Positions 1 to 45,032 of a stretch of 45,032 bases of DNA are shown piece by piece. The stretch's first letter is position 1; each line of letters starts with the position of its first letter. A program made the position numbers and the translations under genes. The notes beneath the pieces are model-generated. The model made no database searches, had not been told where the DNA came from, and was given only the letters and a program-made list of their open reading frames with translations. Where the stretch lies: assembly GCA_947442505.1 (NCBI GenBank), contig CANEVR010000014.1, positions 1-45,032 on the forward strand. The letters run 5' to 3'. This DNA is from Flavobacteriales bacterium. Lineage in GTDB: Bacteria; Bacteroidota; Bacteroidia; Flavobacteriales_D; Sanyastnellaceae.

Positions 1-1
1 C

Positions 2-23
2 CTTGTAAATGAAGCTTTACAAG
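2..23. other. Inverted repeat upstream of gyrB
   Basis: CTTGTAAA at 2-9 and TTTACAAG at 16-23 are perfect 8-base inverted arms around a 6-base loop, followed by a short T-rich stretch. It could be the 3' terminator of a gene left of the window or a regulatory hairpin before gyrB. The T-run is interrupted, so the terminator reading is weak. Confidence 0.35.
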
Positions 24-33
24 TGATTTTTAG

Positions 34-2025
<1,992 letters not shown>

Positions 2026-2043
2026 ACTTTTAATACAACAAGG

Positions 2044-2070
2044 AAAAACCCGCTTCGTGCGGGTTTTTTT
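2044..2070 (+). terminator. Rho-independent terminator of gyrB
   Basis: Ten-base arms AAAAACCCGC (2044-2053) and GCGGGTTTTT (2059-2068) around the loop TTCGT, running into a T tract to 2070. It lies 18 bases after the gyrB stop. Confidence 0.93.
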
Positions 2071-2084
2071 ATGTTCAATATTGA

Positions 2085-2215
2085 GGGCGCCTGCCACCTC
2101 GCCACAAGTGTCTCGGATGTCACCGCGCTGTCCGCTGTATCTTGGGTGTCGCTGCACGTGCTGCGCACCTGCGCTCCACCCAAGGATGCCGCTCCCATCG
2201 CTGGCGCGATGCAGG
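2085..2215. repeat. GC-rich structured intergenic repeat element
   Basis: About 130 bases are strikingly GC-rich compared with the AT-rich flanks. The core holds an 8-base perfect inverted repeat, CTTGGGTG (2141-2148) with CACCCAAG (2177-2184), flanked by TCCGCTGTATCTT (2131-2143) and AAGGATGCCGCT (2182-2193). From memory, elements with this core (CCGCTGTATCTT, hairpin, AAGGATGCCGCT) recur between genes in many Bacteroidota genomes; this could not be searched here. No credible coding frame covers it. It sits between the gyrB terminator and the 3' end of the antitoxin gene. It may be a REP- or MITE-like element, or a structured RNA. Confidence 0.6.
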
Positions 2216-2222
2216 ACAGTCA

Positions 2223-2831
2223 TTAAATGCGCACAAGTCCCTGTTTTTTCAGTTTCAAATTGCTTTTTTTTAACTGAATAACGTTGGCATTTATTCTTGT
2301 TTGATCGGCATGAGATAGTGACACAGGAATCAGTTTATTCAGAGGAATATCTAAAAGTCGATGGATGATGACAAGATCGCGTAAAGTAAAGGTCGCTAAT
2401 CCGTTCATCAATTCAGAGAGATGGGTTTTGCTTTTGTGTCCCAATAAAATCCCCAAATCGTTTTGAGTCAATTGAAGCGACTTGAGCTTTTTTCTGATTT
2501 CCTCCTTGCGTTTTTGAATAAATACCCTTTCAACTTCAGCATGTTTTACTGCATTTCCACTAGTGACTAATTTGGATTCATCTAGTGCTTGCTCATCTGA
2601 CCAATGTTTTCGCTCATATTTTTCAATCAAACTTCTCAATGCTTTGCGCTTGGCTTTGTAGTTCGCATCTTCTTTTGCTAGTAATCTCAATTGCCGATCG
2701 GCAATCATGCCCCTTTCATAATTGAGCTCGTCAGAAATTACGCCAGCGGTGAGCAGTGTTTCAATATCGAATTGTGTTTTTTTCAATTGGGTATCGTTGA
2801 TTTTTTTAGTTTTATCAATAGATGTAGCCAT
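2223..2831 (-). CDS. HTH (XRE-type) antitoxin of a HigB-like toxin-antitoxin pair
   Basis: Predicted 202-residue DNA-binding antitoxin. A helix-turn-helix domain lies in the C-terminal half, around LTQNDLGILLGHKSKTHLSE and the following LRDLVIIHRLLDIP. The N-terminal half is charged and probably helical, and would contact the toxin. The ATG at 2831 is preferred over an in-frame start at 2933 that would lie deep inside the toxin gene; with 2831 the two genes overlap by 17 bases, normal for toxin-first HigBA operons. The protein is longer than typical HigA (about 100-130 residues), so the N-terminal extension is unusual. By analogy with the family it should repress its own promoter at the inverted repeat 3177-3195 and neutralise the toxin. 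Confidence 0.8.
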   Translation of the reverse strand: MATSIDKTKKINDTQLKKTQFDIETLLTAGVISDELNYERGMIADRQLRLLAKEDANYKAKRKALRSLIEKYERKHWSDEQALDESKLVTSGNAVKHAEVERVFIQKRKEEIRKKLKSLQLTQNDLGILLGHKSKTHLSELMNGLATFTLRDLVIIHRLLDIPLNKLIPVSLSHADQTRINANVIQLKKSNLKLKKQGLVRI

Positions 2832-3156
2832 TTTTCCGTAACCATTTTTCAATGGTTTTTTTGTTGTTTTTAAACGTTGTCTCATATTCTTGATGTTTAC
2901 CTGCCCATACAATAGTAGCCTCTCCTTCCTCATCCAATTCCATTAGAATCATTGTTCTATGCATTTGAATGTTGAAGAAATAAAATCCATCGCTATGCAC
3001 GCAATCTGCATCTTTTCTCACATCCGAAATGCGCTCTAGTTGAGGATTGAAAAGTTCGAGTGTGTGCAATAGCAAATTGATTTCATGTATCAATTTATCA
3101 TTTCCCATGTTTTTCTTTTTCAATTTCAGAAGTTTACTTCTTCCAATAATCCGCAT
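2815..3156 (-). CDS. HigB-family toxin (putative mRNA interferase)
   Basis: A 113-residue protein starting MRIIGRSKLLKLKKKN, the characteristic opening of the HigB-type toxin family, and containing the typical core GFYFFNIQMHRTMILMEL followed by TIVWAGKHQEYE near the C-terminus. Known members are RelE-superfamily ribonucleases acting on ribosome-bound mRNA. It is transcribed first, with the antitoxin start inside its 3' end. The ATG at 3156 agrees with the family start and lies 7 bases after a perfect -7 box (3164-3171), so the leader is very short. Catalytic residues of RelE-fold toxins are poorly conserved, so activity cannot be read from the sequence; the assignment rests on the sequence pattern plus operon layout. 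Confidence 0.75.
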   Translation of the reverse strand: MRIIGRSKLLKLKKKNMGNDKLIHEINLLLHTLELFNPQLERISDVRKDADCVHSDGFYFFNIQMHRTMILMELDEEGEATIVWAGKHQEYETTFKNNKKTIEKWLRKNGYIY

Positions 3157-3163
3157 GTTTCAA

Positions 3164-3195
3164 CAAATTTAATTTAGTTCGGATATAAACCGAAC
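3164..3195 (-). promoter_or_regulatory. Toxin-antitoxin promoter with embedded operator
   Basis: On the minus strand TAAATTTG (3164-3171) matches the bacteroidotal -7 consensus TAnnTTTG exactly. Five bases upstream lies an inverted repeat GTTCGG (3177-3182), 7-base spacer, CCGAAC (3190-3195), which occupies the region between -7 and -33. That placement is what is expected for an autoregulatory HTH antitoxin blocking RNA polymerase. Confidence 0.65.
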
Positions 3196-3401
3196 ATTTG
3201 AGTGATTATTTCTTGTTTTTTATTTACAGTAAACTGAAATTTATCACGACAAATGCAATGAAAAAACACATAAATTATAGGAGCAGAAATTTGGAAATAA
3301 GCGCATTTTAGCAATGGAAGTGCACTGTTCTTGAAAAAAGTTGAGCTTAGGTTTCTAGCCCTTCAAGAATGGCGAATACATCATGATGACCTGATTCTCA
3401 A

Positions 3402-3536
3402 TTAAAAGTTCTTCATTTCTTTCATCGCGAAGGAAATCAATGCTGCCAATACCGTTTTATCCAAATCGCCCAGTTTTTTGAAACGAACGCAATAGCAGGT
3501 TATTTTCGTTGCAATTTGCTCTTTGGTATTCATCAT
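3402..3536 (-). CDS. Hypothetical 44-residue protein
   Basis: A short open frame starting MMNTKEQIATKI and ending SFAMKEMKNF. Composition is protein-like (mixed charged and hydrophobic residues, one CYC pair, probable helices), and a perfect -7 box TATATTTG lies on the same strand at 3548-3555, 11 bases before the ATG. I recognise no family. It could be a genuine small protein or a decayed fragment of a toxin-antitoxin-associated gene. The rest of the 3157-3619 interval holds only the toxin promoter/operator and no other convincing gene, RNA or terminator. Confidence 0.35.
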   Translation of the reverse strand: MMNTKEQIATKITCYCVRFKKLGDLDKTVLAALISFAMKEMKNF

Positions 3537-3547
3537 TTTCCGATGAA

Positions 3548-3555
3548 CAAATATA
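3548..3555 (-). promoter_or_regulatory. Predicted -7 promoter box for the 44-residue frame
   Basis: TATATTTG on the minus strand matches TAnnTTTG at all defined positions and sits 11 bases upstream of the ATG at 3536. No clear -33 TTTG was seen at the expected distance. Confidence 0.4.
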
Positions 3556-3619
3556 CCAAGGCTGTCCACTTATTCCTTTTGCGCATTGAAATGGCTTTTT
3601 ATTGCCCTATCTTCCCCCA

Positions 3620-4276
3620 ATGTGTTTTTCCGCTACGGTTAGTTTTTCCGCAGGCATAGCCTTGACTGCTGTGGGTACTTATACCCTGAAAAAATCAGAG
3701 TCCAATGATGAACGTCCTTTTGCTGCCATCCCTTTGCTTTTTGGTATTCAGCAAATACTAGAGGGTTTTGTGTGGCTTGGCCTTCAGAACAAATTTGGAG
3801 GGCCCCAAGAGACCCAGTCTTTCATTTATTTGTTCTTGTTCATTGCCCAGGTTCTTTGGCCCTTTTGGGTTCCACTTTCGATCATTCAAATGGAGAAAAA
3901 GGGTAAGGTCAATGCATTTGAGAGAACATTGCTCATTCTGGGCTTTTCATTGTCTTTGTATTTGGGCTATTGCCTTTGGCATTATCCGGTTTCCGCCAAG
4001 ATTGAAGAGCACCACATTTTGTACATTCAACATTATCCCAAAAGTATCGCTTGGTTTTCTGGTATTCTGTATACTGTAGTGACCATCCTTCCACCATTCT
4101 TTTCCAAGATGAAATACATGTGGACCCTGGGTTCTCTGATATTCGTATCCTATGGCGTTACAGCTTTGTTTTATGAAGGTTTTGTAGTTTCTGTTTGGTG
4201 CTTCTTCGCATCCATTATCAGTGTTGCTGTTTGGCTTATCTTACAACAATACCACAAGAATTTAAGCAGGATTTGA
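3620..4276 (+). CDS. DUF6629-type integral membrane protein
   Basis: The 218-residue protein opens with MCFSATVSFSAG, the signature start of the DUF6629 membrane family, whose function is unknown. About seven hydrophobic segments are visible (near residues 7-27, 36-56, 68-90, 100-118, 139-160, 166-186 and 190-210), with almost no soluble domain. The ATG at 3620 is chosen because the conserved MCFSAT begins there; an upstream in-frame TTG at 3602 would add six residues not seen in the family. It stands alone, divergent from the 44-residue frame and convergent with the methyltransferase gene 13 bases downstream. Confidence 0.8.
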   Translation: MCFSATVSFSAGIALTAVGTYTLKKSESNDERPFAAIPLLFGIQQILEGFVWLGLQNKFGGPQETQSFIYLFLFIAQVLWPFWVPLSIIQMEKKGKVNAFERTLLILGFSLSLYLGYCLWHYPVSAKIEEHHILYIQHYPKSIAWFSGILYTVVTILPPFFSKMKYMWTLGSLIFVSYGVTALFYEGFVVSVWCFFASIISVAVWLILQQYHKNLSRI

Positions 4277-4289
4277 TCCAGTTTTAAAA

Positions 4290-5036
4290 TTATATTTGTT
4301 GTTTTTTGTAGCAACTAAAAATAACCTCTTTCGGATTCAACCCATATAGGAATGACTGTATTGTGGTTGGAGCCTCTTTTACCTCAAATCCAGCCTGGAT
4401 AAGCCGCTCTGGATAGTCCTTCCCATAGATGCGCACATGATCACTTTGTCCAAAGTACTTCTCCCGATCACTAGGCGATTGTATTTGGTTATCCTCGTAG
4501 GTTTTTTCTAATTTTCTTGAAATGGGAACTTGCAATAGCGTACAACCCCCAGGCTTCAATACCCGATGCAATTCTTTCATCGCAGAGCGGTCTTCCTCAA
4601 TGTGCTCCAAGACATGGTTGCAAATGATCCAATCAAATTCATCTTTTGGAAATGGCAATTTCGTCACATCCATGTGTTGCACCTCCTTGGAATACTGATA
4701 CCCTTCCATGTGACGATCACCTTGATGATAATTTTTCGGTTGTTGCTTCGCAATCCACTTTGATAAATTCCACTCTGGTGCAATGTGTAAAACACTCAAC
4801 TTCGACCATTCGGAAGGTGCTATTTGCTTTTGCAGAAAGACAAATATCAAGCGCTCTCGGTCATTGCTTCCGCAGCTGATGCAGATGTTTTTTCTTCTTC
4901 CCGCACCAATAATCTCCAATTCCTTATTCACCGCAACATCAACACCTGAATAGGCCCAATCCCTGCATCGGTATTGACAAATGGGACATTGGTGTGTTGT
5001 TCCTACGTACAATAACTTTTTGATGAGATGTTTCAT
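4290..5036 (-). CDS. Class I SAM-dependent methyltransferase with N-terminal zinc-ribbon-like region
   Basis: Predicted 248-residue cytosolic methyltransferase. The N-terminus has CPIC (about 17-20) and CISCGS (about 52-57), a four-cysteine pattern suggesting a structural metal site. The Methyltransf_11-type core follows: VLHIAPEW as motif I (with an unusual APE in place of the glycine-rich loop), a short acidic strand, FDWIICNHVLEHI as motif IV, and LHRVLKPGGCTLLQVPIS. This arrangement is common in bacteroidotal glycan loci, where the substrate is often a sugar or lipid. It follows the glycosyltransferase at 5098-6300 by 61 bases on the same strand, so co-transcription is likely. The substrate cannot be told. 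Confidence 0.8.
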   Translation of the reverse strand: MKHLIKKLLYVGTTHQCPICQYRCRDWAYSGVDVAVNKELEIIGAGRRKNICISCGSNDRERLIFVFLQKQIAPSEWSKLSVLHIAPEWNLSKWIAKQQPKNYHQGDRHMEGYQYSKEVQHMDVTKLPFPKDEFDWIICNHVLEHIEEDRSAMKELHRVLKPGGCTLLQVPISRKLEKTYEDNQIQSPSDREKYFGQSDHVRIYGKDYPERLIQAGFEVKEAPTTIQSFLYGLNPKEVIFSCYKKQQI

Positions 5037-5097
5037 CCTGTCTTGGGTATAAACTCGTATTTTATATTCTTCTTTCTTGGTATGGCTGTGTCAAAAT

Positions 5098-6300
5098 TCA
5101 ATCTTTAAAATAAATTTCTTTCATTTTATTCCATGCGCAGTTTTCGCTATAATGGTCATGGAAGTGTTTTTGAATGGTTGTTGGAGAAAATTTTTCTTTG
5201 TTGTCAAATCCATTAATCAATGCTGCTGTGAGGTCGGATACATCATTATTCTCACAAAGAATTCCTACGGATTCGTTGATAATAGTCTCCGGACCTCCGC
5301 ACTTGGTTGAAATGACAGGTATGCCATAAGCCATGGCCTCAATGCAGGTCATTCCAAAAGTTTCATAGCTGGAGGCAATGACCAAGTAATCACTGGCTTT
5401 TAACTGGGCAATCACAGATGCTCGGGGAATGAATCCCGTAATGGTGATATTGTTTTCTAAGCCAAAATCTTGAATCATGGTTTTGGCTCTCTCCAGATAT
5501 GGGCCAGCTCCGCAAAAAATCAGCTGACATTGGCGAGCCATTGGGATTTTAGAAAAAGCTTCAATTAGGCGCAATGTGCCTTTGCGGTCATCTATCGTGC
5601 CAATGCAAGCAAATGTGAAAGCGGTTTTTGCAACTTCATCTCCATGATTGGAAGGCGAAGAGAGCAAATAGTTCGGGAGAAACCCGTCAAACGTTTTGAA
5701 GTTTCTGCCAAAGTAACCTGTTAGGGCTGTCGTTTGAACTTTGTAGGCAAAAACATCTTGGGCATTGTCGATAAATGTTTTGAAACTTGTCTTAGTAAAA
5801 TATGGATGGCAAAAGGTCTGAAATTTGGTATCAAAATGTTTTTGGTTATAAATCGGGGAATGCTCGAAAAGAACATAGGGAATGTCAAATGTCTTTGCGA
5901 TGTGGTCTGTGATATAGGGCATGGAGTGGAAAATATAGTGCTGTTGCAATAAATCAGGTCTTCCTTTTTGCTGAATCAACTTCTGGATACCCTTTTTGGC
6001 TTGCCACAAAATGAGTTGTTTGCGCCAACCAATAGGAATCAAAGGAATGTTGTAAATGGATACAACAGAAATTCCTTCTCCTCGTTTGGAAGAATAAGTG
6101 AGGTGTTTTTTGAAAGGGACGAATCGCTCAATGATGTTCTTGAATTGAAAAACAACCACAGTAGTTTGTATTCCATTTTCGTGCGCAAGGTGCACCGCAT
6201 CCTCTACAAATGGATTGCCCTTTGTGCTATTGCTGGGGTAGCCCCAAGAGAATATGAAGATACTCTCTCTCTCTTTTTGGTATTTATTTGTTTCGGTCAT
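5098..6300 (-). CDS. GT4-family glycosyltransferase
   Basis: A 400-residue GT-B-fold retaining glycosyltransferase. The N-terminal acceptor half includes the loop FSWGYPSNSTKGNPFVED. The C-terminal Glycos_transf_1 domain carries FACIGTIDDRKGTLRLIEAF, ITITGFIPR and the E(x7)E donor-binding motif in YETFGMTCIEAMAYGIPVIS followed by CGGPETI. Such enzymes build exopolysaccharide, O-antigen or glycoprotein glycans from nucleotide sugars at the cytoplasmic face. A -7 box lies at 6348-6355, giving a leader of about 40 bases; the methyltransferase gene is downstream. Donor and acceptor are unknown. Confidence 0.9.
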   Translation of the reverse strand: MTETNKYQKERESIFIFSWGYPSNSTKGNPFVEDAVHLAHENGIQTTVVVFQFKNIIERFVPFKKHLTYSSKRGEGISVVSIYNIPLIPIGWRKQLILWQAKKGIQKLIQQKGRPDLLQQHYIFHSMPYITDHIAKTFDIPYVLFEHSPIYNQKHFDTKFQTFCHPYFTKTSFKTFIDNAQDVFAYKVQTTALTGYFGRNFKTFDGFLPNYLLSSPSNHGDEVAKTAFTFACIGTIDDRKGTLRLIEAFSKIPMARQCQLIFCGAGPYLERAKTMIQDFGLENNITITGFIPRASVIAQLKASDYLVIASSYETFGMTCIEAMAYGIPVISTKCGGPETIINESVGILCENNDVSDLTAALINGFDNKEKFSPTTIQKHFHDHYSENCAWNKMKEIYFKD

Positions 6301-6347
6301 GTTTCACTTTTATTCAGAAGTTTAGATCAAAGGCGTTTGGGTTGTTC

Positions 6348-6355
6348 CAAATATA
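6348..6355 (-). promoter_or_regulatory. Predicted -7 box of the glycosyltransferase/methyltransferase unit
   Basis: TATATTTG on the minus strand matches TAnnTTTG exactly, 47 bases upstream of the ATG at 6300 and just after the terminator of the S46 peptidase gene, where a new promoter is expected. Confidence 0.5.
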
Positions 6356-6375
6356 ACATCAATCCCCAAAAGAAT

Positions 6376-6397
6376 AAAACCCGCCGAAGCGGGTTTT
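6376..6397 (-). terminator. Rho-independent terminator of the yidC operon
   Basis: Nine-base arms AAAACCCGC and GCGGGTTTT with a 4-base loop. Read on the minus strand it is followed by a T-rich stretch (TTTTATTCTTTT). It lies 20 bases after the stop of the S46 peptidase gene. Confidence 0.85.
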
Positions 6398-6417
6398 AAA
6401 TTTTCGGATGAAACTTA

Positions 6418-8670
6418 TTATTTCTTCTTTTTAGGATCTTTCTTAGGTGCTGGTGCTGGAGCGGGTTCAACAGGCATGCTGATGGGCATTTCCAACATTT
6501 TCTCCTCAACTATAGGCATGTGATAATAGGTTAATTCATCCACAATGTTTTTTCCACCCATCAACTTCTCAACCACAAACAACACATAACGGATGTCAAC
6601 GCAGATGGTTCTTTGCAAATCTTTTTCGTAAGCAATATCACCACTCATGGCCTCCCAGTTGCCGTCAAACGCCAATCCTATCCAGTTGCCATTAGCATCC
6701 ATAACCGGGCTTCCTGAGTTACCTCCGGTGATGTCCAAATCACCAATGAAACATGTGACTAATTCTCCTTTTTCATTGGCATATTGACCAAAATCTTTGT
6801 TCTTGATCAATTCTACCAATTTGTCTGGAACAACAAATTCTGGATTGCTGTTGTCCCATTTCTCTAGGATACCGTTGGTAGTGGTGTAGTAATCATAGAT
6901 CAAAGCATCTGCAGCCTTGTAGTTTTTGATTTTACCGTAGGTCACACGCATGGTGCTGTTGGCATCTGGCGCCAATTGACGGGTTTCCATTTTACGGTAA
7001 CCTGCCACAAATTCACGGTAGCCTTTATTGAATTTTCCAATGGGATTCTTTGCTCTGATTCCATCAGCAAATTCGGCAGAGGCAGCAGCTACTTGAATTC
7101 CCAAATCTTTGCTCAATGTTTTTTCTGATGGATCTGACAAGAAGGCTTTCAAAAATGCATCATTCATGACCATGCTGGTTTTGAAAATTTGCGCAGCCAA
7201 TTTGGCTGTGTTGCCCTTGTATTTTTTGTTCAAAATGTTTTTTATCCATTCTGGTTGCTGCTCGATATCAATATTCTTTCTGAACAAATCCACCAAGGCA
7301 ACAAAAACGGCTTCATCAACTTTAGCATTGTATTCCTTTTTAAAGGCCTCCTGACCTGCCAAAATTTCTTTCTCCATTTCAATGCGCTTGGAGCGGTCGG
7401 TCTCTTTTAGATAAGCGGTTAATGCTCCTTTTAATTCTACAGCGTGTCCCATGAACTCAGCGCCACCTGCCAAACACAATCCAGCATAAGTGGACAAAAC
7501 AACTTGTCCATCCCATTCACTGTGGTATTCTTTGATAGTAGCCAATGCATTGCCATATTGTTTTTTACGATCGGCATCACCTGCATCCACCCACTGGTGG
7601 AATTGATTTTCAATTTTTAATTTCTTGGATTTAACATCCAATTTTTTCAATCCTTGTGTTTGTCCAATGTAGTATTTCCATGTGTTGGCAATGCTTGCAT
7701 ATTTGGCAGCATACATCAAACGGATGGCTGGATCTTCATCCATGAATTTTTTCCACGTTTCCAACTTGGTTCCAAAACCATTGATGATGGCTGGATTTCT
7801 GCCGTTGATGGCTTGCTCAATTCCAAAAGATGTCAAGTAGCGGCTGGTGCGACCAGGATAACCCATGATCATCGCATAGTCTCCTTCCTGTATGCCCTCA
7901 ATGTTGGTTTTTAAGTGGTATTTGGGTTGGTAAGGTTTGTTGTTGACAGAATAAGGAGCAGGCTCATTTTTCTCATTGGCATAGATACGAATCATGCTAA
8001 AGTCACCGGTGTGTCTTGGCCACATCCAGTTGTCGGTATCACCACCAAATTTACCTACACTTTCAGGAGGATTTCCCACCAAGCGAATGTCATTGTATGT
8101 CTGATAAACAAACAAGTAAAACTCATTGCCATAAAAGAATGACTTTACTTCTGGCTCATACTTGCCATCCATTTTGTTGCGTCCAACAATTTCCTTTGAG
8201 ATTTTGCCAATAGCAGCATCTCTTTCTTTCTCGGTCATTTCAGGTTTTACAGCAGCTAAAACCTCCGCTGTAACGTCTTCAACTCTTATCAAAAAGCTGA
8301 TCGCGAAATTGGGGATAGGCAATTCCTCTTCAAATGACTTGGCGCAAAATCCATCTTGTAAATAGTTCTTGTCTACAGTGGATAATGTTTGAATGCCGTC
8401 GTAAGCGCAATGGTGATTGGTAAACACCAAACCTTGTCCACTCACTACTTCACCGGTGCAACCGCCGTAATTCAATCTAACGATGGCATCTTTCAAACAA
8501 GCTTGATTGATGCTGTAGATTTCTTCTTGGGTCAAATTCAAACCCATGTTGGTCATCTCCGCATGTTGAATGCGGTTCATGAGTGCAACCACCCACATGC
8601 CTTCTGTGGCTGTTGCAAAAAAGGACAACGAAACCGCGACGGCCGTTAGCCAAATTTTCATTTTAGTCAT
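6418..8670 (-). CDS. S46 family dipeptidyl-peptidase (DPP7-like)
   Basis: Exported serine exopeptidase that removes dipeptides from peptide N-termini, feeding amino-acid catabolism in the periplasm. The 750-residue protein has a signal peptide (about 1-22), the catalytic histidine in TNHHCAYDGI (about 84-93), the aspartate in FGGDTDNWMWPRHTGDFS and the nucleophile in GGNSGSPVMD. The residue after FD in GLAFDGNWEAMSGD is glycine; in the family glycine here goes with DPP7-like preference for hydrophobic P1 residues and arginine with DPP11-like acidic P1, so DPP7-like is inferred. The C-terminus is a proline/alanine/lysine-rich tail (PAPAPAPKKDPKKKK) and not a T9SS domain, consistent with a periplasmic enzyme. 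The ATG lies one base after the preceding gene's stop; it is the last gene of the yidC operon. Confidence 0.95.
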   Translation of the reverse strand: MTKMKIWLTAVAVSLSFFATATEGMWVVALMNRIQHAEMTNMGLNLTQEEIYSINQACLKDAIVRLNYGGCTGEVVSGQGLVFTNHHCAYDGIQTLSTVDKNYLQDGFCAKSFEEELPIPNFAISFLIRVEDVTAEVLAAVKPEMTEKERDAAIGKISKEIVGRNKMDGKYEPEVKSFFYGNEFYLFVYQTYNDIRLVGNPPESVGKFGGDTDNWMWPRHTGDFSMIRIYANEKNEPAPYSVNNKPYQPKYHLKTNIEGIQEGDYAMIMGYPGRTSRYLTSFGIEQAINGRNPAIINGFGTKLETWKKFMDEDPAIRLMYAAKYASIANTWKYYIGQTQGLKKLDVKSKKLKIENQFHQWVDAGDADRKKQYGNALATIKEYHSEWDGQVVLSTYAGLCLAGGAEFMGHAVELKGALTAYLKETDRSKRIEMEKEILAGQEAFKKEYNAKVDEAVFVALVDLFRKNIDIEQQPEWIKNILNKKYKGNTAKLAAQIFKTSMVMNDAFLKAFLSDPSEKTLSKDLGIQVAAASAEFADGIRAKNPIGKFNKGYREFVAGYRKMETRQLAPDANSTMRVTYGKIKNYKAADALIYDYYTTTNGILEKWDNSNPEFVVPDKLVELIKNKDFGQYANEKGELVTCFIGDLDITGGNSGSPVMDANGNWIGLAFDGNWEAMSGDIAYEKDLQRTICVDIRYVLFVVEKLMGGKNIVDELTYYHMPIVEEKMLEMPISMPVEPAPAPAPKKDPKKKK

Positions 8671-8671
8671 T

Positions 8672-9235
8672 TTATTTATTGTTGGTTAATGATTTCCAAG
8701 TTGATGTTTTGATTTGCTCGTCGAGCCAAGCCGAAAGGTCCTTGTATCCATTGGGGTATTGGTACCTGCATTTCACTGTCTTTAAATTTTCACCCTTGGT
8801 ATAGCCGATGTACATGGATGGAAGATCGGTTACGGATGGATTGTCGAAACTTTTGGGCGCATTGTAAATGTCCAATTCGCGCATTTTACGATCGATAACC
8901 TCCAATTGCTCCGAATTCCAATTGGTGGATTGTGTTCCTTCTAAAAGAGTATTCTTTACTCCAGTAAAATACACCTCGCCATCCATTTTGACAACCAATG
9001 TAAAAACAGGACAGACTCCAAAGCAAGGTGTCTTTTTATACAACAATAATGTGTCGTGTAAGTCTGAGGATGGTATCAAATAACCGTCCTGCAAGTCCGA
9101 CGACGTTGCCCCATAACTGTCCATAGGTTTTGGAGCATTTTCCCCTTCATTTCTCGGCAATCGTCCGCTTCTCAGACATCCAGTGCATGCTGCCAAGAAG
9201 ATGAAACTCAATAAAAAAAGAGAGGCGTTTCTCAT
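8672..9235 (-). CDS. DUF6438 domain lipoprotein
   Basis: A 187-residue predicted lipoprotein: hydrophobic signal with lipobox LAAC (Cys17), then a low-complexity linker and a DUF6438-like domain beginning at LLLYKKTPCFGVCPVFTLVV (about 64-83), where CFGVCPVF is the family hallmark. Function is unknown; DUF6438 proteins are common exported proteins of Bacteroidota. Its ATG shares one base with the yidC stop codon, and its own stop is one base before the S46 start, so all three are surely co-transcribed. The tight coupling to YidC suggests an envelope role, but this is only context. Confidence 0.85.
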   Translation of the reverse strand: MRNASLFLLSFIFLAACTGCLRSGRLPRNEGENAPKPMDSYGATSSDLQDGYLIPSSDLHDTLLLYKKTPCFGVCPVFTLVVKMDGEVYFTGVKNTLLEGTQSTNWNSEQLEVIDRKMRELDIYNAPKSFDNPSVTDLPSMYIGYTKGENLKTVKCRYQYPNGYKDLSAWLDEQIKTSTWKSLTNNK

Positions 9236-11106
9236 TACTTCAATTTTTTCTTTTGGTCTTCCAATTTCTTTTTTTGTGCATTTTGCATTTCCTCCAAACG
9301 TTGTTGGAAGCTGGATTTTTTCACCGGTTTTTTCTTATTGTCATCAATGGCCGCGCGGATGCTGTCTTCATTGATGAAGTACTTTTTGATGGCCCACATT
9401 TGACCGATGGACATCATGTTGGCTGCGAAGTAATACATGGTCAAACCAGAGGGCATGCTATTAAAGAAGAACAACATCATGAAAGTAAAGATGTTCATCA
9501 TCACATTCATGTTGGGCATTCCAGGCTGGGTCATGGCTGGTTGAGAACTCATGTTCATCCTGGTGTACAAGAAGGTGGATGCGGTCATCAACAGGGTGAA
9601 TAAACTGACGTGCGCTCCGTAGAAGGGAATATCAAAAGGCAAGCTCAAAATCGAATCATAGGCGGCCAAATCTTCAGCCCACAAGAAACTTTTTCCACGC
9701 AATACAATCTCAGCTGGGAAGAAGCGGAACATGGCGTACAATACGGGCATCTGGATCAACACCGGAATACATCCAGCAAAAGGACTAACGCCCAGCTGAC
9801 GATACAAGGCCATTTGCGCTTGTTGTTTCTCCATTGGATCCTTGTTCTCGAACTTCTTGTTCAATTCATCCAATTCAGGCTTGATGGAACGCATCTTGGC
9901 ACCGTTCAATAAGTTCTTCCAAGTGATGGGGAACAAAACCATCTTGATAACCAAAGTGACAATCAAAATGATGATTCCAAAACTACCAATCCAAGAGGAC
10001 AAGAACCAAAACAAAGGACGAACCGCATATTTGTTTACCCAACCAATGATGCCCCAACCGTAATCGATGATACGATCAAATTCCGCCACTTGTGTAGCAT
10101 CCAATATGCCTTGCTCATTGGGCCCAAAGAAAAACTGCAATTGAGCCTGACCAGTGCTCAAATCCACAGGAAGATGAGCGTTGAAGATTTTGGTGTGTAC
10201 AGTGTCATTTTCGGGAGTCATAACGCGCAATAGCGCATTTTCACCAAATCCATTGTTGGAAACCACGGCAGCACTGAAGTAATTTTGTTTGAAGGCCACC
10301 CAGTTGATTTTCTCTTCTATCACTTTCTCATCTCCGGCAGTCTCACTCAAGTAGTCGCGGTCTTTACCCATGGGGGTGAAGAATATCGAACTTCTGCTTC
10401 TTTCACTTTGAATACCTTTTTCATTGTGCATTCCTGCAGTTTGCCAGTGCAATTGAAAATTGCCGGGAGTATTGTCCCAATTGTTGTCCAAATTGGTTTT
10501 CTTAACATCGCATTGCACCATGTGTGAGCCGCTGCTCAACGAATAGGTAACTGAAAATTGTTTTCCTGTGCTGTCTGCCAGTGTCAAAGTTAATGATTGG
10601 TTGCCACGCTCGTCTTTTACAATTTCGTTGGCTTTAAATACAAAGCGCCAAGATCCTTGCTCTCCTTTTGTTTTGTCTTTCCAAATCCAATTCATTTGGT
10701 TTTGGGCAGGATCAAACAGTTGAATATCTTTTTTACCCCAATAGGTTTTGTATTCTTCTGATTTCAATGTAACATTTTGGATATTGGCTCCTTTGTGGTT
10801 GATGACAACTTTAATCTTGTCATTCTCCAATACCGATTGTCCTGGCTTTTCAAAAACCTGAACACCAAAAACGCCATACTTTTCAGTGGCATCTGATGGC
10901 GATATGCTTGGAGAAGCTTGTGCAGGTGCATTGTTTTTGGAGTTTGGCTTTGGGGATGTCGTCTTGACTTCCTTGGGCTGATTGGCCAGAGCCAGGGCTT
11001 GTTGCTCAGCATCTTCTTGGGCTGTTTTGGCATTGTACCAAGAAACACCGAAAGCCAAGGCCAACATAAGGACCAGACCAATGATTGAGTTTTTATTGAA
11101 TTCCAT
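9235..11106 (-). CDS. yidC: Membrane protein insertase YidC
   Basis: YidC/Oxa1-family insertase that folds and inserts inner-membrane proteins with or without SecYEG. The 623-residue product has an N-terminal membrane anchor (about 7-25), a large periplasmic domain (about 60-350), and the conserved C-terminal core with five membrane segments: one near SFGIIILIVTLVIKMVLFPI, the cytoplasmic segment with KMRSIKPEL, and PVLIQMPVLYAMFRFF. The hydrophilic-groove charge that is Arg366 in E. coli appears as lysine (VIKMV), which is usual in this phylum. The tail is lysine-rich and may contact ribosomes. First gene of the yidC-lipoprotein-S46 operon, divergent from the permease gene at 11189. No clear -7 box was found. 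Confidence 0.98.
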   Translation of the reverse strand: MEFNKNSIIGLVLMLALAFGVSWYNAKTAQEDAEQQALALANQPKEVKTTSPKPNSKNNAPAQASPSISPSDATEKYGVFGVQVFEKPGQSVLENDKIKVVINHKGANIQNVTLKSEEYKTYWGKKDIQLFDPAQNQMNWIWKDKTKGEQGSWRFVFKANEIVKDERGNQSLTLTLADSTGKQFSVTYSLSSGSHMVQCDVKKTNLDNNWDNTPGNFQLHWQTAGMHNEKGIQSERSRSSIFFTPMGKDRDYLSETAGDEKVIEEKINWVAFKQNYFSAAVVSNNGFGENALLRVMTPENDTVHTKIFNAHLPVDLSTGQAQLQFFFGPNEQGILDATQVAEFDRIIDYGWGIIGWVNKYAVRPLFWFLSSWIGSFGIIILIVTLVIKMVLFPITWKNLLNGAKMRSIKPELDELNKKFENKDPMEKQQAQMALYRQLGVSPFAGCIPVLIQMPVLYAMFRFFPAEIVLRGKSFLWAEDLAAYDSILSLPFDIPFYGAHVSLFTLLMTASTFLYTRMNMSSQPAMTQPGMPNMNVMMNIFTFMMLFFFNSMPSGLTMYYFAANMMSIGQMWAIKKYFINEDSIRAAIDDNKKKPVKKSSFQQRLEEMQNAQKKKLEDQKKKLK

Positions 11107-11172
11107 GTAGTCTTAAAATATGAATAGTGCGCAAAAGTCGTAATCTTCGCGCCTTTGAACAAGTTTTTTAAT

Positions 11173-11180
11173 CAACTTTG
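11173..11180 (+). promoter_or_regulatory. Predicted -7 box of the FecCD-type transporter genes
   Basis: CAACTTTG matches TAnnTTTG in 7 of 8 positions counting the two free ones, 8 bases before the ATG at 11189. A TTTG lies at 11154-11157, a plausible -33 element although the spacing is on the short side. Confidence 0.35.
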
Positions 11181-11188
11181 TGACCACA

Positions 11189-12169
11189 ATGCAAAACATT
11201 TCTCCAAGAACCATTTTTATGCGATTGTCCACTGCGGTTGTTGCGGTGTTGCTTTTGCTTGTTTTGTCGCTGCTGTATGGTTCTGCAGGTTGGTCTTGGG
11301 AGTTGGAAAACTGGTCATCTCCCATTTTTTGGGAGCTCAGGCTGCCACGCAGTTTGATGGCCTTGCTGGCTGGCGCTGGATTGGCCTTGGCGGGTTATTG
11401 GATGCAATTGCTGTTTAAAAATCCACTCGCCAGTCCTTCGGTACTGGGAGTGACCAATGGGGCTTCCTTGGGTGTTGCTTTTGTCACCATGGCCGCTCAG
11501 CAAATCTGGGGCTATAATTTTCCTGAACTCACGCTCCTGGCTGCTTTTGCTGGCGCCATGGCTGTGTTGTTATTGTTGGCTTTGGTTCGGGTGAGGTTAA
11601 ATAACCTGACCTCTTTGCTCATATTTGGGGTGATGTTGGGCCATTTGGCTGGGGCCTTGGAGACCATTTTTCAAAGGGCTGCTGCCCGAAATGATTTACC
11701 CAATTTGATTTATTGGTCGATGGGAAGTTTTTCAAAAGTCTCAATGCCGCAGGTTGTTGGGTTGTTGGTGTGTTTGATTTTCGTCATTTTTATTGTTACA
11801 AGAAATCACAGGTCAATAGATGTTTTTTCCTTAGGCGAGCGCATCGCTGTTTCGATGTCTGTATCTCCAAGTGGCATCTCCAATGTCTTGATTTTTTGCT
11901 CTGGTTTGTTGACGGCGGTGATTACCGCTTTCTGCGGCCCCATTGCATTCATAGGTCTTGCAGCACCGCATTTGGCAAAATTGTGGTGGCCATATCGAAC
12001 CCAGTTGCGACTTATTCCAGCAGTTGCCATTACCGGCATGTTCATCGCATTGTTTTGCGATGTGGTTGCCCGTTTCATGGATTTGCCCATCAACGCCATT
12101 ACATCCTTGATTGGAGCCCCTTGGGTGATGTGGTGGTTGTATCAAAATAAAACACAGCATCATGGATAA
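11189..12169 (+). CDS. FecCD/BtuC-type ABC transporter permease
   Basis: A 326-residue polytopic inner-membrane permease of the iron-siderophore/haem/cobalamin importer family, with about nine to ten hydrophobic segments. Family landmarks are ELRLPRSLMALLAGAGLALA, the FKNPLASPSVLGVTNGASLG segment and, near the C-terminus, FCGPIAFIGLAAPHLAK, the coupling region that meets the ATPase. The ATG at 11189 is preferred; a GTG three codons upstream (11180) overlaps the predicted promoter. It overlaps the ATPase gene by 8 bases. No periplasmic binding protein or TonB receptor is adjacent, so the substrate (iron chelate, haem or corrinoid) cannot be assigned. Confidence 0.92.
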   Translation: MQNISPRTIFMRLSTAVVAVLLLLVLSLLYGSAGWSWELENWSSPIFWELRLPRSLMALLAGAGLALAGYWMQLLFKNPLASPSVLGVTNGASLGVAFVTMAAQQIWGYNFPELTLLAAFAGAMAVLLLLALVRVRLNNLTSLLIFGVMLGHLAGALETIFQRAAARNDLPNLIYWSMGSFSKVSMPQVVGLLVCLIFVIFIVTRNHRSIDVFSLGERIAVSMSVSPSGISNVLIFCSGLLTAVITAFCGPIAFIGLAAPHLAKLWWPYRTQLRLIPAVAITGMFIALFCDVVARFMDLPINAITSLIGAPWVMWWLYQNKTQHHG

Positions 12170-12764
12170 AGGCATTGAAATACCCGCCATTCATCAGCGC
12201 GCCATTGAGGGTGCCATGGAATTTGCTGGAGCCAATCTTCATAGGGGAGAGTCGGTGGCCATTGCCGGCAGGAATGGTGCAGGCAAAACGGTTTTGCTCA
12301 AAGCGCTGCTTTACAAAATGAAAAAGAACGTAGGTTGGGTAAGCAATTACCGTGAACCTTTTTTGGATTTGCGGGTACAGGAGGTCATTGAAATTGCGCA
12401 AATGAATCAATCCAATATTAAAACCGAAAATATTCTCCAGTCCTTTTCATTGCTAAATCTCAGAAATCATGGTGTCAATGTACTGAGCGACGGGGAGTTT
12501 ATGCGGTTGATGCTGGCCAGGGTTACGGCCCAAGATCCTGAGGTTTTTCTTTTGGACGAGCCTGATGCCCATTTGGATTTTTACTACAAAGAAGAATTGA
12601 AATCAATCGTTCAAGATTGGTTGAGCAATGGAAAAGTGGTCATTTATTCTACCCACGACGAACAATGGGTCAGACCCGCCAGTCAGTTGTGGTGGGTGGA
12701 GAATGGAAAAGTAACCACTGAAGAGGCCGCCCATTTTGAATTCCAAAAAATTGGTAATAGATAA
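12162..12764 (+). CDS. ABC transporter ATP-binding protein of the FecCD-type importer
   Basis: Nucleotide-binding subunit partner of the overlapping permease. Visible motifs: Walker A GRNGAGKTVLL, Walker B VFLLDEPDAHLD and the switch histidine in YSTHDEQW. The ABC signature reads LSDGEFMRLMLAR in place of the usual LSGGQ, so the second glycine and the glutamine are replaced. At 200 residues it is about 50 shorter than typical FepC/BtuD proteins; the N-terminal strand and the region between Walker A and the signature are compact. The motifs needed for ATP hydrolysis are present, so it is probably functional. Confidence 0.88.
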   Translation: MDKGIEIPAIHQRAIEGAMEFAGANLHRGESVAIAGRNGAGKTVLLKALLYKMKKNVGWVSNYREPFLDLRVQEVIEIAQMNQSNIKTENILQSFSLLNLRNHGVNVLSDGEFMRLMLARVTAQDPEVFLLDEPDAHLDFYYKEELKSIVQDWLSNGKVVIYSTHDEQWVRPASQLWWVENGKVTTEEAAHFEFQKIGNR

Positions 12765-12796
12765 AAACAACGAACACGAACAACTATTTTAGAAAA

Positions 12797-14425
12797 ATGA
12801 AAAGATTATTGATGAGTATCTCCTTGGTCGCTGTAACAGCGTATTCATGGGGACAGAAAAATGAAAAGACCATCTCGGCCAATATTGAAGAGGTGGTGGT
12901 GTTTACTGCGGGAGCTCAAATAACCCACATTGGTCAGGTTTCACTGAAAGCCGGCGAGAACATCATCAGGGTTAAAGGTCTTCCTGCAAACCTTGATCCG
13001 CAGTCGATTCAAGTGAAAGGCAACAATGCCTACACCATTATGTCCACCAAACACCAAATTGTTTATGGTGACGAGTTGATGTCTCCCAAAGTAAAAGAAC
13101 TCAGAGACAGCTTAGAAGAGATGCAATTCAAATTGGCTGAGATTCAAATGCAGCGGGATAACCTTTATCAAGAGAGAACACTGCTCACCAACAATTACTC
13201 CATTAAGGGAGCCAATTCTGTGATTACTGCTGAAGACATCATTGAAGTAGCTGACATGTTGAAGGAACGACTCAAGGTTATTGGCTACAAAGGAATAGAG
13301 TTAAACTCAAAAGAATCAAAGATTCAAGAAACCATTGCAGCCATTCAGAGCAGGTTGGCGGTTTTACAATCCAATTCATCCAACAACCCCAGTGTTATTG
13401 ATTTGGTTTTATTGACCAAGAGTGAGATTCGCGCAGAAGTGAAGTTTCAATATTTCGTGGCCAATGCAGGATGGGTTCCCAGTTATGATCTCCGCGCAGA
13501 TGATGTGAGTTCGCCCATTGACTTTTCCTACAAAGCGCGTGTTTACCAAAGTACAGGATTGGATTGGGAAGATGTGAAGTTAACGATTTCTACAGGAAAT
13601 CCATCCGTGAGCGGTCAGTTACCGGTCTTGAATCCATGGTGGTTGAACATGTACGATCCAGCGGCCATTGCATATAAGACGGGAAGAAAGATGAAAGCGG
13701 ATGCGTATGCACCGTCAGCAGCACCTGCAATGCAACGTGAAATATCCTTAGAAGATAGCAAAGGAGCTGCGTACAATGAATTCAGAACAAGTGCCAGTTA
13801 TACGCAAGTGAACAATAATGCAGTGAATACTGAATTTTCAATCTCCATTCCCTACGATATTCCATCTGACAATGATGGAGTAGAAGTAGTGATGCAACAC
13901 GATGCTGTAAAGGCGGACTATCGTTATGTGGCTGTTCCAAAACAAGATCCAAGCGCTTATTTAATGGCTTTCATGACCAATTGGGCGCAATATGGTTTGT
14001 TGCCAGGTGAAAGCAATATTTATTTTAGAGGAACTTTTGTAGGACAAGGTTACATTGACCCTGCCATGGCCAATGATACTTTGATGTTGAACATGGGTAG
14101 AGATATGTCGGTGGTGGTGAAGAGAGATATGGTCAAGGATTTTTGCAAGGCAGGAACTTGGGCCGGAAAGAAATGGGTAACCAAGGCCTATGAGATCACC
14201 GTCAAAAACCAAAAAACTGTGCCCATCAAAATTGAAATCGTTGATCAATTGCCCAAGAGCAACAACAGTGAGTTGGAAATCGTTACTGAAGAGACAAGTG
14301 GAGCAAAGTTGAATGAAGAGACAGGTGAGTTGCGTTGGTTGATGGAACTGGCGCCCAATCAGATTGAGAAGAAGACCATTCGTTTCACTGTCAAGTATCC
14401 GAGGAAGATGATGGTGAATTTGTAA
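12797..14425 (+). CDS. DUF4139 domain protein (mucoidy-inhibitor MuiA-like)
   Basis: A 542-residue exported protein of unknown function. A signal peptide (about 1-19, ending AYSWGQ) is followed by an N-terminal DUF4140-like beta region beginning VVVFTAGAQITHIGQVSL, a helical coiled-coil-like stretch (about 95-200, rich in E, K and L), and the DUF4139 domain starting near VKFQYFVANAGWVPSYDLRA and ending KKTIRFTVKYPRKMMVN. The name MuiA comes from a distant proteobacterial relative; the biochemical role is not known. It begins 32 bases after the ATPase gene, with a weak -7-like TATTTTAG at 12785-12792, and is followed by a strong terminator. Confidence 0.88.
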   Translation: MKRLLMSISLVAVTAYSWGQKNEKTISANIEEVVVFTAGAQITHIGQVSLKAGENIIRVKGLPANLDPQSIQVKGNNAYTIMSTKHQIVYGDELMSPKVKELRDSLEEMQFKLAEIQMQRDNLYQERTLLTNNYSIKGANSVITAEDIIEVADMLKERLKVIGYKGIELNSKESKIQETIAAIQSRLAVLQSNSSNNPSVIDLVLLTKSEIRAEVKFQYFVANAGWVPSYDLRADDVSSPIDFSYKARVYQSTGLDWEDVKLTISTGNPSVSGQLPVLNPWWLNMYDPAAIAYKTGRKMKADAYAPSAAPAMQREISLEDSKGAAYNEFRTSASYTQVNNNAVNTEFSISIPYDIPSDNDGVEVVMQHDAVKADYRYVAVPKQDPSAYLMAFMTNWAQYGLLPGESNIYFRGTFVGQGYIDPAMANDTLMLNMGRDMSVVVKRDMVKDFCKAGTWAGKKWVTKAYEITVKNQKTVPIKIEIVDQLPKSNNSELEIVTEETSGAKLNEETGELRWLMELAPNQIEKKTIRFTVKYPRKMMVNL

Positions 14426-14442
14426 AGCAAAACAATTTAAAT

Positions 14443-14475
14443 AGAAGCCCGCTCACTGAGTGGGCTTCTTTTTTT
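14443..14475 (+). terminator. Rho-independent terminator of the DUF4139 gene
   Basis: Arms AGAAGCCC and GGGCTTCT, extended inward by CTC/GAG across a G-T wobble, are followed by eight to nine T residues. It lies 18 bases past the stop and is also the first hairpin of the 14443-14862 tandem repeat. Confidence 0.9.
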
Positions 14476-14636
14476 GAAGTAAACCATGCAATATGGATGA
14501 AAGTTCGTTCAATGACGGCGCATGACCTTCACAATTTTATTTGAGTTAATGCTGTAACATTATATGGATTGATATGAAGGATTATTAATTATGCATTGAA
14601 GCCGATAGGAAGAGAAGTAAGAATGTAAAACCACAA

Positions 14637-14669
14637 AGAAACCCACTCATTGAGTGGGTTTCTATTTTG
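14637..14669. terminator. Middle terminator-like hairpin of the tandem repeat
   Basis: A perfect 12-base stem, AGAAACCCACTC with GAGTGGGTTTCT, and loop ATT, followed on the plus strand by ATTTTG. On the minus strand it is followed by a weaker T-rich stretch, so it could act in either direction. No protein gene ends here, which raises the question of what transcript it stops. Confidence 0.6.
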
Positions 14670-14834
14670 TGAGTGTATGCCATACACGATGGATGAAAGT
14701 TCGGTTATTGCTGGCGTATGGCCTTCACAAGTATTCTTAAGTATTCCTAAGTGTACTTCCATAACAATAGTAAGGTTCATTAAGTGCAATGAAGTGGATA
14801 GGAGGAGAAATGAAGTAAAAACATGAACGCACAA

Positions 14835-14862
14835 AAAAGCCCACTCCGTTGAGTGGGCTTTT
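14835..14862 (-). terminator. Terminator of the 967-residue T9SS gene
   Basis: A perfect 12-base stem, AAAAGCCCACTC (14835-14846) with GAGTGGGCTTTT (14851-14862), and loop CGTT. On the minus strand it runs into six T residues (plus-strand A at 14833-14838) 20 bases after the stop codon of the gene at 14883. It is also the third hairpin of the tandem repeat. Confidence 0.88.
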
Positions 14863-14882
14863 TAACCAAACAAACTAAGAAA

Positions 14883-17786
14883 TTACTTACTTACTACAAA
14901 CTTTACAGTTGAAGTTTCAGAACCATTTGAAACTTTAACGTGATACATTCCATTAGAAAGCTCATTGTTGAATTCAATCATTTTGTTGATTGAACCTTCA
15001 GCAACGATGTTTTCTTTTTGGATCATTCTGCCAGTAGCATCCAAAATCTCAACGCTCAAGTTACCTTCGAAGTTGGTTACAGACAACTGTACCATTTCAC
15101 CGTTACTTGGGTTAGGATAAAGAGCAATGCTAGCATTGTTCAAAGTACTTGTTGAAATTGTTCCTTCGTTCTCCAAAGTAGGCATTCCAGCTGAGGCTAA
15201 TGTGCGCGCACAAGCAGGAGTTGCAGTGAAAGCAGTGAAAGAGTTATCAGCATGCTTAGCACGGATTCTAACGTCATAAGTTTGACCCAAAGCAACACCA
15301 GAAATAGCAGACATAGCCAAGATTCTTGATCCACCTACAGCACCATTCACAGAGGTAGCAATACCAGCTGATGGCAATACTTGAGTGAACTCCCAATTGT
15401 ATTGAGAAGCACCGCAAATTGAACGGTTGGTAGCCAAAGAAGAAGTCAAACGTTTGTAGGCAGGACATTGGTCAGAAGCACGAACAGTCAAAGCTGCTTC
15501 AGGAGCCAAAGTCACAGGACCTACAATAGTTCCGTTAGCAGTGATTGGAGTCAATGTTCCAAATGCGTCAGGAAGATTGTAATGAGCATCAACTGTTACA
15601 TAATAAGTGCTGTTTGAAGTTCCCAAGTTGGGAGCAACAATTTTACCCAATTGACAAACTGTAGAAGCTACAGTAGCGCTTGCACCTGCAGGGATAGCAA
15701 ATGACCAATCAGCAACTGAACCATTTGAAGCATTAGCTTCAACGTTGAAACGCTTAACAGTGTATCCAGATGCACCTGAACGGAACTTCGCTTTGAAGTT
15801 TTGACAAGTGTTAGCAAAGATTCCAGTATTGTTGGTGTATACGTTGATGTCTGTCTGGCTACCACGCAAGAATGCGATACGCATTGAAACTGTACCAGGA
15901 GTACTGTTGTTATTACGAACGCAAACAGAATAGTTATCACCTGCGGTCAAACCATCAAACAACAAAGTCTCACTACCACCATCAGTAGCAGCACCTTGAG
16001 CACCAGGATGAACATCATTTTCAACTGCCATAGGAATCAATTGAGATCCGCTAGTTGCAGGAGTTTCAAAGATAGCTAAGTCATTGTCATCAGCTACTGA
16101 AGAAGATCCAGTCAATTGGATACGTACAGCATTTGATTGAGCAACGAAGTTGTACCAAAGCTCCAAACCGATACCCGGATTTTCAACAGTGTTGGTACCA
16201 TTGGCCAAGTTTACAGAAACGTTGGATTGAGAACCAGTGTTGTAAGTTCCGATATTCAATACAGGAACGCTAGCATCAAAACCAGAAGAAGAACAAGACA
16301 AATCTGAACCAGAACAATCTTCGTCAATTCCGTTTCCGCATACGTCTGTAGCACCTGGTTTGATAGCAGAGTTAGTGTCATCGCAATCACCAGCAGCAGT
16401 AGCATAACCAGCACCTGGGTTAGCACACAAAGATTGTGCTGTTCCAGTACCGTAGTTATCGCCATCTGCGTCAGTGAAGTAATTGTTGAAAGTCAAACCG
16501 TTGTCGATACCACCAGTACAGTTGTCATCAACACCGTTACAAATTTCGTTTGCACTTGGGTTGATGGCTGAATTGGTATCATCACAATCTGTGTTATTGG
16601 TAACGAAACCAGCACCTGGATTAGAACAAGAGTTGTTGGCTGTTCCAGCACCAAAACCGTCACCATCAACATCAGCAAAATAATCTACAGCTGTTGAAAC
16701 AACGGTAGTAATGCTGTTACTTGTAGCAGATCCAGAGGCATCGCAACCTCCAGCAGTCATTACAACAGAAACAACATCGTTGTTTGCCAAAGCAGCGTTT
16801 GTATAAGTAGCTGCATCAGTACCAACGTTGGTTCCGTTTAACTTCCACTGATAAGCTGGAGTACCACCGTTTGTAGGAGTAGCGGTGAAAGTAACAGAAG
16901 TACCAGCGCAAATGCTGTTATCAGCGTCGTTAGAAGCAATCACAACTGAAGGAGTTGCTCCGGCAGTTCTAGTTAAAGTTGGGTGAGTCAATTGGTTTGC
17001 ACCAGGAGTTCCGTGAACATAGTTCTGAGCAACACCTGTAGGGCTCAACAACTGAATATTCAATGTAAAAGTGAAGGTTCCATCAGTGGTGAATTGTCCA
17101 ATCAAAACTTTGTTTGAAGATGTAGCACCAACGATACCTCCCAAAGAGGCGATAGATCCATTGTTTACAGTGATTGACCCCAAAGCATTTCCTGCAGTCA
17201 AAGCGTCCAAAATAGAACCGCTCATACCAAGTGTGTTTGGTGTAACATAAGTTGTTCCAGAGGAAGCCAACATACCATCTTTACCTGAAGCTCCAGTGAT
17301 TTGAGTACCGAAACATCCACCAAGGGTGTTACCCAAGATAGCTTGAGCATGTGGGTTAGCAATACTTCCATCGGTATCTTCATCCTTTGGAACACCAACT
17401 TTATTGGCAGCAGCACCACCGGCAGTGATCCAAGAATCGATCATTGCTGTGTGCTTTTTCGAGTTTAAAACTGATGTTGTAGGACCAGCTTGAGCATCGT
17501 AGTTCTCATCGTTGTAGAACGCTGTAGTTGTTCCAAAAGTCAAATTCTTGGAAGCATTTCCAAACATTTGAACAAATTTATAACCTGCAGCCATGTCAAC
17601 ATAGACACGGTAAGTAACTGCACCTTCTGTCAAAGGAATAGAATATCCCTGAGAGACAGTGTAGGCAGCATCTGCAGCATTGGCTTGATAGTACCTCTCT
17701 ACGATGATACCTTCCAAACCTTGGGCTTGGGCTGAAGTGATTCCAGCCATCATTCCCAATCCTAGGATGTATTTTTTCAAGTTCAT
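14883..17786 (-). CDS. T9SS-secreted multidomain protein with MopE-type metal-binding repeats
   Basis: A 967-residue exported protein. In order: signal peptide (about 1-21, ending AQA); an unnamed secreted domain (about 22-270) with GLEGIIVERYY, VTYRVYVDM, MFGNASKNLTF, GVPKDEDTDG and VLIGQFTTDGTFTFTLNI; an Ig-like domain (about 285-365); two MopE-type repeats (about 368-498) with DVDGDGFGAG, DCDDTNSAINP and CNGVDDNCTGGID; a fibronectin/sandwich-like region; and a type A T9SS sorting domain (about 890-967, YPNPSNGE to VKFVVSK). The unnamed domain is shared with the products at 21124, 25570 and 26655. It follows the gene at 17834 after a GC-rich hairpin and ends at the 14835 terminator. Likely surface-anchored and calcium- or metal-stabilised; ligand unknown. 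Confidence 0.88.
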   Translation of the reverse strand: MNLKKYILGLGMMAGITSAQAQGLEGIIVERYYQANAADAAYTVSQGYSIPLTEGAVTYRVYVDMAAGYKFVQMFGNASKNLTFGTTTAFYNDENYDAQAGPTTSVLNSKKHTAMIDSWITAGGAAANKVGVPKDEDTDGSIANPHAQAILGNTLGGCFGTQITGASGKDGMLASSGTTYVTPNTLGMSGSILDALTAGNALGSITVNNGSIASLGGIVGATSSNKVLIGQFTTDGTFTFTLNIQLLSPTGVAQNYVHGTPGANQLTHPTLTRTAGATPSVVIASNDADNSICAGTSVTFTATPTNGGTPAYQWKLNGTNVGTDAATYTNAALANNDVVSVVMTAGGCDASGSATSNSITTVVSTAVDYFADVDGDGFGAGTANNSCSNPGAGFVTNNTDCDDTNSAINPSANEICNGVDDNCTGGIDNGLTFNNYFTDADGDNYGTGTAQSLCANPGAGYATAAGDCDDTNSAIKPGATDVCGNGIDEDCSGSDLSCSSSGFDASVPVLNIGTYNTGSQSNVSVNLANGTNTVENPGIGLELWYNFVAQSNAVRIQLTGSSSVADDNDLAIFETPATSGSQLIPMAVENDVHPGAQGAATDGGSETLLFDGLTAGDNYSVCVRNNNSTPGTVSMRIAFLRGSQTDINVYTNNTGIFANTCQNFKAKFRSGASGYTVKRFNVEANASNGSVADWSFAIPAGASATVASTVCQLGKIVAPNLGTSNSTYYVTVDAHYNLPDAFGTLTPITANGTIVGPVTLAPEAALTVRASDQCPAYKRLTSSLATNRSICGASQYNWEFTQVLPSAGIATSVNGAVGGSRILAMSAISGVALGQTYDVRIRAKHADNSFTAFTATPACARTLASAGMPTLENEGTISTSTLNNASIALYPNPSNGEMVQLSVTNFEGNLSVEILDATGRMIQKENIVAEGSINKMIEFNNELSNGMYHVKVSNGSETSTVKFVVSK

Positions 17787-17805
17787 TTTGAATAGTTTTT
17801 TAGAA

Positions 17806-17825
17806 GGGGAGGGTTGCCCCTCCCC
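17806..17825 (-). other. Strong intercistronic GC hairpin
   Basis: A perfect 8-base GC stem, GGGGAGGG and CCCTCCCC, with a 4-base loop lies between two minus-strand secreted-protein genes, 8 bases after the stop of the first and 19 bases before the ATG of the second. In the transcribed direction it is not followed by a T tract, so it looks like an mRNA stabiliser or processing stop, not a true terminator. Confidence 0.65.
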
Positions 17826-17833
17826 AATTTTTT

Positions 17834-19555
17834 TTAGTTACAAGTTGTTCCGAATGCTGGAGCAAAAATCAAGAAGTCATCAACGTCAGTGTCACCATCA
17901 GTATCCAAGTCAGTAGGACAAGCTGTGATACCTTGGATGTGTCCCAATACTTGAGAGTAAGACCAATCAGACAACCAGTTTTGACCTGGGTTTGAAGAGA
18001 AAGCACCACGGTATGGAGCAGCTGTAAAGAAACCATCTACTGGAGCTGTTGGGCAACCAGATACAGACAAAGCAGGATTTGGAATTACATCAGGCTTAAC
18101 AGTGTAAGCATTGGTAGTTGTGTTTAAAGTAAACGCATAGCTAAAACCAGGAAGAGTGTTACCAGATACCAACTCGTTCATGTCAGTAGTGTTGAATTGA
18201 GTATAATCAGTAGTACCAGAAGCAATAAGTGTTGCTCCCAAAGAACCTTGAGTCAATGGGTTGGTGATACCAACAAATGTGTTACACTTGATTTTCAATG
18301 ATTGAGAACCGTTACCATTTGTAGCTGAAGCTGGACCAGCGATGTTGGTCCAGTTGTGCCAAGACTCACCGCCAGCAGCAAATGAACGCGTTCCGCTCAA
18401 TGACTTCACCAAGTTTAAACCACTCTTGAAGTTAGCAAATACTGAATTGTAGATTTCACCTTCAGTCAATTCTTTTGCATTGATAGCAGACAATGAAGAG
18501 TTATCTACAGTTTGTGTGGTTTTTCCGTTTCCAATGATTGTTGCATTGTAAACTACAGGATGTGTACGAGGCAATACGTTTGACTTTTGGTCATCAGCAT
18601 CAATCTCAAAACCGTTGTCGTTGTCAGGGCTAGATGTAGCATCTGACTTCATACCAAACAAGAACTGAGCTTTACCAGTCCAACCCAAGTCAAAGTCAAA
18701 CATGTCATCGTTACCGAAGATGGTTGAACAATACTTCAAGTTAACAGTACCACCAAATACCTCGATGTTGTCATCGGCGTTAGATACAATCTCAACGTGC
18801 TCGATAGTAGTTCCACGACCAACTGAACCCAATGTCAAACCGTTCATCTCTCCACCTACGGTCAAGATTGCTCCTGCGTGACGGATAGAAACATAACGGA
18901 AGATACCTGAATTATCGTTGTCATTAAAAGTCTCACCGGCAGTTAAATTAACACCGAATTGATCTTGAACGTTGGTAGTTTGAAAACCTTCCAAAGTACC
19001 CAATCCATCAGCAAAAGCCAATTTACCATTAGCAGCACCTACAACGAATGGACCGTTAGCAGCCAATGTCAAGTTGTTGGTAGCTTTACCATTGATAGCA
19101 ATACCACCCCATTTACCAACGTTTGAAATGGCGTAAGTTCCGTCCATTGGATCTGCTTGAGCTGTGAAAACAATTGGACAAGACTCAGTACCATTAGCGA
19201 TGATACGACCACCTCTAGAAATAACCAAAGCTGTAGCTTCTGCAGCAACTGCGTTTGGCGCTCCTTTGATAACTGTTCCTGGCTCAATGGTTAAAACTTG
19301 ACCAGAAGGAATGTAAATTTTCTTGTCCAAAATGTAAGTGTTTTGGCAAGTGAAAGCAGCACCAGTAGTCATGTCTCCACCGTAGGTTCCGCTGATTGCA
19401 GTGTAACCTGGCATAGAAGAAACAATAACTTCTGGACGAGAAGCTACGGGTGGACATCCACACTCAGCTCCCAAATTCGACTGTGCAACAGAAGCTGTTG
19501 CAACAAATGACAATGCCATAGCGATGACTTTGTTCAAATTGTTTAATTTTTTCAT
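17834..19555 (-). CDS. Secreted beta-helix-like protein with C-terminal dockerin-like motif
   Basis: A 573-residue exported protein of a family common in Bacteroidota. Signal peptide about 1-25 (MKKLNNLNKVIAMALSFVA, then SVAQ). The body has the family landmarks YIPSGQVLTIEPGTVIKGA, LVISRGGRIIANGT, VGKWGGIAINGKA and, near the end, YRGAFSSNPGQNWLSDWSY, a pattern consistent with a right-handed parallel beta-helix. The last residues (DLDTDGDTDVDDFLIFAPAF) resemble half of a dockerin or EF-hand calcium loop ending FGTTCN; no T9SS sorting domain is visible. The ATG at 19555 is chosen because it gives a clean signal peptide; an in-frame start at 19600 would add 15 residues in front of it. Adhesin or carbohydrate binding is possible, unproven. 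Confidence 0.82.
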   Translation of the reverse strand: MKKLNNLNKVIAMALSFVATASVAQSNLGAECGCPPVASRPEVIVSSMPGYTAISGTYGGDMTTGAAFTCQNTYILDKKIYIPSGQVLTIEPGTVIKGAPNAVAAEATALVISRGGRIIANGTESCPIVFTAQADPMDGTYAISNVGKWGGIAINGKATNNLTLAANGPFVVGAANGKLAFADGLGTLEGFQTTNVQDQFGVNLTAGETFNDNDNSGIFRYVSIRHAGAILTVGGEMNGLTLGSVGRGTTIEHVEIVSNADDNIEVFGGTVNLKYCSTIFGNDDMFDFDLGWTGKAQFLFGMKSDATSSPDNDNGFEIDADDQKSNVLPRTHPVVYNATIIGNGKTTQTVDNSSLSAINAKELTEGEIYNSVFANFKSGLNLVKSLSGTRSFAAGGESWHNWTNIAGPASATNGNGSQSLKIKCNTFVGITNPLTQGSLGATLIASGTTDYTQFNTTDMNELVSGNTLPGFSYAFTLNTTTNAYTVKPDVIPNPALSVSGCPTAPVDGFFTAAPYRGAFSSNPGQNWLSDWSYSQVLGHIQGITACPTDLDTDGDTDVDDFLIFAPAFGTTCN

Positions 19556-19692
19556 TTTTTTTTGGTTAATTAAATTAGTGATGCGAAATTCAAACATCAA
19601 ACATCATTTATCATAAAAGTGATTTTACCATTGCATTAAGCAATGTGACCATTTCTAAACATATTGTTAAGGTTTTGTTGGGTAAATGGTAT

Positions 19693-19723
19693 AAAAAAAA
19701 ACACTGACGTAACATCAGTGTTT
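19693..19723 (-). terminator. Terminator of the TonB-receptor operon
   Basis: Nine-base arms AAACACTGA and TCAGTGTTT with a 7-base loop; on the minus strand the stem runs into nine T residues (A at 19693-19701 on the plus strand). It is 36 bases past the stop of the last operon gene at 19759. The 19556-19758 gap also holds the upstream region of the 17834 gene, in which I saw no convincing -7 box. Confidence 0.9.
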
Positions 19724-19758
19724 GAAATAGATGGAGTAAAATACCCGAGTTGAACGGT

Positions 19759-20403
19759 TTATAGAAATGTCAAGCCCAATCGCATGCCTAAGTTCATAAA
19801 ACCAAACTGCCCATTGTCGCTTTTGATGAGTTGAGGGAAATGTTGTCCCACTATGCCTATGGAAAGAATGTGCTTTTCATCAGGCTGAAATTGTTTAGCC
19901 AATTCCACTTGATAACCCCATCCTTTGGTATCTGATTTCTCCTTTGCAATCTGAGTCTGGTTGTTGTTTAATAATTGATAATTTACTTGCTCTCGAAGTC
20001 CATAGAAGTATTGACCACCCAAGCCCAATGTCCAACCGCTTTCACTGAATCGGTAATTCAACATAACGGGAATTTCAATGCCTCTCAATGATTTCGAAAT
20101 CATGTTGACTGCATCAATACCAATACTATCATTTTTGTAGGACATACTTTTGAATTGAGCCCCAAGCTGAAAGTTTAAATTTTTACCAATTGGATATCCA
20201 AGACCTAAACCAAAAGATTGCCCCAATCCAGCAGAACTGGTGTTTTCCATTTTATCGTTAAAGGTCTCAGATTCATTTGAAAAACGTGGATCATTGAATT
20301 GGAGTGAATATGCCAAATGCCAGTTCAATTTTTTAGTTTGACCAAATACATTAGATACGCTGAAGAGAAGCAGTAGTAATGGAAAAAAATACCTTATTTT
20401 CAT
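19759..20403 (-). CDS. Outer-membrane beta-barrel protein
   Basis: A 214-residue exported protein: signal peptide about 1-21 (ending NVFGQ), then alternating amphipathic strands such as FGLGLGYPIGKNLNFQLGAQ, EIPVMLNYRF, WTLGLGGQYFYGL and a C-terminal MNLGMRLGLTFL ending in hydrophobic residues, as in bacteroidotal small barrels of the OMP_b-brl class. It is the last gene of the eight-gene unit, 4 bases after the FISUMP lipoprotein gene. Probably an 8- to 10-stranded barrel; its role with the TonB receptor is inferred only from the operon. Confidence 0.8.
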   Translation of the reverse strand: MKIRYFFPLLLLLFSVSNVFGQTKKLNWHLAYSLQFNDPRFSNESETFNDKMENTSSAGLGQSFGLGLGYPIGKNLNFQLGAQFKSMSYKNDSIGIDAVNMISKSLRGIEIPVMLNYRFSESGWTLGLGGQYFYGLREQVNYQLLNNNQTQIAKEKSDTKGWGYQVELAKQFQPDEKHILSIGIVGQHFPQLIKSDNGQFGFMNLGMRLGLTFL

Positions 20404-20407
20404 GACT

Positions 20408-21118
20408 TTATTCTTTTATACAACGGATACTCATTCCGTAGAGTTTAGATGTTTTTGAACGGAGAATTCGGGTTTGTTGGTAATCAATGTAGCGGTAATA
20501 TCCTTCAGTATTGTCTGATGTGGAGGTCCACCAAAATGCGGTATTAGCTCCACTATTCATAACATTCAAAAGAGTAATACATCCCCCCGGTCTGGCATTG
20601 AATCCATATTTATCGTTTCCGTACAATGGGCTAAATTCAGGCCAACCACGGGAGTATTTCGACGTCAACAAATTGGCTTCCTCAACTCCTCTCCAGCCAA
20701 AGGCGTTGGCCGCTTCAGTACTCATACCAATGTGTTTTTCCAAAATTTTCCAATCTTCGTCACTCGGTATTTTCCAGCCTTTGGGTGCAATTTTTCTTGC
20801 ATCTTCAATACATTGAAAGTTATACAAATAACCGAAAAGAGAATCGTTGTGAAAAGTATAAGTACTTTGATTTTGGGAGTTCCAGGCAGATAATGCATCT
20901 TCTTGAGACAGGTATTGAATGGTATCGTCATTTTGAAAACGATTGGATGCCAAATTTTCTGCCATCCACCATTGATCGCCAATCTTCACCGTTGTAAATG
21001 TATGTCCGTTGTTATCTATCCCCGTTCCATACTCGATGTCTATGGTATCATTTTTTTCTTTATTGCATCCCAGGAAAATAAGGGTGCTCAGCAGTAAGTA
21101 ATGTGTTATTCTTTTCAT
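20408..21118 (-). CDS. FISUMP domain lipoprotein
   Basis: A 236-residue lipoprotein with lipobox FLGC (Cys18) and a FISUMP domain (the Fibrobacter succinogenes major paralogous domain). Landmarks: TVKIGDQWWMAENLA (about 44-58), the GYLYNF region, APKGWKIPSDEDWKILE, GFNARPGGC, FWWTSTS and the terminal YGMSIRCIKE. FISUMP proteins are surface or periplasmic lipoproteins of unknown biochemistry, related to C-type-lectin-like folds. It starts 5 bases after the stop of the 446-residue protein gene. As the only lipoprotein in a TonB-receptor operon without SusD, it could serve as the surface lid or binding subunit; this is inference. Confidence 0.85.
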   Translation of the reverse strand: MKRITHYLLLSTLIFLGCNKEKNDTIDIEYGTGIDNNGHTFTTVKIGDQWWMAENLASNRFQNDDTIQYLSQEDALSAWNSQNQSTYTFHNDSLFGYLYNFQCIEDARKIAPKGWKIPSDEDWKILEKHIGMSTEAANAFGWRGVEEANLLTSKYSRGWPEFSPLYGNDKYGFNARPGGCITLLNVMNSGANTAFWWTSTSDNTEGYYRYIDYQQTRILRSKTSKLYGMSIRCIKE

Positions 21119-21123
21119 GATAA

Positions 21124-22464
21124 TTATATCTTGAATAAGGTCAAAATTTGTGTTCCCAATGGAGCAGTAATTTGGATGTAGTATACACCGGGCATCAGAT
21201 GACTGATGTCCATCGTGTTGTTGTAATTAATCCCTATATCATTAACGTTTTCTGTTGATATCATCGTTCCAAATGCATTGAACCATTGAATCGTAATATT
21301 TCCATTTTCTGGCTGAACCACGTTGATTCTGACTTGATCCTCAGCAGGATTGGGATAGAGCCCGCATTCAAAAGTACTAACCAATAAATCAGGACAAACT
21401 TCTGTGATATTGCGGTTGTTGCAATCGCCTGGGTAGCAGCATAATTCCTCCATCATAATGTTTGCTTTAGGATCATAATTGCAAGCAAGAGAATCCGTGC
21501 AGCCGATGATGGCTTTGTTCAGACAACTTCCTTCTTCAAAGCAAATGAAAGCGGGGCTGTATTCCAAGTAACTGGGGTCGTTACATCCGCAAGCATAAGG
21601 ATAGGAAAGGAAAGGGTTGTATAGTTGATTCTCACCAATGAGGGTGTCTTGTGCAACATATTCAATGGATTGTAGATTTCCTTCATTGTCAAAAAACACA
21701 ACTTCTAAATTGATGTTAAATGAAATTTCTCCAGCAGTGGTAAGTTGAGCAAGCATAACATGATTGCTGTCGGTTACAACACCAGAGTAGGGAACACTTG
21801 GGGCTAGATAAAATTGGTTGCTTTCATAAGAATTTCCCGGCACAATGGATCCGAAAATCGTACTATCAATGCCAAAAGTAAGATAGTCAGTTGTTAAAAA
21901 ATTAGACCAGGTCGCAGCGGCCGTCACCATTGTATCAATTCCATCGGCCTGGGTAAGAGCTAAGCCCATTTCACTGTTTTGATTGTTCATCAATCCTTGT
22001 GGTAGCATTTCACTGCCTCCATCACTATTAGAACCACCGATAAAAGAACCGTTGGTATCTTGATTTTTAGGAAGACCAAAGTATAAATTGGGGCCTTGTT
22101 TAGCTACTTGACCAATTGTTAGATAAGTGTCCAAGGCAACCAAGCTTTCTCCCAATCTTGGTTTAAGAAAATCTTTACCAAATGATTTGCCTTCAGTGGC
22201 ATGATTAAAAAACGGTGCACTGCTGCTGATGGTAAATGCATGGTTGGCATCTCCGAAGATTCTAGAAACAGCGCTTCCAGGCAATAATTTGGCATAGATG
22301 CGATAAGTGGTTGAACCTTCCAGGAGTATTCCACCTGTAGTATCGGTAGCATCATCAGTATCACTGATGTAGTATTTCTCAATGAAGAGATTTTGCAATT
22401 GTGAAAAGCTTTGTTGGGCCATTAATCCCAAGCAAAGGCCCAAAAATAATTTTAGTGCTTTCAT
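21124..22464 (-). CDS. T9SS-secreted protein of the shared YRVY family, with Cys-rich module
   Basis: A 446-residue exported protein. After a signal peptide (about 1-21) comes the same unnamed domain as in the products at 14883, 25570 and 26655: LFIEKYYISD, TTYRIYAKL, IFGDANHAFTI, PFFNH, GLPKNQDTNG and HVMLAQLTTAGEISFNINLE. Then a cysteine-rich segment (about 290-350) includes CGCNDPSYLEY and IIGCTDSLACNYDPKA, a motif frequent in secreted proteins of marine bacteria. The C-terminus is a type A T9SS sorting domain (YPNPAEDQ to the final TLFKI). Its ATG overlaps the TonB-receptor stop as ATGA, indicating translational coupling. Probably displayed on the surface; ligand unknown. Confidence 0.85.
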   Translation of the reverse strand: MKALKLFLGLCLGLMAQQSFSQLQNLFIEKYYISDTDDATDTTGGILLEGSTTYRIYAKLLPGSAVSRIFGDANHAFTISSSAPFFNHATEGKSFGKDFLKPRLGESLVALDTYLTIGQVAKQGPNLYFGLPKNQDTNGSFIGGSNSDGGSEMLPQGLMNNQNSEMGLALTQADGIDTMVTAAATWSNFLTTDYLTFGIDSTIFGSIVPGNSYESNQFYLAPSVPYSGVVTDSNHVMLAQLTTAGEISFNINLEVVFFDNEGNLQSIEYVAQDTLIGENQLYNPFLSYPYACGCNDPSYLEYSPAFICFEEGSCLNKAIIGCTDSLACNYDPKANIMMEELCCYPGDCNNRNITEVCPDLLVSTFECGLYPNPAEDQVRINVVQPENGNITIQWFNAFGTMISTENVNDIGINYNNTMDISHLMPGVYYIQITAPLGTQILTLFKI

Positions 22465-25400
22465 ATTTTGTACTGAATAGAAAGTTGATAAGTTGTACCA
22501 TAACGGAAGTTGTCGTAATCATACCAGCCATCTGTGTTGGTGATATTACCTGCTTCATTGATGCGGTCAATTTGATAAGATCTTCTGACCGCTGTATTTA
22601 AAATGTCCCTGATGGTAAGGCTAGCTGACCAATGGTCATTAATTTTTTTGTTGACTTTAAAGTCAATCATGTGACGTGGCATTTCATAAACATCAGGTCT
22701 ACCTACAATGGCACCCGCGATAACCAATCTCGGTCCTTGAACATTGTAAGATACGGTGGCACTTAATCCTAGGCTGTCAGCGGTGTAACTTAGGATACTG
22801 TTAATGAGGTATGGCGCTTGACCAAACATGGGCCTTCTCAAAGTATCCAATGGTGTATAAACTTTCTTTCCATCAATAACTTGTAAATCTTTTCTGATGA
22901 ACTCTGCCTCAGATTTAACCAATGTTACGTTGCTTTTGAATTCCAATGCGCGTGTGATCTGAATGTTTCCTTCCAATTCCAATCCCAATACTGTTGACTT
23001 CTCAATATTGTCCCAGGTAATACCCGCTGAGCCAAATCCCATTTCGATATGGTTATTAAAGTCCTTGTAAAAAGCACTAATCGATGCATTGTGTCCTTTT
23101 TTGAAATAGGTTTCTGCACGGAAATCAAAGTTGTGAATGGTCACCATTTTTAAGTCAGAATTTCCATATATCAATGTTCTGAACTCATTGTCAACGATAG
23201 CAGCATCACTTAATTCCCTGATGCTAGGACGCGCAAGCGATTTTGAGTAGTTGAATCTCAAGTTGGTTTGTCCCAATGAATCTGAAACCAACTTGTAAAC
23301 CAAACTAGCATTGGGTAGAAGATCCAATTGTTCAATGGATGCAGGATTGACTAAAGGAAACCCACCCACATTCTCTCTTCTAAAATCATCTTTTTCATAA
23401 CCTTGGGCATAGTAGCTGTCCACATCAACAAAGATGTCCGTTTGTTCAGCTCTTAAACCACCAATTAATCTGAGACTAGATGATTTCTCATAGTCAAAAA
23501 ATGCATAGGCGCTGTAAACATCGCTTTGTCCAAAGCTGTGATCCCTGGCAAAATTGTTTCGGATGTAATAGTAATCTAAGGTACCATCACGCATAACAAA
23601 TTTGGAAGGATCTAGGAATTGATCAATGTTACCAGAGGTGAATGTCTCAAGATTCAGATTGTTTCCTTGAAATAATTTGTACTCATCGTTGTCTATCTTT
23701 CTATAGTTTCTTAAAGCAGATCCTCCCCAAAATATTTTTCTTGTTAATCCTTCTTTTTTCAACTTATGAATGGGTTGAGAGAAGTCAATTCTGCTGTCCA
23801 AGAGATTTTCGTTAAGATATCTGTAGAATCTTCTAATACCCTCTCCAAAGGTGGGCGCAAATGTGTAGGCCTGAATTTCATTGTTGACGAGGTTGTAACT
23901 ATATTGATTCACTTTGAAATCTGGTGCAATACTGTTGGCTTTGGTATAACTAGCATTGAAGTTGATTTTTAGTTCTTTCTCTGGAAAATAATGTTCCGTG
24001 CTCAGTTGATGAATCAATTGTTTTCTCTGCTCATAGAATATGTTGTTGACAACAGAAATATCCTGCTCATCAATTGTTCCATTTGGAGAAATAAAAGGCT
24101 TTCCTTCATATTGCGCGACATCATTGGTTCCAATGATATTTGGCATATATAACAAACCAATTTTATGATTGGGGCTTAGTTTGTAATTGGCATTCAACAG
24201 AACGTTCCAAGAATTGGTTTCACGACTGATGCGGGCATAGTCCTGACGGTCTATGGGGTAATCCAAAGTTTCATCGCCAACGCGTTGTGAAGATCCGTTG
24301 GGGTCATAACGGTAATTGGTACCGTATCGCATACCAATGAAGTATCCCAATTTTTTTCCAAATAATTTGGTTTCATTTCCTATGCTGAAATTCTGACTAA
24401 AATTCATGGGAGCTTTTTCCACACGAGCATTCCAGTTGTTAGCAAAGCCATTGTTATAATCTGTTCCATCTGGGTTAATCAAAGCATATGCCTGTGGTTT
24501 GTATTGACTGGTGTACTCTTGTTTAGCGGCGGCAACTGCAGCGGGATTATTGAGTTGATTGGCAGGAAGTAAACCCAGTTCTACCAATCCCAAAGCCAAG
24601 TAATTATCAGCTGTTGCATTTCCATCTGCCCATCCATGAATTCCAAGGTTGGAGTAAAAGTCGCCCAAACCTAAGGATACCAATTCGTCATATGTAGTTG
24701 GAGCCAAATTAGGTACTATAATTTCGTCTTTTTCCCTTCTTCTCATTCCATTGTCAAAGCCCCAGCGATCTGTTTTACTCTTGGCTGAGGTAATAAAATC
24801 TTTGAAAGTGACTTGGGGATTATAACCAAACTGTGATTCAACATTGATGCTCAATTGATCTGGATAATCTTTTGTTTCAACAGATATATAAGCACCAGAC
24901 CAATCAGAAGCCAAATTGGATTGTGCAGTCTTTGTGATGATGATATTATCAATCAAACTAGAAGGAAAGATGTCCAATTTAATGTTGTTGGTCAATGGGT
25001 CTAGCGTTGGTATACGAGATCCATTCAAAGTTGTCTTGACATAGCGATCACCGATACCCCTTACGGTAATCAAACCTCCTGACGTTGATACACCTGAAAC
25101 CCTAGCTATGGCATTGACCACGTTTTGGTCACCTGTCTTTTTCATGGTTTCAGAAGAGATGTAATCAATGGTAGTGGCAGAATTCATCTTCACCTTTTCC
25201 ATGTAGGTATCATTGGACTTAGCCACTTTACCTACAATGTCAAGTCCTTTTACAACATAGGAACTGTTAAACAAGATAATGTTCCTAACGAGTGTTTGGT
25301 TGTTTTTTAGGATAACTGTATCGACATTGGTTTTGAAACCAGTCATGACATAATTGATGGTGTAAGGTTTGTTGTTAGGGATGTTTAACTCATACAACCC

Positions 25401-25565
25401 ATCAAAATCTGTTTTGGACAGAATAGATTGATTCTCGATGACCACGACAACTACACCAAAAACAGGTTCTCCTTTCTCATCGGTGACTTTGCCTTTGAGA
25501 ACTCCTTGAGCTAAGCCAATGGTGGAGATAGAAATGAAAATAAGGATGGAAAGGAGACCTCTCAT
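22461..25565 (-). CDS. TonB-dependent receptor with CarboxypepD_reg domain, no SusD partner
   Basis: A 1034-residue outer-membrane transporter energised by TonB-ExbBD. Signal peptide about 1-20 (MRGLLSILIFISISTIGLAQ); a CarboxypepD_reg-like domain (about 21-105) with GVLKGKVTDEKGEPVFGVVV; a plug domain (about 120-245) with ISSETMKKTGDQNVVNAIAR and LITVRGIGDRYVKTTLNGSR; and a 22-strand-type barrel to the C-terminal YGTTYQLSIQYKI. The ATG at 25565 is chosen because it starts the signal peptide and lies 4 bases after the preceding stop; an in-frame start at 25610 would overlap that gene. No SusD-type lipoprotein is encoded; four T9SS or secreted paralogs surround it. The ligand is unknown; metal, peptide or glycan are all possible. 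Confidence 0.95.
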   Translation of the reverse strand: MRGLLSILIFISISTIGLAQGVLKGKVTDEKGEPVFGVVVVVIENQSILSKTDFDGLYELNIPNNKPYTINYVMTGFKTNVDTVILKNNQTLVRNIILFNSSYVVKGLDIVGKVAKSNDTYMEKVKMNSATTIDYISSETMKKTGDQNVVNAIARVSGVSTSGGLITVRGIGDRYVKTTLNGSRIPTLDPLTNNIKLDIFPSSLIDNIIITKTAQSNLASDWSGAYISVETKDYPDQLSINVESQFGYNPQVTFKDFITSAKSKTDRWGFDNGMRRREKDEIIVPNLAPTTYDELVSLGLGDFYSNLGIHGWADGNATADNYLALGLVELGLLPANQLNNPAAVAAAKQEYTSQYKPQAYALINPDGTDYNNGFANNWNARVEKAPMNFSQNFSIGNETKLFGKKLGYFIGMRYGTNYRYDPNGSSQRVGDETLDYPIDRQDYARISRETNSWNVLLNANYKLSPNHKIGLLYMPNIIGTNDVAQYEGKPFISPNGTIDEQDISVVNNIFYEQRKQLIHQLSTEHYFPEKELKINFNASYTKANSIAPDFKVNQYSYNLVNNEIQAYTFAPTFGEGIRRFYRYLNENLLDSRIDFSQPIHKLKKEGLTRKIFWGGSALRNYRKIDNDEYKLFQGNNLNLETFTSGNIDQFLDPSKFVMRDGTLDYYYIRNNFARDHSFGQSDVYSAYAFFDYEKSSSLRLIGGLRAEQTDIFVDVDSYYAQGYEKDDFRRENVGGFPLVNPASIEQLDLLPNASLVYKLVSDSLGQTNLRFNYSKSLARPSIRELSDAAIVDNEFRTLIYGNSDLKMVTIHNFDFRAETYFKKGHNASISAFYKDFNNHIEMGFGSAGITWDNIEKSTVLGLELEGNIQITRALEFKSNVTLVKSEAEFIRKDLQVIDGKKVYTPLDTLRRPMFGQAPYLINSILSYTADSLGLSATVSYNVQGPRLVIAGAIVGRPDVYEMPRHMIDFKVNKKINDHWSASLTIRDILNTAVRRSYQIDRINEAGNITNTDGWYDYDNFRYGTTYQLSIQYKI

Positions 25566-25569
25566 GGAT

Positions 25570-26658
25570 TTATTTTTTGATGAAGGATAGTTTTTGAATC
25601 TGACCGTCATTGTTGATGTTAACGGTATATAGGCCTGTAGCCAATTGGGCTACATTCAATGATACATTTGACTGTTGCGTATTCTCAGAAAGTACCAAAG
25701 ATCCGGTGGTGTTGTATACACTGATTTGTCCAATGGATTGTTTCATGTTGTTTTTAATAACAACGAAATCAGTCGCTGGGTTAGGGAAAATGCTCATGCT
25801 GTTTCTTTGTCCGATATAAGAAATACCATTGGGTTCTTCTGGTGTGCTCTCGTAGATCAAAGTGCTATCAGTCAATTCTCCATTCTCAGGATTCTCGGCA
25901 ACAAAAATCTCACTTCCTCCTACCTGAGGGGTTCCCAACTGAAGATTGAGTTTGAATGAAAAAATGCCATCTGTAGTGAATTGTCCGATTAATACCATGT
26001 TACTTGCAGTAACGCCAGTAACGCCACCCAAAGCTGCAATCGTTCCGTTGTTAGTGACAAAATCAGAACCAGGTGTTTGATCAAACAAATCCAACTCTGA
26101 ACTGATACCTAAAATATTTGGGTTAATTGGGGTACCTGGCATCATACCATCTACACCATCAGTTCCTGTTACAGGCAATCCCATGGCCGTTGTAACATTG
26201 GCAATAAGACCATCGTTGTTTCCAATTGTTCCATCTGTATCTTCAGTTTTCAAAACACCCATTTTGGTAGCCGCAACGCCACCTACAGTCAAATAGGTGT
26301 CAATCATCTGTGTGTTTTTCTTGGTGTTGTTAACACTGGTTCCCTGGTAAACAGCAACACCGTAGTTGGGATCGTTGAAGAAAGCGGTAGTGGTGTGAAT
26401 CTCAAGTGGATGAGCTGCATTTCCAAACATCTGAATAAAGCTGTAACCATCTTGTAAATCTGCGTAAACCCTGTATGTGGTTGATCCAACATGGAGTGGG
26501 TAAGTAGCGAAGTTGTCCGCTGCATCAATTGAATCTGCTGCATCGGAAACGTAGTATTTTTCAACAACAATTCCTTGCAATCCTTGCGCTTGAACTTGTT
26601 GGTTGGAAACCACAGCCATTAGGCTTAGTCCTGTGAAAATGGAGTAAATATTTTTCAT
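25570..26658 (-). CDS. T9SS-secreted protein of the shared YRVY family
   Basis: A 362-residue exported protein made almost only of the unnamed shared domain plus a sorting signal. Signal peptide about 1-24 (ending VQAQG); domain about 25-255 with GLQGIVVEKYY, TTYRVYADLQDGYSFIQMFG, TTTAFFNDPNYG, GVLKTEDTDG and MVLIGQFTTDGIFSFKLNLQ; type A T9SS domain at the end (IFPNPATDFVVI to LSFIKK). Clearly the closest relative of the N-terminal part of the 967-residue protein. Its ATG overlaps the stop of the 283-residue protein gene as ATGA and its stop is 4 bases before the TonB-receptor ATG, so it is embedded directly in front of the receptor. Confidence 0.87.
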   Translation of the reverse strand: MKNIYSIFTGLSLMAVVSNQQVQAQGLQGIVVEKYYVSDAADSIDAADNFATYPLHVGSTTYRVYADLQDGYSFIQMFGNAAHPLEIHTTTAFFNDPNYGVAVYQGTSVNNTKKNTQMIDTYLTVGGVAATKMGVLKTEDTDGTIGNNDGLIANVTTAMGLPVTGTDGVDGMMPGTPINPNILGISSELDLFDQTPGSDFVTNNGTIAALGGVTGVTASNMVLIGQFTTDGIFSFKLNLQLGTPQVGGSEIFVAENPENGELTDSTLIYESTPEEPNGISYIGQRNSMSIFPNPATDFVVIKNNMKQSIGQISVYNTTGSLVLSENTQQSNVSLNVAQLATGLYTVNINNDGQIQKLSFIKK

Positions 26659-27506
26659 GATTTGTTGTGTTTATTATTTTTTCTTTTCTTTTCTTTTCGG
26701 GTTGTTCCTTTTAGGATGGGGCAGAGTATTTCTCCTTGTTGTGGGTTGCTCCAAACATATTTAATGGATTTTCCTTTTGGAGTGCCTACCATAATGTTCA
26801 ATTCAAAGTCCAATTCTCCTGCGGTAGTTAATTGAGCAATCAAAACATGATTAGAACCAAGGGAGTCGAGACCAATAGATCCTTTACCCAAACATGCCCA
26901 TGCACCATTGTTAATTTCCAGGTGATCGGATTTTGTTACCATCATTAAGTTTTTTAATGTTGAATCCAATTGGAACAAATTGACAATCGGCAATTTTTCA
27001 GTTTCATACATACCATCACGTTCTTTCAAACTGTATTCCATCCATTTGGAATCGTTGGTCAGATAATTTTCTTCAAATTTCTCAGAGAGAAGGTTGTCAT
27101 CCGTATCCATTTTTTTGGGGACTCCCAAGAATCGCTCTCCAGCTGCCCCTGCGGTGAACCAAGAATCAAGCAATGTGATATTTTTTGCAAGACTTCTTTC
27201 GGGAATAACATTAGGGTAAGTATTTCCAATTCCTGCGTGGTTATAAAATGCCGCGTCTGAATGGAAAATCAAAGGATGTGCAGAGGTTCCGTAGGCGGCT
27301 TGAAATCTGTAGTTGGGAGCTAAATCGAGGTATACTCTATAAGTTTTCGATTTATTCTTCAATTCGCCACTGATTTTCCCAGCCCTACTATCCATTTCAT
27401 TGGACTGATAATAATGCTCAATGTAAATGCCCTCAAGACCTTCAAAAGTCTGAGACAAAGAACATGTCCAGATGAGAGCAAAAAGAGCGATAAACAGATT
27501 TTTCAT
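26655..27506 (-). CDS. Secreted protein of the shared YRVY family lacking a sorting domain
   Basis: A 283-residue exported protein (signal peptide about 1-18, MKNLFIALFALIWTCSLS). The whole mature part is the unnamed domain: LEGIYIEHYYQSN, KTYRVYLDLAPNYRFQ, YGTSAHPLIFHSDAAFYNH, GVPKKMDTDDN and HVLIAQLTTAGELDFELNIM. In contrast to its three relatives it ends in a short basic tail (TTRKEKKRKNNKHNKS) with no YPNP-type T9SS domain, so it would stay in the periplasm or associate with a partner. The tail is encoded over a four-copy pentanucleotide repeat, leaving open that a sorting domain was lost. The ATG at 27506 is preferred to a TTG at 27512. It is 6 bases after the MopE-repeat gene. Confidence 0.82.
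   Translation of the reverse strand: MKNLFIALFALIWTCSLSQTFEGLEGIYIEHYYQSNEMDSRAGKISGELKNKSKTYRVYLDLAPNYRFQAAYGTSAHPLIFHSDAAFYNHAGIGNTYPNVIPERSLAKNITLLDSWFTAGAAGERFLGVPKKMDTDDNLLSEKFEENYLTNDSKWMEYSLKERDGMYETEKLPIVNLFQLDSTLKNLMMVTKSDHLEINNGAWACLGKGSIGLDSLGSNHVLIAQLTTAGELDFELNIMVGTPKGKSIKYVWSNPQQGEILCPILKGTTRKEKKRKNNKHNKS
26679..26698. repeat. Pentanucleotide microsatellite (TTTTC)x4
   Basis: Four perfect TTTTC copies (GAAAA on the coding strand) lie inside the 3' end of the 283-residue protein gene. A unit gained or lost by slippage would change the frame of the last ten codons. In the frame that would match the next gene a TAA precedes its ATG, so a simple fusion is not expected. Confidence 0.7.
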
Positions 27507-27512
27507 TTTCAA

Positions 27513-28616
27513 TTATCTTGAAATCAGGAAGGATTCTGTGTGGGTGCCAAGAATGATGTTATATATGCCATTGGCCCATTCTCCAACATTCAATTGAAGG
27601 CTGCGCTCAATTTCTCCATCAAACATTTTTTGGCCCATTTGATTGATGATGATAAGTTTGCTGTTCAACGGTTGATCAACAGCACCAATGGTGATCCACT
27701 GGTTGGCTGGGTTAGGGAAGAGTTGAAGAAGCATTGATTCATTTTCTAATACATGAGTACTTATTTCACCGTCGCAGTTTTCATCAATGTCGTTATCAGG
27801 AATTTCAACTGCGTTAGGGTTAATGTTGCTATTGGTATCATCACAATCGGTATCCGTTTCAGTTCCGCAAGCAGCCATTGTAGTGCTACCAAATCCATCC
27901 AAGTCCAAATCTTCATAAAGGAGTAAGGCATCGTCACAATCATCACTGTTTTCAACAAATCCCTGAATGGGAGCGCAGGCATAGGCTGCAACATTGGCAT
28001 CACCATATCCATCAGCATCAGCGTCGGCGAAGAAAGTAATCAACACAAACTCATCCACTTCATCATTGCAATTGTCATCGATATCATTACAAATCTCAGT
28101 TTGAAATGGGTATATGTTTACGTCACTATCGTTGCAATCACCCGTCTGAACTTCCCCGCATGCTGATAAGATTTCACTGCCATAGCTGTCGTTATCCAAA
28201 TCTTCGAAAAGAATCAAAAAGTCATCGCAATCCTCACCGTTATTTACATAGCCGAGAGGCATGTCACAAGCCAAAATCGCTTCGTCGATATTACCAAATC
28301 CGTCAAAATCGGCATCGAGATAATAGGTGTTTTGTACAAATTCATCAATCTCTCCGTCACAATTATTGTCTACATTGTCACAAGCCTCATTGGCACCTGG
28401 AAAAATGAAGGCATTGTTATCTGAACAATCGTCAGCATTGTTTACAAATGAAATGATTGGGTTGCAGAGCAAAAGAGAGTTATCAGGATTCCCAAATCCA
28501 TCAGCGTCAGCGTCAAAAAAATAGTACATTGGATTAGCGCAAGTGTCCAATTCCATGGCGTAAGATGCTATACTGGAAGACAATAGGAGGAAACAAAAGC
28601 TGATAATTGTTTTCAT
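27513..28616 (-). CDS. MopE-type metal-binding repeat protein with T9SS domain
   Basis: A 367-residue exported acidic protein. Signal peptide about 1-20. Four to five copies of a MopE-type putative metal-binding motif follow (about 28-285), each with an aspartate ladder such as DADADGFGN, DADFDGFGN or DADADGYGD, then CDD or CSD and a block such as ACDNVDNNCDGEIDEFV. The C-terminus is a type A T9SS sorting domain (LFPNPANQW to FLISR). MopE of Methylococcus gave the family its name and binds copper, but the aspartate loops here look equally suited to calcium. First gene of the eight-gene unit. I could not identify a strong promoter: TAACATTG at 28679-28686 on the minus strand is a 7-of-8 candidate. 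Confidence 0.87.
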   Translation of the reverse strand: MKTIISFCFLLLSSSIASYAMELDTCANPMYYFFDADADGFGNPDNSLLLCNPIISFVNNADDCSDNNAFIFPGANEACDNVDNNCDGEIDEFVQNTYYLDADFDGFGNIDEAILACDMPLGYVNNGEDCDDFLILFEDLDNDSYGSEILSACGEVQTGDCNDSDVNIYPFQTEICNDIDDNCNDEVDEFVLITFFADADADGYGDANVAAYACAPIQGFVENSDDCDDALLLYEDLDLDGFGSTTMAACGTETDTDCDDTNSNINPNAVEIPDNDIDENCDGEISTHVLENESMLLQLFPNPANQWITIGAVDQPLNSKLIIINQMGQKMFDGEIERSLQLNVGEWANGIYNIILGTHTESFLISR

Positions 28617-28929
28617 GGTACTGAATTAGAAATTGTCAGGTGCAAAAAAAGATGCACGAGACTAAGCTATTGAAGATTCAATGTTATATTTATGAGAACT
28701 GAACGGCTTGTATATTATTTTTATGTTAATTCAGCATGAATTGAATATTTGCAACGGATCGTTTTCTACCATTCGCGTAAGATCATTCGACGCGTCTTAT
28801 CTTTCAATGTTGCTGGACTTTTTTTTCACACAAGCCAGTATGCTCTAGATACGGAATTGGAGGTCAAAGCATTTTGAAATGCCCATGGGCCGTTATTCCA
28901 TAAAACCAATCCGGGGAACTTGAAATTTA
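28617..28929. other. Intergenic region between the receptor operon and the acyltransferase gene
   Basis: About 310 bases without a convincing gene. It must contain the promoter of the minus-strand operon starting at 28616; the best -7 candidate is TAACATTG (28679-28686, minus strand). A small palindrome, GCATTTTGAAATGC at 28869-28882, overlaps the symmetric GCCCATGGGC at 28881-28890, just downstream of the acyltransferase gene; neither has a T tract. Confidence 0.4.
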
Positions 28930-29778
28930 TTATCCAATGAAGCAGTATTCAAGGTCTGTAGCCTGAAATTTTTTATTGAAACGGGCAACGCTTTTGTTGC
29001 TTGAACCCATAAAATGAATCTGGGTAATTTGATGTTGGTCGTGCATCTCTTTCATCAAATGATGCAAGAGATAGGACATGACATGTAACTCCCGATAATC
29101 CTTGTCTGATGCATTTTGGATAGTATACAAGGTTCCATTGAAAACACCATACATCTGCATGGCCACCATCAAACCATCGCAACTGAGACTGGCTATTTTG
29201 ATCATGCCTCTTTCATGGCCTGATTGAAACAGTTGTTCAAGTTTTATTTGTTGAACTTGTGGCCATTCATATGGATGATGGCGCTTCATGAACTTGGCAA
29301 AGCCCTCCCAAGTTTGATTAAAGTTTATTTTAAAGTTTTCTCGCTCTGCCTTCTGCAAGTTTTTTTTAAGCTCCCTTGAAATTCCGTCTCCAAGGTAAGG
29401 TGCAATTTGCACCCTATGCAACTTGACATTTCCTTTCACTTCTACCCCAGGTTGCACATGTATTCCTTTCAACAAACCTTTTCCTGTGATTTTTTGGAGC
29501 ATGCTTGTCTTCTCTTCATTCGCGAGGTTGAGACCAATGCACTCTACATATTTCACATAAAGAGGCGTCTTGTTGCTGCTGATGATTCCCCATTTTTTAA
29601 TTAATGCATCTGGCATCACGGCGTCATAATCGCCCTTCACCCATCCTTTCCATGTGGGAAGGACGGCATTCCAATACCAACTCAAAGAGAAAATAGCGCC
29701 GTTGTTTTTTGCAACACAGCTGTCCCACGCTGAGGCATCAATATCTGATGCTGGTATTTTTTTCCAATCACTTGACAT
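28930..29778 (-). CDS. FemAB/GNAT-like acyltransferase family protein
   Basis: A 282-residue cytosolic protein resembling bacteroidotal FemAB- or GNAT-like acyltransferases: the N-terminus has IFSLSWYWNAVLPTWKGWV, and the C-terminal half has the acetyltransferase-like strand pattern ASLSCDGLMVAMQMYGVFNG followed by ASDKDYRELHVMSYLLHHLM and IHFMGSSNKSVARFNKKF. FemAB proteins transfer aminoacyl groups to peptidoglycan; the bacteroidotal relatives are uncharacterised and may act on lipids or sugars. Single gene; TATTATTG at 29786-29793 (7 of 8 to the -7 consensus) precedes it on the minus strand. Confidence 0.65.
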   Translation of the reverse strand: MSSDWKKIPASDIDASAWDSCVAKNNGAIFSLSWYWNAVLPTWKGWVKGDYDAVMPDALIKKWGIISSNKTPLYVKYVECIGLNLANEEKTSMLQKITGKGLLKGIHVQPGVEVKGNVKLHRVQIAPYLGDGISRELKKNLQKAERENFKINFNQTWEGFAKFMKRHHPYEWPQVQQIKLEQLFQSGHERGMIKIASLSCDGLMVAMQMYGVFNGTLYTIQNASDKDYRELHVMSYLLHHLMKEMHDQHQITQIHFMGSSNKSVARFNKKFQATDLEYCFIG

Positions 29779-29814
29779 GACGCTTCAATAATACAAGGTT
29801 TTTAGAATAGAGAC

Positions 29815-29843
29815 AAAAAAAAGGTACCCAATGGTACCTTTTT
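29815..29843 (-). terminator. Terminator of tRNA-Glu
   Basis: A perfect 11-base stem, AAAAAGGTACC (29818-29828) with GGTACCTTTTT (29833-29843), and loop CAAT, running on the minus strand into eight T residues. It begins 2 bases past the tRNA 3' end. Confidence 0.9.
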
Positions 29844-29844
29844 G

Positions 29845-29916
29845 TAGCCCGTAGGGGAATCGAACCCCTGTTTACAGAATGAAAATCTGCTGTCCTAACC
29901 CCTAGACGAACGGGCC
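29845..29916 (-). tRNA. tRNA-Glu (anticodon TTC)
   Basis: On the minus strand GGCCCGT (from 29916) pairs with ACGGGCT (ending 29846), the last pair being G-T, with discriminator A at 29845. The anticodon stem GCAGA/TCTGT encloses the loop TTTTCAT, so the anticodon is TTC. The T arm reads AGGGG TTCGATT CCCCT. No CCA is encoded. It stands alone with its own terminator. Confidence 0.96.
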
Positions 29917-30033
29917 ATCGTTCGCTTTAGCGGATGCAAATATAAACTTTTTTTTTCATCTTCAAAAAAAAAATCAAAAAAGTAGGCGTTTGCTTGAATT
30001 ATCTTCGGCATGGTTTTTATCCCGAGAATTGTC

Positions 30034-31410
30034 ATGAAAAAAACAGCATCTTTTTTACTCTGGTTTGTTTCATTTGCCCTTTTGCACACTCAGTCAATAG
30101 GGCAAAATGTAAACATTCACGCCAAATTCAATCAATTGCCCAACGGCAATATGAAAGTGATTTTGGAATACATGAACGGTCAGGAGTGGAAACAAGTCGA
30201 TAACAAACCCCTTGATAAAGATGGTAATGTTGATTTTCAATTTTCACCACCAGTGGAGGGTCAATATCGTTTTCGCTTTCCTTCTGGTAAAAGCAGCGTC
30301 ATTTGGACAGACTTCATCATTACCAAAGGAAAAGACGAACCCAAATCCATGGATTTTGTTATGGGATACAACGAGCTTGTGGGTAAGCCGCTTCTAGTCG
30401 CAAACTCGCCTGAAAATAAACTCTACCTCGAGTTAATGACCCAATATCTGGCTTTTGACGCAGCGCGCACCGCCACACCTGTAAATCCCGATTTGTTGAA
30501 AGCTTCCATCATCCAATTGAATGCTACGTCGCGCCGAATGGCCATACAAAACAAGGGTACTTTTACCGGCGATGTTGTTGCAGATCTGGTTTATCAGCCG
30601 GTTCGTTCTGACTACCCAGAAGAAAAACACAAAGATTTAAATGATTCACTCTTCTTCATCAAATTTGGAATCAGTAAATTGCCCTATTACAAATCTGGTG
30701 CCTTGCACCACAACTTGTTTGTTCGCAGTCTCGAGCGCTATTTCAAACATATGCAACACCAAGACTCCGATGATTACACCATTGATTTCATTGATGGTGT
30801 GATGTTTCGTTCGGGAGGATTGGAAGAGGTTGATCAGTTTTTGTTCAAGTATCTTTTGGACAAAATGCTGGGTTACAAAAGTGAAAAAGGACTGTCTCAT
30901 CTTTTGTCCCATTACAGCCAAGATTGCACGGAAGACCACAGCACCAAATCTGCCAATGATCAATTGGTGGGCGCGCTGAATGAGGTAGCTCCTGGCAAGA
31001 AGGTGTGGCCCTTGAAGTTGCCTGATATCAATGCCAATCCCATTTCGCTTTTTGATGTATGCAAAAAGAACAAGATGACGGTACTCCTGTTTTGGAAGAG
31101 CAGTTGCAACCACTGCGAGGAGTTCAAGCCAATACTAAGAGGACTTTACGATCAATACCACAGTCAAGGTTTGGAAGTTTATGCCATATCCATTGATAAG
31201 GATATCAATGAATGGAAGACTTACGTCAATGCGCATCCACAGCCTTGGAAAGATACATTCTTGGACTATGCTGTGCGCAAAGAGTTCAACAACCATTACC
31301 CTGTGCCTAGCACACCAACCTTGATTGCATTGGATGCCAATGGAAAGGTTATCAGTAGATTGATCGTGCGCAGCAAGATGGAAGATTTTTTAAAAGAGTA
31401 TTTTAAGTAG
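30034..31410 (+). CDS. Thioredoxin-fold (TlpA/ResA-like) exported protein
   Basis: A 458-residue exported protein with a signal peptide (about 1-25), an N-terminal DUF4369-like beta domain, a helical middle (about 120-310) and a C-terminal thioredoxin-like domain. The active site reads WKSSCNHCEEF (CxxC = CNHC), followed by YAISIDKD and the cis-proline region VPSTPTLIALD. Such proteins handle disulfides of exported proteins in Bacteroidota, where many T9SS cargoes carry cysteines. The ATG at 30034 starts the signal peptide; an earlier in-frame ATG at 30010 would add eight residues. TATCTTCG at 30000-30007 is a 7-of-8 -7 box. Monocistronic. Confidence 0.88.
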   Translation: MKKTASFLLWFVSFALLHTQSIGQNVNIHAKFNQLPNGNMKVILEYMNGQEWKQVDNKPLDKDGNVDFQFSPPVEGQYRFRFPSGKSSVIWTDFIITKGKDEPKSMDFVMGYNELVGKPLLVANSPENKLYLELMTQYLAFDAARTATPVNPDLLKASIIQLNATSRRMAIQNKGTFTGDVVADLVYQPVRSDYPEEKHKDLNDSLFFIKFGISKLPYYKSGALHHNLFVRSLERYFKHMQHQDSDDYTIDFIDGVMFRSGGLEEVDQFLFKYLLDKMLGYKSEKGLSHLLSHYSQDCTEDHSTKSANDQLVGALNEVAPGKKVWPLKLPDINANPISLFDVCKKNKMTVLLFWKSSCNHCEEFKPILRGLYDQYHSQGLEVYAISIDKDINEWKTYVNAHPQPWKDTFLDYAVRKEFNNHYPVPSTPTLIALDANGKVISRLIVRSKMEDFLKEYFK

Positions 31411-31426
31411 TCACGATTTGCATAAC

Positions 31427-31460
31427 AAAAAAGGGTTGTCTCAAATGACAACCCTTTTTT
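31427..31460. terminator. Bidirectional terminator
   Basis: A perfect 14-base stem, AAAAAAGGGTTGTC (31427-31440) with GACAACCCTTTTTT (31447-31460), and a 6-base loop. A-run and T-run flank it, so it can stop the thioredoxin-fold gene from the left and the lipoprotein gene (ending at 31480) from the right. Confidence 0.93.
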
Positions 31461-31479
31461 ATTCTTCGAGATGTATTTT

Positions 31480-32295
31480 TCAATTTCCACCATTTACCTC
31501 GTAATCATTGTTTCCGACGGTCACCGTTAGGCCGTTGTTGCATTCGCCAGATCCCCAATCAATGATTCTATTTTGGCCTTCTTCTGGATCAATGGTCATG
31601 ACACCTTGAACAATCCATGAACAACCTACTTTGGCGATCAATGGCTCATCAATATTCATGGTGTAAGAAACGTTGTTTCTGTTGATGCCATTTCCCCCTC
31701 CTGAGATGCTGTAGACGTCATCAAACATATTGAATAGGGTGGTATAACCTTCCGTCCAAGTGCGCGTTCTGTTGCCGTTCCAAGTAGCTGCCCACTCACT
31801 ATTGGGAGCCGTGATGGAGGCTGATACGGTAATGTCAAATACAGGTTGTCCTTGCGCATTGAAACCCTCATTCACGATGGTTTTACTGCCACTGATGGAG
31901 TAACCATCAATGGAAAAATTCTCAGGACTTACAGTAATGATTGTTCCTAGTGTGCGGTAGCGTCCGGTATAGGTGATGGTTAGAATGCCCTTTCGTACGC
32001 GCCCATCATTGCTTGCGCAATCATCAGTACCGTAATCAATGACCATTACTTTTGGGGATGAACTTGTATCAACTGTTATTGCATCTATGCAGGGGTCATC
32101 CAATGTTTTAATGCCTGCAGTAGAATTGGATGCTTGATCCACGATTTTAAACATATCATCAAACAATCCCTCGATGATATTCTGATCCTTTATAATGGTG
32201 GTGTTGCGATTATCTCGCCATTTACCGCATCCGGACAAGAAGATGAACATCGTACTTGCGCTCAAAAAAGTAGCGACTTTCATTTGCTTTTTCAT
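31480..32295 (-). CDS. Hypothetical lipoprotein
   Basis: A 271-residue predicted lipoprotein with lipobox LSGC (Cys23). The mature part is beta-rich and holds the repeated pattern VIDYGTDDCASNDGRVRKG and IDWGSGECNNG, suggesting two related halves. I recall similar unannotated lipoproteins in Bacteroidota but no named domain. It closes the sigma factor operon, 12 bases after the Spy-like gene, and ends at the bidirectional terminator, so it may belong to the envelope response controlled by that sigma factor. Confidence 0.75.
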   Translation of the reverse strand: MKKQMKVATFLSASTMFIFLSGCGKWRDNRNTTIIKDQNIIEGLFDDMFKIVDQASNSTAGIKTLDDPCIDAITVDTSSSPKVMVIDYGTDDCASNDGRVRKGILTITYTGRYRTLGTIITVSPENFSIDGYSISGSKTIVNEGFNAQGQPVFDITVSASITAPNSEWAATWNGNRTRTWTEGYTTLFNMFDDVYSISGGGNGINRNNVSYTMNIDEPLIAKVGCSWIVQGVMTIDPEEGQNRIIDWGSGECNNGLTVTVGNNDYEVNGGN

Positions 32296-32307
32296 TTGTT
32301 AAAGATA

Positions 32308-32793
32308 TTATCGTTTTCCCTTAGGCTTTTGCTCTTTCTGTTTTTGTTTGCGTTCTTTCAGTTTCTCACCCATCTCTTTTTTGAATTTCGCATCCAAGCC
32401 AATGAGTATTTTGGCCTTTTCTAAACCAATGGCTTGAGCACTATTTTTAATGTATTGGGTCACCTGTTGGGATTCTTCAATTTTAAGCAACTCAAGTCTC
32501 TTTCCATAGTCATCAAGGTCGCTCATGTTTTGTATGGATGAGGTGTCTTCATGCAATTGTTTCATTTTTTTTTGATGCTGTTTTTTGCTCTCTTCAAAGG
32601 CGTTGTAAATGGGCCAGAATTTTTCGGCCTCTGTCGGTGAAAGATTTAACTCTTTTGTGTAATAGGCCCTTCTTAGGCTTTCAATTTTCTCTTTAGAAGG
32701 TCCGTTTTTTTGCGGCCCTAGGTGATCGGTTTGTGCCCAAACAGCGGCGCTCATTAACGCGGCCATAATGAAGGTGATGATAGACTTTTTCAT
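32308..32793 (-). CDS. Spy/CpxP-like periplasmic protein of an ECF sigma operon
   Basis: A 161-residue exported protein: signal peptide about 1-20 (ending VWAQ), then an all-helical, highly charged body with YYTKELNLSPTEAEKFWPIY, the LTxxEAxxFxP-like motif of Spy/CpxP-type proteins, and a lysine/glutamine-rich tail. Bacteroidotal relatives are often labelled sensors of ECF-type sigma factors. It lies between the anti-sigma-like gene and the lipoprotein gene. Periplasmic stress sensing or chaperone activity is inferred. Confidence 0.78.
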   Translation of the reverse strand: MKKSIITFIMAALMSAAVWAQTDHLGPQKNGPSKEKIESLRRAYYTKELNLSPTEAEKFWPIYNAFEESKKQHQKKMKQLHEDTSSIQNMSDLDDYGKRLELLKIEESQQVTQYIKNSAQAIGLEKAKILIGLDAKFKKEMGEKLKERKQKQKEQKPKGKR

Positions 32794-32823
32794 ATTGATG
32801 GTTTATTTAAATTCAATTTCAAA

Positions 32824-33354
32824 TTAAAAATTCTCTTCCCAATCCAACTCCCGAATCATGTCTTCTAACTCCTCATCAGATACTTCTTGGATGGCCAATT
32901 CCCAGTTGAGATCTTTGTGTTCAGCATTCTCTTTCATTTGTTTTATTTGGCAACATGAATCTTCATGATTTGAATTTTGTGGAATGATGGTGGTGTCCTT
33001 TAGTACAACTTCTTTTTTAACTAATGGAGTCTCTTGGGCAATTGGAGAGGTTGAATTTGTGTTTACGTTTGACGGGTTTTGAAATAAAAGGAACATGAGC
33101 AAGAAAACCGCAGCCAATCCCATAATGGTTAGCAATGCAATCGATTTTTTGTTGGTCGTTGATGGACGTCTTATCTGGGAAAAATGTATGGGCTGCATTT
33201 CCATATTCATCCGAATGCGTTGTTGCACGCATGTTTTAAGTTTATCAAAATATTCCTCATCAACATAAGAGGTATTTTTCCAAGCTTGTAGTTTATTCAA
33301 TTGCTCCGGATTCAAATCTTCCTGAAATAATGCATTGTCTGAATGATTGTTCAT
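32824..33354 (-). CDS. Putative transmembrane anti-sigma factor
   Basis: A 176-residue protein with an N-terminal cytosolic region (about 1-70), one membrane helix (about 72-92, IALLTIMGLAAVFLLMFLLF) and a periplasmic tail of low complexity with CC and an acidic end. The architecture matches membrane anti-sigma factors, although no classical zinc-binding (ZAS) motif is visible. Its ATG overlaps the stop of the sigma gene (ATGA), which strongly supports an anti-sigma role. Confidence 0.75.
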   Translation of the reverse strand: MNNHSDNALFQEDLNPEQLNKLQAWKNTSYVDEEYFDKLKTCVQQRIRMNMEMQPIHFSQIRRPSTTNKKSIALLTIMGLAAVFLLMFLLFQNPSNVNTNSTSPIAQETPLVKKEVVLKDTTIIPQNSNHEDSCCQIKQMKENAEHKDLNWELAIQEVSDEELEDMIRELDWEENF

Positions 33355-33878
33355 GTACTTCTTTTTTGAAATATTACTTTTATTTTCTCAGCAGCATGAT
33401 GATAGCTCGCTTTGATTGCGCCTACGCTGGTTTCTGTAATTGTAGAAATCTCTTCATATGATTTTCCCTCGAAATACTTAAGAATAAAAACCGCCTTTTG
33501 TTTTTCAGGAAGGCGATGCAACGCTGCTTCTAATGCCATTAGGATTTCATCGCCATCAAACGGGAAATCATTTGAAGTTTGGGTATGATGATTAACCAAG
33601 TTGGTTGTCTTTGATTGTCTTTCTATATTCCTCAGTGCTTCACGATAGGCTATGGTATGAAGCCAGGTGGAAATTTTTGATTGTCCCTTGAATTGATCCC
33701 ATTTCTCCCATGCAATGACAAATGTATTTTGACAAATGTCGTTGGCATCTTCATGGTTATTGACCATCCTACGAACAAAATAGTAAATGGGTTTTTGACA
33801 AGCGTCAACCGCGTCCAAGAACGCCCGTTCTTTTGCCAAGGCGCCGTTGGGATTGTCTTTTTCGTGCGGTTGTTTCAT
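33351..33878 (-). CDS. ECF-type RNA polymerase sigma-70 factor
   Basis: A 175-residue extracytoplasmic-function sigma factor. Region 2 lies at about 20-85 with DANDICQNTFVIAWEKWDQF and STWLHTIAYREALR; region 4 lies near the C-terminus with LPEKQKAVFILKYFEGKSYE, then EISTITETSVGAIKASYHHA as the helix-turn-helix that reads the -35 element. It heads a four-gene operon (sigma, anti-sigma, Spy-like, lipoprotein), the standard layout for a self-contained envelope stress regulon. TTTCTTTG 19-26 bases upstream is a 7-of-8 -7 box. Confidence 0.93.
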   Translation of the reverse strand: MKQPHEKDNPNGALAKERAFLDAVDACQKPIYYFVRRMVNNHEDANDICQNTFVIAWEKWDQFKGQSKISTWLHTIAYREALRNIERQSKTTNLVNHHTQTSNDFPFDGDEILMALEAALHRLPEKQKAVFILKYFEGKSYEEISTITETSVGAIKASYHHAAEKIKVIFQKRST

Positions 33879-33948
33879 GAATGTGAGAGCAGGAGTTACA
33901 AAGAAAGTTTAATCTGCTGTTAGATTTTTTTTCTGCCTCAATTGTCTT

Positions 33949-33956
33949 TAAGTTTG
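33949..33956 (+). promoter_or_regulatory. Predicted -7 box of the NeuB operon
   Basis: TAAGTTTG matches TAnnTTTG exactly, 22 bases upstream of the ATG at 33979. Confidence 0.5.
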
Positions 33957-33978
33957 TTCATACCAAAACAGTGGGATT

Positions 33979-35019
33979 ATGGGAGTATACGTCATCGGAG
34001 AAATTGGACAAAATCACAATGGTTCACTGGATCTTGCCAAGCTATTGGTTGAGATTGCAGCACGCCCCATCAAAGAAAATTTATTCAACCTCTCATTGCG
34101 TCCCATGGACGCTGTCAAATTAACCAAAAGAGATTTGAAGGAAGAGTTGTCTCAGTCACAAATGAACAAGCCTTATGAAAGTTTTCATTCATTTGGTCGA
34201 ACGTATGGCGAGCACAGGGAAGTACTTGAATTGACGGATGAGGAGCACTATGAAGTATACAAACATGCCAAGCAGTTGGGTTTGGATTTTGTTGAAACCC
34301 TTTGCGCAGTGGGTTGTTTGAGTATGCTCAAATATTTTTCACCTGACAAATTGAAAGTGGCCAGCAGGGACCTAACCAATTTGCCTTTGCTGCAAGCATT
34401 GGCAGAAACCCGCATACCCATTATTCTCTCTACTGGTATGGCTGGGAAAAAAGAATTGGATGAAGCCTTGCAAGTGATCCATCGTTATCACAGTGACATT
34501 TCTATTTTGCATTGTGTCTCCCAGTATCCGACGGAACCACGAAATGTAAACTTGAATACATTGTCCTACCTTCAAAAGAATTACGCTGATTATACCATAG
34601 GTTATAGTGATCATACCATCGGTATTGCTACACCTGTTGCAGCTGTTGCCATGGGCGCGCAAATCATAGAAAAGCATATCACCTTAGACCGTAACATGAA
34701 GGGTACAGACCAAGCAGGTTCTTTAGGTATTGATGGCATGAATAGAATGGTACGTGATATCCGGTTGTTGGAAATGCAAATGGGTGTAGAAGATATTTTT
34801 ATTTCTGATGGGGTAGAGGCGGCCAAGTTTAAGTTGGAGCGTTCCATTGCAACCAATAGATCGATGAAAGCCGGGGAAGAAATTCAAGAAACGGATTTGC
34901 ACATGTTGTCACCAGGTGATGGTTTCAAATGGTTGGACAAAGATTTGGTCATCGGTAAAAAGTTGGCTTTGGATATGCCTGCTGATGAAATTATCTACCC
35001 CAATATGCTTCAGTCATGA
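33979..35019 (+). CDS. neuB: NeuB-family nonulosonate (sialic acid-like) synthase
   Basis: Cytosolic enzyme condensing a 6-carbon N-acyl sugar with phosphoenolpyruvate to a 9-carbon nonulosonic acid (sialic, legionaminic or pseudaminic acid). The 346-residue protein has the TIM-barrel landmarks VIGEIGQNHNGSLDLAKLLV, DAVKLTK, VASRDLTNLPLLQALAE, ILSTGM, LHCVSQYPT, IGYSDHTIGIATPVAAVAMG and IIEKHITLDRNMKGTDQAGS, and a C-terminal SAF/antifreeze-like domain (about 285-346, RSIATNRSMKAGEEI). A region around 28-55 is longer than in classical NeuB. The exact sugar cannot be told. Its stop overlaps the next ATG (ATGA). Confidence 0.92.
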   Translation: MGVYVIGEIGQNHNGSLDLAKLLVEIAARPIKENLFNLSLRPMDAVKLTKRDLKEELSQSQMNKPYESFHSFGRTYGEHREVLELTDEEHYEVYKHAKQLGLDFVETLCAVGCLSMLKYFSPDKLKVASRDLTNLPLLQALAETRIPIILSTGMAGKKELDEALQVIHRYHSDISILHCVSQYPTEPRNVNLNTLSYLQKNYADYTIGYSDHTIGIATPVAAVAMGAQIIEKHITLDRNMKGTDQAGSLGIDGMNRMVRDIRLLEMQMGVEDIFISDGVEAAKFKLERSIATNRSMKAGEEIQETDLHMLSPGDGFKWLDKDLVIGKKLALDMPADEIIYPNMLQS

Positions 35020-35534
35020 AACAAAATTCACTCTTGCCCAAAGTTGTTTTTACGGACATAGATGGAGTCTGGACAGATGGCGGAATGTATTATGATCAAA
35101 CGGGAAATGAATGGAAGAAATTCAACACCAGAGATTCTGCTGCAATTTTGTTTTTAAGACAACTTGACATTCCCATTGTGGTGATAACAGGTGAGGATAC
35201 CAATATCATGCGCAAGAGAGCAGAGAAACTGAAATTGAACTTTGTTTATCATGGTGTCAAGGATAAAGTGGCCGTGGCAAAGTCTTTTTGTGAAACACAC
35301 AATATTCAATGGAGTGAAGCCGCTTTTATTGGTGATGATTTGTTGGATATTCCGCTTTTAAAACTGGTTGGTTATTCAGGTTGTCCTGCAGATGCCCCCA
35401 AGTATATTCAGTCATTGGTAAAAAAAATAACATCAAAGAAGGGGGGTGAAGGGGCCTTCCGAGATTTTGTCGAAGAATTGCTCATGGACGCGGGAGTTTG
35501 GGATGAAGTCATTAAACATTGGACCAACAAATGA
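35016..35534 (+). CDS. KdsC-like HAD phosphatase, putative acylneuraminate 9-phosphatase
   Basis: A 172-residue HAD-superfamily phosphatase of the KdsC type. Motif I is FTDIDGVWTDG with the nucleophilic aspartate, motif II VVITGED, motif III the lysine of VKDKVAVAK, and motif IV FIGDDLLDIPLL. No cap domain is present, as in tetrameric KdsC enzymes. Its place between a NeuB-type synthase and a glycosyltransferase, with 4-base overlaps on both sides, argues for dephosphorylation of a 9-phosphorylated nonulosonate over KDO 8-phosphate, but both are possible. Confidence 0.88.
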   Translation: MKQNSLLPKVVFTDIDGVWTDGGMYYDQTGNEWKKFNTRDSAAILFLRQLDIPIVVITGEDTNIMRKRAEKLKLNFVYHGVKDKVAVAKSFCETHNIQWSEAAFIGDDLLDIPLLKLVGYSGCPADAPKYIQSLVKKITSKKGGEGAFRDFVEELLMDAGVWDEVIKHWTNK

Positions 35535-36865
35535 TAGGATTGACCATTGTTTTCAAAGCCATTTGGATATTTGTAAAAGTCTTATTTTTTGGTGTATTTA
35601 AAGTCAACAATCCATTTGGTTGGTCTTGGAAGAAATGGATGACTGGTCACACATTCAGAACCACAGGTAAAAAGTCCAAAACCGATGTAATGGCTGTTCC
35701 TCGCTACGTGGTAAGGGCTGTGAGAAAAATTTTAGATCGACGAAGCCTCCCCGCTGTCTATCAAGAAGAATCGATTTATTGTCAGACCACCTCTCAAGAA
35801 GCACAGTTTTCCAATTACCTTAATGCCATTACTGGCAGAGAGTTCAAAGCTATTGTTTATCGGGATCATTCCCCTCACGGAATGGGTTGGTTAAGCAGGT
35901 TTGTTATGTTGTTGTTTGTGGGTTTTTTGTCTGTTGTATTGTTTATCTGCTCACTTTTCGCACAGCATCGATCTAGACTTGGGCTATTGATATTGCAATG
36001 GGTGGAGAATGTGTTGTTGTTCAATATCTGCTGTTCTTGGGGAGTTCAAAAGCTCTATTTTTTTGGAGGGTATGAAAACGATTCATGCTTTACAGGTTTG
36101 ATGGCCAGGGCTATGGGCGTGCATTTGGTTACTATACCATCGGCAAATCCCATTCGGAATTTCTATCAACAAGTGGTGACAGACACTTTTGTGATTACCG
36201 CTGATTTTCAAAATACCGAATTCAATAAGTACAAGCATCATTGGCTTTGTTGTCATATAGAACAATGGCCTTTTATTGAGTTTTCCAAATTATCACCTTT
36301 TGTGAAAGGAGATGGTAATACCGTTAAAAAGTCAATAGGTTTTTTATCCCGCGGTGCTTGGTTGAGAAAGAAGAGAGCGGTGCATGCGCAAAACAACAAC
36401 AAGGACTTTGAGTATGAAGAACGTTGCATGAATGCTTTGCGGGAATTTCTTAAGGCACATTCTGAATATACCCTTGTGATTCTCCCGCATCCAATGGAGT
36501 GCCACAAACCAGATTTGAAACAAGAGGCAATTGATTATTACAACGATTATTTCGCCGGTTTGAAAGTTGTTTTTTATGACAAGGGATTGAAATCCTATCA
36601 ATGCTTCTCTGATGTTGATGTAACCGTTACAGCCATTTCTAGTGCAAACATAGAACGATTGTATTGTGGATACAAGGCCATGTTTGCTCCGTTGGGCGCT
36701 GAAATGGAATTTTTCTCAGGTTCTACCCTCGACAATATAGTGTGCAGATCAGAAGGGTCTTTTGATGCACTTCTTTCCGATATTCTTTCCCGAAATGAGG
36801 AAGATTATTTCAACCAATACCACTTGCAACCCTATCGATTTGATTCGATTAGAACTCGGCGTTGA
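35531..36865 (+). CDS. Putative glycosyltransferase (possible sialyl/nonulosonate transferase)
   Basis: A 444-residue protein not assigned to a named family by eye. It has a hydrophobic N-terminus (about 3-22), a second hydrophobic hairpin near residues 120-155 (FVMLLFVGFLSVVLFICSLF), and a GT-B-like C-terminal half. That half carries TLVILPHPMECHKPD and DVDVTVTAISSANIERLYCG, reminiscent of the HP and Ser/Thr motifs of bacterial sialyltransferases (GT38/GT52-type). It is translationally coupled (ATGA) to the phosphatase gene, so transfer of the operon's nonulosonate is a reasonable hypothesis. The ATG at 35531 is chosen because of this overlap. Its last 17 bases overlap the 3' end of asnS on the other strand. 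Confidence 0.6.
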   Translation: MIGLTIVFKAIWIFVKVLFFGVFKVNNPFGWSWKKWMTGHTFRTTGKKSKTDVMAVPRYVVRAVRKILDRRSLPAVYQEESIYCQTTSQEAQFSNYLNAITGREFKAIVYRDHSPHGMGWLSRFVMLLFVGFLSVVLFICSLFAQHRSRLGLLILQWVENVLLFNICCSWGVQKLYFFGGYENDSCFTGLMARAMGVHLVTIPSANPIRNFYQQVVTDTFVITADFQNTEFNKYKHHWLCCHIEQWPFIEFSKLSPFVKGDGNTVKKSIGFLSRGAWLRKKRAVHAQNNNKDFEYEERCMNALREFLKAHSEYTLVILPHPMECHKPDLKQEAIDYYNDYFAGLKVVFYDKGLKSYQCFSDVDVTVTAISSANIERLYCGYKAMFAPLGAEMEFFSGSTLDNIVCRSEGSFDALLSDILSRNEEDYFNQYHLQPYRFDSIRTRR

Positions 36866-38279
36866 GCGGTGTTCTTGGGAATGGAATAACATCACGGATA
36901 TTACTCATTCCAGTGGCATACATCACCATGCGTTCAAAGCCTAAACCAAATCCGGCGTGGGGACATGTACCAAACTTGCGCGTCTCCAAATACCACCAAA
37001 TGTGCTCCTCAGGGATGTTGAATTGTTTGCACTTTTCGAGCAAGACATCGTAACGCTCTTCTCGCTGTGAACCGCCAATGATCTCACCAATACCAGGGAC
37101 CAACATGTCCATAGCAGCAACCGTTTTACCGTCTTCATTGAGACGCATATAGAACGCCTTAATCGCTGCTGGATATCCAGTTATGATAACAGGCTTTTGG
37201 AAATGTTTTTCTACCAAATAACGCTCATGTTCACTTTGCAAGTCAATCCCCCAACTGACATCATATTTGAATTTTTTCTTCTTGTAATGATTGGAGTTCA
37301 TTAAAATGTCAATGGCTTCTGTATATGTGATGCGTTCGAAAGGACTATCAACAACAAATTTCAATCTTTCTACCAAAGGAATGGTTTGTCTTTCCTCTTG
37401 TGGTTTTGACTTATCATCTTGTTGCTCTCTTTCTTGCAAAAATGTCAAATCCTCCAAAGCGTTTTCCAAAACATGGTTTAGACAGAATTTCAGAAAGGCC
37501 TCAGCCAAATCCATGTTGTCATATATGTCATTGAAGGCTACCTCAGGTTCAATCATCCAGAACTCTGCCAAGTGGCGTGAAGTATTGGAGTTTTCTGCAC
37601 GAAACGTAGGGCCAAAGGTGTACACTTTTCCCAATGCCAATGCAGCGAGTTCGGCCTCCAATTGTCCAGAAACAGTGAGGTTGGCTGATTTACCAAAGAA
37701 ATCTTGACTGTGATCTACCTGGCCATTTTCATCTTTGGGAATCTGATTCAAGTCAAGGGTAGTCACCTTGAACATTTCACCGGCGCCTTCGGCATCGCTC
37801 CCTGTAATAATGGGGGTGTGCAAATAATAGAATCCGCGATCATTGAAGAATTTATTTACAGCAAATGCAAGATGGTGTCGCACCCTGAAAACCGCGCTAA
37901 ATGTTGAAGTTCTAAAACGCAAATGCGCCTTTTCTCTGAGAAACTCCAAACTGTGTTTTTTCATTTGAATGGGAAACTCGTTGGGATCGCAATCACCAAG
38001 GATGGTGAGGGATTGACCAATCACCTCCACGTTTTGTCCTTTACCAAGACTTTCTTGCACTACACCAATAACAGAAACAGAAGTTCCAGTATACAAACGT
38101 TTTCTAAGATCCTCAGGTGTTTGTTCAGGGTTCAATACTACCTGGATATTGCGCAAGGTAGAACCATCGTTAATGGTCAAAAATTGATCGTTTCTAAAGG
38201 TCTTTACCCAGCCTTTGATATTGACTTCTTTGCCAATTTCGGCTTGGTCTAAAATGTGGATGATCTCTGTGCGCTTCAT
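36849..38279 (-). CDS. asnS: Asparaginyl-tRNA synthetase
   Basis: Class IIb aminoacyl-tRNA synthetase charging tRNA-Asn, 476 residues. An N-terminal OB-fold anticodon-binding domain (about 10-105, VNIKGWVKTFRNDQFLTIND) is followed by the catalytic domain with motif 2 FRAENSNTSRHLAEFWMIEP and motif 3 GFGLGFERMVMYATG. GSDAEGAGEMF and ITGYPAAIKAFYMR are also asparagine-type landmarks. The ATG at 38279 is preferred; a TTG three codons upstream would lie closer to the promoter box at 38296. It lies 29 bases after the ABC ATPase gene and converges on the glycosyltransferase gene with a 17-base overlap; no terminator is seen between them. Confidence 0.98.
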   Translation of the reverse strand: MKRTEIIHILDQAEIGKEVNIKGWVKTFRNDQFLTINDGSTLRNIQVVLNPEQTPEDLRKRLYTGTSVSVIGVVQESLGKGQNVEVIGQSLTILGDCDPNEFPIQMKKHSLEFLREKAHLRFRTSTFSAVFRVRHHLAFAVNKFFNDRGFYYLHTPIITGSDAEGAGEMFKVTTLDLNQIPKDENGQVDHSQDFFGKSANLTVSGQLEAELAALALGKVYTFGPTFRAENSNTSRHLAEFWMIEPEVAFNDIYDNMDLAEAFLKFCLNHVLENALEDLTFLQEREQQDDKSKPQEERQTIPLVERLKFVVDSPFERITYTEAIDILMNSNHYKKKKFKYDVSWGIDLQSEHERYLVEKHFQKPVIITGYPAAIKAFYMRLNEDGKTVAAMDMLVPGIGEIIGGSQREERYDVLLEKCKQFNIPEEHIWWYLETRKFGTCPHAGFGLGFERMVMYATGMSNIRDVIPFPRTPLNAEF

Positions 38280-38295
38280 ATTCTTCAATGAAGCA

Positions 38296-38303
38296 CAAAT
38301 TTA
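38296..38303 (-). promoter_or_regulatory. Predicted -7 box of asnS
   Basis: TAAATTTG on the minus strand matches TAnnTTTG exactly and lies in the 29-base gap between the ABC ATPase stop and the asnS ATG, giving asnS its own short-leader promoter. Confidence 0.5.
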
Positions 38304-38308
38304 ATCAA

Positions 38309-39007
38309 TTATAGATGAACAGGGGTATTGATTTTTTCGGACTCTACTTTCCCGTCCCGCATACGGATGACGCGGTGAGCATGTGCGGCGATGTCTTCTT
38401 CGTGGGTTACCAAAATTACCGTGTTGCCTGAGTCATGGATTTCTTGAAAAAGCCGCATGATTTCATGGGAAGTCTTGGTGTCCAAATTACCAGTGGGCTC
38501 GTCTGCCAAAATAATGGAGGGCTTGTTGACCAATGCTCGAGCCACCGCAACGCGCTGACGTTGTCCTCCAGAGAGCTCATTGGGCTTGTGCAACATTCTA
38601 TCGGCAAGACCAACTTGTTCCAAAACTTGCTTGGCACGTTTTAATCTTTTTTCTTCCGTCCATCCCGCATATACCAGCGGAAGGGCCACATTTTCAAGCG
38701 CAGTATATTTTGGCAAAAGATTAAAGGTTTGAAAAACAAAGCCTATTTCTTTGTTGCGAATTTCTGCTAGTTCATTGTCCGTTAAAGTAGAAACATTGGG
38801 ACCGTTTAAGAAATAATCCCCGGAAGTGGGACGGTCCAAACAACCCAAAATGTTCATCAAGGTTGATTTTCCTGAACCTGAAGGTCCCATGAGTGCAACA
38901 TACTGATTTTTCAGTATTTCTAAATCAACCCCGTTGAGGGCATTTACCGTCTCTTCACCGATGGTGTAACTCTTGGTTAAACCTTCTATTTTTATCATTG
39001 CACTCAT
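38309..39007 (-). CDS. ABC transporter ATP-binding protein (LolD/MacB type)
   Basis: A 232-residue ATPase of the MacB/LolD/FtsE class. Motifs: Walker [17 protein letters not shown]-loop [10 protein letters not shown], signature [15 protein letters not shown], Walker [13 protein letters not shown] and the switch histidine in VTHEED. Such proteins drive lipoprotein release or export via FtsX-domain permeases; no permease is in the window, so the partner must be encoded elsewhere. The ATG at 39007 lies only 4 bases from the -7 box at 39012; an in-frame ATG at 38998 ([11 protein letters not shown]) is an equally good start. Confidence 0.93.
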
Positions 39008-39011
39008 GCAT

Positions 39012-39019
39012 CAAATGTA
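39012..39019 (-). promoter_or_regulatory. Predicted -7 box of the LolD/MacB-type ATPase gene
   Basis: TACATTTG on the minus strand matches TAnnTTTG exactly, 4 bases before the ATG at 39007 and 13 before the alternative ATG at 38998, implying a leaderless or very short-leader mRNA. Confidence 0.45.
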
Positions 39020-39116
39020 CTCGAATAGATTGACCCTGTAAAGCCTATGTGCTTTTTTAACGACCTATGCAACTATTGGCGTATATTTAGACTCTTAAGC
39101 ATGGTAATAGAAACTT

Positions 39117-41513
39117 ATGAAAAGAATCCTTACTCTCGTCGCCTTTTTGCTCGTTGGTTATTGTTCCAGCGCACAGATTACTTTGAACCCGGGAATTACA
39201 GCGGATCAAGCTGTTCAATATTTGCTTGGGCCAAACGTCACTTATTTTAATGCACAGTTCACTGGCGATCCTGGTCAATTGGGTTATTTATCCGGTGGCG
39301 GTGCGCCTTCGGCATTTCAAGTTGAGAACGGCGTTACCCTTTCCTCTGGTCATGTCAATGAATTGCAACTGGGGGCCAATGTTCCGGTTATAGCGAGTGG
39401 AGTGGCCAATAACCCTGATTTGTTGAGTGTGGCCAATTCGGTGTTCCCGATGATCGGTCTCAATTTGACTATTCAAGATGTCAATGACCAAGCCATATTA
39501 GAGTTTGATTTCATCGCTACAGGAAACACCTTGTCTTTTGATTATATTTTTGGTTCAGATGAATACTTGACATTCGTAGATCAGGTATACAATGATGTTT
39601 TCGCATTTTTTCTTGCCGGTCCTGGAATTACCGGTGATTATTCAGCTCCTCCAGGTTATCCAGGTGGTTCTACCAATATCGCCATTATTCCTGGTTCCAA
39701 CCCAGCACTTCCCATCACCATCTCAAGCTTGAATAACGTAGACTATAATCAGTATTATGTCGATAATCCAGCTCCCAATGAGGACATAGGAAGCAATGGA
39801 TACACAGTTCCTTTGTTGGCTACTTATCCTTTGCTTTGTGGTGAAACCTATCACATCAAGTTGGCGATTGCTGATGCGCAGGATGGGTCATTGCAATCAT
39901 TTGTAACCCTAAGAGCGGGTAGCTTCAATGTGGGAAATAACTTGATTCAGCCTGTCAGTGTGAATATCTCCGGTAATCAAGGCGGAATTACCGGATTTCC
40001 TTCAAATGCAATTTTAGAAGGCGAGAGTTGTTACGACGGTTTCTTTGTGATTGCCCCTCCTCCTTGCTTATTGGAACCCGATACCATTACTCTTTATTTT
40101 GGCGGATCTGCCACATTGGGCGAGGATTATACTTACGATGGTGATACCACATTGGTGGTCTATCCCGGAACCTATGATACGCTTTATTTAAATGCTTTGG
40201 TTGATGATATGTCCGAGGGAACCAACACCATCACATTTGGAAGTATTACATCAACTTATGAAACCATTGATATTGGTTTTATCTATGTCGATCCTCTGGA
40301 TACTTTGAATGGCGTAGACATGGATACCACCACGGCAACAATGATTATTGTTGACTACAATCCAATTAGCGTGAGTACACTCCCTGATATTGGTTTGTGT
40401 GAAGCCGTGATTCCCGAGAGTTATGGTCCCAACGCAATCAACGCAAACACTGGTGTTCCCCCTTATTTGTATCAATGGGAAAATCCACTGGGAGATATTG
40501 TTTCTAACAATGACACCGCATTTTTTCAATACCAAGCCCCCGGAATTGTTCCAGGACAATATTGGATGACCGTTACCGATTTTTGCGGTCTGACGGATTC
40601 GTTGTCTTTTGAGGTAACCGATCCCGTCCCCGTCAATGTCAATGCCTTGAGCAATGTTGTACTTTGCCAATCTCCTATCAATGTGAATGTTGAAAACGCC
40701 ATTTCTCAAGGTGCAGCCCCTTATTCTTTTACTTGGAAGAATCCAGCCAATCAAACTGTGGTAACGAATAGTGCCAATGCCGTTTTCACTTTCACTCCTG
40801 GTGATGCTACCTTGACCAACGGAAACTATGAGGTGATCATCAATGATTATTGCGGAACTTCAGATAGCACGACATTGAACTTGCAGATCCCTGTTCCACC
40901 CATGAAACCTATCACTTTGCCCGACTCACTGATATTGGGATTGTGCACCACGGATACATTGACTTTGACTGCATGGACCAATGAGAATGTCTCTTACAAG
41001 TGGTGGTATTATGATGCAACGGATTCTATTACCGATAATAATGCAGATTGGACATCGGCTTCCTACTTTATTGGAAGTGCTTTTCCAATGACGTATTGGT
41101 GTCGTGTCACTGAGCCGCAATGTGGTTATTACGAATCTGTCAACTACACCGTTTTGCCAGTGGCCTGCACGGTGGAATTTCCCAATTTGCTTTCAGGCTT
41201 TGCAGGAGATGCCAAATCATTTAGTTTGTTGTGTAATCCAGAGGTGTATGCTGAGGAGTTTGAAGCAGGTCAACCCATCGGTAACCAAACTTTCCACATT
41301 TGTGGATTGTTCAATCCTTATGACTCTACCTGGAAATACCCCAATTCCACTTTAAAAGTATTCAACCGATGGGGAACCATTGTTTACGAAAGCGGAGACT
41401 ACAAGAATGATTGGAAAATTTCAGATCTAGCAGAGGGAGTGTACTACTATGAATTCGTGTGGAACAGACCCAAAAAGGAATATTACACAGGTTCATTCAA
41501 TGTGTTGAAGTAA
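39117..41513 (+). CDS. Choice-of-anchor-L protein with gliding-associated C-terminal (T9SS type B) domain
   Basis: A 798-residue exported surface protein. Signal peptide about 1-19 (ending YCSSAQ); a choice-of-anchor-L domain (about 25-275) with FDYIFGSDEYLTFVDQVYND, the hallmark of the family, and YHIKLAIADAQDGSLQSFV; two or more PKD/SprB-type repeats (about 430-600, PPYLYQWENPLGD and APYSFTWKNPANQ); and a gliding-motility-associated C-terminal domain (about 720-798) with LKVFNRWGTIVYES and YYYEFVWNRPKKEYYTGSFN. Such proteins are large adhesins or surface filaments. TATATTTA at 39082-39089 is a 7-of-8 -7 box. Its terminator lies inside the end of the convergent gpmI gene. Confidence 0.92.
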   Translation: MKRILTLVAFLLVGYCSSAQITLNPGITADQAVQYLLGPNVTYFNAQFTGDPGQLGYLSGGGAPSAFQVENGVTLSSGHVNELQLGANVPVIASGVANNPDLLSVANSVFPMIGLNLTIQDVNDQAILEFDFIATGNTLSFDYIFGSDEYLTFVDQVYNDVFAFFLAGPGITGDYSAPPGYPGGSTNIAIIPGSNPALPITISSLNNVDYNQYYVDNPAPNEDIGSNGYTVPLLATYPLLCGETYHIKLAIADAQDGSLQSFVTLRAGSFNVGNNLIQPVSVNISGNQGGITGFPSNAILEGESCYDGFFVIAPPPCLLEPDTITLYFGGSATLGEDYTYDGDTTLVVYPGTYDTLYLNALVDDMSEGTNTITFGSITSTYETIDIGFIYVDPLDTLNGVDMDTTTATMIIVDYNPISVSTLPDIGLCEAVIPESYGPNAINANTGVPPYLYQWENPLGDIVSNNDTAFFQYQAPGIVPGQYWMTVTDFCGLTDSLSFEVTDPVPVNVNALSNVVLCQSPINVNVENAISQGAAPYSFTWKNPANQTVVTNSANAVFTFTPGDATLTNGNYEVIINDYCGTSDSTTLNLQIPVPPMKPITLPDSLILGLCTTDTLTLTAWTNENVSYKWWYYDATDSITDNNADWTSASYFIGSAFPMTYWCRVTEPQCGYYESVNYTVLPVACTVEFPNLLSGFAGDAKSFSLLCNPEVYAEEFEAGQPIGNQTFHICGLFNPYDSTWKYPNSTLKVFNRWGTIVYESGDYKNDWKISDLAEGVYYYEFVWNRPKKEYYTGSFNVLK

Positions 41514-41520
41514 ATTATTT

Positions 41521-43038
41521 TTATACCAATAAAGAGCCGGTCATTTCGATCGGCTTTTTTATGTCCATCAAATGCAAAATAGTGGGCGCAACATCAGCCA
41601 GGATACCATCTTTAACGCTACTCACTGAATCAGAAATAATCCAAACAGGTACCGGGTTAGTGGTGTGCGCGGTGTTGGGGGAACCATCCTCATTGATGGC
41701 TTTGTCTGCATTGCCATGGTCAGCAATGATGACGAATTGATAGCCATGTTGAATACCAAATTCAACCAACTCTTTCAAGCATTGGTCTACCGTTTCTACA
41801 GCCTTGATAATAGCCTCCCAAACCCCAGTGTGTCCCACCATGTCAGGATTGGCAAAGTTGAGACAAATGAAATCAGGTGATTCCTTTGCCATGACGTCTT
41901 TGGTTTTTTCCAAAATACCTTGTGCTGACATCTCAGGCATTAAGTCATAGGTGGCCACTTTGGGTGAGGGGACCATGCCTCTTTGCTCTTTATCAAAAGG
42001 CTCTTCACGACCGCCACTAAAGAAAAAAGTGACGTGTGGGTATTTTTCTGTTTCAGCAATTCTCAATTGAGATCTTCCCGCATTGGAAATGACTTCTCCC
42101 AATGTCTGCAACAGATTGTCTTTTTGAAAGATAACATGCACATTTTTGAACTTCTCATCGTATTGCGTCATTGTAATATAGTGCAATGCTGGAATGGGAG
42201 TCATTGCAAATTCAGACAATGAATACTGACTCAAAACCTCTGTGATTTCCCTGCATCTGTCCGTTCTGTAATTGAAGCAAATAACAACATCACCTTCTGA
42301 TATGGGGGCAAATTGAGATTCAATGATAATGGGTTCAATGAATTCATCGGTTACTTCCTTTTGGTATGAAGCCTCAATTCCTTCGGTAGCATTGGAATAT
42401 TTTGAGCCAATGCCTTGGGTCATCAAATCATAAGATTTTTTAATCCTCTCCCATCTTTTGTCTCTGTCCATGGCAAAATACCGTCCGATAACGGATGCTA
42501 TCTTAACGCCTGTGGATTCAATGGCACCTTCGAAAGCTTGAATATAACCCATTCCACTTTGCGGATCGGTGTCTCGTCCGTCTGTGATGGCGTGCACTCG
42601 GGTGACAACCTCAGGGAATTGGGAAGCAATCTCACAGATGGCTGCAGCATGAAGCCAGTGGGAGTGAACACCTCCATCGCTTATTAATCCAATGAGATGA
42701 ACAGTTTTTTTGTTATTCTTGGCGTATTCAAACCCAGCAAGTAGGGTCGGATTAGAATAAAATTCCCTTTCGCGAATGTTTTTGTTGATTCTAACCAATT
42801 CCTGAAACACAACACGACCAGCGCCGATGTTCATGTGACCAACCTCTGAATTTCCCATTTGGCCTTCTGGAAGTCCGACGTGCTCGCCATCCGTTCTCAA
42901 CGTGGCATTGGGGTATTTTTGGGACAAGCTATCGGCAAAAGGTGTTCGTGCATTTGCAATGGCATCTGAGTTGTCTTTTTTGCCAATTCCCCATCCATCC
43001 AAAATGACCAAGGCTACTTTCTTATTGTGTTTTTCCAT
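41521..43038 (-). CDS. gpmI: 2,3-bisphosphoglycerate-independent phosphoglycerate mutase
   Basis: Glycolytic and gluconeogenic enzyme interconverting 3- and 2-phosphoglycerate with two manganese ions. The 505-residue protein has VILDGWG at the N-terminus (metal ligand Asp), the nucleophile Ser64 in GQMGNSEVGHMNIGAG, HAITDGRD, FNYRTDR, NFANPDMVGHTG and the metal-binding IIADHGNADKA. The ATG at 43038 is chosen since the family starts close to the VILDGWG strand; an in-frame start at 43080 would extend into the histidine kinase gene. It overlaps the kinase 3' end by 17 bases, and a plus-strand terminator is embedded in its last codons. Confidence 0.97.
   Translation of the reverse strand: MEKHNKKVALVILDGWGIGKKDNSDAIANARTPFADSLSQKYPNATLRTDGEHVGLPEGQMGNSEVGHMNIGAGRVVFQELVRINKNIREREFYSNPTLLAGFEYAKNNKKTVHLIGLISDGGVHSHWLHAAAICEIASQFPEVVTRVHAITDGRDTDPQSGMGYIQAFEGAIESTGVKIASVIGRYFAMDRDKRWERIKKSYDLMTQGIGSKYSNATEGIEASYQKEVTDEFIEPIIIESQFAPISEGDVVICFNYRTDRCREITEVLSQYSLSEFAMTPIPALHYITMTQYDEKFKNVHVIFQKDNLLQTLGEVISNAGRSQLRIAETEKYPHVTFFFSGGREEPFDKEQRGMVPSPKVATYDLMPEMSAQGILEKTKDVMAKESPDFICLNFANPDMVGHTGVWEAIIKAVETVDQCLKELVEFGIQHGYQFVIIADHGNADKAINEDGSPNTAHTTNPVPVWIISDSVSSVKDGILADVAPTILHLMDIKKPIEMTGSLLV
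41535..41560 (+). terminator. Terminator of the choice-of-anchor-L gene, inside gpmI
   Basis: Arms AGCCGGTC (41535-41542) and GATCGGCT (41548-41555), one G-T wobble, 5-base loop, then six T on the plus strand. It lies 21 bases past the plus-strand stop and at the same time encodes part of the GpmI C-terminus on the other strand. Confidence 0.82.
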
Positions 43039-43933
43039 GATAAGGTAATCTAATTTCGATGATACTTCCTTGAGGCGCATTCTGACGAATCAGAATGGCT
43101 CCGTTGTAAATCTTTAATATGTTTTGAACCAAGTGCAATCCCAATCCTGTTCCTGGTGGTTTTCCTTTGCTTTGAGAACCTCTGTAAAAAGCTTTGAGGA
43201 CTTGTTCTTGTTCCTGTTCTTTGAAACCTATTCCTTCATCCTTAACTTGAATAATGATTTCATCGGTCTGAATCAGCGAAAGTGTGATATTACTGCCCTG
43301 AGCACTGTATTTGGCAGCATTATCCAAGAGGTTGGAGAGCAAGGCATTCATGAGCTCAGGATCAAAAGGAAAAATGAGCGCACCTTTTTTTTCTAAATTC
43401 CATTGATGGGTTGGATACCATTGACGGTATTTCTTCAATGCCGATTCTGCAATGGCTTCTAACTCAATGGTAGAATTCCAAAGGTTAATGCCTGCACCAT
43501 CTGTACGTGTTGCAAGCAATATGTTTTCTATTTGCTGATGCAATTTATTCAAGGCTATCTGAGCGTTGTTCAGCATCAAGCGTTGCGTGTCCTCATCGGT
43601 TTTTCTTTTCAAAAGCGTATCGAGCATGAGGCGAATGCTGGCCAATGGTGTTTTTAATTCATGGGTTACAGACAATAGAAATGTATTTTCTGTCTTGGCC
43701 AATTGCATGTCCGTTTTGATGGTTTTGTGAATGAATAGAAAACCGAGGAATAGGAGAATACAGAAAACCAAACCCTCCCCAATGATCATGCTCAACTTAT
43801 AAAAATAAACATCACTATCCCGGTAGATGAGTCTGTAATTTCTCTCTAATTGTATTCCCCACCAAGTCAATTGAAGGATGACATACAAAAATAGAATGAT
43901 TAAAAAATAGAGTCTGTACTTCCGCAATTTCAC
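43022..43933 (-). CDS. Sensor histidine kinase
   Basis: A 303-residue membrane kinase: two membrane helices (about 9-27 and 48-69) flanking a periplasmic loop of only about 20 residues, then HisKA with the phospho-accepting His91 in SVTHELKTPLASI, and HATPase_c with the N box NLLDNAAKYS, G1 VKDEGIGF and G2 GTGLGLHLV. The tiny sensor loop suggests membrane or partner-protein sensing. Start is GTG at 43933. No response regulator gene is adjacent in the window; gpmI follows with a 17-base overlap. It diverges from the patatin gene with only 24 bases between start codons. Confidence 0.93.
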   Translation of the reverse strand: MKLRKYRLYFLIILFLYVILQLTWWGIQLERNYRLIYRDSDVYFYKLSMIIGEGLVFCILLFLGFLFIHKTIKTDMQLAKTENTFLLSVTHELKTPLASIRLMLDTLLKRKTDEDTQRLMLNNAQIALNKLHQQIENILLATRTDGAGINLWNSTIELEAIAESALKKYRQWYPTHQWNLEKKGALIFPFDPELMNALLSNLLDNAAKYSAQGSNITLSLIQTDEIIIQVKDEGIGFKEQEQEQVLKAFYRGSQSKGKPPGTGLGLHLVQNILKIYNGAILIRQNAPQGSIIEIRLPYHGKTQ

Positions 43934-43937
43934 CCTG

Positions 43938-43954
43938 TAAAATTAGTACTTTTG
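43938..43954. promoter_or_regulatory. Back-to-back -7 boxes of the kinase and patatin genes
   Basis: TACTTTTG at 43947-43954 (plus strand, exact TAnnTTTG) serves the patatin gene, and TAATTTTA at 43938-43945 (minus strand, 7 of 8) the kinase gene. One base separates them, and each -33 region would lie inside the opposite coding sequence. Both transcripts would be leaderless or nearly so. Confidence 0.5.
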
Positions 43955-43957
43955 TGC

Positions 43958-45032
43958 GTGCTTTTACGGATTATCATTATACTCATTGGTTTCATTTTTT
44001 CATCGTCCATTGTTGGACAGAAAGTGGGATTGGTGTTGAGTGGAGGCGGTGCTCAAGCCCTATCACACATAGGCGTAATCAAAGCCCTTGAAGAGCATCA
44101 TATCAATATTGATTATGTAGTAGGCACCAGCATGGGAAGTGTGATTGGTGCCTTGTATGCATCTGGAATGACGGTTGCACAGATGGAGGCTTATGTAACT
44201 TCTGATGAATACCGTGAAATGTCTGAAGGAATCATAGATCTCCAGTATCAATATTTATTTCACCAGCCGCCTTCAGATGCGTCCATGTTGCTCATACGCC
44301 TGGGCGGGGGGCAGTCAGTCAAACAGTTTATTCCAACACATTTGATTTCTCCGGAAATAATGGATTGGGAGACCATGAAAGGTTTGAGTGCCGCCAATTA
44401 CAGATGCCGGGAGAATTTTGATTCATTGATGATTCCCTTTCGATGCTTGGCATCTGATGTTGAATCCAAACAGTCCGTGATTTTTCAGTCAGGCTCATTG
44501 AGCCAGGCAGTGAGGGCATCAATGACCTATCCATTTTATATCCCCGCCATTTCCATTGATGGAAAGTTGATGTTTGATGGAGGTATTTACAATAATTATC
44601 CTTTGGATGTGATGTATCAAGCCTTTATGCCAGATGTCATCATAGGTTCCAATGTTTCCGGAGTAATCGCCCAACCCAAAGAAGATGATTTTGTCTCACA
44701 AATTGAAAGTTTGATTGTTTATCGGGAAGGCCTCGATCAACCTTGCCCTGAGGCAATAGAAATCAAGCCAGATGTGTCCGCTTTTGGAACTTTCACCTTT
44801 GGTAATGCCGCCGATATCATTCAAAAAGGATATCAAGCGGCCCAAGAAAAGCTCTCGGATTGGATAGTGGCTCATGGCCCTATTGGTCAAAAAAACAATT
44901 TTGATATCGCAGAAAAAAGGCAGCAATTTTTATCCATCAAAGTCCCTGATGCCATCACCAAGATTGAGATCAATGGTTTGGAAGCAGGGGAATCGTCCCG
45001 CATTGTGAAAGGAATGACTTCTGGATTGCCCA
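43958..45032 (+). CDS. Patatin-like phospholipase, truncated by the window edge
   Basis: The open frame starts at GTG 43958 and runs off the right edge (358 residues visible). A signal peptide (about 1-21, ending SIVGQ) is followed by the patatin domain: VGLVLSGGGAQALSHIGVIK (oxyanion loop), GTSMGSVIGALYASG with the nucleophilic serine, and the catalytic aspartate in MFDGGIYNNYP. The last visible part, ITKIEINGLEAGESSRIVKG, looks like a POTRA domain, so the full protein is probably a PlpD/FplA-like patatin-POTRA-barrel autotransporter-type lipase of 700 or more residues. The usual GGGA(K/R)G loop reads GGGAQA here, an unusual substitution. No upstream ATG exists in frame. Confidence 0.88.
   Translation, partial: MLLRIIIILIGFIFSSSIVGQKVGLVLSGGGAQALSHIGVIKALEEHHINIDYVVGTSMGSVIGALYASGMTVAQMEAYVTSDEYREMSEGIIDLQYQYLFHQPPSDASMLLIRLGGGQSVKQFIPTHLISPEIMDWETMKGLSAANYRCRENFDSLMIPFRCLASDVESKQSVIFQSGSLSQAVRASMTYPFYIPAISIDGKLMFDGGIYNNYPLDVMYQAFMPDVIIGSNVSGVIAQPKEDDFVSQIESLIVYREGLDQPCPEAIEIKPDVSAFGTFTFGNAADIIQKGYQAAQEKLSDWIVAHGPIGQKNNFDIAEKRQQFLSIKVPDAITKIEINGLEAGESSRIVKGMTSGLP

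Follow-up and report, generated by a model that had tools for sequence, protein, structure and literature searches.

Gene content of the receptor locus

We analyzed a stretch of 45,032 nt from a Flavobacteriales bacterium (assembly GCA_947442505.1, contig CANEVR010000014.1), hereafter referred to as the window. As originally predicted, its minus strand carries a tightly packed run of genes from 28616 to 19759, which encodes a TonB-dependent receptor together with members of an unnamed secreted family, here called FAM (Table 1). The run had been described as an eight-gene operon; it contains seven genes, and the proteins enumerated in that description also add up to seven. The interval corresponds to a genuine gene cluster and putative operon, and the conserved cassette extends further, to position 14883, taking in a beta-helix gene and a fourth family member (FAM-D), both of which are conserved downstream neighbors.

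Table 1. Features of the receptor cassette in the window
Feature	Coordinates	Strand	Details
MopE-repeat secreted protein, accessory	27513..28616	-	367 aa; Pfam Cu-binding_MopE E 3.8e-22
FAM-A, secreted family, without type IX signal	26655..27506	-	283 aa from ATG at 27506
FAM-B, family domain and type IX signal	25570..26658	-	362 aa; Por_Secre_tail E 4.5e-14
TonB-dependent receptor	22461..25565	-	1034 aa (ATG 25565); Plug E 2e-10, CarbopepD_reg_2 E 4e-10
FAM-C, family domain, Cys-rich motif and type IX signal	21124..22464	-	446 aa; Por_Secre_tail E 1.7e-11
FISUMP-domain putative lipoprotein	20408..21118	-	236 aa; Fib_succ_major E 1e-38
Small outer-membrane beta-barrel	19759..20403	-	214 aa; OMP_b-brl E 3e-9
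Terminator-like inverted repeat	19699..19723	-	11 pairs, 4 G-C, T-run
Beta-helix protein (ElpS/FII-like)	17834..19555	-	signal peptide assigned visually; neither lipobox pattern nor type IX signal found
Dockerin-like single EF-hand tail of beta-helix protein	17837..17920	-	tail profile E 4.6e-14 (profile itself includes this tail sequence)
FAM-D, family domain, MopE repeats and type IX signal	14883..17786	-	967 aa

The strong terminator proposed for the 3' end stands as an 11-pair repeat with a T-run, one of two sites with 11 pairs in the region; since 11 terminator-like sites were found against 9.0 +/- 3.2 in shuffles, the total number of sites is not significant. The sigma-70 scan returned 24 sites (33.9 +/- 5.6 in shuffles); the stretch 28930-28616 held none of them, and the beta-helix gene is preceded by a weak one at 19651-19622. 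A Bacteroidota-type promoter motif was not found upstream of either the operon start or the beta-helix gene.

Among 63 loci, many of them incomplete, the FISUMP gene is present in at least 44 and the small barrel gene in at least 28. Of the 63, only 8 have an upstream MopE gene, which makes it an accessory, not a core member; the same count led us to reject the suggestion of metal capture through its aspartate-rich repeats as the core function of the cassette.

The TonB-dependent receptor and the absence of SusD

The longest open reading frame of the receptor gene starts at 25610 and encodes 1049 aa. The predicted length of 1034 aa, obtained from the internal ATG, agrees with that of most relatives (1012-1042 aa). 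The receptor matches TIGR01782 (E 9e-46, under the cut-off of that model), and its only useful solved sequence relative is a SusC N-terminal domain. It aligns with the genome's own receptor that stands beside a SusD match mainly over the ~150 N-terminal residues. Its residues 126-1004 match a Pseudoalteromonas receptor encoded beside a beta-helix homologue (23%, E 2e-45).

The reported lack of SusD in the cluster was borne out, with no match among the ten proteins scanned (Pfam, E up to 0.1); the single SusD_RagB (PF07980) match of the genome lies on another contig (C4:21020-21289). The SusD fold is mainly helical. The two partners modeled, the FAM domain and the neighboring protein, gave a beta-sandwich and a beta-helix, respectively, and neither showed the SusD fold considered in the original prediction. 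A SusD hidden within the cluster was ruled out by the Pfam scan, the genome search and the FAM domain model. The accompanying statement that the receptor comes with SusD in characterized Bacteroidota systems goes too far, as SusD-less receptors with a beta-helix-type surface protein are published (PMC2996285, PMC8115612).

The 49 receptors with FAM genes nearby form one clade (SH-aLRT 99). Related receptors devoid of these secreted genes do exist, namely 21 in the sister clade (20 hand-picked places from the receptor search list and one in locus L070), and none was found inside the receptor's own clade. The beta-helix gene lies within the retrieved stretch of 20 of these 21 sister receptors. 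At locus L030 a phosphoesterase-like protein stands at the end of the retrieved stretch, and therefore we make no claim that it replaces the beta-helix gene.

The FAM family

The original prediction of three paralogs of one secreted family was confirmed, and FAM-D was added as a fourth member. Pairwise BLASTP E-values among the four range from 2e-18 to 3e-63, with FAM-A matching the other members at 4e-23 to 9e-32. The FAM domain is not covered by any Pfam or NCBIfam family, and no useful solved sequence relative was found for FAM or for the beta-helix protein. The model of the FAM-B domain is a beta-sandwich (pLDDT 96.1).

In the Pfam and NCBIfam scans, a type IX C-terminal sorting domain scored over cut-off in FAM-B, FAM-C and FAM-D. 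The predicted type IX signal is clear in FAM-B and FAM-C, while the MopE protein reached 26.0 bits against a cut-off of 27. The same scans found no such signal in FAM-A or in the beta-helix protein, so that not every paralog carries one. Among 65 entries for the gene two places upstream of the receptor, a set in which duplicate loci were kept, 55 have fewer than 60 residues behind the FAM domain. FAM-D is long and variable among relatives, with MopE, Ig-like, PKD and cohesin-like stretches.

Co-occurrence of FAM, receptor and beta-helix protein

Two separate searches, one for strong FAM matches and one for the receptor orthologue, picked out exactly the same 27 genomes among 100, that of the window included. 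The other 73 genomes possess neither at that strength; 37 of these 73 contain weak, short FAM-like matches, and many of the 73 have sister receptors. That FAM goes so strictly with a single receptor clade across 27 genomes, along with a largely fixed gene order, speaks against the idea that the FAM proteins, with FAM-D, build an adhesive surface layer and that the receptor is only co-regulated. We consider this reading improbable, even though FAM-D is long, variable and adhesin-like and the weak fold matches of FAM include adhesins.

The gene next after the receptor is a FAM member in 53 of 54 loci, most of which were retrieved using FAM as bait (as were loci L013-L088). Genes in this FAM-C position form nearly one clade in the family tree (52 entries, 2 label changes, shuffled mean 47). 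The beta-helix gene is found downstream of the receptor in 40 of 63 loci, including the window, where it belongs to the same cluster as the receptor and lies three genes apart from it. The gene that follows it is a FAM member in all 36 of these 40 loci where this could be determined.

These distributions bear on the model of the original prediction, according to which type IX-exported FAM proteins replace SusD and bind the substrate over the receptor, the beta-helix protein being incidental. The constant place of FAM-C directly after the receptor, occupied by nearly one clade, agrees with it. So does the 66-854-base gap that precedes the beta-helix gene in the 40 loci, because of which this gene may be transcribed apart. 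However, the wider family of the receptor keeps the beta-helix partner without FAM, and the tandem FAM-like domains of genome G042, which lacks this receptor clade, would better suit a general connector. We regard a SusD-like role of FAM as unlikely. The best candidate for a SusD-like partner is instead the beta-helix gene just outside the interval first noted. What holds of the proposed new capture or uptake complex is that a TonB receptor without SusD and partners exported by type IX secretion make up a conserved cassette.

The beta-helix protein and its tail

The model of the beta-helix protein (pLDDT 88) matches beta-helix proteins with Z up to 20.6. The protein is 36% identical to a Sphingomonas homologue over 260 columns (E 9e-31). 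In both plasmid regions examined, a homologue stands directly before a TonB receptor, and in Sphingomonas type II secretion genes come next. In the clade of the window, the beta-helix protein ends in a dockerin-like EF-hand and possesses neither a lipid anchor nor a type IX signal. The tail motif is present in 41 of 43 cassette homologues versus 2 of 20 sister homologues. Conversely, a lipobox, searched as a simple pattern, occurs in 1 of 43 cassette homologues (not that of the window) versus 6 of 20 sister homologues.

Across the 100 genomes, FAM-like domains and strong tails were found together in 61, FAM alone in 3, tails alone in none, and neither in 36; all of these genomes are related to one another to some degree, and in those with the cassette the two parts are gained jointly. 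For most genomes of family f1 the best tail E-value was entered as a placeholder of 1e-12, and the real values are all below 1.2e-8, which leaves the classes as they were. All three genomes with FAM alone (G002, G004 and G005) are drafts, and G002 lacks only the tail, since its beta-helix gene seems to run into the contig end. The numbers of FAM-like domains and tails per genome have a rank correlation of 0.92 overall, 0.86 within f1 and 0.56 in the 38 f1 genomes labeled as lacking the cassette; these values are rough, because no more than 83 tail candidates and 27 FAM candidates were scored per genome.

The tail may alternatively be a sorting or anchoring tag for other export machinery and not a dockerin, with the FAM-like domains being ordinary surface-protein modules of the same lineages. 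Indeed, the tails occupy the position of a type IX signal, and nine tailed proteins of G042 show no such signal in Pfam; moreover, FAM-like domains and tails share some proteins, so that their co-occurrence could follow lineage. On the other hand, type IX signals are abundant in tail-rich genomes (45 to at least 150 matches in 16 genomes), and hence the tail has not replaced them; a genome-wide replacement is unsupported. Furthermore, outside f1 strong tails occur in only 4 of 39 genomes, exactly the 4 that have FAM, which makes a genome-wide tail reader unlikely there and suggests that the reader should lie in the cassette. Overall, a tag for other machinery appears rather unlikely to us.

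Relation to cohesins and dockerins

The only NCBIfam family matching such tails is dockerin_GC, which was hit under its cut-off by three of four peptides. For the tail of the window protein, NCBIfam and Pfam gave no dockerin match, and other tails match dockerin_GC or Dockerin_1 under cut-off. The window tail is a single repeat, whereas dockerins have two. The curated dockerin_GC model scores over cut-off in 37 of 100 genomes, all of them in f1 by E-values, and doubled tails in f1 genomes reach this cut-off; the doubled tails of two G042 proteases gave no dockerin_GC match at E 0.1.

In G042, the one genome examined in this respect, large secreted proteins with a scaffoldin-like layout contain 5, 4, 4 and 3 FAM-like domains, and three of them end in a tail; the profile behind the E-values of these domains had been trained on these very proteins, and the best independent value is 3e-10. 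Tailed proteins of this genome include two M12B-type proteases and one endonuclease I.

By sequence, FAM is not recognizable as a cohesin homologue (hhalign probability 0.1-0.8%, no PF00963 match in the FAM proteins of the window). In the fold search, 18 of the best 50 matches were cohesins (Z 3.7-4.9 over 110-129 residues) and the top match was the unrelated adhesin Als3 (Z 5.0), where Z below 8 may mean merely a common arrangement. Foldseek on the FAM model returned nothing under E 0.001. The cohesin idea for FAM had been noted before the fold search.

Canonical cohesins were rejected as the general partner of the tails, as any PF00963 match (E <= 0.1) was found in only 15 of 61 f1 genomes. 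PF00963 was not found in the genome of the window, and the tail-rich genomes G042, G017, G046 and G060 gave no match at E 0.1. The FAM-D proteins of some relatives contain a stretch that scores as a PF00963 cohesin or matches a cohesin profile built here. In G035, a search with the FAM-D stretch exceeded the PF00963 cut-off, and the whole-protein scan did not list a cohesin. In the cassettes that have it, such a stretch could be the true tail partner.

It is conceivable, though less likely than not, that FAM and its distant relatives constitute a cohesin-like family not described before, with which the GC-type dockerin tails of this Bacteroidota lineage would gain their missing partner. Type IX-anchored, cellulosome-like scaffolds would then display dozens of tailed secreted proteins, and the window would hold a compact form of such a scaffold, in which a single beta-helix capture protein is docked next to a TonB importer. 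The term 'GC-type dockerin' was found in none of the open-licence PMC papers, and among the papers listed there on dockerins or cohesins, including PMC6461901 and PMC11557425, no such cassette came up.

Comparison with known systems

Like SusC/SusD and PusC/PusD, the cassette couples a TonB receptor containing a carboxypeptidase-regulatory domain to a predicted surface partner, but it lacks SusD. In Caulobacter crescentus, the gene order described by Le Blastier et al. (PMC2996285) is cc0170-cc0171-T2SS; ElpS (CC0170), a lipoprotein whose release depends on type II secretion, accompanies the TonB receptor CC0171 in a phosphate-starvation context. Shared with that pair are the adjacent TonB receptor, the absence of SusD and the gene order of the Sphingomonas homologue. 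The window protein differs by the lack of a lipobox, the dockerin-like tail and the four added FAM proteins, three of which carry type IX signals.

In PUSIII and PUSIV of Flavobacterium johnsoniae, FI/FII lipoproteins are encoded with a TBDT (PMC8115612). There too, the TBDT has a neighbor whose fold resembles that of pectin lyase or polygalacturonase and no SusD is present, whereas the FI/FII proteins have a predicted lipoprotein anchor and no FAM is reported. PUSIV lies with phoBR, comparable to the OmpR-type regulators at several of our sister loci. From fold and gene order, we infer a probable kinship of the beta-helix protein to FI/FII; the ElpS/FII likeness rests on fold, gene order and the Sphingomonas homologue.

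Multi-module scaffold-like proteins and EF-hand tails on secreted enzymes, as seen in G042, recall the cellulosome and the proposed planctosome (PMC6461901). As differences, FAM is unrecognizable as a cohesin, some scaffold-like proteins carry type IX signals, and what the window holds is only a small arrangement linked to a TonB receptor.

Proposed function of the cassette

At the sequence level, our comparisons show a conserved, SusD-less pair of receptor and beta-helix protein, with FAM present in all 27 genomes found with the receptor clade. New with respect to the published pairs are FAM and the tail. Our preferred reading, to which we give a little less than an even chance, takes the cassette to be an uptake system of the cell surface with an ElpS/FII-type pair at its core. 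In it, type IX-exported FAM-B, FAM-C and FAM-D would grip the dockerin-like, putatively calcium-binding tail of the beta-helix protein and thereby dock this protein at the receptor. The secreted beta-helix protein would capture or process the substrate, and the TonB-dependent receptor would import it. FAM-B, FAM-C and FAM-D, which presumably owe both export and anchoring to type IX secretion, would act as docking modules. The beta-helix protein appears to have lost the lipid anchor of its relatives; its predicted calcium-binding tail may hold it to FAM, so that it would sit beside the receptor. The FISUMP protein, the small barrel and the MopE protein are probably accessories.

No outer-membrane route is known for FAM-A or the beta-helix protein, which counts against the docking proposal.

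With regard to the substrate, it can be speculated that phosphorus-bearing organic matter is imported at the cost of TonB energy. Several sister pairs are flanked by OmpR-type regulators or a Na/Pi cotransporter, neighbor counts taken without a background control, and a phosphoesterase lies within two genes of three sister pairs. At the window copy, none of 10 neighboring proteins scanned is phosphate-related by name. The F. johnsoniae system is induced by low phosphate (PMC8115612).

SusCD dominates thinking on uptake in Bacteroidota, and a SusD-less class in which the receptor has a beta-helix partner, extended by docking proteins, would account for the retention of a capture protein at its receptor in the absence of a lipid anchor. 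Should FAM bind the tails, the dozens of dockerin-like orphans that each genome of one Bacteroidota family encodes would gain a partner, and the cohesin-dockerin logic would be joined to type IX secretion.

Gene content of the cassette

The original prediction described an operon of eight genes, but the interval contains seven (Table). The short gaps and overlaps between them hold throughout when the start of the TonB-dependent receptor is placed at 25565, and after the last gene comes a terminator-like inverted repeat with a T-run. Named matches in Pfam and NCBIfam cover the MopE repeats, receptor plug, FISUMP domain, barrel and type IX signals; neither database gave a family for the domain of the secreted proteins FAM-A to FAM-D. 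All four FAM copies of the genome lie on this contig, between 14883 and 27512, and no second full-length receptor match was found in the same genome. The prediction correctly recognized a real cassette lacking SusD, although its interval omits key members; the rule that such receptors pair with SusD was overstated. A SusD match with an adjoining SusC-like receptor is located on another contig of this genome (G000:C4, about 21000-25760, locus L169).

Table. Features of the receptor cassette on contig CANEVR010000014.1
Feature	Position	Strand	Remark
Seven-gene run	28616-19759	-	In order: MopE protein, FAM-A, FAM-B, receptor, FAM-C, FISUMP protein, small barrel
FAM-A	26655-27506	-	
FAM-B	25570-26658	-	
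TonB-dependent receptor	22461-25565	-	
FAM-C	21124-22464	-	
Terminator-like site	19723-19699		Inverted repeat and T-run
Beta-helix protein	17834-19555	-	ElpS/FII-like
Tail	17837-17920	-	Dockerin-like EF-hand end of the beta-helix protein
FAM-D	14883-17786	-	

Cassette layout in related genomes

The layout was compared in 63 non-redundant loci including the window; FAM served as bait for most of them, and many are cut. FAM directly follows the receptor in 53 of the 54 loci with a known next gene (L061, where a further receptor piece comes next, is the exception) and directly precedes it in 54 of 60 loci. The beta-helix gene is found downstream of the receptor in 40 of the 63 loci, and FAM is the next gene past it in all 36 loci where that gene is known. 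Accessory genes are FISUMP (44 of the 63 loci), the small barrel (28) and the upstream MopE gene (8). Judging by a gap of 66-854 bases in front of it, the beta-helix gene may belong to a second transcription unit.

In locus L171, the beta-helix gene (cut) is found on the opposite side of the receptor, next to a large FAM gene. In L030, a different secreted protein with a metallophosphoesterase (calcineurin-like phosphoesterase) domain follows the barrel at the usual beta-helix position (17922-20723); the fetched stretch stops inside it, thus a beta-helix gene may lie beyond. Its cut homologue occupies the same position in L042 (18188-20720, up to the stretch end), where the metallophosphoesterase domain was not found. 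In L070 (3988-8810), a sister-type receptor/beta-helix pair adjoins a complete FAM cassette in divergent orientation, a layout suggestive of duplication or of two systems brought together. Closely similar cassettes occur in Flavobacteriales MAGs and on several contigs (L013, L025, L031, L045-L047, L050 and others) that bear the names Chryseobacterium gleum or Chitinophaga pinensis, which are probably placeholders or wrong.

Co-occurrence and phylogeny of FAM and the receptor

The FAM profile and the receptor were searched separately in 100 genomes, the window's own included. Strong matches to both (E 1.7e-40 or better for FAM, 9.4e-140 or better for the receptor) fall in an identical set of 27 genomes, and the remaining 73 have neither at that strength. 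Short, weak matches to FAM-like domains were found in 37 of these 73 genomes, and sister receptors, a related clade without FAM, in many. In the FAM tree (FastTree, local support only), the position directly downstream of the receptor is represented by 52 rows, all placed with two label changes against a shuffled mean of 47; the other main positions also cluster, less cleanly. The four FAM paralog positions are old. The receptor tree (70 receptors and two outgroups; a quick search with a long-branch warning) unites the 49 receptors with FAM nearby in one clade (SH-aLRT 99) and places the 21 without FAM, namely 20 hand-picked from the receptor search list and one in L070, in a separate clade (SH-aLRT 91).

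Relation to ElpS/FII-type pairs

A beta-helix gene of the window's type is present in the fetched stretch of 20 of the 21 FAM-free sister receptors, and absent from that of L151. The predicted structure of the beta-helix protein (pLDDT 88) gave no Foldseek match under 0.001 (best E 3e-3); a second aligner gave Z up to 20.6 against beta-helix proteins (tailspikes, alginate epimerases, polygalacturonases). Plasmid homologues comprise 22 records, including Pseudoalteromonas and Sphingomonas; in the two regions opened, a TonB receptor directly follows the homologue, and the Sphingomonas region continues with type II secretion genes. The latter locus matches in gene order cc0170 (elpS), cc0171 and the T2SS genes, as given by Le Blastier et al. 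2010 (PMC2996285), where cc0170/cc0171 co-occurrence is read as probably a functional interaction.

Lidbury et al. 2020 (PMC8115612) describe FI and FII as predicted lipoproteins with a polygalacturonase-like fold, adjoining TBDTs, their gene clusters as strongly induced at low phosphate, and phoBR as grouped with FII. An OmpR-type regulator stands beside the pair in five sister loci (L158, L159, L162, L166, L168), joined in two of them by a histidine kinase; each of the two regulator domains is matched by 8 of 71 neighbour proteins scanned, a raw count uncorrected for background. Sister locus L160 contains a Na/Pi cotransporter with PhoU domains, and three others have a calcineurin-like phosphoesterase at most two genes from the pair. 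Homology and gene order support reading the cassette as a variant of the ElpS/FII-type receptor/beta-helix pair.

Dockerin-like tails

Sister homologues of the beta-helix protein are in part lipoprotein-like or have a type IX-like end; cassette homologues as a rule have neither, and their terminal motif is C-x-T-D-x-N-x-D-G, after which come the beginning of a helix and another Cys. The EF-hand pattern was found in 41 of 43 cassette ends (of the other two, one deviates and one frame stops early); of the 20 sister ends, two have it, L152 and L153. NCBIfam dockerin_GC was matched, under its cut-off, by three of four tail peptides, and the window's own peptide gave no match. The curated model scores over cut-off in 37 of 100 genomes, and several of its sites are doubled tails found by our tail profile (e.g., G042:C5:52912-53076); the doubled tails of two proteases of genome G042 did not match it. 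Two cassette FAM proteins of genome G010 (L170:10426-13043) end in doubled dockerin-like repeats.

By joint count with the tail and FAM profiles, strong tails and FAM or FAM-like domains occur together in 61 of 100 genomes, FAM only in 3, the tail only in 0 and neither in 36 (Fisher p 5e-24, kinship ignored). Outside the Bacteroidota family f1, FAM occurs in 4 of 39 genomes, and strong tails in exactly these 4. Genera g28 and g29 (outside f1) and g20 (inside) have members with and without both parts, all concordant; genome G025 (g20) has a single weak tail (E 5.7e-5). Since the tail arrives with the cassette in these contrasts, they are no test of free pairing.

In G042, proteins of 2978, 1422, 1994 and 1540 aa carry 5, 4, 4 and 3 FAM-like domains, respectively, and the first three end in a tail. 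Hhalign ties FAM-like domains to FAM (probability 99.7); a type IX signal was found in one of six FAM-like proteins scanned. Nine tailed G042 proteins scanned include M12B-type protease domains (2), endonuclease I (1), starch-binding modules (1), FG-GAP repeats (3), a plastocyanin-like domain (1) and no domain (1). By analogy, the G042 set resembles an anchoring scaffold, an adaptor scaffold and cargo. For freshwater Planctomycetes, PMC6461901 proposes a 'planctosome' of the cohesin-dockerin kind that includes M12B peptidases. G042 also has four tailed secreted proteins in a row (L259:1604-11982), of which three contain FG-GAP and ASPIC/UnbV domains; they resemble a cargo cluster that has expanded.

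FAM as a candidate docking family

The cohesin-like idea for FAM predates every fold result. The FAM-B domain is modelled as a beta-sandwich (pLDDT 96.1) with no Foldseek match at E under 0.001; the second aligner placed an adhesin on top (Z 5.0) and 18 cohesins (Z 3.7-4.9) among the 50 rows listed, values that, by the tool's own warning, may reflect common arrangement alone. When FAM and FAM-like profiles were compared with 51 cohesin stretches taken from elsewhere in the phylum, no relation by sequence appeared; PF00963 is present in 87 of 247 genomes of the phylum. Ruminococcus is reported to have cohesins that diverge too far for standard models (PMC11557425).

Cohesin-like stretches lie downstream of the FAM domain in FAM-D of L173, L174, L175, L060, L066, L074 and other loci; the L174 protein also has a weak Dockerin_1 match, and whole-protein Pfam scans of L173 and L174 do not list Cohesin. 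In a stretch search, those of genomes G013, G035 and G045 exceed the PF00963 cut-off and others are weaker; unlike this search, hmmscan of the whole G035 protein does not list PF00963 at E 0.01. Our own cohesin profile matches FAM-D in further loci, with some weak matches on proteins of other kinds; the window's FAM-D contains no such stretch. The tail could bind these stretches where they exist. As a general tail partner PF00963-type stretches were rejected, because 46 of 61 f1 genomes lack a PF00963 match at E 0.1.

For FAM-A and the tailed proteins, no known way across the outer membrane was recognised; our guess is export in complex with type IX cargo. The grounds for a cohesin-like mode of action of FAM are layout, co-occurrence and a weak fold match; sequence provides none. 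We infer that FAM is a new docking family added to the receptor/beta-helix pair.
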